From positions 32,201,930-32,265,929 of the forward strand of contig CM034549.1 in the NCBI GenBank assembly GCA_020055645.1: a stretch of DNA of 64,000 bases, in the 5' to 3' direction. Of this stretch, positions 1 to 64,000 are shown piece after piece (within the stretch, counting starts at the first letter, position 1; every line of letters starts with the position of its first letter). This DNA is from Tomocerus qinae (taxonomy: Eukaryota; Arthropoda; Collembola; Entomobryomorpha; Tomoceridae). Below the pieces are notes generated by a model, which was given only the letters and a program-made list of their open reading frames with translations, ran no database searches and was not told where the DNA came from. Both the position numbers and the translations under genes were made by a program.

Positions 1-1864
1 CTATGTATGTGCTTAGGATTCATTTACATTGCAAATGTAGGTCAACTATGCCCATCCGCACGATACGAAACCAGCATGGTAATGTAAGAAGGAACACAAC
101 TGTGCATTACCGTACTGAACCGACGAACCAATCACTTGACGACAAACATAAAACTTAAATTTTTATTACTCTGCATACTTTATACCTACACAAACCCTAC
201 ATTTGGCATTTCCCATCTAACTACATTACATATTTATCCCATCATAAATATTGCGCACTACATTCGCATCAGCACAATGTAGTTCTATGAAAAACGCTAG
301 TGAATCTAAGAAAAATCCGTTTCTTTTGGCAGTGGCCATGTGCACGAGCCAAGGTGTGTCATCCCACAGACAAAGACAGATGGACAAGTTAACTAATTCC
401 AAATACCATAAAAATCGAGTACATTATGCGAAAATAAAAACAGAAAAATTAATTTTTGTCTGAGTACAGCAACGTATGGTAAGGAGGATGTTTAGGCTTG
501 GCTGGGCTCGTGCTACGTATGTTATGTTAGCTAATGATGTAATGATGGAACCTTCAGTGTTGATTCCCATATGGAGAACGAGAGTGAAAAGAGAATGGTA
601 GCAAAGGCGTTTTTTCAACAGCTAATACATGTATATCGACAAGCTAGTCCATCCAATCTTTCCACGTGAATTTATGTCTTCAATGCCACATGTTGGGAGG
701 AGACGATAGATTCAATTGATAGCTCACTTAACTTACTTCAGCATTAAACTTCATGGCTGGCAAGCCTACAGCTAGCTACCGGCTCCGCTGGCTACCGCAA
801 CTATTTCTTTAACTCTTTTAGTACTCTTTCCTTATTCAGCCTCTTTTAGACTTGTACTTACTACATCTCTCTGTTTTCCTCATCAGATCAACTCAACAAT
901 AGTTCAGACATGCAATCGAATACATAAAATGACGTAATTATAAATACCTACGTCATAAAAATCTACTCTCTCCATTAACTTTAACTAATGCAAAGGATAA
1001 AGAATTTTTATTTGCTATTATTATCTACTTTAGCCTTTAATGTATAGCTATATCTATCTGCATTTAATGATATAGCAGTACCAAGGAATAGTTATACGTT
1101 TAATATGATTTGTACATAGTAGGTGGTAAATAGATTTGCAATCTGCATTAATGCCACACTTTCTGGAAACTTAGAGCTATTGGCATGCATAATGAAGTTT
1201 TCAGAAGTAGCAACTCGATAATGAACAGGGTCACGTCCCTAATGGTTATTTGTAATTGAATTAATTACACGAATCGCATTAGTGCATCAGTGAGCATTAA
1301 ATGTAAGTAACATGGGCACTAGAGGAATTCTTAGCGAAATGGTTTAGGCACATATAATTAGAGAGGCTGTCATGTCACGAATGATCTTTATGATTGACAT
1401 CGACGGAGGAATCATCCATAAAAATGTCTATTTCATGGCAGAGGGGAAAATGTTCTGTTATTTAAATTCGTATGATTGAATCGAGAAGTTACTTGACAAG
1501 TTGCTCATGAATGGGTATACATGGGATGATAGTTGCTGACTACAGTGTTAAGGGTAATCAATTATTACGTGCGTGACAGAATATGATTGATTCTTTATGA
1601 TTTCCTCAGCATCTTTTCTTTGCTTAGCATGTATGTACTATATTATGTAGCCGCTACTGCCCAGCTACTACGTCCTTACCATTATAATAATATGAGTATT
1701 GTGTGAAAGGTCTTAATAGGTTAATTGTATATTCATTAACAACAATCATCACATCTACTTTACACTTTATAATAATTAGCATTTTATGTCAAGACACTTG
1801 TATACCAATCAAGTTTTCCCATCCTGTTAATAGTACAGTAGTTGATTGAATTTTTGAAACGTAC
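1..1864 (-). other. Start of intron 5 (truncated by the window edge)
   Basis: This is the region downstream of the exon 5 donor. I searched the minus strand for the C-clamp (KKCRKVYG...WCxxCRWKKAC) and for an exon beginning in the required phase and found neither. The sequence is AT-rich without recognisable repeats, so the remaining exons probably lie to the left of base 1. A divergent exon for the stretch between FYYTE and the C-clamp could escape reading by eye. Confidence 0.6.
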
Positions 1865-2034
1865 CTTCAGATGGTGGACGAACCATGTCCATATGTGAGA
1901 GTGTGGGAGAGAAAGTCATGCTGATCCCACTGGACGATCCACCAAACGAAGAAGAAGGAGAAGAGAGATCAGAAATTTCTACTTCCGTGTAGTAAAATTC
2001 CTCTTCATGATCTCCAGAACCGTCATGCTTAGGC
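1865..2034 (-). CDS. Glut4EF: Coding exon 5: EEFYYTEVEI motif
   Basis: The exon completes codon 330 (Gly of HLG), encodes residues 331-386 and gives the first base of codon 387, from acceptor ttgacag|GCCTAAG to donor GAAG|gtacgt. Immediately after the finger the peptide reads PKHDGSGDHEEEFYYTEVEI; vertebrate ZNF395 has REEDFYYTEVQ at the same place. A Ser-rich segment (SSPSSSFGGSSSG) and then TLSHMDMVRPP follow. I recall a similar TLSHxDM-RPP block in insect homologues. The open frame goes on briefly past the donor to a stop at about 1827, but the strong donor and the missing C-clamp indicate splicing to another exon. The end in phase 1 predicts that the next exon starts with two bases finishing codon 387. 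Confidence 0.9.
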
Positions 2035-3173
2035 CTGTCAACATAATACAGAAAAATCATGCATTTTTGAACTCTGCTTTTACCATCATTCATCTGTACC
2101 CAATGTATTATGAGACTATATTATTCAAACCACTGGAGATGATTGTAGAGTCGACTCCACTTGAACGAGCTCATCTGAAAAGTCAGTCTCGTCAATTGAA
2201 GTCAACTTACTTGTGCTCTTCTTGTTTATTCACCCAAATTCCCTCAACCTGATACAAATGGATGTATACTTTCCCATCCCTTTAGCTTGGTTCAACCAAT
2301 TCCAAAAGCCCACACCAGATCTAATGTCACTTCACAGTGGTTTCGTTTCGTTTGGCTGCTCTGCTTAGTCTATTAGAGTTACATGCAAGAGAGTTGGCTT
2401 CGCTAAGATTTGATTTGCTATAGTAGGTACCTACTATACCAAATTGCATTGCATTACAACATGCAAACTAGCTACGGTACTTTGTACTGTCTCATCTGTC
2501 TGACTCTGCATACCCAATATTGTACATCATCCTATACAAATCCCTATAGAGTCACTCTCCATAATGTAATGCAAAGTAAGAAAATACATTTGCACACAGA
2601 AAAGTAATGGAGGGTAGGAGCAAGATGGACCAGATGAAATATTACAGACATCGAAGCAAGTATGCAAATGCAGCAAATCCAAATCGCAGTAAATGGAGTG
2701 TAAAGGAAGGAGGAGAGCTGAGATTGAGAAGACGCGATTCTCTTTTCTGTCACTGTCTCTCTCATGTAAATAACTATCAGCTCTTATAACACTAGAAAGT
2801 CAACTTAAAACAGCTATATACTAAATAGTGATTGAATTGTAAAAGTGAAGAGCTCTTCTACTATTACAAGATTCAAATTAACTACGGTGTAGTAGCATAT
2901 GAAGTATACCTACTATCTTCTAATAATATTGTATACTAAATGAATTATACTGCAGTTAATAGATAGATAACGTATTATGTGTACAAGTACTTTTAGATAG
3001 GATAGACTACTAGAGAAGACAAAAGAGAGGATAAATGAGAACACTTGTTCTACGTGCAGAGTGACTGAGTCAAGTCGAGTGAGTACTCGAGTGTTCTATT
3101 ATTCAGCAGGTTCTCTTATTATTAAATGTCATGTCATCCCACAAAATGATCGAAAGAAGTCACTAATGCTTAC
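2035..3173 (-). other. Intron 4 of the Glut4EF-like gene (1.1 kb)
   Basis: Short AT-rich intron with donor gtaagc and acceptor attatgttgacag. Nothing else was recognised in it. Confidence 0.8.
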
Positions 3174-3468
3174 CCTAAATGAGCGTATCGAACATGAGCT
3201 TCGATTTCGAAGCATCCCTCTTTAATCATAGTGCATCCAGGCCAAGTGCACTTGAAGATCAGACGAGTTTTCTTTTTCCGCGGCTCATCCCAATCCCCAT
3301 TGTCACTTTCAATGCCATCGTCACTCGACGAGGGTGTTGGGCTACAGTTATTGTAGTGCATTTCTCCAGTTGACCCGGAAGACGCTCCTACAGAACCAAC
3401 TTGCGTTGTGCTGAGCCATGAAGAAGCACCGGACGAACTCGTAGAGCTCCATGAAGACGAGATCATTC
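3174..3468 (-). CDS. Glut4EF: Coding exon 4: Ser-rich stretch, basic patch and C2H2 zinc finger
   Basis: The exon completes codon 232 (Gly), encodes residues 233-329 and gives two bases of codon 330, from acceptor ttattgcag|GAATGATC to donor TTAGG|gtaagc. Residues 234-285 are rich in Ser, Thr and Gly. An acidic stretch (DDGIESDNGDWDE) is followed by the basic patch EPRKKKTR at 293-300. The finger has Cys305, Cys310, His323 and His328 (C-x4-C-x12-H-x4-H), with FKCTWPGC and HVRYAHL matching the vertebrate YKCLWPNC and HVKALHLG. All four zinc ligands are present. The finger linker differs from vertebrates (TMIKEGCFEIEA against GKVLRSIVGIKR), as I would expect for an invertebrate homologue. Confidence 0.94.
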
Positions 3469-6400
3469 CTGCAATAAATAAAACCAAGATTCATAAGTAC
3501 AAATACAAGACTGTAAAATGAAAACACATTTAATGCAGCTATAATAATAACTGCAAATGTATTTGACCTTTCGCGCGATAAAAACTATCTATTAGTGTTA
3601 AAGAAAAAGTAAAACTGCTCCGATCTCTAATTACAATAAACATTAAACATCAGCATTTCGTTGAGTGTGTTTTCTATTTCTGATCGAGGGATTGTGAATA
3701 AACAGCATGTACCTAATTCTAGTATTTTGTATGGTAGTAAACATAGAAGAAGACATCGTTGAATCTGTCGTGAGTGAACAGAAAACAGTAACAGTAAACA
3801 GAAACACTAACCAGCAATCAAGAGTTAACTAAACAAGAAGTACTTAGGAGCAGAAAAACAGAACTAGAGCAGCGATCCAAGTCAAAGCAAAGCCATCCTA
3901 ACAAAACCAACTGTTGGTTTGGAGGAGAGATTCTGTGTTTTTGCTCTTCTGCTACTTTAGCATATCTGCTAGAAGGATTTGATCCTCCTCGCTTTTACAC
4001 ACTACAGATATCATTTATTTGATGCTCTGCTGTTCTCAATTCAACTCCATCCAACTTGGATGCTATACAAACCACCCGAGTTGGCTGAACTGACTGAAAA
4101 GAACCACAAATTATACAGTACACGTTTTTCTTTCCCCATCTTCTTAGTTAGCACTTTACTTTTTGCATAACAACACATTCATACGTACGAAAGACATAAA
4201 TACATTTACATGATACAATATTTATCCTTCATCAGGTCAAATCGGACAAAAAGCTCCCCTACGCAAAACCCGGTAAACAAAATGAGCTACCGTCATCAGT
4301 TATTTTCAAACATGGGACCTCGAGGTCTTCTAAGACTCAACTGTTATTATTACATCTTTCATTACTATGTATGTATACGTGAGCCTCACCTAGGAAAAAA
4401 AATCCGGATGTCTTGCCAATGCTCAACTGAACCACTGAAAATGAAATATCTAAGGAGCTTACGTACGCGCACGTCAGATTCAATATAGTAAATACAGATT
4501 TCCATCTAACTGTCCTCAACTACATTTCCACAGTTTACGTAAGCCTGTTTCATTTCTATGACTAACCCGGTTAAATCAGCTGTTTTCCACATGTGCATTT
4601 GCATTAGTACCTACCTACTTAAACACAACTACCACTTCACAATACAATTTTTATCTTTAAACTTATTCAAGGTGATTCCACTGGGTTTCAATGTAATAAA
4701 TTTGCAGAATTTCCAAAGTCATTTAGGTACTTGTACCAATATAAACCCAACTGATAATGAAAACATGTTCGAACTTGCCATTTAAATCCCCATTGTGTAT
4801 TCAGTCATAAGTGTCACCACTACAAAAAGATGGCAAATATACAATAATAATCGATGGAATCATTTTTATTCCATTTATCTCTATTACAGTATCACTGCTG
4901 TTCAAGGTGTAAAAATCCTCGAAAGGGCTTTAAACTCTAGAAGGTCTTTCCAGGAGTTAAACGAATAAACATTGCGAATATTCCATGTATTATGTAAAGT
5001 TGCATATTGCATCATTTCAAGTGAAACCATAAAATTATTACATTATCTATGATTAAAATGCAAACAAATCCCATATGCTTTGAAGTCGGAAAATTACTAT
5101 CAACGCGAGGCTTACACACAGATACAAGGATTCGTAATATCCACAAATAAGCATCAATCAACTAATCTGAGTGTGTAGTGCATGGACGTAAATGATATTT
5201 ATATTTAGAAAAAAATGATTATCAGTCATGTACATATGTAAGGGGAGATATAATTGTGAAAAGTTGCTACGCGGTGGGTTTGTGTGTATTTAATGTAGTT
5301 AGTGAGATGCAATTGGGTAGAATGGCTCATTTAAACAGTTTATCTCTCTGTTCTGAACTGCAAGGCAATTAACTGTTCAGAAGTTGAATCGAGTTGATCA
5401 GTCAGAAAGGAATAAAAAACAAGGGAAGCAAAACAAGTGCAAACTCTCGACCTTTTATCAAGTGCCGAAAGTCAAGTCAACTCAGCTCATCAAAGTAAAG
5501 AGGGAACTGGATGTTTTACAGAGAAATATTAACTCAATGGTAATTCCCATTCCCACTGTAAATACGTACTAACTAACCTCAGCTAAGCTCCTGCTGTAAA
5601 ACTGGGAACAAAGCAATTAGAGCCCACATGTACATAGGCACTCAATGTACACACACAGCAAGCACTACATCGAGATACCGGATAATAATAATATAATCCT
5701 GTACTACTATCATCATCATCCTATTATCTGCACCCTACACTTTAATTTAAATCGACTGTTTTTTAATTGAATCTGCAGCAGATACGATACTGCAGCGACC
5801 TAGTATGAACAGCATTTAACTATTAGTACAGAGCTAATAAATAGGTAATCCTACATACAATTACAGTGCTTGTCTTTGTAACCTATACGTACGTACATAT
5901 ACGTAAGTAAGTATGTAACAAACAAAACTAACGTAATGTACATAAGTGGGTAAGGCTACACGGTGACCTTTTTTGACAAGCACAAGTGCAAACAGTTCGA
6001 AAAGGTGAACGACACCCGGTTTAGCTTACTACGTTACTCTGCTGCCTTGCCACAACCTTTGAACATACTACTTCCATCCAACCACATCCAAACTCACACA
6101 GAAAATAGAGATTCCAGTATACAAATATACTACAGTGTATCACTATCAGGAAAGCATTAGAATATGCAATTTAATCCTGTATCAATCTCGACAGAACAAA
6201 AAAGAACAGATGTGCCATACCACAGAGAGCCATAGCTCATAGCAGCTTAGTCAGCCACTCTCACGTACAAACTACTAAGACAGATTTTATTCCTCTATTA
6301 TCCCGTTTCTTCTGTACAGGGAGACTTGTTACCTAATAAATGCACACTTTATCATAATGTCATTGCAGTGTAATGGACATGGAAAGTGCTTGGATACTCT

Positions 6401-9400
6401 GTAATGTTTAGCTTCAAATGGCTCACCTCAAATCCTTTACCAGCATTTAACTCAATCTAGTCAACTCTAATCCCATCACCATATAATCAACTCTTCTTCT
6501 GCAAAAGAAGGCTGCCAATAACTAAATGCTAAAGTAAACCCAGCCATATACAACTTTTTATTCCTTTCTTTTCTCACTTATTTATTTAACCTGCCTGTGA
6601 ATACCACTGCCCTAGCCTTCACCTTTTCCCTGTTATCCTACATTGTTATCCCTATTACCACATTACATACCACATTACACCATCAAAACCTAATTGTCAT
6701 GTCACTCATTTTCCATCCCTTCAAATTCACATCATTTTTTTGCTTTTTTTGGGCTCCACTAAAATTAATCCTTCTGACTACTGCTACGGGTTGTAAACTT
6801 TTATTAAGATAAGATCATATTTTGTATTGCACGCAAAGCCAAGTAATTAAGTTGTCTCAGCATACTATAAATTCGTTTACTACTTTTTAGCAATACATAG
6901 TTATGAGTGTAATATCTTTACATAAACATTTAGCTGATCGATCGGGATCCCACCTGTGGTATAAAAATTAGCGTCAAAGAGTATACAGAAACAATGATTC
7001 CAATCTATAAAAAGTCCATTAAAAACAATGTACTACGGATAGTTAAAAAGGAATTATTGTTTGTTAAGTTAATGCATTACATTGCTGATGTGCATTGAAA
7101 AAATAATCAAGAAAAATAGAAATAGATGCATTTCTTCTCCCCACCTCATTTCAAACTGGATTGTAACAATGTACGTAGAGAATAAGTACAAGAAGCAAAT
7201 ACAAAGACATTCGTACTTGAATTGTTGTAAGAATTAAATATGCCAAGCTCAGTGAAGCGAGTTTGGCAAAAATGATATTACATGGACTATTGACAAACTT
7301 CCAATTCCATTTGAAGCAGAAAAGAAATAACATTACATCGCAGAAACATATGCTAGATAAATTGAGTTGGGCTTCACCTTCTGATACTTTGATTCTCCTC
7401 GTCGGTTGTATCATTAAGGCCTTTATGTGCATCATGCATAATAAATGCAGCCTATTTATTATACTTCTTATAAATATTGTTGAGTTTACTTTATTTGGCT
7501 TTAGCTCACGTTTCATTGTAAGAGGTGTATTTAAAGTTTAGCCTTCTAATTCATGTATAACCGAACTGGTTGCCCTTCGATTTTTCTTCGTTTTCCTTAT
7601 CGATATCGAGTTACTAGCATAAACACTGCTATCTATCATCTAAGTACACAAGGCATATACCGTACTACCTCGTGTACACAAACGATTCCAACTTTTACTT
7701 CGCCTAGATGACCAACTCATTTAAAAGTCTCGTATTACATAGCAGAAAGGGAATGCATAAGTAATTTCTACTTGGCGCTATCTTAAAAGTTTGAGGTACC
7801 TTTTGACTTTTTGCTGAGAGCTATGAATGATAATCCGACAAAGCTCTCAACTCTACTTGTTCAACAAAACAAACATAAAAATAATTCTAACCCCGGCCGG
7901 CTATCTCTTTCAGAAATGTCTACGCCTAAACATCTTAGGGTGGATGCGGAATACGGATGCGAAACGCTCTCTCAACACCAAAACATTACATCATCCAATA
8001 AAAACATTCAAATTTAGCAGTCCATCGCTAAATAAGCCGAAAAATATACGGAAAACAGCAATCGACTTGTGCGTTATTAACTAACTAGGTACAGGGTTAA
8101 TATAAACATTATTATATTGCTCTGACATGTCGAGCCATAAAGTAAAATACAAAAGCCATAGAATAATTCACATACATTTCGTGCTGTACATTAGATGCCT
8201 ACTCGAGATTGTTTTTCTTTTTCACACAATAGACTATTATCATATAACACATCTCAAGACACATTACACCAACTAAATGATATGTTAACTACCTAAGCAC
8301 AAGATTCCTCAACTTAATAATAAATCTACTTACGATCTACATGTAGGCAGTATACAGCGGTATTAGCATAACTATTAACCAAGGTAAAGGTATTATTACT
8401 ATGTAAATACATTAACCTTCCTGTCTTCTATAAATACTTTGCAAATTATTAACTGGCAATAATAAAGACTTAGCATGCCAGCCCGTGTGCTGTAATGAGC
8501 AATAAAACTTGTTGTATGTGAAATAAATATCTTCGTCTGCGAGATTTTAATAGCCAGTATTTGTCTGTCTACTGAAAGATATTTACACGTGTCACGGCAA
8601 GTCGCAAAACAGATACAACGACAAAACAATACATAGCATGAACATTAATATCCAATTCATAGCCAATTCATCCTAGTATAGATAAGGATTGACTACAGCA
8701 GAATAATAATGTGAAGACACACACTAAAGTAAAGACATGAAATTTTATTGTCACATCCCCGCACAACTGCTAGGAAAAGAGTCAACACATATTCACACAG
8801 CATACAACAATCAGAATAATTACCAGTGTTTTTCAGACATGAAAAGACATAACATGACGTGACAGCCGCTTGTTTTTATGCTTTCAATTGAGACCACCAG
8901 ACAGATTGGAGGAGAGGATCGGGCAGAGTTGTAATACAATGCAATGCAAATACAAGTCTGAACGCATAAGAAAATCAGAGCAATCTCCTCTGGAAACACA
9001 ACAATCCTACCATCAACAACTTGTGTAAGTTGACATGTAAGCCGAGGAAAACAAGTGAAGACACGTATAGCCATTATGATTGGCTAGACGGAAATCTCCC
9101 GTTTCGGCTTATTGACATGACCTGACTAGCTAAGACAATAAAAACATTGCCCTTCACTCAAAAAGTAGATCTCCCCCTCCATTTCTATTTACCAGACTAC
9201 TGTTCATTTTACACAAACCACAATATATGTACAATATTGGCGGAGATTTCAGCATTTTTATTTTTAGAGCTGTATTCTCTAGTTTATAGCAATTATCCTG
9301 TCATATCAATAGACATGCATTGCATGACGATCTGCACACATATGCACTTCAAATCGGTACACCTTCTAGATAATGGAAATTATTAGGGACAGATACTGGA

Positions 9401-12400
9401 AACATAGTATTATGTTGCATACAGGTTGGTTCTAGTCATTGTGCATGTATCGGATGACGAAATAGGATGGAGATATAGCTTATTAGACTAACAACTAAAT
9501 TAGAACAGAAGTGAAGATGGTACCATAAAGTTAATGACTATGATAATAGTAATGATGCCTGTATAATAAGCTGGGATGACTTTGCACGAGAGTTGTGTGA
9601 TTTAACGACAAACCAAGGTTCGCTCAGTCAAACTTCAACTCACACTGACAGTGATCTTCTGAACCTGCGTTGCGTGTAGCTAATAAATGTAATAGAACAC
9701 CAGGAAGAAGGACACGGCAAAACAATGGCACTACAAGATCCAAGATAGAGCGAAGCAGTCCCAACCAGAATGTTATCTCTACTTCTGTCACAATTTACAT
9801 ATTATGTATCTCACAAGCTCGTTCGGTTGTCATTAAAATGACATAAGTCTATTAAGACAGACTACAAACCTCACCTTCATTTGTACCAAATACCACACAA
9901 AGTTAACACTAACGCTCGTTACTCACTCATTATTATAATAATTTATCCAATTGGTACTTCAAAGAAGACAATCCTTTCTACTCTCCTAAATCCTCTTCTT
10001 TTGTTGCAGCATCATAGCTAAAGACGTTTTAAACTATTTATCATAAAATAAACTAGCTACTACATTCGCGACATCTAATGCATTTGGGTGGATAAGTAGA
10101 CTATAGTGCAATAGCATCTTAGCATGTAACAGAATATCTTAGTTAGGTATTTGTACAAATTGTAGTTGTATAGATTCGAATAATTTGAATCCGTTTACAT
10201 TCACAGACATCATGCACTTTGAACAGAAAATGCACATGCAATAGGATGAAATAAAATCAGCCATTGTAAAGCAGAGTCAGACATAGACGAAAACTCAGAT
10301 AAAAAACAGCTCCAGCTATGCATTATCAGTGCACGTATGTATGGATGTAGATTAATGACCAACATTGCGGAGAACTGAATCTGAACAAACATTCTCAGTC
10401 CTCATATTTTCAAAGTACCCATATTATAGCAAATTATCCTCACGCAATCTGCCTACGTAAGCTATACACTATTTAGAGGAAGACAACTAACAGAACGGCA
10501 ATGTATTATTGACTGCACGTAGACGAAAGGAGACTAGACGCTATAATAACAATAAGCCAGGTAAATAATTACACAATAAAATCTAACCTTAGCATTTCAC
10601 ATCATATAACTTCTCACGTCACCTAACACTAGGGCATAGTACAAAACAGTAGGAATAATAAAATTATACTCCATATAAGTCAAGTAAAGCTTGATAACCA
10701 TGGCATATGAAACAAAAAACGAAGCCAATTCAAGGTTTTAGGTGTGGAATCCAGGTTTCCATTAGAATTTCCCTTTGCAAATACAATTCCCTTTTCGTTC
10801 GCTATTTACAAGTCCCATGTACTCGCTAATCATTCATTATAATGTTTATTAGATTAATACGTTATAATTACCTAACCAATATGCGTCAACAATGTTTTAG
10901 TCCAAATGTCTATAGTCATAAAATGTGTATTGGTATTAAGTTTCTCCTTGATCCATGCAAATCTAGTAGATATAAAAAGGCTATTTGAAAAAGCATATAC
11001 ACGTGGCAAAATCATTAAAGCTAATCAACAGCTATAACAATAGAAGAATAGCTATAGGATTCAATATTCAACTGGTAATCAGATGAATGAAATGAAGGCC
11101 TTTAAAATATGAACCAGCCAGTTTAAAAAGCCATAAAAATGTGTAGCAGGCAAAGCATACTGTGAAGTGGAGTCTATATGGTTTGCGAAGCCTGCTGTTC
11201 ACACGAAAACAAATATATTTTTTATTTCAATACTACAAGGACTTTTCATAAAGATACTCCTCTCAGTCGTCTCCTGCATAATAATCATCATGTATGTATG
11301 TACATACCACAAAATTAAGAATGAGGAAGAAGAAAACAACAATCCTAATGCAATCCTTATTTTGCATAGAATAAATACGCTGGGTAATTTGTGCGCATAT
11401 CTCCGTGGATAAGATATCATTATAATACCTACCGATAATACCTATAGCAGAGTAAGCCAGCGAATTGTTCATTATGCACAGAGCAATGAGATGTGATATT
11501 CAATTTTTGTTGAATTGCAATTGAAATGCAATCAGCAGACAATTAGTGATTTCTATTGCAGGCTATTTAAATGTGAATGAATTCCAGTCTTCCTTGTTGA
11601 CTATACACCTACAACCTCTAAGTATAGCGTAGAATAAAAACACTACCGTATTTGATTCAATGTACAAATGCTGTAGCATATTAGGACAGTCAATACAGAG
11701 ATCATTACATCAAATAGGAAAGGCCAACAGAAATTCACTCCGCCTGCACCTCGCCTAATTGAGTGTACAGTGAAGGAAGTCAAAAGAAAATCGAAACTAT
11801 TACAATAGAGATGATAATGGTTTTGTGACATGCAACAGAGTGCATAGAAAAACAGTCTACAAATAGAACCTACCCAACTTAACTTCAGGGGGTAGGTATC
11901 AGTACAAGGCTAATGTTATTAAATTCCTAATGGCCAAGTCGAAGAGCAAGGAAAACTGCCGTTTGATAACTTCGTGGCTACCTTCAACGTGTACTACAAT
12001 CACTTCAGATTTCACAGATTTCTTCCTCTGCACAATCACCGTACACATATTGAGCAATCAAGAAGTGTGTAAACTTGCCTACATATTTACTACCTGCCTA
12101 GACAAGCAGGGCTAGTCCAATGCATCATTCCATGTATAATTTGGTAATATATCTACAGTGATACGCACTTCAAATTTGTAAATGTGACACAGAATGTGGC
12201 TCAGTCTTTATAAGACTATGTACCTACTATAACTCTCACTCTACACATTAGGCAATTAGGAAACCAGTATTGGTATTTCAAAAGCATACTCATGTGAACC
12301 CAACTACGGTAAACCTGCCTAAATACTACTTACGACTAAGTAATACGAATAATCATCTCTTCGTCAGCACTTTTTACACCATCGTCCAAGAATACTAAAC

Positions 12401-13226
12401 AGCAGATTTTTAAATGCTCTCCAATACTACAGATACACACATTCAGCATAAAATAAAATAAACTTAAAACAACCACCAACAGCAACAAAAAATTCATGTG
12501 AACTCTAAAACGTTACTAACTCCACTACATAATATATATTTTAATACATACATTCGCAAAACTTGAATTGATACGAATTTAATAGAGAATCTAGAGCAAT
12601 TTATATATACCACACAGTATAATAAAGATTCGAGTTATTTATCTGTTTACTATTTACTAAAATTCATTTCACTAGTTTATATGCAAATAGTGCTCGGCGT
12701 TAGCATTGAGTATTTTTAGTCACGGTGGAGGAAGTTTCATCTCCAGTAATTTATAGTAAGGTATAAAAAACAGAATAAAAACTTTAAAAAAAGTTCATTA
12801 AGGAAAATGTTACTATTATTGGTTGTTGTTGCATTCGTGTAAAATGCAAAATATCAATCTTTAAAAACATTGTGTATAGTGCTGGAATAATAGTGGTGGA
12901 GCTGCTATAATGGTAGAGGTATAGCTATAAAGGAAGTGATAGTATGCATTTAGTGTATGTACATACATCCATTTCTAAATCAGCTAAGAAAGATCACATC
13001 ACTTTGCCATGATCACCATTACCATCACATCTCACTTCTGAATCCATGCCAGACGTTTCAAGGCTTTTGGCACAAGGCTGTTGTTGCATTGCAATGTTGT
13101 TTGGCTATACCTCTACAACGAGCACACAATACAATCCCTTCGTTGTTTCTCTTTAAAAATGTTTAAAATTCCTTCGGATATGCACAATTTAAAGGTACAC
13201 ACAATGATCAGCAAGAGTAGTGAATG

Positions 13227-13230
13227 TATA
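13227..13230. repeat. Left copy of TATA target-site duplication
   Basis: TATA directly abuts the TGTTG end of the foldback element and matches 14394-14397 on the other side. Since TATA is AT-only and self-complementary, a 2-bp TA duplication with longer ends cannot be excluded. Confidence 0.6.
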
Positions 13231-13301
13231 TGTTGTAGGCGGAGAGGGAAAGGTTACTGGGAGGGATATAATATCCCTCTCCGACTAGGCAGGGAGAGAT
13301 A

Positions 13302-13327
13302 GCTCTGTACCGCTAGCGGTACAGAGC
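13302..13327. repeat. Perfect 26-bp palindrome in the left arm
   Basis: The half-site GCTCTGTACCGCT is followed directly by its reverse complement, with no spacer. The right arm has the same palindrome with one mismatch (14297-14322). Such a sequence could be a dimer binding site or form a small cruciform. Confidence 0.95.
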
Positions 13328-13583
13328 CATGAGGTTTCCGACTGGGAGGGATATGTCGTAAAGGATTGCTATGAATGATTCCATGTGTATAAGTGCCACA
13401 AATGTCGCAGATTTTAGGTTACTCTTATATTTATTCATTGTAATCATAAATATTAAGTATATTGCACTTTTTGAATCAGTCATAATAAAATCATAAATTA
13501 TTAAGTCAAGATTGACAGTCAAATAGTTGTATGTTAAGCTGCTATAATTATTATTAATTGATATTTTTTCCAAAGCCAGGAGT

Positions 13584-13670
13584 TCAATTATCTAAATTTT
13601 TGCAAGAACGGCTGCTGCCGTTGTGGCATTTAGTACCACGGTGTATATCATTCTTTTTACAGGGACATTT
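13584..13670 (-). pseudogene. Inverted second copy of the Cys-rich integrase tail (left arm)
   Basis: On the minus strand this reads KCPCKKNDIHRGTKCHNG, then SSRSCKNLDN, with a TGA at 13586-13584. It is the same tail as in the right arm but keeps the frame across the A run. An Arg (IHRG) is where the corresponding plus-strand DNA suggests a Cys codon in the right arm, so one likely zinc ligand has been lost. The copy has no upstream coding context on its own strand: the homology stops at the inner arm boundary at 13670. Confidence 0.7.
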
Positions 13671-14011
13671 TGTTGGATCAACTACTGATCCAAACTTACC
13701 ATGTAAAGTTCTCCAAAGACTAGAAAATGGTAATCTTAAACTACTATGTGCCAAGGGGATCATTAAATGTATGGTAAGTGAAATAAAAATGTCTGTCGAT
13801 GGACCGCTGAAATCGACACAACTGGATGGCCGGAGGAGGCACCTATAAAGTACATTACTGCATTGCAATCTGTAACATCGTACACCTCTCAATCCATTTG
13901 CAAGTGCAGGGGTAACTGTCAAAGTAAATGTCCCTGTAAAAAAATGATATACACTGTGGTACTAAATGCCACAACGGCAGCATCCGTTCTTGCAAAAATT
14001 TAGATAATTGA
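13671..14011 (+). pseudogene. C-terminal remnant of a transposon integrase-like protein (centre and right arm)
   Basis: This reads on the plus strand with at least two frameshifts. Part one (about 13674-13788) reads GSTTDPNLPCKVLQRLENGN, then LKLLCAKGIIK. After a one-base shift in an A run near 13785, part two (from 13791) reads VCRWTAEIDTTGWPEEAPIK, then SICKCRGNCQSKCPCKK. After a second one-base loss in the A run near 13940 the frame that agrees with the left-arm copy gives KCHNG...SCKNLDN and stops at 14009-14011. The regularly spaced Cys and one CH pair resemble the CXC-like Cys-rich tails of integrase-type (Ginger/KRBA2) transposon proteins, which is recognition by pattern, not by search. 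No N-terminal zinc-binding or DDE core is present. Confidence 0.7.
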
Positions 14012-14393
14012 ACTCCTGGCTTTGGAAAAAATATCAATTATTAATAATAATAATTATAGCAGCGTATAACATACTTAACTATTTGACTTTCTATCTTGAC
14101 TTAATAATTTATGATTTTATTATGACTGATTCAAAAAGTGCAATATACTTAATATTTATGAATATTATAGAAAATAATGATTACAATGAATAAATATAAG
14201 AGTAACCTAAAATCTGCGACATTTGTGGCACTTATACACATAGAATCATTCATATCAATCCTTTACGACATATCCCTCCCAGTCGGAAACCTCATGGCTC
14301 GGTACCGCTAGCGGTACAGAGCTATCTCTCCCTGCCTAGTCGGAGAGGGATATTATATCCCTCCCAGTAACCTTTCCCTCTCCGCCTACAACA
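13926..14393. repeat. Right inverted arm of the foldback element
   Basis: This is the reverse complement of the left arm, ending GCCTACAACA at 14393. It carries the same two 14-bp motifs in inverse orientation (14270-14283 and 14355-14368) and the same two palindromes, the 26-bp one here with a single mismatch (14297-14322). The insertion relative to the left arm (about 20 bp near 14160-14180) looks like ordinary AT-rich sequence. Confidence 0.92.
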
Positions 14394-14397
14394 TATA
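14394..14397. repeat. Right copy of TATA target-site duplication
   Basis: TATA directly follows the CAACA end of the foldback element, matching 13227-13230. Confidence 0.6.
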
Positions 14398-15820
14398 TAC
14401 AAGCAAAGTGTACAGTAAATAGTTAACTTCATATTTTTAAACGTTGTTTTCATGTCACAGATTCAAAGTCATTGCAACTACAACAGGCTACAGAAGAAGA
14501 TAGGCTCCACAAACACAATCCTAACCACTACTACTACGTAATGCTTTCATAAAGATATAAATAAATGCATGTATAAAACTACTATGTGCATGATGTGATA
14601 GCAATAAGTAGTTCTAGTACACTACTATGAGTAATGATGTTTTTTGTTTTTCCTTGAATGATGACGGTAAGCCCAAATCACATTGAAATTCCAATGAATG
14701 CACTACCTGTACCTACCTACCTACCTTAAGTCCAAGGTAAGACGTATAGTAAAGTAGTAAGGATAAAATAGAGTTGTAACGCTATAAAAGAGTGGGAATG
14801 TCTGTCGGATGCCGGCCGGTCTGAATACGTACTTGAGTAGTAGCTATACGTAAATACGTAATACGAGTTCGTCATAGCGAGCAAACATACGGAAAAAACC
14901 GAGCTAGCTTTTTCTTGCAATTAGAATTAATGCACTAGATGTAACTTATACGGCTCGATAGTAGTGCACAGCCATCTACTACAAGAAAATTAATTGTTCA
15001 AAGTACTGCAAAACAATTTCGATTATTATGGTGTAACAACTCCCTTCCCTACTTTTTTATTTTGCTGAATACCAAGAAAAACTTTTGTGCTCTCCTGGGC
15101 TGAAACGATTCCTGGTATACATCCTGCTTCTTTTCATGTCAGACTAATTCTTGCATCTTATCTGGCTATGATGTGAAATTAAACAAGTATACACACCTAA
15201 CCTGTACCAGAGTACCAGGGACTCTAATCTATTAACTACTACGTAGGAGGATGTTTTCCACTGCTCCTTTGAAAAATACTTTTACAACTTGTGATGAGTA
15301 ACTAAAAGGTAGTAACTTTTTGACTACTTCACTAGATACTCAACCACAGGGTACATAATAGTGCGCAGTTTTTCACAATACTTTGAAGGCAAACACAAAT
15401 ATTATTATTATTTGGAAAATCAGTTTAGATTTATTATTAGTCATAATCTAAGTACGCACATTGCATCAGACCATCCGAATTTACGCATTGAATATTCGTG
15501 TTGTTGTTTTCGCTCACTCTTAACGAACAGAGGTTTTGTGTTTGCAGTGTGATGACGTCATTTGCCTGGTTCTCCAAGTGCAAACGTGCGATTAGCTTAC
15601 TCATTCGAAAACAACAGAACTGCTCTAACAGAAAAAGCATGTGTGCACAATTCTAAGACATTTACTGCTTTACGAGTGTGCATGGTTAAAATATTGTCCT
15701 ATTAAAAATGAAAATGCCTACACAAAAACCTTATATAACATCCGCGACTTGTCATACATGTTCAAAGCAGCAAAACAACAACATTTTTATCTATAAGAGA
15801 TGGCTATATAAAAACAGATC

Positions 15821-15850
15821 TATGAGGTGTGAGCAAAAAAGTTCCGAGCG
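15821..15850. repeat. Possible solo mariner-type terminal repeat
   Basis: TA is followed by TGAGGTGTGAGCAAAAAAGT and tccgag. The AGGTGTG...AAAAAGTTCCGAG arrangement next to a TA resembles the 28-30-bp inverted repeats of mariner-like elements. I found no inverted partner or transposase fragment nearby, so this would be a remnant at best. Confidence 0.3.
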
Positions 15851-18421
15851 TTGTTTGTTAGACTGCATGCCTAGATATATATATGGTGGAATACTAATTG
15901 CATGAAAATATTACCTGAGATGATTATGATGTATGCCCCTCGTCGTGTATGTTAAATTATCCCAGATAGAGTACAGGGTACATCATACGTATAAGTACCA
16001 TCTTATTTATTGATATTTTTTGTAGATGGGCTATCATCTGCATACTACATTTATATTGTCTCAGATGTTGATACAGTGTTGGGTGTTGTACTGTGTAAAG
16101 TATTGAGATACATGTTGGTAGTGCCTATAGCATAGTTCTAGTAAAGTGTTTGTGTAACAATTGAAATGGTTGTGGGTTGCGCTAGCAAATACTTTTACAT
16201 TTGGCTTTAATGCATATAGCTTTATGTAAACTATGGAGTATAATATCAAAGAGAAGCTATTGAAGCCTAAAATAGAGCACTAGTGTTTTGATAGTAGAAA
16301 CGAATCTACAGTGTATAATGATGCAAATATAATAAAAGTATAGGAGCAAGTCAAACCAGGCCAGCATCAGCCAAGAGTGAATAAATAAAGTCCTTGAGCT
16401 TTAGAGCTCTAACTCTCTTTCATAAGTGTGCAATTGCCATTTAGGTATAGATATGCGAGTATTAGTCGCTCTGTGCCATGTAGGATCAGCTCTGCTATTA
16501 CTCCACTACTAGCCATAAAAATAACAATTGTTATGCAGCAGATCTTATTAACACAACAAAACAGAATGCAGAGAGGGCCAACCAAATAAGCAACGAAAAC
16601 AACAGTGACAAACAACGCAGCTCCGTAAAGAGATACACCCACATAATTTTAATGACTTTTTGCAATCTCATTGTAATTTATAGCATTGTTGTGAATGTGT
16701 TTAGTCTAATTTAGTGCAGAATGTAGACACTACGTATTGAAATTGCAAATAATAGTTTCCCTTCATCCTGTATCTCAGTCAGAGTGTGTTTTACTTTTAA
16801 TATGGTGACACGAATTACAATACAGACAATTAAACCTAGCCTAGCAAGCCACTATCTCTCCACCTAATTACCCAACTGAAAAGTAAACTTGCGCTGCAAT
16901 TGTCCTTTCCACATTACCTTTCATAGGCGCTGACTTTACTATGATAAGTAGCGTAAGGACGCTAAAACACTAAAACCTACATTACCTAGTTACTACCACT
17001 ACAGATGATCATAATCCGTATCTGCTGCTATATATAAGTATGTATCTACATTACACATCAACCTAATTTATGTGTATGAGTTTCCAATTCACATTCGCTA
17101 AAGCAAATATACAAATTACTCCGTTAGTCTTCTATATTTGTACTAACATCGAACTGGGACCACATTTACATACAAACACCCTCATCATTTAATCATCCTA
17201 TGTATGCGTATGAATTTGCACAGGTTGTTTAACTACCTACGTATCAAGATGTGACTTGACTGCAATTATTTTTACACATTGTACAATTGTGCAGTTCTTG
17301 TTTGGGATCGTCGATCCTGTTTTTTCCCTACTCAATAAATGTAGGCACTATGCATATGCACATCGCAAAAATACAAATACTGCAAATGTACTAATTAATA
17401 TTGCTTAGTAAGCAGTAATTATAGGAATTGCAATGTTGGTCAAAAACGTGCGTACCATCCTTTAAATATCCTAAAAATTAGGTTAGAAATGTATATGCAG
17501 AAAAATAAGCCCTTCCTCAATGCCATGCCATAGCCCAACTGTGAACTTACTATCCAAATACAAAAAGACATCGTCATCAGTGTACACACTGTACACTATT
17601 CAGTGTGTGCTAACTGCTACTTGTGTGCATTTAAATTTTATTCAGCCAGTCAGTAATTTATGAGGTAGAATACAATGCGTTGAATTGCAACAATCGACAA
17701 TCTGTTACAACCTTTAAATGCCATCGTTTACCTTTACTACGTCGTAGCTGTAGGTGAAGATCGCAATATAATTCTCAATCCGTGGATAGAACAACAACAT
17801 TATATTACATTAGATTGCCTTGCTTGGCCTATTACGTATAAATTCTAGGTACTTACTACGGTAGTCCTACAACTACTAGGAAAGATTCAAGAACGAGAGT
17901 AGAGAGATACGAGTTGCCTAGAGGTTAGCCTACTTAGCAGATAAACATGCAATCCCTATAGTATTCATTCAGCAGAGACGTAACTACGTAGGGACGTTTG
18001 TTGATTATGTAGATATCCTACATGCCTAAATGCCCTGTGCTTAAACACCAATCTACCCAAAGACACCAACAGTGAAGTTCAAGTCAAGACAGGTGTCTTA
18101 CATTCGATTACCCTTTACTGTTTGTGTTTACATAGTCCCTTGCCAGCTTTTAAACGTAATTGCCTCTTCCCATAATATTATAAGTACCTAATTTTCCCAA
18201 ACTCAACTTCTACATACTCGGCGCAATAACATCCGTCATCCGTGTATGATTTATAAAGGACATGGCACAAATCATAAATGCTGACACGACAATAGCTTTC
18301 GTACAGAAGCCAAATGTTACAGCGACTTTTTCATGCCAGTGATTCCACTTGAGAACAATGCATGTGCGGTTTGTAGCATTGTTACAAATGACGCAGACAC
18401 ATTAATCCAAATCATCTGAAT

Positions 18422-18450
18422 AAATGACTTTACACTACATAAAGTCATTT
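18422..18450. repeat. Perfect hairpin, 11-bp stem and 7-base loop
   Basis: AAATGACTTTA, the loop CACTACA, then TAAAGTCATTT. The stem is perfect but AT-rich and too short for a microRNA precursor. It lies in intron 3. No function is assigned. Confidence 0.6.
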
Positions 18451-20558
18451 AAATTGTCACAGCACAATTGCAATATTATTCCAATTATGCATCAGATGAG
18501 CAAATAGGGCTTCGTGTCTCATCTCAAGTACTTTTAAACGTATGACACAAGTGCATCTCATACAAGACATACAAATACGTAGACCCTTTACAAATAGGTT
18601 GCACAAACTAAGATCTTTATGGACAGGATAATGCCTGGCTTTATTGTACCAACAAATGCTGTACATTAGTCAAGTTCAGTGCAAACACGAACTTTGATTT
18701 TCACGCTGATTCCACATGTTTTATCATTATCACTATCACCGTAGCCACTACCGACTTTTCTCATCTGCGCATTGCATTTAATTAGGTACTTACTTAATAC
18801 TCTAATGTGATGTGCTCCCATTCGAGTCATTGCACTCAGGGATATTTTTACACTAACATCGAGAAGGACAAATCTAATCAACAGTACTTGAATTCCTCTC
18901 ACTAAATCCCTATCTACGATGTATAAATAAGTTCCTACGTTAATTTACGTCTAATTTGCTTATAAATACTACGGTTTATATGCAAAGTCACATTCTTTTA
19001 ACTACTGCGTAAATAATTATATAAATTCTTAATAGTATCTTGCCCTGAAAGATTATCAAGGGATAAAAGTTTCCTATTCACCAACCAGATACTTATCCCT
19101 ACTTAAAATTAAACACAATTGTTTTTAGTTAACTATTATCTCTAATTACTACTTATGTTACGAAATTCAGCTGCCTTGTTAAATTGAAAATTATCATTTT
19201 GTTATACAATCCGAAAGTCTGTATTATATGTATGTAGGCACAAGTTATGATACTATCTTTACTAGTTACTATATATTATATTGCAAATCACAGTGTAAGT
19301 TGTCTTGTATTATTAAGCAACTAACTATTGTTTAAGTCTATGGCATAATACAACAATGTAAAAAGACAGGGTAATGGTTTATGCATGTTTAAAGTCCACG
19401 AGCATTCTGATAGTATTCTGAAGTGGTTGGAAGTAACAACAAAATAAAGCCGGCCGGGCCATGCGAGTGAAGCTTGGCAGAGTCAGAGTAGCGAGTCCTT
19501 CAAGCTTAACTTAAGCTAACAAACATATCACCCATCTAAACAACGTATCTGTACTTAAATAGAACAATATGGGAAAACGGTCGCTCTTCACTCTTGTTTT
19601 ACTACTCGTGATAGCGAGTCAAGTACATGTGTGTGTGAGTAAACACAGAAATACAAAACACATCCCCATCACACTAAATCGCATCAAACCAGTGAAAACC
19701 TCATTATTTCCATGACCATGAACAGTGATAAAGGATGATAGTATTATAATGGTGACGACTTGACTCTGACTCTGTTGGACACATTATCACACACACACAC
19801 TGACTCCCTATGACTTTATAATGAATAGTGCCATGCAATGCTGTATTATCACTCTTGTACAGTCCAGTATTTCTCTTTTAGCGAGGGAGTATAAATTGAA
19901 TACTAACACTGGCCATTATTAACTACATTTTAATAACATAACTATCTAACTGACTATATATAACTATAACTATATCTAACTATATATAAGTAAGAAGAGA
20001 TTGTGATATAATAAATGTATATGGTCGGTGCATTCACTATGTGACCATCGTCCGATCTACTCAATGCCATCCCTACCCAACCTACCTTAAATAATACACA
20101 CTCTCCTTCAGTTGATTATTAATTCACTTTTCTGTTTAGTCTTGCTCTTGAGCAGAGATAACGATTGTATGTATTATTAATTCGTTTGTGGAAGAATTCC
20201 TCCTTATATCTGTATTTGTTTAATCTAAAGTCGTAAATCATTCCTTGTAACAATATTGTAAGACTTCAACACACAGAAAGAGACCTAATGTGTTCAGCCC
20301 ACGTTTATAAATCAATACCTACTAATTTTCTTTTCAGTCAGAGCAACTACACACTTGAACAGAACATTACATGTAGATTTGGGTTAAAAGTGTTTTAAAA
20401 GACCATTAAATTATGTGTGTTATCTCGACTCTTGATAAAATGAACAGGTAAACAACGTGACTGGCTATTCTGACGTAAGCGTATAAAATGCAAGTGTTTT
20501 ATAAAGTAATAACGAATGCCTGTTAAATCACAGTTAATAAATAAATCAGTTTTCTTAC

Positions 20559-20707
20559 CATTGTTGTCCCAGGGCGGCGAATGAGGGCTGCAGGAAAGGC
20601 TCATAAGGACCATAGCAGCTGAACACTCGTCCAAACTGCCATCATTCCCTTCCAATGGCATAATAGACTGGAAGATGTTCCCTGAGCTCGGTCGCCGTTT
20701 CCTCGAC
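20559..20707 (-). CDS. Glut4EF: Coding exon 3: AAMVLMSLSCSP segment
   Basis: The exon completes codon 182 (Met), encodes residues 183-231 and gives the first base of codon 232, from acceptor tttgatttcag|GTCGAGG to donor AACAATG|gtaaga. The peptide starts SRKRRPSSGN, a basic cluster suited to nuclear localisation, and runs to LDECSAAMVLMSLSCSPHSP. The latter matches the vertebrate DEMMAAMVLTSLSCSP nearly residue for residue and is diagnostic of the family. The hydrophobic spacing in MVLMSL resembles a leucine-rich export signal, and vertebrate homologues HDBP1 and HDBP2 are reported to shuttle between nucleus and cytoplasm; that this segment does so here is inference. Both exon phases fit their neighbours. 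Confidence 0.92.
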
Positions 20708-21839
20708 CTGAAATCAAAAATGAGGCATACAATTAGGTCGAATTTTAACTCTTTGCTCTTGTACAGTGTTTAATGCAAACATTATACTGCATTATAGTGA
20801 GTATTAGCATAATTTAACTGACTAACTGAGAGCTAACTCGTATTAACATTTCGCGAAGGTTTCTGTATCTGTAGAATGTAGTCGACTCGTGCCGTCTCTT
20901 TCATTTAATGCGATGCTTACTGACGTACCTTGCTATAGAGAATGATGCCTACACGCCAGGTACTGATAATTGAACGTAGTGATGCATAATTTTTGCAAAC
21001 TGTAATGTAGCACTAATATTATTCATCAGGAAAACTGAATTGAACTGCTCTTGTGAGTGCACATACACACAAGCATATTGTAGTAGGTAGGCATAGGCAA
21101 AGCACTCAAAGGATATAAATGCAGTAGGTAATGTAATTCACGTACCAAATCTAAGTGGATGTATGTATCTATAGAGCAGGAGCTCTTTTAAATCTCATTA
21201 TTATACTTTCATAATATATTATTTATACAATAGCGAGAGCTGAGTGATTGCGAACTATTGGTGAAGCTATATTTGCACAGCACCCACACACAGCCATAAG
21301 GCTAATAGAAACTACACTATAAATATACGTAACGAGTTTCAATTTCAACATCACTTGGTATTATTGACAGACTCACGGCCGCCAGTCAACTTACTAATGA
21401 TAATGGCAGTAAACGAGAGTAGGTATACCCTTTCGATATGTTTAACATACTACCCGACCGTTGCTGCAATAGTAATTACAATATAGATAAATAAATAGCG
21501 ATAGACAGGGAGATACAGATACAGAGTATTTATGTGTAGCAAACTATGACAGGGCAAGGAGAAGCTCACAAAGAGAAATGAAACGGCATGACATATGCCG
21601 ACAAACCATGAATTGTAAGTGGAAATTGGAAAGAGCGATGCGAGGATGATACAACAACAATACATCCGTAGGAAAGTTTATGTAGGTACACGTAATCTAT
21701 ATTACTGGGTCTACATATCCCCTTATCAATCCAACAAATCAAGTTTCAAATCGCAACATTCTATCCTACAAATAGCTATGATATTATTATGCCTACTTAC
21801 TAACTAACTACTGTCTCTGTTTCTAGTAATGAAGCCACC

Positions 21840-21860
21840 ACTACTACTACTACTACTACT
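21840..21860. repeat. (CTA)n microsatellite
   Basis: About seven tandem CTA units in intron 2, preceded by a short cca/cca run. Simple repeat only. Confidence 0.85.
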
Positions 21861-24091
21861 CTGTCTAGTGTGACCTCATATCGTAACCTAATCGTCTATT
21901 TGCTTTATATAAGTATCCTGTAAAAGGATGAGAAAAATGTTGGATTTGTAACACATACTCATGAGAACAACGAGCCAAGCCCTTTCCGAAAATTTCACAC
22001 TCCCTTACGAGTTCCCACTCTAGTATAATTGTTACAACTTGAATTAAAGTAAACTAAAGAGCAAATAATTTCAGAGTGAGTGACATGGCATCAAGTTTGA
22101 GTTTGAATTTATTAACATAATAAACATTTGATAGGTGGATTTATTAAGGGCTGACAATGGGAATTGATAGCAGAAAGGGCCAAATAAATAATCCAGTTTG
22201 AACAGAACTATTTATCTAGTTAAAACAATGGCTAATTGTTATCAAAGTCCAGTCGTTCAGTCTACTGCACAGGGCATAGCAATCCATTATTATAACAATT
22301 TCCCTGCAAACTCAGGTCATTTATCTCTTTTGTGTGTAATTACTTTTCTGGTCTAAACACCTAATCACCGCAATAATATAATATGCCATTAGGATAGGAA
22401 AGCAACCACAAGCTCTACAACTCCCTCTTTGTGCATATCTAAGGCTATAAAACAAAAGTTAGCTCCAACTAAACACTACACGACCCCACAAACGAAAACA
22501 CTAAATAAACGCAACGAACCTAAACCCGGCAATTGTAATGCTGACGAACAGTACAGCCGGCTTTTATAACTGTTGGATTTTTAACTTTCCACCGTTATGC
22601 TCTATGATTTAAATCTGATAGTGTGATAGTGGACAGGTGTACTACCGGTGTGCCTTGCCATACCAAGTAGCAACATTATGTTACATGCTTTACCTACATT
22701 ACACCACACACTACAAAAACGTACAAAAACTACTGGATACTTAATATTATGAATTTCTGTAGAAATAGTAATCCTTAATATACACATGTTCAGTTCAGTT
22801 AAGTGAACAACAATAATACATTAAATAAAAACATCGCACGTACTTGGAGTGAATGTCGTCTGTTCCCTTACTGTACTGTACTTTGCACAAAAAGCATGAG
22901 AAAATTTTTAATGTTATCATTCAAATCACAAGTAAACTTCACTTGCATATTCTGTGTGTAGTTCCACACAATATTACAACATATAGCACACGATAGTCAA
23001 GGCAAGCCTTAGGAAAACATACTCATAAAATAAAGTGAGTTATGTCTGCACGGTAACTACATAGAGATAAATCAAGTAGGTACCCACAAAGTGACTAGAC
23101 GAGACAGCAGACAGCAATGTAGTCGTCAGTTATTAGCATCTAATTCTCATTGTTCTATTAACAAGTCAAGCCAAAGTTGAGTACAATTTATTTGTTAACG
23201 TAAACGTGTGCAGGTAATTTCTGCACAGATAAATTGGCAAAGCTAAAGTAAAGTAATCTATTATTTTATTATGATAATGCATATAGCACTTCAACGTGTC
23301 TCTCTTCTTGCTCCTACTAATGCCGGCAACAAAACAACAAAACTAACTGTTGAAGCCAAGTGAAAGTTTCTACTTCGTGGTCTAATTCTATCATTATTTA
23401 ATCAAATGGCACAAAGTACCACCGTGTAGCGTGTAGTTCTCCTCCATGTCTTCCAACACAACATCTGTACCTACACTCTGTACATTAATACTACACTCCT
23501 ATACCTAAATACTTATTTTGTTCTGCTCTATGACTTTCGCAACATTATGATTATTAATTCTATTTACTTACGTACTCTGCTTGCCAATCTTAAACTTTAG
23601 TAGTTACTACTATATCCTACACAATTCAATATCTAATATACCCCGTTACAAACACCACATCTGCAAAAGCTGTACGTAAAAATACAAACTGTAGCTATTC
23701 TGTGCAAACTGTTTTGCCATAAAAATCAGAGCAACTCAGATAAAACAAATTCAGGATTGCACCATAACGAATATTTAATGCAAAAAATGAAAATCAGTAA
23801 ATTGGATCTATAAAACTTTTGAATATTTTTAAGTACATTATAGCTATAGGCTTGTGCGTGTATTCACCCAGTCTACAACTACAATGCTCTCATTCTGATT
23901 GATTTACAGATATTGTGTGGCACTGTACATTTGATTTCAACGAGATTGTTTAACAAAATCATAAATAACATTCAATTACATGCAACCATCCCATTAATAA
24001 TCCTAACCAAAAAATATATCTAATATATTACTTGTAAGCACATAGATACATATTTATAATATAGATTAGTGGCTAAAGAAATGTATAGCTA

Positions 24092-24127
24092 TGTACAATG
24101 TACAGTATTGCACTGTAATATTGTACA
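24092..24127. repeat. Imperfect hairpin rich in TGTACA
   Basis: TGTACAAT and ACAGT pair with ACTGT and ATTGTACA around a 5-base loop (attgc), with a small internal asymmetry. The element is directly followed by the GC-rich sequence ccggttgccggtcgg. It lies in intron 2; function unknown. Confidence 0.5.
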
Positions 24128-26977
24128 GTGCCGGTTGCCGGTCGGCTGCATTCACAATACACAACTAGTTTCATTTGGTGTATTTGATACAGAAGCATAT
24201 CTGCACTATATCTAGAATGACTTTTTGAGTTAACTTACTACGCATTTCAACAGGTCTGTTAATCCCACTATTTTTATATAGTAGTAGTAGCTACAGGTAT
24301 AATTGTAAGGTGGATTGAATAGTGAAAGAATAATTGAGGAAACTGGAAATGACGTAAAACCAAATAGCGCAGCTAAAAACAACTCTTTTTATAGTATCTC
24401 CTTCCTCAACTTTTTTCTGCAATATTATTATTTATAGTGCATTCATATAACTGCATGCAATGCACAGCATAATAAATTTCCCTTTGCAATACTAATTCCT
24501 TTTCTTGGAAAATTCCGTCAACAAAACAACTTTTATCGAGCAATTCTATCTCAAATGAAGTCAAGTAATCATTTTTTATGTGAACTTTGAGATCCAAACA
24601 AGTATCAGGTAGTGTGCATATAGGAGTGAGTGTTACATTACTTCACACTTTTATTGTCATATCTCCATGAGTATCAGTGTTACTTTACTACTACAATGTA
24701 GTGTAACTGATATAAACACAGGATAATCTAGGTGAGATACAAATACTACGTATTAAGGTAAATTACTATCACCCAGGCTAACTTTACCATGAGCTTCTAT
24801 TGTATGTATATACATACTGCGCTATGCTATACTCTCTTTTACATCGTATGCACTGCGCTGAGTAATCCACAGTCTTAGAAAAAGGCAACATAATATCATT
24901 CGTTTCGTGATGTATGCATTTCAGGCCAAGTAAACCGGTAGTAAGGAAACCGCAGATAATAAAAACAATTCAATGTCCTTAAGGCGAAAGTGAGGTTGAA
25001 TTAAAATTAAATTTAAACAGCCTTTGCACAAACTGAACATTCCAATTCACCTACATTTTATGTTACCCCTGTTATCATTTCTGTGGTGTCTCTGTATACA
25101 TTTAAATAACAGTGTACTAGCAAACCGAACTCCGGATCTGTCCATCTAATCAAAGCTAAGCCTATACTATGTCATGTCAAATCAACCTTGGCCCTGATTC
25201 ATTTTTCTCTGTCTGATTTGGATTCTAAATCTAAGCTGTAAAGTATCATAAACAGAACTTACATGTAGGTATAGCAAACAAATATTCACGACACAGTCTC
25301 TAGTATAAACTGCAAGAATGTACTAGCATTTGTTTTCATGACATGGGAGATAAACAGTAGCTTTAAATGAAAATGAAGTTGCTGTAAAAATATTGAAGAG
25401 AAAGGCAGTTTAATTTAGCGTTGCATAGAGAGTTGCATATGGTAGGGACATGGCAGTGGCAACCATTCAACTTAAATCGTTTGGAGTAGAAAATATCCTT
25501 GAGCTCTCATTTCCGGAACAGGCCGAATTTGGCATGTAGATGAAGTAACGTGAAGCAGAGTAACATAACGTCAATTCCTTTAATGAAGCCCAGCTGGTTT
25601 GTTCTATTTTATCTCTGCATACATCACACAAACACCACATCGCATACCTTTCCTTGCTTTGCTATTTGCTTTGGCTTGGCCTATTTAAAACTCTTATAAT
25701 ATTTGCTCATTCAGCAAAGTAGCGATATACAGCTACATAGACAGCCTGGCTCACTTCTTTGTAGAACACTCCACTACTACACACATAAAAGAATCCACGT
25801 ACACTCGAACGAAACTCGACTCACATGATAAATGATAAGGTGACAATACTTTCTAATTCCAATCTCTCCTTCCTAGAGGCAAAGGATAGCCTCTAGCCTC
25901 GTCCACAAAACTTGCATTCATGTCATATCTACGTAAGGATGTACGCACGGAGAACTACAACAAATACATCTATTGTAATTATTCGTAATACCTTCACACA
26001 CTTGTAATATCATATGCCTACCTACTACAGCTTGACTTTGTCTCATTGCAAGTCTCTTCAAACAATACGATGATCGACCATTGTAAGTTCTCGCTCTTAC
26101 TCCTACTATAAAATATTTGGCTACGTCACTTATATGACAATTTATACTAAATGTAACACAGATAGCCACAATACAACAGCTACGTCACATTCGATTACAA
26201 CATCTCTCCTCGTCGACTTCCAATGCAATACAACAATGCTTGCTGCTCATTAAAAATTATATGCACAGCCAGTCAACATTAAAGAATCGTGACTGGCTAT
26301 GAAACACGTTCATAAAAAGCAAAGTCTTTGAATAAGGCCATTCTCATACTACCATTCTTATTCATTTTTAGCCAACTGCCTAAGATTCTTCATTCAGAAT
26401 AATTTCTTCTCCTATAAATACACTCACAACAAATCGTTTTATACCTATAAGCTACAAGAAGGTAATGTGATAATATGTGCGTCTACTATAGGGATATAAA
26501 TGCCAGTGTGTGTAGCACTCGCAAAAACGATTATTTTACGACCATTCCTATATAAGTCAATGGTACCAACAGCAATATACTAACATTAATAATGAGCACA
26601 TACAGCAATATAATCTGTATCACCAAAGATAAGTACACTGTAATGGGATATTAAACGTTACAGCAGAGTAAGCCACGTATTTTACTATATTTGGTACAAT
26701 AACCATTTTGGTGTATAGATAGCAATAAATAAAAAAGTGCGAAATATTACACCACAATTATGTATTAGGTCATGCAATCCAATATGCAATAATAGCTCAG
26801 CGAGAAGTCATGGTTTAAATGTGAAAGGACTCCCCAGCCATTTATTCGAATCAAATTGCATTATTTTTGGCTTAAAAAGAACTGTTATGCTGTTAAAGCA
26901 TAGCCTCATAGATTAGCTGGGCGCACAGAAAGTACAGCGACACAGATACAACGAGTGAAACTTACAACATAACCACA

Positions 26978-26997
26978 GAGTGAGTGAGTGAGTGAGT
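26978..26997. repeat. (GAGT)5 microsatellite
   Basis: Five tandem GAGT units in intron 2. Confidence 0.85.
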
Positions 26998-29900
26998 TGT
27001 GTAGGATGAGTGCAACTTAACTGCAATAATGCATTCAAATATTAGTCCTTCTAATTCGGTCTTTTTCAGCTCAGTGTGCACACTAACACTGTACTCACAT
27101 CCCTCACCGGCTTATCTCATACCCTCCCTACAGTAAATTGTCAGAGAAAAACATTTAAAAGCTATGTATATCTTTATCTTCGTTAGGTACAGCAACGTCC
27201 TTTAAGTTCACTCTGTATTCTTGCTACACTAATACAGCAAGCAGGATACAATTTCTAATCTTAACGATAAGGCAGTGAGTTAAGGATTGTATTTTTTGCA
27301 CTGACTGTGCAAAATGCAATAGTTGCAATGCATTGGAAATCCTTCGAGACATTCCAACCAACTTCAAGTGGCAAAGTGAAGCAACCTTAATAATGCAGCA
27401 ATTAGGATAGGAAGAACTCTCAATGTATATTCTGCAGAGCCAATAAATGCAAATGCACTAAGGAATTTAGACATAGTCAGTAATTATAATGTATATAGGG
27501 CACATCAACACAACTTCGGAATGGGAATGAGTGCATAACTTACATAGGGCATGAACTAACAATAACTAAGCCTAATTTACGGCTGTCTGTTTGGATTTTG
27601 TACTCTAGAGCTCAATTTATACTGTAGATACACATTCCATTGTTTCCCGTTGCAAACTTTCGATACATAAACGCTTGTTTTTGTTTTGTATGCCTAATAA
27701 TATTTAGCACGAGATAGGTAGGGCTATATTTATTCTTAATCCAAGGAGCGGTATAAAGACGGACAAAAAATTGAGTGTGGTTGAATAGATAGAAATGGGC
27801 AATACTAAATATTAAAGTTAATGTTTGCTTGTCAATCTCCTATCACTTTATATTCATGACAGACAGGTTGGAGCTAGAGATAAAGTAAGCCAAGTACGAC
27901 CGAACTCTGAACTGATCCTACGTAATAGCAGAGATATTAAATAAAAAAATTGCATCGTACGAGCACACTCTCCATTTTACTATTCAGCATGTTGCATTCC
28001 TTGTTGTGCACCTTAATACATAATAATAAGTATTTTATGATATATCTATTTGTACTTGCTAACAGCTCTGAGCACACGAATCACATAAAATGATATATAA
28101 GATGTAATGGCATTGTTGAAGCCGAAATGAGAATCATAACTCATAATGGCCTAACCTTCTATTAATTCGTGTGGCTACGTTACCTTACTTCACTGTACCA
28201 AACTTGAGTAAGTTGCAATTTAGCGCTTGCTAAGCGTTTGGTAAGAACTTACTCCATACATACATATCGTAGGCTGTACGTATAGGTATAGTATAGGTAT
28301 GTCAGACTGGATTACGACATAGCGACATTAGGCACAAGGTAATACTAAAAGTAGGCAAAGACATGATTACATTGACTTTGATTATTGCACATTGCACGTT
28401 ATCTTTTATCTAGTGTACATACATAAACCACACCATACTATTTATTTTCCCTTGTCTTCAGATATCTTGCTGCCTGGCTCTCTTCTGTCTGTCTGTCTAG
28501 TCCTCCAAACTTGTTCTCTCGTATTTTTTCCTTGATACTGACTAGCTGTGTACTTGCAATTGGCAGATTATAAATAATATCGCCTACCGTATGCGATGTG
28601 TGAACCAGATTTTCGTTTACCTGTTCTCCCTATGTTTATGTGTCTATTGTGTATATTATTTAGCCTGAAGTGAATGGATGTACAGAGCATTAATCAGCTA
28701 ATAAACTTACGCTCAGTCCATCTTTGGACCTCTGCCTGCTTATAATATGATTTGCTTTGTTTTGTCTGGCAGAGTCCCACTACTACTTACTTACTTACTT
28801 AATACTAGACTCCCTACTATAATATTTATTCATATTTACTGCCAGTTGTTTGCACGCAGAATTTTTCTTGGTCTCGAATACAAAGAGGAGCCGAAGGAAG
28901 AGGAGTAAATAGTAGATTGAATTCGAATCGAGTCAAGTGCAGAGCAGAGAAAACAAGTATAAATGTGTAGATACCTTGAATTCAAGTGAAGTCGATGAGC
29001 AAGTTTCCTTTGTATTGCATCTATCGAATTCGATTATGGCTCACAGCTGTATATGTAGACAAATTAAATCAGATCTATCTGAAAACAGGAAAATTCACCT
29101 TTGGCCAAGTGACTAGTCACTGCCACAACAAAGCTGACTACATGGAAGAAGACAACAAACTACAAAAACTCAATATTTTATTTCCACCTCCATCACTCAC
29201 TCATTTGATTTCAACGAACCTTTATTATGGACTTGAATGACCCTCTACACTTTACTTGAATACACTTGCACTACTCACAATAACTAACTAACTACCTACA
29301 CCAAGAACAACAACAGCAACTTTGCCAAATGTATAATTATTGTTTTAGACTCTCATCAACTCACTCACTCAGCTCAACAGCACAATAACAGTCACACGGA
29401 ATTCCCTAATAAAATATGCACACTGCTCCTAAGAACGAACCTCGGTCGCTCCGTTCTCCCTCTTCCTACTAAATACATACATCCTACAATTCTTTATTCA
29501 CTCCAACCACTACGACATACATACGACTGAGCACACTTACTTACATACGTTACTGATGATCATACGTTACGTTATGCTACATCGACTGCAGTACATCACA
29601 TCAGCTTATTACCGAGCTACTACCACATACTTACATCCACTATTATAACTACGTACTAACACGTAGCAAGTATAAATAAGTACGTACGGGACAAACACAA
29701 GAGTGCACTCCAACTACTTATATATAACTAAGTAAGTAACTAAAGCAATATAAAGTTCGGTGACTTTGTTAGTTAACTGGCTGAACTGGCATGGCATGGA
29801 GTTGCTGGTCTGGATTCAGGTAAATTAGATTGAGAATACTCACAACAATCAGTTAAATTGTTTTTTAAGGTGAGTTTAGTTTTCTTATTAGTTTAGTTTA

Positions 29901-30343
29901 GCAGTATTAGTTAGAAAAGTAGTTGGACAGTGTGCTCACGTGGCAAGCCGGCTACTGAACTGACTTTGCTTCGTTTATCTATCTAAAACGAGCAGCTCTA
30001 TGCTTATCAGCATGCATAATACAGGCATATACAGGTTTTGTACTTGTACTGCTATTACCACAACAGTCAACCACTTATTCAGAATAGAATAATAATAATA
30101 ATGGAGTGAACTCTTTCAATGGTATGGAGAGATAGGTGAGAGATAAGCCGGGATCACAACTTACAATTAAATGCTGAACAAGTCGCTCGTCTGGACGGGC
30201 CTATCTACTACATAGTCTAATAGGCATAGGAGACTGAGTCTGATCCTCCTCTGTATTATGCAATTGCTGCACTCTCCGTGGATGAATTAATCAGCAATAT
30301 TATGCACGAAGAACAAAGGTGGGCGAGTGTTCATAAAACTTAC

Positions 30344-30510
30344 ATATTGTTAGTCCTCGGGACATCGATGGAGGCAGTTTGTTGGTTACGCTTCCGGTCC
30401 GTTACATCAGCTAGCCGAGCAAAGTCAAAGTCCTGTTCCTGGAGGCGAGCGGATTTCCGGGACTCGAGCAAGCGGACCTCGTCCAACTTCTTCGTCAGGT
30501 CAAATGGAAT
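30344..30510 (-). CDS. Glut4EF: Coding exon 2: charged segment ending in SIDVP
   Basis: The exon gives residues 127-181 plus two bases of codon 182, from acceptor ttgattag|ATTCCA to donor AATAT|gtaagt (consensus donor, phase 2). It starts in phase 0, matching exon 1. The peptide begins IPFDLTKKLDEVRLLESRK, is rich in Lys, Arg, Glu and Asp with helix-forming spacing, and continues through DFDFARLADVTDRKRNQQ to TASIDVPR. The SIDVP motif followed by basic residues is found in ZNF395 (SIDVPKRKS), just before the SLSCSP segment, which supports both frame and order. The split codon joins with exon 3 as Met. The basic stretches could contribute to nuclear import, which is inference. GC content is clearly above that of the flanking introns. 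Confidence 0.88.
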
Positions 30511-33500
30511 CTAATCAAAAGAATAAAATAACATATGTACTCATTTATACACACAAGTCAAAGTCAACCTGGTCAGACCCCAATCCTGTAGTTTAGCTAC
30601 TAAATACGCTGCATATATTACATAAACTCATTAATCATCAGTCCGGGAGAAACGGGACACAATAAACTCAAATTAAATGGAATGGAGTGAATAGCTACAC
30701 TCTGCTTGTTTGAGTCATGATTATCATCGTCATTATTATGAATTTTATCTGCTTTACTACTCCTCTGGCTTTGTTAGTCAAACAAAGCTTGGCTGTAGCT
30801 AACTGCACACCCATATAAAATGCCAGTATGACTTGGCTTGACTTAGCTGGGCTCAGGTATTCATGCGACTACACAATCGGTCATTAATGTGCCCATTTGT
30901 GGTCACTTTTCTCTCACACGTTACATTTTGTGTAACACACTTGATTACTAATGTATTATAAGTACAACTACTTACTTTCCTACTGCGATCAAATTCCATC
31001 TCACAAACACGTACAGTCATAATTGTCATAATGGCCACGCCATAATCATCCATTCCATCCGTCCGTTTTCTATAAAATAATGCTCTCTGACAATGAGTCC
31101 AACCCTTCAACACACTATACTACTAATAGTATACCCTAATCTTCCATCTCTATGTGTAACACATACGTTGAGTCGAAAACCCAGAAAAACAGACTCCAAG
31201 TACTGAAGAAATATAAATTTGCAATTTTACTACTTCGTAGCACAACAACATAATGTTAATAATCATAAAAGTATTCATAGCAAAGTAGATTTGGAATTGA
31301 ATGCCTTGTGTCCCTTTCTCCACCGAAAACTCTTACATAGGCATTGTCGTATTGTATTTTCAAGATATAGGATAAGGATAATAGTTGCTACATTAAAGCT
31401 AGTTAGAACGTACATGTTATTTCTCAACAGATTCATGTCACAGCGTAATGTGTAGAGCAATAAATCGTGTATCTATAGCCCATACTCACGCATCACTAAA
31501 AGGAGCTAGGAAAGCGCTTAGTCAAGTAGTATAGTTAAATGCAGCATAATAGAAGTCTAAAAAATCTTTACAAGTCGAGGAGTGAAGAAATGCATAGATA
31601 GATACAGGAGAAGATGTACCATACCATCGTAAGTGTAGGAAACAAGTGATTTCGCAACCGTCCAAACTCGTTTCACTCTTCTTCATTTAGCCAATACATG
31701 ATTCACTACTTGTAAACATTGAGTATGAGTGATGCTGATTGTACAACGCAGTAACATAAATAGCGACCGAACCAATTCAATGCGCTATGTGGCAATCTGC
31801 TCACAAAACTCGAAAATGCAGGAACCCGCTATACACAAACAAATGTCTTTTTCTCTGTATATACTACACAGTTCTTTATGTCTTGTGAGATCGCTGTTCA
31901 AGATTGAAGAAAAGGAAAAGGAACGGACCTCAATAGTAAATTGCCAACGCAAATTTAAACCGTGACACATAATTCCACAGTAAATTTTGTATTCCAAAAG
32001 AGCGTATAAATATTATCGACTTTTATTGCACATTTCTTGTATTTACTATAGTGTTGGGTGTTTACCCGCTACTCGCTTCTACTATAGCAAGCCCACCATC
32101 CATGATTCACATAAAAAGTCGTATTACGACAATAACTATTAATATTAACCTAACTAGGCTTACAAAAAAACCACATACATAAGCTTTATGTACGTCAGTC
32201 GTATCAGCATTAGTCATAATGACGTATCTTGAGTTTTAGTGAGTTAGCTGAGTATTACCTACCTCTATGATAATCATAATAATTATTATTAATACAACAT
32301 CATAAAGGATATCAGGGGATCTCAAAGCAAAGAGAAGCGTTCAGAGTGTTCATTAGAAATGAAATGCTTTCATTCGCGACAAGAGGCTGCTGCCTACTTG
32401 TCCAAATGACCATTACATTTGCACTATTCTGTGACGAAGATGCCGTTGCGTTGCCACAACGCATAAGTCATAAAGCTACGCCACAATCTCAACTCTACGT
32501 TCCTTGTGATAGTTCACTTACACACAACTCAATAAGTGTTACTACAACCAAAGTAAAAACAAAGCCATTATGTTATGTGGTACACATTTACTATATAGTA
32601 GTAGTAGGTACAGGTAAATGTACTGTGTAGTTGTATTCCAGTAGTGAGTGGTTAGTAAAATCAACTACTAGGCATTGCCATTACGATATTGCTCCCATAC
32701 TGCACATGAAAGTAGAAAAAGTCATTTGACCAGCTCTGCTAGTAACTTACGATGATGCTGTATCATAGAAAAATGCTAAAAGTTGAAATCTCTCCACCAT
32801 CCAATAATCAAGTTACTCTAGCCAACCGAAGGAAGCCAAGCCACAATTTTACTATTGTTTGAACTCACATACAATATAATTAAGATAGATAATACATATC
32901 CCGTATAGTTATGTGCACGAAGCTATATACCTATCACTTACCTACTACTGTACTTTGAGTATTGCTGCCTCTAACTAAGTACAATAAAGTAAGAAATCTG
33001 CTAACAAGATTTGATCAGATTTTGCGTATGCGAAATTTATATGGAGAGTATTAAAATCTCTATAGCCGTATGATATATCTGAGAAATGTTTTTATTTCTA
33101 TGTAGCCTAATGGGTATCGTTTACTCAACTATATAGTATAGTTTTTTGCGATTGACTAGCCAACGAAACCTGAGCAAGTGTTCGTCTTTCTGCAATATAG
33201 ATTGGCAAACCATAGCAAAAGGAGCAAGAAACAAGTGAAAAAGTAATACGTAGCTCAACTACAGTTGTTTGTGCAGTGTGTAAAGTACGTTTTTATTTTT
33301 ATTCAATATCTGCACGTACTACTATGTGTATTTATGAGTTGCAATCTTATATCCTATTATGATGAAGTATAAACACTATAAAGTATCTACTATATACTAA
33401 ATACGATGGTATTAACTAGAATAAGTGATAGGATATACGAAAGAGATAATGCATTGCACTCGACTACGCTACGGTTGAAAATACATACTCTCGTAGTCGT

Positions 33501-36500
33501 AGTACGAGAACTCACTTACTACTACGCAGTAGTAGGAGTCTTTACAACTGTATCGCATTGTGGAGAAGAAGTGCCAGTACAACTTTACCGGCGACGACGA
33601 CTGGTTTATCAACAATAAACAACATAAACATGGGATGGAAGGAAATCCAACTAATGTCCATAGTCCATAGCACTTTGCCTCTGCATGCTAAGACGTTGAG
33701 GATGAGTTCGGCTGCGAATAATGAGGGCTGTGGAAAGATTATGCGATGAAGGAAACAATCCCGTTAGTCATGTCTTCGAGGAGCACCGATATATACATAT
33801 CTAACCTGTACTCTTCTATCTGCTAATATATTAATGTAACTCTTCTCTGGCAAAACAAAACCAAAGTGGAGGATGTTACGTTAGTCAGGAGAACACTCTG
33901 CCAATTTCTAATGCAGAAGCACTGCACAACAAGAAGTAAGACAAGGTAATGGGCATTAGCATAGCAGTGCCGTTTCGTTTCATTGCTTTGACTAGCACAT
34001 CTTTCTCGTATTTATACATGTACTTATACTTGTCGTAGTGTAATACCTACACACATATCCCTAATGTTTAATGTAAATGCAAATTCTCAACTCTCTCACC
34101 TCATCTTCTCTTATAAATTCATTTCGTTTGGCTGTGAAGCAAAGTTAAAGATATTAGACACTTTACTCACTCCATCAACTCGTAAAACTATTAAGTATTA
34201 ACTTTTGGCAGACACGCATTATTATTACTTGCAGTACACATGCAATATTTCATCTCATGTAGGGTACCCTTTATTATGAGCTGTCGCAAAACAGACAAAC
34301 AGTTGCAGTGCGTACATACAATAGGTAGGTAGTAGTTCTTGTATGTAATAAGTACACTAACTAACACAATGACGAAACTCACTTGGCTACTAAAAACACA
34401 ATTCTTTAATAACAATTAATAATTCTTAATCTATCCTAAAAAGAATACATTAAAATGCATTACGATGCAAACTAACTCTTTCCTTTTCTCCTCAAACTTT
34501 TCTTCCAACAACAAACAAATTTCTACTACCTACATTTTTCGAATCTCTCTGCTTGGTCCTCATATGAATGTGTTACACACGATAATACGTTTACGCATGC
34601 ACTGTGTAGCACTGTAATAAAAACAGTTAACACAGAGAGGAGAGTTAGTAGTAGAGATTTCCCGAAATCTTTCGTTGTGACTGCAGAGGATAACAATTAC
34701 GCCTAAATTACTAGACAACATTATTTTACTTGGTAAGCTGAACATGCACTCAGGAATATGTTTAACCAGTTTATCTGTCTTGCTCACTTAATTGTAAACA
34801 TGGGGAGAGGGGCTATTATAATTTAATAAGCATTAAATTACTAAAGCAATAGTAACAGTATCAGGAGTGCATTTTAAAAAGTTAAACAATAATAGGGATA
34901 GTATTATGTGAGAATATGTATACGCATTGGCACTTGGTCCAATTCACTGTTAATGGTAAACAGAGCAGAGTATAAAAGACCAGCTCATCCCATTAGCCAA
35001 GCAAAAGTAAAACATGAAATACAACAAGAATCCTACTGCTCACCGATTTTGGAGTCGTCTCTACTTTACATTGAACGTAATATGGAGCAAGAAAAGCAAG
35101 TTGACACAGGTCAAGTCAACTTCAACTCGCATTACAATTACAATCAGCAAGTGGTAATGTTTAAATGTTTATGCATTAGCTAGGATAGGATATAAAGTAG
35201 ACAGCACACATAAATCGCAAGGGGATCCTGCCTATACCTACTCATGTTAAATAGTCGACCCAAACTCAAATCAATATAACAGTACACCACATTAAAATCA
35301 TTGCGCCATGACCCCTCACTCACTCATACTAAAGACATAATAAACAAACACGCATAGGCATCATTTCATGTCTTCAATATGATAATGGACATGGAATTAG
35401 ACATACAGATGAGATAGATGGACAGAGATCCAAGAACTTGACTTTATGTCACTCTAACGCTTGATTTCATATCTAGCGTTACTATGAAAAAGGAAAAATT
35501 ACATGGTAATGAATGTCATTCATTTCTCATTACAAATGGAATAGATGTGAAATAAATCTTTTCTGACTCAGAAATATGAAACTGATTGTGACTATAAAGA
35601 CTGTCACATTTAGCTTATATCTATATAGTCTATATTAGATATATAATGATATAACTACATTGTATAGTATATACCTAAATGTTTATAATGCTATTACTAT
35701 CATTCATAACATGAACTAACGTAACCCTAGACATTCATATCAATAAAAACTAAATATTTGTACAGCGTAGTGCAGCACAGCTTATAATTATCTATACTTA
35801 TAGAGAATGTAGACTTGAGATAGCACTTTGTATGTGGGTTTGGTTTGTTAGTTAATCTAGCTCATTGTTAGTGACGAGTATTGTTTTAAAGTGTATTCAG
35901 ATACTCAGTTTGTCTCATGATTAGACATTCCACACTATCCACACCACAATTGAAATTACAAATAGGGAAAACAAACGAGATACTAGTTTCCATTTGGCTA
36001 GTATGTTTGTCCACACCATAATTTATTGCAGGCGATTTATAATTTGCTACGAAGTGAGTAAAACAGAATCAATAGACAAATGACCTGCACTTTAAACAAG
36101 CCTCTTTATGACCCTTTCGAACATAATGCTGAGGAAATGCTAAACTACATTATTGTCTACTATCTTCCGCAATGCATTGTGTTTCTGCAAAATATTATCA
36201 GAACATTATCGCAAAACAACAGAACGACCCACATGAGGAATATCTACACACAACATAAAAATAGCAGTAAACTAAAGCAAAAGTTTTAAATAAATAACAT
36301 TCCGTGCCACATAAGAAAGTTTTCTGTCCGCTCCGGTTGAAGTGTGCCTATATTATGTTTTCCTATGGAATTTCAAAGGAGGAGAGAAATCAGTTTTATT
36401 TATTGAAAGCATCGCTGGAGTTAGACAGTGCATGGAACTATACTTAAATGGTACATGATGGACAACAGTTCAGTGGCACGTTGTGGCATGAAATGTCGAA

Positions 36501-39500
36501 AGAATATTGCGTGCCATAAAACACAATAAAGTGATGACCGCTACTGTGTTAAAATATAGAGCGTACAATTACAGTAAGGTATTAGGTAAGGTAATGCCAG
36601 GCAATTCAACAAACAGAAAAATACAACAACAGCATTGAAACAAGTCACTGTCATGTTCATGTCAGTCAGTTCAGAATTATTTCGGGGTTATCCTGGTTTA
36701 TTCTCCTCAATGAACGGTAATTGGATTGAAACTGCGTCGTGCCTTGTAGATACGCCATGAGTATAACTATTTCATTAGTGACACTAAAAAGTTTCCAGAA
36801 CTCTTTTCCTTTAATAAATAGAACTTATATCACAGCCCTTGGCTATGGCATAAATAAAGTAGTCTAGTATATAATTGTACGTTCAATTTGATTACTGTGG
36901 ACATTTTGACAAACCACAAAATAAGAGCAACGTAATAAGCATGTATCACTTACTCACAGTATTTACTACACACACGGTATACGTAGTGCTTACGTGCAGA
37001 AAACCGTACTACGTAGTATATTTTGCAGAAAAGGAGCTAGCTGCTGGAATTATTAACTTGGATAAACAGTATTTATGCCTAGGTACCTATAACCTACCTC
37101 TCCGTGAAACAATTTTCCGGTAAAGGTCACTGACGTCGCACGCTGTCCATCATCATGCAACAGTAAGAGTCAAAGTCTGACTCAGAATTAGTGAACAATA
37201 AATGCTGCAGAGGATAACAAGAAAATTAGTACATTTCTATAGATATACATTGCACTACATACAATGAATGATGAAGCTAGTATTTAACACCATGCAACAC
37301 TACCAAACGGTATCGTTGTGGCTTCATCACAACAAAATGTGTATAGCATGGAGTGGAAGTAAACTCCCGAACCAAAATAATATTATACTGCTGAGATTGC
37401 TATTTATTTCATCTATCAGTAGTTAAGCTACGATATACTAAATAATGCATTTGCTCTCAGATTTAACATGAACTGGACTTGATTTTTTCTTTCATTAGAG
37501 AGAGAGTCGACAGCTTGTAATAGGGAGCGAGGTGAGGTGGCTGCATGGCGAATAGAGATTAGATGATCGCAAGTTGATAAACATGAAAAGAATAGATAGA
37601 AGAGGTAAATTGCTGCGAGTTTAGTTTACATTACGTTATGTTGGAGTTGAATGGAAGCAAGCCAAAGTAACAATGCTTCGGGGTCAAAATGGTCAAAACA
37701 TATCATCGTATTATGTATACCCATTATGCTTCATGAGCATGAACAGTGAGTAAACAACTTCACTCGGAGTCAAATAACTCTACGAACCGGTGTATCTCTC
37801 ATCCTGCCTGCCTCTTCTCTTTCGTTCTCTTTATGGCTCAAAGTTGAGCTCTGAGCCGAATATATTTTACTTTTCTGTTGCTCGCATTTGGCTAATCTTC
37901 TTTTACCTATTCTCTTTCTATTTACGATCATCTGGAAACTGCAGAAAAGCCTTTAGCTCCACAGCTGCTCCTTCCTCCGTATTTATTATGTACATACATT
38001 GCCACAATTCCTAATCCTCCCATAATTATCCCCAAGTGCCATTTTCACCTTTTTCACACACAAGTATTTTTGTACTCATGTTCTCACAATCACTATTCTT
38101 TTGAATATTAAAAAGACCAAAGGAAGTCTTTAACTCGGCAGGGTGATTATCCTGTGCCAGCCTGGCATATTTAGCTTTGGCCTGTGCCTCTCCTTTTTTT
38201 CTCGAATTTTTAGGAAGATCGTTTAAAGAACATAAATGATGGAGCATCTGCTAGAGTTGCTGTACAAGGTACATCTGGACTCCAGAGGAAATACTACATA
38301 TACATAATCTGTTTGATCGCCATTTGGCAGCTTGACTTTGAGTCCAGTGACTGCACTTCTATCATTATCAGTCCAACTCAAATAATTTCCAGAAAAATTT
38401 AATTGTAATTTCCCAGAGGTAGAAAAAAAGATTCCACGTATCCCAATATCTCTATCATCACCATTACACTCGTGCCAACCGGTGTTTTACATTTTATCCA
38501 CACCATCTTACTACGTACTTAGTATGGAGGAGCACTCTGCATAGCTACAAGAAACAACTACGTAGTAGTGTATACTTAGGTACATGGTCGTCGTCACTCG
38601 GCTGCTTTAGTTTAGCCTTGCCAGGTTGTTCAGCTAAAGCAATCCAGTTCATTATAATGCAAGAAGAGCAGAAAAGAGAGCAGCCTGAGAAAAGGGCATT
38701 GTTCGACCGGCTTATGAGCGCGCTCAGCTGAGAAAGCATGTATTTACTGCAAAAAACGGGTTGGCTCCCAGCAACCAGAGCAAGTATACAGTCTTGAGAG
38801 AGCACGTTGCACATGTACTAGCAACGACATTGAAATGAGTAACTTACTCGTACCTTTCTTCTGCCCCGCATCCCTCGCACTGACTCTCGCAATCCTCTGT
38901 AGCCATACTAAAAGTATTTCGAGGAGTTTCACTTCCTATCCCCAAAATCCTATTATATGCAGCCTGGTCCTCCTGTCCTCCTTCTGCCACACCACACATC
39001 CCATCATTACATCTACACTACATAACAACACGTTCCACCGTCTTTCTCCTATACTGTTGCTATACAAAAAGACCCTGCCCGAGTCGTCGTGTACATTGAT
39101 GTGGTGCAGTCTATCTTCCCTATTATCATCTCCAAATTCTCTTCCTTCCTTTATTTGTACATGCGCCTTGAGGACAACAACCGAATTGCGCACGAAATTC
39201 AGGCCAACTTACAGAACGAGAGTAAACACCAGAAAAGCCGACTTTCGGATATTCTCCTTCCCAGTTTACACAGATTTCTCTCATTCCTCACTCTCAATAC
39301 AACAGAATTGCACAGTTATTCTCCTTCCATTTCAGGACTCAATATTGCTTATACCAATCTAATATAGATACACTCGTACCTATCTCCAAAAATCTAATTT
39401 CACATCTTGAATGTATTTTTAGGAAAAGATAATTCGATACACTTTACATACTATGCTGAAATATGATTGATATATCGTACATGGTATATCTATAGTGGTC

Positions 39501-40532
39501 AAAAAATTATTTCTATTACTTTTATGCAGATCAATACGGATTGCAAAAAATGGCCTTTGCAGTCCAATAAGATAAAAGAGGATTTACTGCAAGGCAATCA
39601 GAAAATATTTTTCTGTCACTACTGAAGTATTTTCCTAAGTTCTTATGCCTATTTAGCTATGGATTTTCTCATACGAGTCATACCATGCATGTTTGTACCT
39701 CAAACAATATATAACTTTATTATTGCTCAGCACCACTAATGTTATGCTCTACATAATAATTACTAGTACTTAGGACTAATAATGTACATTGACAAATTGC
39801 AGGGGTGCACAATGTAGATTATTTCAGTAGCATGTCAACTGCTACAAAATGACTCATGACTCATGATCTCATATCGCGTAGGAGTGTATAGCATACTAAA
39901 AGTACAAAGGTTGATAATAGGATAGGTACATAAGTAATTAACGTAAGGGCAAAGCCATAATTTAAAAAAGTTGGTAGTAGAAGAGTATTTAGTTGTGCCC
40001 GTATCTTGGTTTAAAAGACATTTCCAGATAACGAAGTAAAATGGTTTTATTCTTCGCTAATGTAAAAGTAGGCACGAACAACAATGCTCACCTCGATATG
40101 CTTTTACATAAATAGATAAGAAAGTAATATGTAAAGGTATTTATAGAGACAGCGCAAATGTAGTTAATTAAGTAGTTATATCCATCGAATGCACCTCACA
40201 CAAACGAGAAGAAGAGATAAAAATATAAAGCATAGCTAAGCCACGCCGTAAGTATAGATAATCACAGAGATTATAGTTGAAACGGCCTTAGCAATAAAGT
40301 CATTGGAAAAGTTGATTCAACTTAAAGTAACTTGAGAGTAAGGAGAATGAAATAGGTCAAAAGAAACGGGCCGTATGATTTATGGGTGACAAGTCCTACA
40401 ATGTACTTAACTCACTATCTACTGATAACCGGAGATTAGACAATAATAGTAATATACCTATAGTAAAGCATGTAGTAGTAAAGTATATTGATAGGTACGA
40501 AAAGTAAGTAAAGTAAAAGGAAACTTTGTTAC
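30511..40532 (-). other. Intron 1 of the Glut4EF-like gene (10.0 kb)
   Basis: This is AT-rich noncoding sequence between donor gtaaca and acceptor ttttgattag. No second gene could be supported. The least AT-rich part is about 38.0-39.4 kb, where both strands have overlapping open stretches of up to 175 codons and one strand is strongly pyrimidine-rich (see the separate entry). The remainder shows scattered TAC/GTA-rich palindromes and short T or A runs only. Confidence 0.7.
38835..39367. other. Unassigned open region inside intron 1, pyrimidine-rich on the plus strand
   Basis: Two overlapping plus-strand frames stay open here: 175 codons (38835-39362) and about 113 codons after a stop at 39023-39025, ending at 39367. 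A minus frame is open over 38936-39193. Base use differs from the flanks, with fewer A+T and C/T-rich on the plus strand. The shorter plus frame reads fairly protein-like (DPARVVVYIDVVQSIFP, then RLEDNNRIAHEIQANLQNES), while the longer is dominated by Ser, Leu, Thr and Pro, as expected from pyrimidine-rich DNA. I recognise no domain and see no convincing splice sites. It could be a decayed mobile element, a nested exon or chance; chance is quite possible for frames of this length. Confidence 0.2.
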
Positions 40533-40910
40533 CTCATTGGCGCTCTGCGGCAAGATATTGATGAGGACCTCATCAATCTGTGGCCGGTGGTAGACGACGG
40601 TTCCACAAACTTCCCTGCCGTTGTGTGTGACGAATGTCTTCTGTCCTGACCTGAGTTTGAGGCTGCTCACATTTCCAAAGCCCGGCCCGATAAGCTCACT
40701 CTCGGAGAATTCTCTGGTGTCTCCGGACTCGAAGCGAACCACATAGCGACTATTGGATGTGATGCCGGTATGGCAGTTGTGAAAACTGAGCTCGTCTGGA
40801 TTCTTCGACCCAATTATGACTCCCGGGTGGAAGAGGCCTGTCTCTTTGCAGGGCCCTGACACCCGTGTCCCTACAATGGACCTCTTGGCTAATCTCTTTC
40901 CGGCTGACAT
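40533..40910 (-). CDS. Glut4EF: Coding exon 1: start codon and DUF4772 N-terminal region
   Basis: The exon gives residues 1-126, from ATG at 40910 to donor GAG|gtaaca (phase 0). The start MSAGKRLAKRSIVGTRV parallels the vertebrate start (RRLGKRSLLGARV in ZNF395) and what I recall of insect homologues. The ATG has A at -3 (gaccATG). The frame stays open upstream as far as a TGA at 41034-41036, but no other ATG is available there; the leftmost in-frame start-like codon is only TTG at 40991. Visible blocks are FHPGVIIGSK, YVVRFESGDTREFSESELIGPGF (a charged stretch ending in the conserved LIGPGF) and LRSGQKTFVTHNGREVCGTV, followed by DEVLINIL. The beta-rich, Tudor-like pattern fits Pfam DUF4772, whose biochemical role I cannot state. 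The donor is weak at +5 (C), but the phase fits exon 2. Confidence 0.92.
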
Positions 40911-40916
40911 GGTCAC
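40905..40916 (-). promoter_or_regulatory. Translation start context of the Glut4EF-like gene
   Basis: The sequence reads cgtgaccATGtc on the minus strand, with A at -3, a favourable Kozak position. The family-conserved KRLAKRS block begins four residues later, which decides this start over any alternative. A possible 3' splice site (ttgttcgccaag) lies about 25 bases upstream, so the 5' untranslated part may begin just before the ATG or come from exons further right. Confidence 0.6.
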
Positions 40917-43900
40917 GAGCGAACGAAGCAGTACTTGGCGAACAAAGGAATTCTCAATTTTAGTACAGTTCTCAATATCTACTGTACTCAAAAACTGGTT
41001 CGGAGTACTACTATTATTACTCCAATAATATTCTCATTTATCATCAGTTCCCTTCAATTTCAATGCCAGAACAATCGACGACGTTGACAAGACAAATTCG
41101 ATTGATGATAATATTGTAAAGCAAGTAGTAATGCAATTGCAAGGAGCGACCAGACGAATTTCAATGAACACTTTTAATAGTTCTAGTTCAATGAAGGACA
41201 ACCACTTTGGTACTTAGAGTTACAGAAATAATGTCAGACTGCAATTGTAGAGTTGGTTCGTGTGTATTATAGTATAGTAGTGTACTTGTAGGTGTATCAG
41301 TATAAATTCTACTGCGAGAATGTTCAAAGTTAGTAATATAGAATAGTGACTTCAGTGGAGTCAAGACTTTTACTTGTGCTTTGGTTACGTTGTCGACGAT
41401 TACTATGGTTAGCTAATAGACGTGTTTCCTTGTTGACTACGGCGTCTTCACTTGATTCTTAGCTGTCAATGACGAAAAGTGCATGGATGCAGGAGTGTCA
41501 GCCTTTGTAATGTACTCACACATTAAAGTGTCATAGGAGTACAGCATCTAGTTACGTAGAAAATGTAGACGGAAGCCAACCGACAGAACCACCAAACCGG
41601 GCTTACCTATATCATACAAAATAAAGAAAAAAGTTGGTTAGTCAACGTAAAGAGTGTACGCTCTCTCTCTGTCGTTTACACTTGTGTTGTTTTCCTTGGT
41701 TAGAACGATTAGGTGAGTGACTCACATTGGCATCGCATCACCACCGATAAGAACTTTAACCGATCCCCGATTCCCCATGCAAGGCACCCAGCAACAACGA
41801 AACACGCTCACATGCCGGAAAACTTTTACTTTAGTCCTAGCAACAGGAAAGCAAGGAACCACCTTCGGAGAATTGAGAGAAGAGACCCGAACCGAAAACA
41901 GCCACTTTACTTGCCATTCAACCACTTACTGAACTCAGACTCAAATTACTGCCATTTCTACCAACAGCGCACTTATTTACTATTATGCCTATGACCATGT
42001 TTACTTCGTATATTATGATATTTATGAGAATGCGACTCTTTAGACCGTGTTCCCCCTTCACTATAATAATCTACATTTCCCTACTATATCCTAATGACAA
42101 AGACCACAGAAAAATCCCTGTTGTGTTACATGCAGTATGTATATTATAATAAGTATACTTCCCAGCTGCTAAGTAACTTCTACTGATTTGTGTGTGCGGT
42201 TACAAGGAATTGCGTGTTACAAATGCATATAGGCACTACTACTATATAAGTATATACGCTGTACTAGTAGTCGTAGTAGTATAAGTATGCACACATGTGA
42301 ACAGTACATAGAATAAAAGAAAGCATAGGTACTTGCTGTAGGATGCTATTACCTAACCCAAGCTGGGTAAAGAAAAGGCAATGAGTTATTTTGGCTGACT
42401 ACATCTCAGCTACAGATTTAATAGCTCAATAAACTTATTCCCGAATGTAAACAACGTCCGTTAGCCGAGCTGTACGCGCCTCGCCTCGCCGGTACGACGA
42501 CGACCTAGAGGATTGGTTTGGGTGAGTTCAAAAGGCGCTCTATGGTATTCATATGGAGTGCTAATGGATGTGGTTCCTAGCCGTCGAGGGATGGATGGAA
42601 GAAATGTAGAAGGAAAAGCCGGAGGCTTTTAGTTCAACCTCATACACTTGCAGTGTGTGCATACATATAGCTTAAGCCAGTTCAGCTTGAGAAATGAGAA
42701 TGACTTGACTGGCTGAGTATAGGCGAGAGACTGTCGAGTCGGAGTGGACTGGACCCCAGCAAAACCAAAACAGAAACAACATAACAACAACAACATGCAT
42801 ACAACAACGCAATATCACTCACCATTACATATATATGTATGCATACCTATGCACCCTTGCAATGCCCACTCTATACCTCATCACAAATACTTCGCTAAGA
42901 CCCTTCTTTCTAACTACGCACAATAATACCCTTCGGGGATGAACAGGTGACAACGAACTATGACAACACTGGCATGTTCCAAAAGGGAGAATACCTACAT
43001 CAAGTACCTAAACCCAATCCCTTTCCTTTGTTATGATTTTTCAAAGATATTAAAATTGGGTAAGGAAGGTGATACACATATTTATATTGTACACAAACGC
43101 AGGAAGCATAGATAGTAGATATACAATAAATGCCATAGCGTAAAAAGCAATGTTTATAAAATTTGAACTTTTGTATAGAACGGTAAGTGCATTAAACCCA
43201 ATGGATATAGCTATTTTTGTTTACATCGGAATGAACAGGGAGGAAAATCAACACACACACCCAAAGAATCGGATCCGCAACGAACGAGTTGAAGCGTATC
43301 AGTGCGTAAGTGTATCATGTAATCAAATAATCGAACACGACATTCAATTGAATTTCCCATCCTCTCGTACACGCTCAGAGATAATTTACTTACGTGTGCA
43401 ATGTGCATTGTATTAGGAGTATTTACACAGTAGAAAGCATAGAGATAGTGGTAATTGAATGTTTATGTGAGTAGACAGACATAAATGAACAATATCGATA
43501 GAGTGTAATCAAAAGAAAAGAAAACCTGCTCATCTTCAATTATAAGATTGCGCTTTAGAAATAAATAGCAAAGAGGTGTATCTGTAATTAGGTAGGTAAT
43601 GCATTAGTTTACTTGCCTTTGACAAGAAATCGTTGAGGTACAAACCAAGAGAGAAGGAAACACTAGTAAACTATTACACAGTAGTAGTAGTATAGTAAAT
43701 ATAATTTGCAGTATTATAGGATAGAGGAGTAGAGTCGTTTAGTAACTTTTGCGTTCAGAACAAACAAAACTGACTTCGACCTATATTTCCGGTTTTACTT
43801 TAACATGAACGCACTTTGACTTGTAATTGAATTTGTTTTAATTAGCTAACTGGACAGTAGACTTAATTAGAAGACTCACGAAGGACAACTACTTAAATGT

Positions 43901-44369
43901 AAACAAATGATGGCAAAAATTGCCAATTGAGCGACTATACAATCGCAGAGTCAACTAGGATAAGTAATATTTTCCACAAATTCAGTTTCGGAAGTGAAAG
44001 TTTGGAGGAAATATTGTATTCCATGGTTGGATTCATTTTGTGTTCAATTGTTGAGGAGTTGCAAGACAAAGATACTTCTTGGAGGAGCGGAGTACAGTAA
44101 CTGCGTATTTGGTTGAGACGATTCCGTTTGTATCTTCTCTATAAAATGCATGTGCAGTGTTACTTAGTATACTTATATCGGCTTAGCTCTCTGTGTCTCT
44201 CTGTGTGCTTTGGAGTTGTGTGAGTGAGTGTGAGCCGGGCTAAGGCTTGCTCAACTCAACTTGCACACTCTGAAGACCAGCTGGGTTGGGTTTTGTACGT
44301 AGGGACTTGTATGCACAAGGATACAGCACACACACACAGAGCTACAGCAGTTCAGTTGGCTGGCCTGGT
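40911..44369. other. Region directly upstream of the start codon, no coding gene seen
   Basis: This probably contains 5' untranslated sequence and/or the first intron of the Glut4EF-like gene. A GC-richer patch at about 42460-42540 (cgcctcgcctcgccgg) is followed by a plus-strand donor-like gtgagt near 42521. Open frames at 41713-41994 on both strands have no recognisable domain. I cannot place a transcription start. Confidence 0.4.
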
Positions 44370-44630
44370 CTGGTTTGTTGTTATGTCAAAAGCTGGGGGA
44401 ACTGAGCAGGGAAGAGAGGAGCAGCGTTTCCAAGTCGGCATCTCGCTCTGCACCATTCTGAACAAGTGGAGAGGTTGGAGGCAAGATGGCTGCTGCCCCA
44501 CTCCGATCTGGCAAGTTCCTCTCGAAGGGTGGCCCATCGGCATGGAGGGGGAGGGCAGAAACAGCTGATGATTACATGACGTCACACGGCGTTGACCTCA
44601 ATTACATTACATACATCGTGTGTTGATTTC
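44370..44630. promoter_or_regulatory. GC-rich patch with YY1-like and CRE-like sites (candidate promoter or enhancer)
   Basis: This block is clearly GC-richer than its surroundings. It contains gcaagatggctgctg at 44481-44495, close to the YY1/promoter-type core AAGATGGC, and the palindromic CRE core tgacgtca at 44578-44585. The ATG inside the YY1-like site (44486) opens a 46-codon plus-strand frame starting MAAAPLRSGKFLSKGG and ending at 44626; I do not recognise it. The block lies 3.5 kb upstream of the Glut4EF-like start codon, so it could be an alternative promoter, a first exon on either strand, or an enhancer. Confidence 0.35.
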
Positions 44631-47600
44631 AGAACAGACTCTTCTTCTCCTCTTCGCCAAACTCGCTCCGTGCACCAACAACATCATTCTCTCTTCTTCC
44701 ACACAACCACCAACTTAACTCCGACACACTCCCAACACTCTATCCAACTCGCATGAAAATTTCGACCTTGTTTTGTTTTCCATCCTATATCTCTAATAAC
44801 TCCTGCATCTCCTCCTAATATTACATCTACTTTTCCTTCCTCTCAATTCAAATACAAGCAATTAAGTCACATTATTTACTACGTTTTTTGCTCCATCCCT
44901 ACCTTCATTATACTTTGAAACAACAGCAACTCTTCCCATAATAATCGAAATCTTGTCCAAATGTTGCCATTATTGTTTCCTTTCCACAACCTGAATTCCT
45001 TAACCATCAGATTTACTTCCCCGATATCTCCGGCATCCTGTCATGTATATAGATATGCAAAATGAAGGATGTAGCTTTAAAAATACTTGGTAGCAACTAC
45101 AACCTATTATGCTTACTAAAATTACCATAGCCATTAGCCCCAAATAATCAAGTCAATAATATACTTTGTGTGCCAAGGTGGAAAATATTTATGTAATATG
45201 CATAGCAGCCAGCAGCTACTAAATTGCACCGCATATATTGAAGCAAAAAATCCGAGTAGCCTGTCTTTACGTTTATGGATTTTTGTCAGTCGGGCGCAAA
45301 TGTACAATCTGATATTCAAAATGTATGATATAATTGTTCAGATGTATAAAAATCCATTTGGGTTATAAATAATAGTCAGCTTGTTTCACCCTTTCGCAAG
45401 ACTTGGATTAAGCAAATTGTAAATGTAAATCTTGTTTTTTCCTTAAGCAAGCCGATGGAAACGGTTTAATTAATTCAGTGCTCCACGCTCATCATCGCCA
45501 TCATCACTTGGTAATCAATAGGAAAGCAGACGTGGATAGGTATAGGAAAGGCAAGCAGCTGTAGTGCTTGTACATAATAACATTGCCTCTTAAGTCCAAC
45601 TACGCTCCATAAAGTTTATCTGATTTACATTCTTATGCTTACGCTTAGCTAACATTTTTTCTCATGAGTTGACATTTTCACTTTCAGCTTTTGAGCTTTT
45701 CTATGCTATCTTTACACTGAGATAGCATTTAATAAGCTGATGAGGAGCTTAAGCAATCCATGACCCGTGCCTTTTAATGTAATGGATGTACAGCACACCA
45801 TAATCATAACAACGCTCCGTAGATACAAAGTAGGCAGAGTGTCACTAATAAACTGTCTTTGCTAATATTGCATTTCTTCACCCATACAAAATGTAGGCTC
45901 CTAATCGCCATTTATCATACATACAGCTGCAGTTCATATCTGTTTAACGTACAGCTGTATGTGTATAGTAGGACATTCATTCCGACTCATGGACATTAAA
46001 TCCTGACACCATCGTCTACATAGGAGACAATCGTTATATAAGGCCTATTGCGAGGTAATATATTATTAGTGCCTAGTTTGTACCTACATTTAATGCATTA
46101 TGTAGAAATGGATAGCTAGAAAATGGCATTATGTATTATGAATAGCGGGATATCTATGGTAGAAGTTATAGAGAGAGCAATTACTATCTTTTTGCTTTCC
46201 GCTCTGCCTGTCTGTCCTCTCCTCACCAAAATAGTCTTTGAGCAATGCAACTATTGATTAGAGAATAGCCAGCTAAAGTATATTTGCTCAACTTTACGAC
46301 TTTTCCTACTTCCCCCACTACTCTACTCATTTTATTTTATATTGACTTTGACTCTAATGTACTCGGCAGCTTTCGTTGTTAACTGTATTGAATTGCGATG
46401 TACCATTGTGCTGTGCTACTTTTTTTATCTGCACTAACTGATGCTATTTCCTAAATCAGAGTTTAACTTCGAGATTACTAACCCTCATTCCCATTACATT
46501 GGACTACATCCTATACTGTATATACTGCAGTTTCTGTCACGTACGCTCCTCGAGTTTCCACATCCAACCCATTACGTAAGTTTGTCACAAACAGAAAAAA
46601 CTATTCTCAAATCAACTTCCTTGTGTAGGATAATGACTCTTATTCAGTTTTGTTTACTAAACATTGCGTATTTTTTAAACTTTTTATCCATTGATTCACA
46701 ATTAGTAATTTAGCTCATCTGAGGTCACATCCCACTAAACAAAAAAGCCAACCTCGTTCAGATAATAAATCAGATATAAATACAACGGTAAAAAATAGTG
46801 TACAGGACACACCATTCAAATAGAATATTTATGTTACAGTATAAGTGTGGTAGATAAATGACAGGAATCGAAATACGACATAGAAACAAAATCAACCATA
46901 AAGTCGAAAACAGATCAGAAACTTATCAAGACTGTCGGAGACGACAGGAGAAGCTCTAACTACATGTTCGTGTCACTCATCGATCTCTGCCATTGGCATC
47001 ATGATCCAACTCTGAGATAAAAGAGCAGACTAGCTCGGAATAATACATACTAATGCTAAATAAAACATGTCTCTGATTAAATCTCAGTCTTTTAAGTCAC
47101 AACTGGCGATGTGGCCAAAAAGGCTTAAAGCATCCATTTTTATGTAACTCTCAATCAAGCTCCCCAGCACTACAGGATAAGATTTTATTCCGCAATATAT
47201 AAAAATGAGTTTTCTTGCTACAGACCATTGGCCACCCTAATACACTCACAGAGAGTCAACTCAACTCTATTAATGGTTCAACTAGGGTAAAGAGCCCATC
47301 AGCGACAAACAAAATCACACAACGTAGATTTCTACCCTGCCATAAACCTTTTCATTTGAATGAACTAACTGAACTAAAGTGAACATTAACCTTTGATTAA
47401 AATATTTCCCGTCTCAGTCTGCATCTCTCTATACCAGCTACGCACATGCTACAGATAATATACATAACAAAAACATCCACAAAACCCATTCCTCGTAAAA
47501 TGATATGATAAATTTAAAAGAGAACACTGATACTCTGCCTAGCAGCCATTAACTTGCCATAATTAGCGAATCTACTTATACATAGCTTACAAATCTACGG

Positions 47601-48452
47601 ATACAGCGAGCATTACAGTGTCCTACTGTAGTACATATTTTTATACAGCAAGTAAATGTACGTTCCGAGAATCACTTAAATCTATGCAAGCATTTAACAA
47701 TAAAGTATTTCTGGATTTCTCTTCCTCGCTCTTTAGGAAAATGTATCAGATATAAATAGCGAAACGAACATGGGATACCACAATAGCCTTTCAATTCAAT
47801 ACCTATATTATCTGCACGTGCATAAAGAAGACAACGCTCTTGCAAAATATCTTGCAAATACAACGTAAAATTAGTGCTGTTAAAAAATAAATCCATTTTA
47901 TACTGCCCAATTGGTATCTTAACTGCTTATGATATTATTACGATAGGGTAGAGGAGGTAAAGGCTAGTTATCACAATGTTATCATTATAGTTAGCTAACG
48001 TAGAAAAACATGGTACTATCATTACACTTACACCCACATGTAACATTACATAAAATGTAAGAAGCTGCTATTGAGATGCGGAGTGAGTGAACGGAGCTGA
48101 TTGTGTTTAGAGTTGGTGTGGCGAGGATTTACACCTTGAGAAGATAGGATGTTGATAAGACGCGTTGAGAACACATCGTATTAACATTACTAACGCACAA
48201 ATTGCTGCGTTGCTTGTAATCTAACACAATAGCTATCTATCTTACACACGTAACGTAATATGATGTAAAGCTAAAATGCTCCTTTGATCTCTATCTCGAA
48301 TTCAGAGCACAGATAGAAGACACAAAAGTACATATTTACCTACGAAGCTAATATGTACATTAGCATGCATGTTGGGCTACACACACACTTTTATGTACAG
48401 ATACTATATTATACTGTACGTGTACGCAGTGCTACACATCATCATACGATAC

Positions 48453-48469
48453 CATCATCATCATCATCA
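48453..48469. repeat. (CAT)n microsatellite
   Basis: Five to six tandem CAT units, with further cat/atc repeats on both sides, in the upstream noncoding region. Confidence 0.8.
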
Positions 48470-50818
48470 GCTCATCATCTAATTCCCAACAAAACAACAA
48501 CAGCTACAAATTCTATCTACGGATGAAGCAACCAGAACAAAACAGAGTCTCAATTTAACATCACTCACACCTAACATTATTGCCACTGTAGATAAACCAG
48601 GTTGAACAGTAAGCAAAAAGGAACCGTGATGAGTATATGCAGTGTGTGTGTACTTATGTTACTTTCTGTACATCTCAGATATTTTGTCTAGTGTAATGAT
48701 GTGTTCCGTTCTGTTGTAGCAGTTAGTTCTTTCCATCCTTCATTTCTTGCATAAAAAACAGAGTAGATGATGTTGTGCTCTAAAAAGTAGTTCCCGCACG
48801 AGTTGCTCTGGTTGGTTCCTTCGTTTATATTATACTGTACATAACTCATTTTTTCTTGTTCATATATTTATACATTTTAAACTAGGATGTGTAATATTAT
48901 TATAATAACTAAGGGAAGAAGAAGAAGAGTTTGCTAAGTTGACAGAATACATTTTGTTGGTAGATCTGTTGTTGTGAAATCACAAGTCAGTGTCCAACAC
49001 TTATAGTTTATTGTGTTCAAATGGATTGTAGTAGATACTGGAGTAGGACGAGGAGAACAATTAACAATATTGCATGTAATAGGTATATATAGCTACTTGA
49101 ATAGATACATATTTTAAGTATATGCAGATAGAAGATACAAGATATAGCTTTTAGAAGGGTAGATAATAGATAGACACAATAAAATATATGTAGATAGATG
49201 TATAGAATGTGATATGGTAGGAAGATAGGGAGGGAAAGAGAAGAAAATGGGACGTTAGCACAGTAGAGTGTAATTCAAGTCAGTAAAGTCGTAAAAAGTG
49301 AATAAGACGAGAGGAGTGCATAAGTCCAGGCCAGGGCGATGTAACCATTACATCCGCTTATGGACGAAGGAAAAGCGACCCGACCAAAGTAAATCTCCCC
49401 TCTTCATGCAATGAGTTTCTGGTTAATGCCTAATGGGCAATGGAACTGGGTAGTTAGAAGAGCCAAGGTGTAACTTGGATATGAATAAGTATGTGGAATT
49501 GGATAGCCTATCTACATAGCCCTACATACGGTCTATATACTATGTATATACACTAAATATAATATCTATAAGAAACAATAAAAGTAAGTACATCTGACTC
49601 GAGTGTGTGCACTGCAAGGAAATCATTTTTCCCCAAGTCTCTTAAGCACAGCGAGGAACTTGTAATAAGAAATACATGATGTAAAAAAGTAAGTTCCATT
49701 TGCCTGTGTCATGATTCCGAGGGATGCTATGGCTATCAGGTCGTAAAAGCCGGTAACTTAAGTGAAGTAATGCTTAGTTACCTACTGCCTACCTCCATGC
49801 TCAGGCTACAAGCCCATAGAGCTTCGAACATGACGTGAATTGCAGCATCCATCCAGCAATATGTACATTGCATCTTCTGGGATGCGACTCCCAGTTAAAT
49901 CTTGGACTATCTAATCCATTCATTCCAGGAACAACTCTTGAGAAATACGAAGACTGTCATTCTCGTATCACTAGAATTGAGTGTGCGTCCAATTTACAGA
50001 AAGAGATTCGTCTCTATCTGTACACTCGCAATTACAATCAGTTCCGTCTCCATCCCATAACATACTGCAGCGAGAAAAATAAATCTCGAATACTTCACTT
50101 AACTATATAATAATATTGTACTGCTCTGTAATATCGTCTGCCTGGCTCCAATCAAATAGACCAAACTACTACTACACACTACTACTGCTACACTTAGGAA
50201 GGATATTATAGCGCCTATGTAAATATATGTAACAGAGTGGAAAAACGACCAACAGACTGCTACACATACGTACACAGCCAGACAAAGTTCAATCAGTCTT
50301 TTCAAATCAACACAACAAAACACAAGATATATCCACTCTATCTCTTTCTACTAAAACCATCTCTATTTGTCTGCATTTATGTATGTATTTATAATGTACA
50401 GCTGCGCATATCCATTCTAAATAACTCTCTCCACCAACTTCAAATAGAACTAAACGAAACTTATTCAAGGCTCCTAGTTACTATTTCAGTATACTCACTA
50501 AATTATATACAACTATTTAACAGAAAAGGGAAATGTAACTCTCAGCCAATCTGTCTGCAATTACATAGGTATACTAAGTTATACTCCGTACTCAAGTAGC
50601 CATTTCAAAACGTGCGTCATGTATGTCCTATGGCGTTTATTACCCGAAAAAAACACAAATACCTCTAACCCTAAAGATACTAAACCGATTTGAGTTAAAG
50701 TACTTATTAGTATACCACTCGGTATAATATAAATAACTTCACAATGGAAAAACCAAAGAAAAGAAGGGAAATACCATGGACCATAAAATAAATTGAAAAC
50801 TCTTAGCAAAGTTTGACC

Positions 50819-50833
50819 AGAGAGAGAGAGAGG
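50819..50833. repeat. (AG)n microsatellite
   Basis: A short AG dinucleotide run in the upstream noncoding region. Confidence 0.75.
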
Positions 50834-52662
50834 AGTCGAGCCAGCTGAGTGGCAGTCTAGGCAATACGGATAGATAGAGCGTATAAATAAATACACATGT
50901 ATGGTTATGTGGATGGATGTTTAGAAGAGATTTGAGACTCCCTCAAGAAATGAAACTCGGTGCAGAAACATAAGTTAATAAGGCAGAGAGTTGAGTGAGT
51001 GTAAGTCGGGGCAGAGCAGCAGTGAGCCGAGAAGAAGCCAAGTGTACATAAAAAACAAAGTTTTTGTCAAGTTTGGTAGGGGCGATTGACCTTGTTTACT
51101 TCCCTTCTTCGCATTGAATTTGACGCCCTAAACCGGCATCATATGGTACGGTTCATCTTGCCTGAAAAGCATCTATTCTTTCCCCAGTGACAGTTTTAAT
51201 GTCTGTACTCTTAGTTGAGTTTTGCCATGTTATGTAATGCTGCATTTGTGTCATCCTAGATATATTACATATTATTATTATTACAGATGGGGATGCGAGG
51301 TCTGCTCACTGTCTACCTTCCAAGCAGTATTTCACTTTCCAAACAATAAATAGGGGAGTGTATAGTGAGGCTGGTGCACTACGTGGAAAGCGATATTATC
51401 CTTTGCTATTCACCTTTAGATAGCAAAAAAGTCAGGTTAAGTTAAGTAACAAATAGGACGTGACAACCGAGGTCGTCTCGACATCGACCCTAAAACGCTA
51501 TCTTACCTCACCCTGCCATTATGCCTTGGCTTGCTGTGCTGTTTTAATCCGAAAGCCTTGCTTTGCGATAAGTCAGACCAGCATCTACTAAATAGTGTAT
51601 AACCTGAGTCTATCTATAGATAAACGAGACGACTCCTATGTATGACAGACTTTGACTCTTCCATTTCCAAATAATTCCACTCTACATCATTTCTTTTCAG
51701 CAAAATACGTACCTAATCGATTTCTATGGACAAAAGACTACGGCAATTACCATACTTGCTTCACATCATACTGAATTCTACATTGCATGACACTGCATTG
51801 CATTATCCCCAGCCAATCTCACTCTCATCCACTACTCTACACTGTACACTTTATTTGTGTTCGTAAGTTCAGTACTTTTAAAGGTATCTTTGCATCTCTA
51901 CGTGATATCATACAACCAGAGAAAACAAATCTGGAAAAACTATCTCGTTTACCGTCACTATCCTAAACACGATTCACAGAGGAGCATTACAGAGATGAGC
52001 GATTAAATTCAATCCACTCTTCTCCTTTTCTGTCCTACTCTACATGGTCGGCTCTTGTCCTCAGTCCTGCCTTCTTCGCTTCGTCGGCAATAAACTTTAA
52101 TCCTCACATATACTAGTAGAAATATACATACATTCTACCAAACACAATTGCACGATTTATGTAAGTATTTATACCAGAGAAAAATAAATAGCTTGAACAT
52201 AGATATAGCTGTAGAATATTTATTTCTTCATAAGATGTATATGGATGTTGCATACACAAACAGAGGGAAGTATTATATAAAGAAAACATGGTAAACTAAC
52301 GAAGTAAAGGAAATAAGCCACACTTGCACTTTAAAGAGAGCAAGAAAAAATAGCCAAGTCGTGCAAAGAAATGTGCAAAAGAGTATTAGGAACAGACACG
52401 GAATAGTACAGCCACTAAAAGCTACTTGAAGGCCATTAGAGTATGCATAAAGTTCAACTGTATCTCTATAGCCAGAGGAAGTTGTCTCTCTCTGGCTGTG
52501 CTGGAACGCTGTATCCGACTCTATCGAAGCAAGAACGCACACACAATACCAGAGCAGTTTGTTTTATCAGAAAGAGTCAATGCTCGGTGAACGTTATAGG
52601 GGAGATAGGAGCACAGCCCAAAAATGGAACCAAAAAAGTCGGGTAGAAACAGGGAGTCGTAC

Positions 52663-52810
52663 CTTTGTGAGGGAAGAGAACGGCCTTGCGGCTCACACGA
52701 CTGTTTGAGATCTTCCCATCAGCGTCCGCGCCCCCTTGACAGTGACCTCAATTCCCCGTCCCCTGTCAATCCCAATTGGAAATTCTTCGCGTCGCCGTCT
52801 CAGGCCTCAC
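52663..52810 (-). other. Exon-like GC-rich block, candidate 5' untranslated exon
   Basis: On the minus strand a 148-base GC-rich block is bounded by acceptor ttaatgattacag|GTGAGG and donor CACAAAG|gtacga. All three frames contain a stop, so it is not an internal coding exon with these limits. One frame is open in the final third (ADADGKISNSRVSRKAVLF, then PHK), but without an ATG. A short upstream frame, MGRSQTVV, also lies within. It is on the same strand as the Glut4EF-like gene and 11.8 kb upstream of its start codon, which fits a leader exon. It could equally belong to an unrelated transcript, or use another acceptor (attgag) and be coding. Confidence 0.4.
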
Positions 52811-55800
52811 CTGTAATCATTAAGTTGCTTTATCATTAAAGACTTTTCCAACAATGCCATATAGGTTAATTGCAACTTTAACGAGCAAAACCGGGAGATA
52901 GCAACAGGGAGTAATGACGCTAGATAGGAAAGTTGAACCAACGGCACGTGCCGACTGCCGGCATATACTCTCAGCTGATGAACATATAGCTCTGCTCTAT
53001 ACTTCCCAGCTGACGATAATAGAACACCAGCTATATCTTATCCACTCTGTCCTCTATCCATACTTCTACATCCATCCCTCTGCATTTATGACTATCCAGT
53101 TGATAAAACAACTACGCTTGCCATTTCTCCTCTTAGCTCTTAGCTCTTGACACCAACACACTCATTTACATCAATCGTTTTATATGCTTACCTTTGTGCT
53201 TACTACTATCACTATATTATACGGTTATCGCTACTGATTAAATATACAGGTTAGCATAATGTGAATGTACTCTCAATGCTTAAACACTTCATCACAACTA
53301 ATTATAAATATATAATATTAATATTTGTACAGACGTATTTACTTGATTCCTTTTTAAATGTTCTAATTAAAATTCTGCTTTAGATTGTTGTAGATTGTGG
53401 GATTTTAATAGTAATGGCTAATACAGAAGAATAGTATCATCAAGCATTTACTGGTTCATGTAATGCGATTCGACAAAATAGAATAGTTTGAATAATAATG
53501 TAAACATGCAAGTTTTCTAATTGTAGGGGGTTGAAAGGATATTGAAGGGAGGAGTGTGTAAATGATAATTTAAGAGGCGAATATTAACTGGTGAGTTGAA
53601 AGAGAGAAATGATTTGAGTGCAATTTCTTATCAAATTCATGTCATGTCATGTCAGTAGTCAGCGTATTTGGTCGGATGTCAATCTTTCCCCTTCAGCCAA
53701 ATCCTTTAGCATGAAAAGGAATAATCTTGTTGAAAAGGAAGGTTGTAGCAAGTTGTACAAGAAGGAGCTCATAGCTCTCAGCTCCTCTGCTTACACTAAG
53801 TCTTTATGCATATGAAAGGAAGATTCTTTGTAAAAGAGGCAATAGCCAACGAGAGCGTCGATATTTCTGAAGAAGCAGAATTATAAGAATTGTTCAGAGA
53901 TTTGCAAAGGATTGGGGGAGCTAGTTAGAGAGAATATTTATGTAATGGCAGATAGTATATTACTGCATCGCTGGACTACTAGCATTAGGTAAAATATGCA
54001 GCTCCTACTGTATGCAGGTGATCTGGTATAGTGAGAAATGATAAAGAAAAGTTATAATATTGAATAGTAAATTGCAGAAAGTTGAGAAGCTTCGAAGAAT
54101 CAGCATCATCAGATGAAAACTCGTTTCGTTTACTTAACTTTAAATCTGTGTTGTTGGGCAAAACGATTTCATCTCTCTTTTCATTTCACGCTTGCCCGAT
54201 TTCAATAACTTTTTGCTGGAAGGATTACTTTTATTATGTTGCTTCTGTAGATGTAAATGTGAATTCTAGGAGTGAATGGTATCACATTCACACCAATTCC
54301 TTCTAGATAAGCTCTGAAATATCTTGCAGGTAGTTTGTTAGACACAAGCGTATGCAAACGACTGCTGTTGGGATCTGTTCTGTAAGTATATTAAAGCATT
54401 TGACAAAGGCATCCAGCTGGATTTTCTTTGCCTGTTGGCATGAAACTTGGAAAGCTAAAGAGCTCTATAAGATATTTGGACGGAAGCTCCAGTCTATGAC
54501 AAATAGGGAACAGAAACAGATGAAAGCAAATAGAATCGTCCTTCTTCGAGGTGGAAGTAATGTATGTATGTAGATCAACCAACCATCTCTCTTCCTTCTT
54601 ACTAGGAAGGATTTCAATCAAAACGTGATTACACTACCTATGTACATATACAGTGTAATCAATTCTCTAATGCAAATGATACACTTGCACCAATCCTCCT
54701 TTTGTTAACTAAGCAAAACAGACGTGAAAAATATTAATATTTGTTTTGTGAATACGGCTACTGAATAACTGAACGAGATCAAACATGATGGATTGGGATG
54801 AACGGACAAGGTAAACACAATTATCTCTCCAACCGCAATTAACTCCCACATTTTAAATAGCATTGACACATCAGGCAATTTGGTAGCTGTTGTCGCATCC
54901 TTTAAAGCTCTACCTCTAAAGTACATTTACTCTGATTATACCAGAATTATCTCATCAATATTGACTGTGGCGTGGTGTGGACTTCACTTTATCGTTTTAT
55001 GTCGCATGTAGCATCATCTGCCAAAGAACTTATATGCTTATGTTGATTAAAGTATTAGGAGGAGCCGCTTTGGGAGAACTCTCCAGAATTATCAAACCAA
55101 TTCTCCAAACTTGAACACGGAAAGTATAATAACTGATAACAAATTAAACCTCATTTAAACTCCTGGCTATATACAAAGTATAACAGACTTTAATCCCATT
55201 TGTTTTACATAAATCATGCCACTGCTCCACTTAACTGCTTACTACCACGCAATAACAGAATAATGCTAAACAAATAAACACATACGGGTCAAATCAAATC
55301 AATGCATGGAATTCCAATAACTCTCCAAGCTTTAGGTACAAGCCCACATAGTTATAACAATTGTTATTATTTCTAGAACTTTTTCCTCCTTTAACTACAG
55401 TGCCTACTCTATCATGTATACTAATAGCATTACTGTACATTTTATCAACCCAGCACTCAATGTGATTAAGAGCAACAATAAGTCCATTCCTCGTCAATGT
55501 CACAAACAAGCATATATACATGCAACAGACACCAGTACCTACCTACTACCTACCCAGATGTCTTATTATTATTATTAACCTAGAAGAATCCATAATTAAG
55601 GATTAGTAAAGGATCTGATCGATCAAACAATAGTAACCTCAAAATTCAAGAAATAAGTAAATTATACAACTGGATTGTGACCTCTTCTCAATCTGCCATT
55701 TTAAGGCTGGATAGAATAATCATGAATTTCAATTCAACGTGTTTTATCCGTAGTCTATGTGAATATATAGTTGGATAATACTTTCTTTATAGCCCAATAG

Positions 55801-58800
55801 TTTGATTTGTTAATCTTGCATTATAGGCTTATACACAAATATAAAAAGAATTACTACTAACGACTTGATTGAAAGACGCATTAAATATTAATCAAGATTC
55901 TCCTTTACTGATGGCAGGAATGTAAATAAAATTGCAATTATTTTCTTGTTATTACATCAAAAATGCAATCAAAACGTGAATAAACCAGAAAACATATTTC
56001 CGCATAGGTAGATAAATATCAGCAAGGCTCTGTGACTTGGGGGACGACACTCCTCCTCCGGCTGTCACATTTTTTCCATTTAAAAAATAATCAAATCTAA
56101 TTTTTCATTCCCAAATAGTTAGAAGTAAGTTTCATCATGTAGTTTAAAGTTGTGGACAGGCGCAGATAAGGCATAAAATAAAGTACATAATAATAAGTGA
56201 GAGATGTATTTTGAAGTTCCACTTCAAGTATGAGTCTGCAAATGTACCTGAATTGGCAATAAATGAATGCTGGAATGAGGAGTGTGTGTGAGACTAAAAT
56301 GATGTGCGTGGATGATTGTTTGTTCTATGCATTGACAGCAATAGTTATTATAGATATGATAAAGTCTTTCAGTTAAATTGGAATTGGTTTTCCATGAGCA
56401 ATTATAATTGAGTTAGTTGAAGTTTATGAAGGAGTCGTAATTAGGAAACTTCATCTATTTGCAGCTACACTACAGTTAGAGAAGAACTGATTAGTCCTAA
56501 AATCAAGTTTCATTTCCGAGAGGAGATGCTTTATTAGTGTAGCTAAGTAGCCTTCATCGGAATTGGTATTATGAAACTAAACACCAAGCTATTTGTACAT
56601 GTAAGCATTATGGTAATAATAATGTACCTGTATCTCACCTCCATCTGATACGATATGCATAGATCAGGAATGTACCTACAGTAGACGAGACATGACGTGA
56701 AGAATAAATAAAACTCCAGCCAAGTCAGGGTTGTGTTTGATAACAGTCTAGTATAAGAAGGACGAGGCATAATTATATAGCAGAAGCTCGTATTACCACT
56801 ACTACGTACTACAGTTTGTCTTGTCTTAATTTCCTTTCCTTCGGCTTGGCTGTTATCGTCTCCGACTTTTCCTGGAAAAAGTAGGTAGCCCGACTTGTCT
56901 AGAGAAGTACCTAGCGGTGCATGTGTCTAGTCTGATTTTGACGGCAGGCATTTAAGCATTGCACACTTTTGAGTTGAACTCTCTCGTTAGTTGAACGGAC
57001 GGAGGATGATTTCAATGGCAATGGCCCAACCAACTGAGACTGACTTTCTTCTGTTCATTACGATTACTCCGCCTGTTGGTCTCCTCCGTTATATCCAGGC
57101 GGGTATCTTATATGCACACGGTCACCTTCGCTAATGCTATGCTGCCTGCCTCGCTCCTGTTCCCAATTCGCTTTGGTTCCTGTCTTTCGGTGACCTACAT
57201 AAAGCTAGTCTCTCTTCTCCCATTCCAGAAGCCAGTGTTTCGGTCCTACTTTCCGTGGTGAGTAAGGGCAATCGATTCTCGCTCTGTCCTTCGAAAAGCC
57301 AGCGACTGAAACTTCCATAGCGAACACGAGCACATGCACTTACTCCCCAACTCGTGCCTTCCTCCTCCCAATTCTATATACACCATTTATAATCTACGAT
57401 ATGCATACGCAATAATATATTATACAAAAACTCAGTCATTCATATCAGTCCATGTATAAAGATCCCGAACAATGGCAACAATAAGGCTTCTTTCCTCAAC
57501 AATGCCGTTCCACACTTTCCCCGTCATACAGTCTCGTCGTAATCAAGAGATGAAAGTTGTAGACATGTATATCCACACAAAAGTGTTTCGTAATGGCACT
57601 ACATCCGTATCCTTGTACCACTACTATACAGATACTACTTATCTATGATAGATTATGATGTGATGATATATTTTTATAAGTGTCAGATATACTTTAGATT
57701 TACTACTTTAAAGTCCAATATAAATGTTCTTCACAGAACTACGGAGTTGCATGGAGACAGACAGGGTCCTCGAGAGATTCGACTGGAGATGAGTGCCTCT
57801 ACACCAAAGTATCAATCTATTTGTTCATCTACTTTGCCTGGCATGTCCTGCCGCTTGAGTGACAGTCAGCCACAGCCTTTCAATTACATCTGAAACTCAC
57901 TGGAACTCAAGTGCAGTCTACGGCAACGGATAAATAAAAGAGGAATTGCTCCCAAAATCTCGTGGCCTTACATCTATTCAAGTCTTGGATAAGACTTCCA
58001 GTAGCTAGCCTCAGAGGTAATATCGAAATTATGGAAATACTTTCCGCCTCCTTCCTCCAATCTCTTTCCTGTTTATCTCTATGTACCTTTCTCTTCTTTC
58101 CGTACCTAATCTGCCTCTGGACCTCCGCTGGACCCTTGACATTTCAATATTCTATCCCCTTTCAGTCTTCAACTTTCTGAAACCCAATTTCCAAGAACCA
58201 TGCAATAATACCCGGAATTTATGACGTAGACAAAAGCCTGGAAGCTACTAACTTAAAATGTATCTCTCCATCTTCACATTGTCACAGATAACATTCAATG
58301 CCCAATTTGTTCTACAATATGACAGTAGCATTGAACATGTTATACATTCCAAGGATTTATTTTTGAATGTGCCTACAGCCATTGCCCGGACAAATGGTGT
58401 CATTGGGTCGAAGCCTTGTAAATACCAGGCATATCATATGTTCCTTTAATATCTTTAAAGTATCAACAAGTTCCTTATTTAATCGATGATCTGTGAAGTT
58501 TTTTTCATATGAAAATAAATTGGAGAAATACTAAGAGATAGATAGTTCGATCTTACAAACTCACTTAGCTGCTCAATTCAATCGTACTGAATACAGAATT
58601 CCATCGTTTTTTAAATGTTGAGTTGAAATCATTCATGGAAAGAGAATAATTGATATGGTTTTTAGTATGTTGTGGGTATTACTGTCGCTTGCAACTGTCG
58701 TCACCAAATAAATGTCCCAAATTAAGAAGTATAAAGCCAACTTTACCTATAGATGCTGAAAAAAGTACACTAATGGTGCAATACAAAGCTAGAGCATAAA

Positions 58801-61800
58801 AATAGAAAACATGAATTATTATGGTGGAAGTTCTGCAATCATTTCATCATATCTAATGCAGTGAAAACTTTCTTAGTGTGCAGTTATGTTCATTTGTATT
58901 TATGAAACTTGGAACCATAAATCAAGCCCCTTCATGTCCATGATAGTGTCCAAGAAAAATTCATGTGAAACTTTGTAAGCTTAGTACAAATGAACTCAAA
59001 GACGGAATACCTTTATACCCTGCAGAGAGAAATAATTTTTTACCCATCAGATATGTTGATGAATTTTCAGAGATCGATAAAGTAACCTGGTTCCTCTTTG
59101 TTGACTTTCGCTCGATTGAGAAACTTCATTCTAAAAAGACCTATTGACTGTGAATTTGAGAAATGGAAGACAACTACAGACATGCCCAAGAGAAACAGAG
59201 AATATAAGTGATTGACTAATTATAGAGACAGTGTTGGGTGTATAGGGAAGGAAATTAATTAAATAATGGTATTGCACCACCAATAGTCTTAGCAAGTACA
59301 GTTTCAGGTATCACTACTACGTACATACATTATTTAGCTGTAGGAAAATATTACAAGCATAAACCACATCCATGCAATGCAATGTTTGCATAAGCAACGC
59401 AAAGTATTAGCGAAAATCTTTAATTGACACTTATGGAGTGTGAATTATAAATGTTGTAACTTGATTAGCGTACCACATCAAACTGCTTTGACTACAGATA
59501 ACACTTTGAAATATTTTTAGGCAAGATAAAAGCTCAAATTCGTTTCACATAGCTAAAGCAAGGTTAGTAATTGATTTAGTCACGATTAAGAAAATGTAAA
59601 ATGCAATTTGCTTCTCCTATTGAGTAAGTTTAATCCAAATAATACTATTCTTCAAGGTCTGTGTAATTTGATATGCATTTACATACATCCATAAAGCAGA
59701 CTATACAAACGAAAGAATGCCAAGACTCTTTGGCTGTGCTGAATTGACATTAAATAAATAATAACGCAACCATTATAGTAGTAATTTATGGCTCTCTCAG
59801 AACAAACAGACTTAATAATAGGGTGCTAAGTCTCCCCATTATCGAAATCATGACTGAATTGTATGAGTCTATGACGCGTGACACGAGTATCAAATGACAA
59901 TTTGCACTACTATTAGCAGAAGACATTACAGCGAGATATTTGGACATTTTAAACAATCCATTGAAGTACATACATCATCTCTACCACTGTGTGGACATGC
60001 AGAAACATTGCAAATGCATACGCATGCATTTTGTGTAATATTCATCTAATCAATTCCATGTAGGTACAAACAAGGCCCGGTTCTCCTTCTCCTCGACCCA
60101 TCTTTTCCAATTCAAACAAACAGATCTGTGTTTGTGAAAATAATCTATTATGCATGAAAAGCTCAGCAATTTTTTATCTATTAAACATGAAGCAAGCGTA
60201 TAGAAAGAAGAAAACATTTAAATAGTAGTTACTAAGTACTTTGGGTATGTATTAGTACCTATTTATATGCATGCATGGCACTAGCATTGTCTCTTGTACT
60301 ATAATACATCCGCTAAGTTAATGGGATAAAAATGTGCGTCAATTTCTGTATAGCTCCTTCTATTCGATCAATAAAATCCACCACAGCGTAAGTAAACGCA
60401 TACAAAGGATGAAAGTCAAAGTCAAACTAGGCCTAGGCTAGGCACAAAAGTAGGTCGTAATTTTTTGAGATTTTATTTTATTTTAGATAAGGATCTGAAC
60501 AACTAACTGTTTTTATTGAAAGAGCCTACTATCATGATCTATACATTCTATACGCTATTCACTCTGCACTTAAAGCCTGCATAAGCATTATAGCATAGAG
60601 CCTGAAAGTACATGTAAGTATCTGCCTATAAATTCAGAATCATAGCTTACATTGTGTTCAACCTAATTAACGTTTCTAAGAATTGGGATTGCATTAAAAA
60701 ATAACAATTATACTTCTTGATAAGTTACCTTATAACTTTCAAACACGTGGCGATTTTTGTTGAATCAACCTATGATGTCACACCTTAATGCAGAGGCTAA
60801 CAAATATTTGTAGGCTTTTACAAAGACCGGCTAAAAGAGTACATACCGGCACGTCGGTTTTATGACAAACTATTTAGTACTAAAAATATGAAAATAGAGT
60901 TACCTGAAGAAATGGAGCAGAGAGAGAAGGGAGAAGCAATTAGCTGTAGGAAGAGTCGGTAAATGACAGAGCTCGGGAGATGAATTTGCAGAGAATAGTT
61001 AGTAATGAAACTGAAATGATATAAATGACTGACAAATGTGAACTGCGAAAAGGCGAAAACGAAGTGAGTTGTTTAGTGAAGTTAGAGAGCGATGCGATGC
61101 TGGAGAAGCGATATGGTGTGGGTAGCTATGGCTAGATATACTGCACACGTTGCATTGTGGTAGCACTATGATGGAAACTAGTCCATGTAGTTTGTTTGCA
61201 ACTTTCTGGTTATTGCCTGGTTCGAGTTTGAGCTACGGCTGCTACAAGCTCCAGCACTTTGAGTTCACTCAGCAGGCTCTGCACACAATGCACAGCTTTT
61301 CCAGCAACCTACATGTAGAAAATTCGTTAAACTTGCGTGAGTTGCGTACAGTACAGCAAATACCAATGCATTATAGCCAGATGTATAAGAAGAGTATAAA
61401 AGGCCACACAATTCCCAGAATGCTTTACCTAGGTAGTTTTCTAACTATTCATTTCCAACATCCGAGAATCGAGTCAACTAGAAATCAGTACCCGAGCCGA
61501 ATCTCTCGTCTTCTTGGTATTCAACAGCCTAATATGAGAAAGAAAACGTTTCTGCTCTGCCGTCACTCGTCGTCACGTTGTTTGTAAGGATGCTTACACA
61601 ATTACAGTTGCCAGGCATGAAATACGTCCACACATACTTCTTATCCATCTATCAGATGACTATGACTGATATTCTTGGCCTGTCCCGTGTCATAACCAAT
61701 CTCCCACTTTTATTTCAGTAGACACCCTCATCTTCTTTTCTTCCATGGCTTTTGATGCTAGAAGAAAACGACACTCGTGCAGAGCTCTTCGCTAACAATA

Positions 61801-64000
61801 ATAATGCTACTCCTTGCAAGAGAATTGTTTTCATTTGTAGGTTTTCTTAGGCAATGCTTTTCATCTGCATAACTAGGTAACGGTATTGGGCATGGAAGCC
61901 AAGTTCGTGGTATCCATGAAAGGTAAGAGTTGCAAAGGCTCTGATGCTCTCCTTCTCATTGTTATCATACGAGTTCCATTTCCTTTCTCCATTTACCTAA
62001 GTGAAAACCTCCTTTCTATTTTCTGAGAAAAGAAAGCGTTTACCTTCGCGGATGTAATTTCTATGGGTGTGTATACTTACATACTAGGTATAACTTTAAT
62101 ATCTCCTATTTACAATTCAGGCTTAGCTACCCACGTAGTTTACCTTTGAATTGTTGTGCTCTGTAAAAACAGTGAAATAATACATAAACTACATAGAAGA
62201 AGCAATCCCATTGATACTTTCTCTTTTCCTATTTCTCACTATTTCTCATACAACTTTCACCAATATCTTCCCCTCCAAAGAAAACTCTTTGGTACCTTTT
62301 GATAGAATTTCATTGTACAGTTACGTTATCACGTTTATGGTCACCTATGCCCTTTAAAAGCAGTTGATACGCAGGTAATTATGAAAATGGCATTTATTCT
62401 TATCTAACAAGAACTACGAAGATTCGACATAAATGAGGCAAATCTGAGTCGTGGACCCACATACATTGTAGTTACTTGTAGAGACAAGCACCATATAAAT
62501 GTTAGTCTTATAGAGCAGTTATCTTGGTAAGTGAACGTCGACAAAGGATGGGAGGAATTCCTGGAAAGTAGGCTAGTCATTGTGTAGGATGCATATGAGT
62601 ATCGTATAGCAAGTACATTATGTCAAACAACGGAGAAACATTAAGTACAAGTTACACGAGTAGCTCCACTTACCTTTCAGCTGTAGGAAATCGAGCGGAA
62701 TTGATAGGGGAAGGTGGAGAATAATGTATTATGCAATTTGGAAAGATCTGTAGGTTGAACGAGTGGAGAAACTGTCATCAGCTGGAAGTTCTTTTCCGAG
62801 TATAGCATCTCTGTGTAAAGAATGATTTTCTATAGATTACGAATGTGTAGCGATGTGAAAAGTGGGGCAGGAACATAGTTTCTGAAGTAAGAAGTAGAGC
62901 GGTCCATACGTAGTTTGTATAATAACAGACGCACATCGAAGCCGAAGCCGGGAGTAGGCACTGACGAAGTTCTCCGAATTGGTAGAAGAAGGGAGGGAAA
63001 GCGGAGAGAGGAGAGAGAGAACTCAGCAGCTAGTAAAACGATACATTACGAAGGAAATAGAGCAAGAGGTCCTAGATGTGGGAAAAGGAACTGCCAGCCA
63101 CGCATTTAATACATATTGCAGCTTCCAAATCGACGGCAGTCGAATATATCATAAGAAAACTTTCACTGACTTACGGAAAACCGAACGGAGGAGCGACATG
63201 GACGTGAAGCAACTACCTATGCCTACCTACCTATTAGCTAGGTACTTTTAATACAAAGTCGGGAGGACAACCGAAGCGTATAAAATATTCTTCACTCTGG
63301 AGGAAGTCTGACACTGGACGGACGATAAGAAAGTGTTGTGTATGTATATGTGTGTGCATGCTCCTCTTCATGTTAGTTAACACACATTCAGTTTATATTC
63401 CAGTCAGGCGTTGCAGATGTATAATCCAATCCGCAGAGCAGAAGCAAGCAGTAAATGCCGGTTCGGCTCCGCCACTGCCAGGCCATAGCTAGCAACAGCC
63501 ATCAACCAAAAAAACTGGGTCTTACATATAACTTCGTCAGTTCACCAAATTTTACCTTGGTTCTCCTTGCAATGCCATCCTACTCTTTTGCCTTGACGTC
63601 TATGTTTCTAGGAACCATGAATAGTTAAAATAGGAAGGGCAAGGCTGCTCTACTGCTAAGCCACCGTAACTGCCTACTATTACCCAAATGTAAATACTAG
63701 AGGACAGCGTTCACTATTACCTTTCTTCTATGCCACCTTATAGCGCATAACATTCTTTAACAACGTATAAAACACAGATTTCTCCCCTTTCGACCATCCA
63801 TAAAACGCAATCGTTCAAATAAAAATCATCCGAGAAATTCTTTCATATTTTCCATCCTCCACCTATAAGACCTATAAAAGTAAAGCTAGTTATAAAAATA
63901 GTTATATAGTAAAATATACTAGTTGACCTATATGCCTGTAAGTAAACAGTTGATTGTACTTTATATTATAGAATGGTCCAAACTTTTGGGAAAAGTAACA
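52811..64000. other. Right end of window, no supported gene
   Basis: AT-rich sequence. Open stretches at 57645-57893, 61150-61587 and 62915-63251 (plus strand) have no recognisable domain, begin mostly at non-ATG codons and are within what chance gives at this base composition. The only splice-like structure I noted is the short block at 57229-57257. Confidence 0.55.
57229..57257 (+). other. Possible 29-base exon with strong splice signals
   Basis: The polypyrimidine tract and acceptor tctctcttctcccattccag come directly before AAGCCAGTGTTTCGG..., and CCGTG|gtgagtaag is a near-ideal donor. Between the two are 29 bases, open in the frame reading KPVFRSYFP. A lone small exon on the plus strand would need a transcript not otherwise seen here. 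The signals may also be coincidental in a locally pyrimidine-rich stretch. Confidence 0.25.

Follow-up and report, generated by a model that had tools for sequence, protein, structure and literature searches.

The window analysed here, 64,000 nucleotides of contig CM034549.1 of the collembolan Tomocerus qinae, contains an inverted-repeat element of 1163 bp at positions 13231–14393, whose features are collected in Table 1. The left arm (440 bp) and the reverse complement of the right arm (468 bp) are 91.9% identical when gaps are counted, and 97.8% identical over the ungapped positions of the outer 430 bp; the longest ungapped pieces measure 237 nt (96% identity), 115 nt (96%) and 88 nt (97%). 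When the whole window was scanned for inverted pairs of at least 60 nt with arms at most 5 kb apart (seed 14), these three arm pieces were the sole result, which excludes chance. As single-stranded DNA, the element folds into a single long hairpin (DNA MFE of −521.9 kcal/mol, a single-sequence value). With its long arms and 255 bp of centre between them, it has the architecture of a foldback element, as an earlier note on this DNA had proposed.

Both arms hold the last codons of the same Cys-rich protein, each with its stop codon (13584–13586 on the minus strand, 14009–14011 on the plus strand); the left arm keeps residues 12–39 of this tail and the right arm residues 1–39, in two pieces. The centre is extra coding sequence that continues the right side, since it codes for the protein segment upstream of the tail. 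The coding remnants contain frame breaks, and this decayed copy, which keeps nothing of the transposase except its C-terminal end, is non-autonomous. The same reading of the tail codons, of the centre, of the 4-bp TATA flanks and of the non-autonomy was given in the earlier note, and all of it holds. The window as a whole has 13 stop-to-stop frames of at least 110 aa, of which four were scanned, among them that at 40458–41033 (minus strand), which matches Pfam DUF4772 (9.7e-27) and is probably an exon of a host gene.

Table 1. Features of the foldback element and of its flanks (window positions)
Feature	Position	Strand	Basis
Left copy of the target site duplication (TSD), TATA	13227..13230	.	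sequence; equal 4-bp flanks family-wide
Left arm, 440 bp, in reverse orientation to the right arm	13231..13670	-	arm alignment
Outer left arm, natural TIR (~339 bp in L028)	13231..13545	-	L028 alignment
Right-end-specific 3' UTR inside the left arm	13546..13583	-	boundary alignment; divergence of the true L028/L029 left ends
Stop and last 28 codons of the Cys-rich transposase tail (residues 12-39), inverted copy	13584..13670	-	
Foldback tip, short inverted repeat TTGGATCA/TGATCCAA, 8 bp, 5-nt loop	13673..13693	.	
Centre, decayed exon 2 sequence for the C-terminal transposase part that precedes the tail	13686..13925	+	
Cys-rich tail and stop, right copy, frame broken in the window copy	13896..14011	+	
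Right arm, 468 bp	13926..14393	+	arm alignment
Natural TIR, right end	14056..14393	+	L028 and boundary alignments
Right copy of the TSD, TATA	14394..14397	.	sequence

The element belongs to a family that is dispersed in the genome (334 Mb, 115 contigs). Among the best 40 of 340 candidates obtained with the whole element, 12 further copies extend over the full 1163 bp at 87–93% identity, and four additional copies are 80–81% identical. The junction of the window type, which we call A1, has 23 genome matches with at most 3 mismatches (three of them sit in one segmental triplication), and that of a sister type, A2, has eight; the reversed-pattern control gave 0 matches. The flanks are equal over 4 bp in 42 of the 45 elements that were cut at their ends, for a random rate of 0.006, or in 40 of 43 if the triplicate L014–L016 is taken once. 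The three others, L029 (both flanks read CATACA), L017 and L038, are counted as mismatches, and the row of L069, one end of which is outside the locus, was excluded from this table of ends and flanks. The 42 duplications read TATA (29), TATC (4), TATG (4), TGTA (2), CATA (2) and CATG (1), and all 42 are preceded by R and followed by Y.

Empty sites were searched with the joined flanks of nine copies other than that of the window, and three of the nine pairs (L059, L031 and L037) gave a match across the junction. In the case of L059, positions 2–160 of the query are matched over exactly 159 bases at 95–96% identity. Several of the L059 and L031 matches have the exact expected length, which shows that the duplication is 4 bp long and that the ends are correctly placed; the comparison of empty sites advocated in the earlier note thus reveals the 4-bp duplication at other copies. 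The L037 site is weaker (78–82%, with small gaps) and its matches adjoin matches of the L031 type, so both insertions lie in the same repeat. The other six joined pairs had no match among the best 40 of 1007 candidates. Two cases of duplicated host DNA were seen along the way: L014, L015 and L016 (C1:62.16–62.18 Mb) are one insertion with the same flanks, present three times at a spacing of about 9.5 kb, hence a tandem segmental triplication; L031 (C1:34.05 Mb) and L032 (C1:28.04 Mb) carry one and the same element, about 6 Mb from each other and between flanks that are reverse complements, which suggests an inverted segmental duplication.

The earlier note had attributed the element to Ginger. 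The family traits of Ginger2/Tdd are TGTNR ends, 4-bp duplications (in metazoan members) at an AT-rich RTATAY target, and a transposase with H2C2 and DDE domains that lacks GPY/F (Bao et al. 2010, PMC2836005). The group is further characterized by the lack of a YPYY motif upstream of the zinc finger and by a transposase that clusters with those of TDD-4 and Ginger2 in phylogeny. The present family has TGTTGTAGG or TGTCGTAGACTGG ends; the end letters are TGTTG in the window, TGTCG in types B and C and in L078, and TGTGG in L077, all of which fit TGTNR. The target agrees too, with R and Y in 42/42 and TATA in 29/42 duplications. The transposase had to be sought in a relative, since a Pfam scan of the tail and centre of the window element alone returned 0 families. 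Relatives that are 75% identical in the C-terminal segment led to L077, an element of 2.85 kb with TIRs of 145 bp and TGTGG-type ends (TGTGGTAG). It has an open frame of 478 aa, the first 329 of which were scanned and gave rve (2.1e-9) and Integrase_H2C2 (8.5e-6); the D2–E spacing of its DDE triad is 37 residues. A second open frame ends in the same kind of Cys-rich tail as the window element and matches no Pfam family at E up to 0.1, and no GP[YF] motif was found in the two frames. The gap between them looks intron-like by eye (GTATAT...TTTGCAG), and a script search of this gap found no GTRAG donor in frame. The layout of L078 is similar.

The length of L077 also compares well with that of several autonomous Ginger2/Tdd families (2.7–2.9 kb, or about 2.8 kb), and non-autonomous derivatives such as Ginger2-1N1_NV are known in this group (PMC2836005). 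The TIRs of Ginger2/Tdd elements listed in PMC2836005 span 45–297 bp, mostly about 50–180 bp (260 for TDD-4, 297 for TDD-5), a range that is descriptive and not defining: L077 falls within it, whereas the TIRs of L028 (~339 bp) and the arms of the window element are longer. The presence of tail coding sequence inside both arms is also unlike Ginger2/Tdd as described in that source, whose main text names cysteine for the OTU protease of Ginger1 alone; the tail here is Cys-rich and C-terminal. On the ends, the target and the domains of its relative L077, we assign the family to Ginger2/Tdd. Ginger1 is characterized by CCGG/CCGT duplications, GPY/F and a C-terminal OTU or Ulp1 domain; the TATA-like duplications, the two frames free of GPY/F and the second L077 frame devoid of Pfam families exclude it, as judged from target and domains. 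The initial attribution to Ginger is thus kept and narrowed. IS481EU elements mostly have TIRs below 50 bp, and in parabasalids their duplications measure about 4, 15 or 25 bp, according to PMC10045372; the long TIRs combined with 4-bp duplications found here do not match this description.

The search for an autonomous element, also recommended in the earlier note, yielded a relative with similar ends, L077, and the transposase of the window element's own subfamily was not recognised among the best 150 of 576 matches to the L077 core. The near full-length matches above 40% identity in this set are L077 itself, four at 61–62% and one at 42% with three stops, and the remaining full-length ones are 25–32% identical; those examined as sequence are L077, L078 and the fragments L084 and L085. 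A genome search with PF00665 (best 150 of 579 candidates) did not single out the family of the window element, and tblastn with L077 found only parts of the transposase in L081–L085. Among the loci considered as autonomous candidates, L069–L071 turned out to be copies of the family, while L072 and L073 comprise no more than the C-terminal portion of a less closely related element. The similarity of the ends leads us to infer that an L077-like transposase mobilised the window element in trans.

The long arms could in principle be inherited. If the element were a Ginger2 MITE of the usual kind whose TIRs are long by nature, having tail codons in the left arm would be an ancestral trait of the subfamily, and other derivatives in the same genome do have long arms (339 bp in L028 and L029, about 380–390 bp in L084). 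L028 and L029 nevertheless make this highly improbable: they keep the true 5' end of the window subfamily (TIR, 5' UTR and the start codon, from which MEFPQYFLDFL is read), and in both the left and right ends match over about 339 bp, then diverge before the coding tail. The TIR of L029 is 463 bp long owing to a tandem duplication. The left arm of L028 matches positions 1–315 of the window element and the reverse complement of positions 826–1163. Since the left–right match in L028 and L029 stops at about 339 bp, the natural TIR covers 13231–13545 and 14056–14393. The left arm of the window element continues about 125 bp beyond this TIR, through the 3' UTR, the stop and the tail from residue 39 to residue 12. 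By this comparison, ordinary TIR makes up about three quarters of each arm, where left and right origins cannot be distinguished, and only these ~125 bp of the left arm are demonstrably right-end sequence. The proposal of the earlier note that the 3' end was copied in inverted orientation onto the left thus applies to the inner ~125 bp, not to the outer ~339 bp. One side observation concerns L084 (1108–2367), a relative with TGTGG ends whose long arms surround a piece of the integrase core; these arms may be an independent extension of the TIR.

The right-end sequence may have reached the left arm without the formation of a second right end. The element would then have kept its true left end, and gene conversion from the right arm would have continued beyond the TIR, through the 3' UTR and into the tail, so that the TIR grew inward. 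Such pure elongation of the TIR is in keeping with the outer ~339 bp, which are natural TIR that can be assigned neither to the left nor to the right, and with type C, whose left arms (copies of 1050–1055 bp, eight seen) go just ~23 bp past the natural TIR, as short conversion tracts would leave. The arms of type B end short of the natural TIR, at about 295–301 bp. Arms are also homogenised on average. We compared the arms of 12 A copies (10 A1 and 2 A2, leaving out those with large insertions or shortened arms), 7 B copies and 6 of the 8 C copies, L047 and L048 being left out as identical to L046. The left and right arms of one A copy are 97.53% identical versus 96.51% under permutation, and none of 20000 permutations reached the observed value; the signal is weaker in B (47/20000), and the young C copies show none (3329/20000). 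Only 6/12 left and 3/12 right A arms have the other arm of their own copy as closest match, so that homogenisation within a copy appears as a mean effect, a tendency. Between A copies, identity averages 95.8% for left–left, 97.1% for right–right and 96.4% for left–right pairs; a fixed split of left and right arms was rejected (0 fixed differences), and 10 of the 90 polymorphic columns show the same pattern of copies on both arms. Type A differs from B and C in its terminal bases, and in the elements tabulated with their ends and flanks the two ends are of the same version, bar single-base changes.

Some subfamilies have moved recently, as shown by copies that are identical to the letter at separate sites: L046, L047 and L048 over 1050 bp at three sites, L058 and L059 over 1121 bp at two sites, the duplications of which differ. 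On the sequence comparisons, type A is older than these. Type C (L043–L048, L052 and L056; arms 98–99% alike, separate sites) looks like a young burst. Tandem arrays were also seen near some copies: in L081 (3677–4201) and L083 (3572–4001), cut-off copies adjoin arrays with a period of 63 bp, and in L081 (2005–2535) an array with a period of about 80 bp lies between the left TIR and the C-terminal coding piece.

The A2 copies tell more about the origin of the left half. Six of them were read, four of which belong to the eight A2-junction matches. Their left arm reaches as far as tail residue 24; of the next ~100 bp, 28–65 bp match, at 81–96% identity, the inverted start of ORF1 (codons ~13–34) of L029 or L028; this inverted ORF1 piece lies between the left arm and the centre in all six. 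Read outwards, the left half of A2 thus consists of ORF1 piece, tail, 3' UTR and TIR. The same order is found in L086 (C4:2023941), an internal-deletion element in which ORF1 is joined to about tail codon 12. L086 has its ORF1 break in common with A2 and its tail break (about residue 12) in common with A1, and exon 2 begins at an identical point in A1 and A2. Matches to the ORF1 start and to the tail are only a few bases apart at C1:135945860, C4:2023941, C2:17358835 and C2:48260000, of which the C4 locus was read. L087 is a further deletion derivative, in which the ORF1 start is joined to the 3' UTR. We also note that in 23 of the best 40 ORF1-start matches (C1:123020280, C1:46464382 and others) the similarity, at 92–96% identity, covers ~179 bp of the 5' UTR plus a few codons at the start of ORF1 and then ends; they represent another class of deletion derivatives.

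Since six A2 copies carry the inverted ORF1 piece in the arrangement of L086, the left half is unlikely to have been copied directly from the 3' end of an autonomous element, contrary to what the earlier note had assumed. The same piece weighs against elongation of the TIR, because simple conversion from the element's own right arm does not supply it; we consider that explanation possible, on the doubtful side. The simplest common history would be a single founder, in which exon 2 and the right end became linked to an L086-type right half in inverted orientation; the ORF1 piece would subsequently have been lost from A1.

The two parts may have been joined physically. Two adjacent inverted elements, one of them L086-like, would have been end-joined and then have moved as a hybrid with two right ends. 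The left half of A2, whose outward order is that of an L086-type right half, is what this predicts, and further L086-type candidates exist (C1:135945860, C2:17358835 and C2:48260000). The tip of the hairpin points to copying instead. It was compared in 13 A1, 6 A2 and 12 parent-type copies (L083 included): a perfect stem of 12 bp around 5 nt is present in 6 of the 13 A1 copies, versus a stem of 5 bp in 11 of the 12 parent-type copies. With this inverted repeat at the A1 tip, end-joining seems to us rather unlikely. The idea that A2 shares the snap-back tip of A1 was rejected by the stem test, since the 12-bp stem was not seen in the six A2 copies; given this, the perfect stem in 6 of 13 A1 copies is no more than suggestive of a snap-back step at the tip. 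Short templated inverted insertions formed by foldback at breaks have been reported in yeast (PMC11724301).

We consider it very probable that the window element is a non-autonomous foldback derivative of a cut-and-paste transposon of the Ginger2/Tdd type, the left side of which was rebuilt from right-end sequence. The sequences show that the TIRs of the parent measured about 339 bp, that its first frame started with MEFPQYF and that its second frame ended in the Cys-rich tail. They also show that a derivative arose with the inverted 3' UTR, stop and last codons on its left, and in A2 also the ORF1 piece in the L086 arrangement. This rebuilding may have occurred while a break or an excision gap was repaired: synthesis that began in exon 2, at a short palindrome naturally present there, would have folded back or switched to the right half of a deletion derivative as template and copied it as far as its end. 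The A1 type would then have lost the ORF1 piece. Movement of the element was presumably due to recognition of its ends by a transposase acting in trans. The family spread with 4-bp duplications at RTATAY-like sites.

To our knowledge, the origin of foldback elements from cut-and-paste transposons is known mainly from Galileo. In this Drosophila element of the P superfamily, TIRs are extended by the recruitment of internal sequence (PMC3573991, PMC4168063), and in D. mojavensis the end of the ORF has been recruited into both TIRs (PMC3573991). Galileo is described as having a P-type transposase and 7-bp duplications (PMC3573991, PMC4168063), unlike the integrase-type Ginger2 element described here. 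The Mu killer locus of maize, as presented in PMC3440606, is similar in that part of a transposase gene is duplicated there in inverted orientation, together with a terminal repeat in two copies, and a hairpin RNA is proposed as the product; it belongs to the Mutator superfamily and silences MuDR, whereas the present elements form a dispersed mobile family that is known from DNA alone. Among the open-licence papers listed for this subject, judged by titles and the opening of abstracts, none deals with a foldback or long-TIR Ginger. By this comparison, foldback in Ginger2 would be new, while the recruitment of ORF ends into TIRs is already known in Galileo.

A single genome holds side by side parent-type 5' ends (L028 and L029), a possible donor type for the left half (L086), the junction forms A2 and A1, and the smaller extension of type C. 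The family offers an example of an ordinary cut-and-paste Ginger2 transposon turning into a foldback element, in a superfamily unrelated to Galileo, and the likeness between the two suggests that long TIRs themselves may drive the extension of TIRs into coding sequence. A bolder reading, which we think very unlikely to be right, is that snap-back and template-switch repair has repeatedly given the long-TIR Ginger2 elements of this genome rebuilt ends, and that the A-type foldback, whose stem includes the 3' UTR and the tail of the transposase, silences its own transposase through a hairpin RNA, as a mobile and dispersed analogue of Mu killer; if true, it would explain the absence of the subfamily's transposase among the matches. 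For the classification of such elements, the family is a reminder that the superfamily is poorly predicted by the length of the TIRs and by a hairpin shape.
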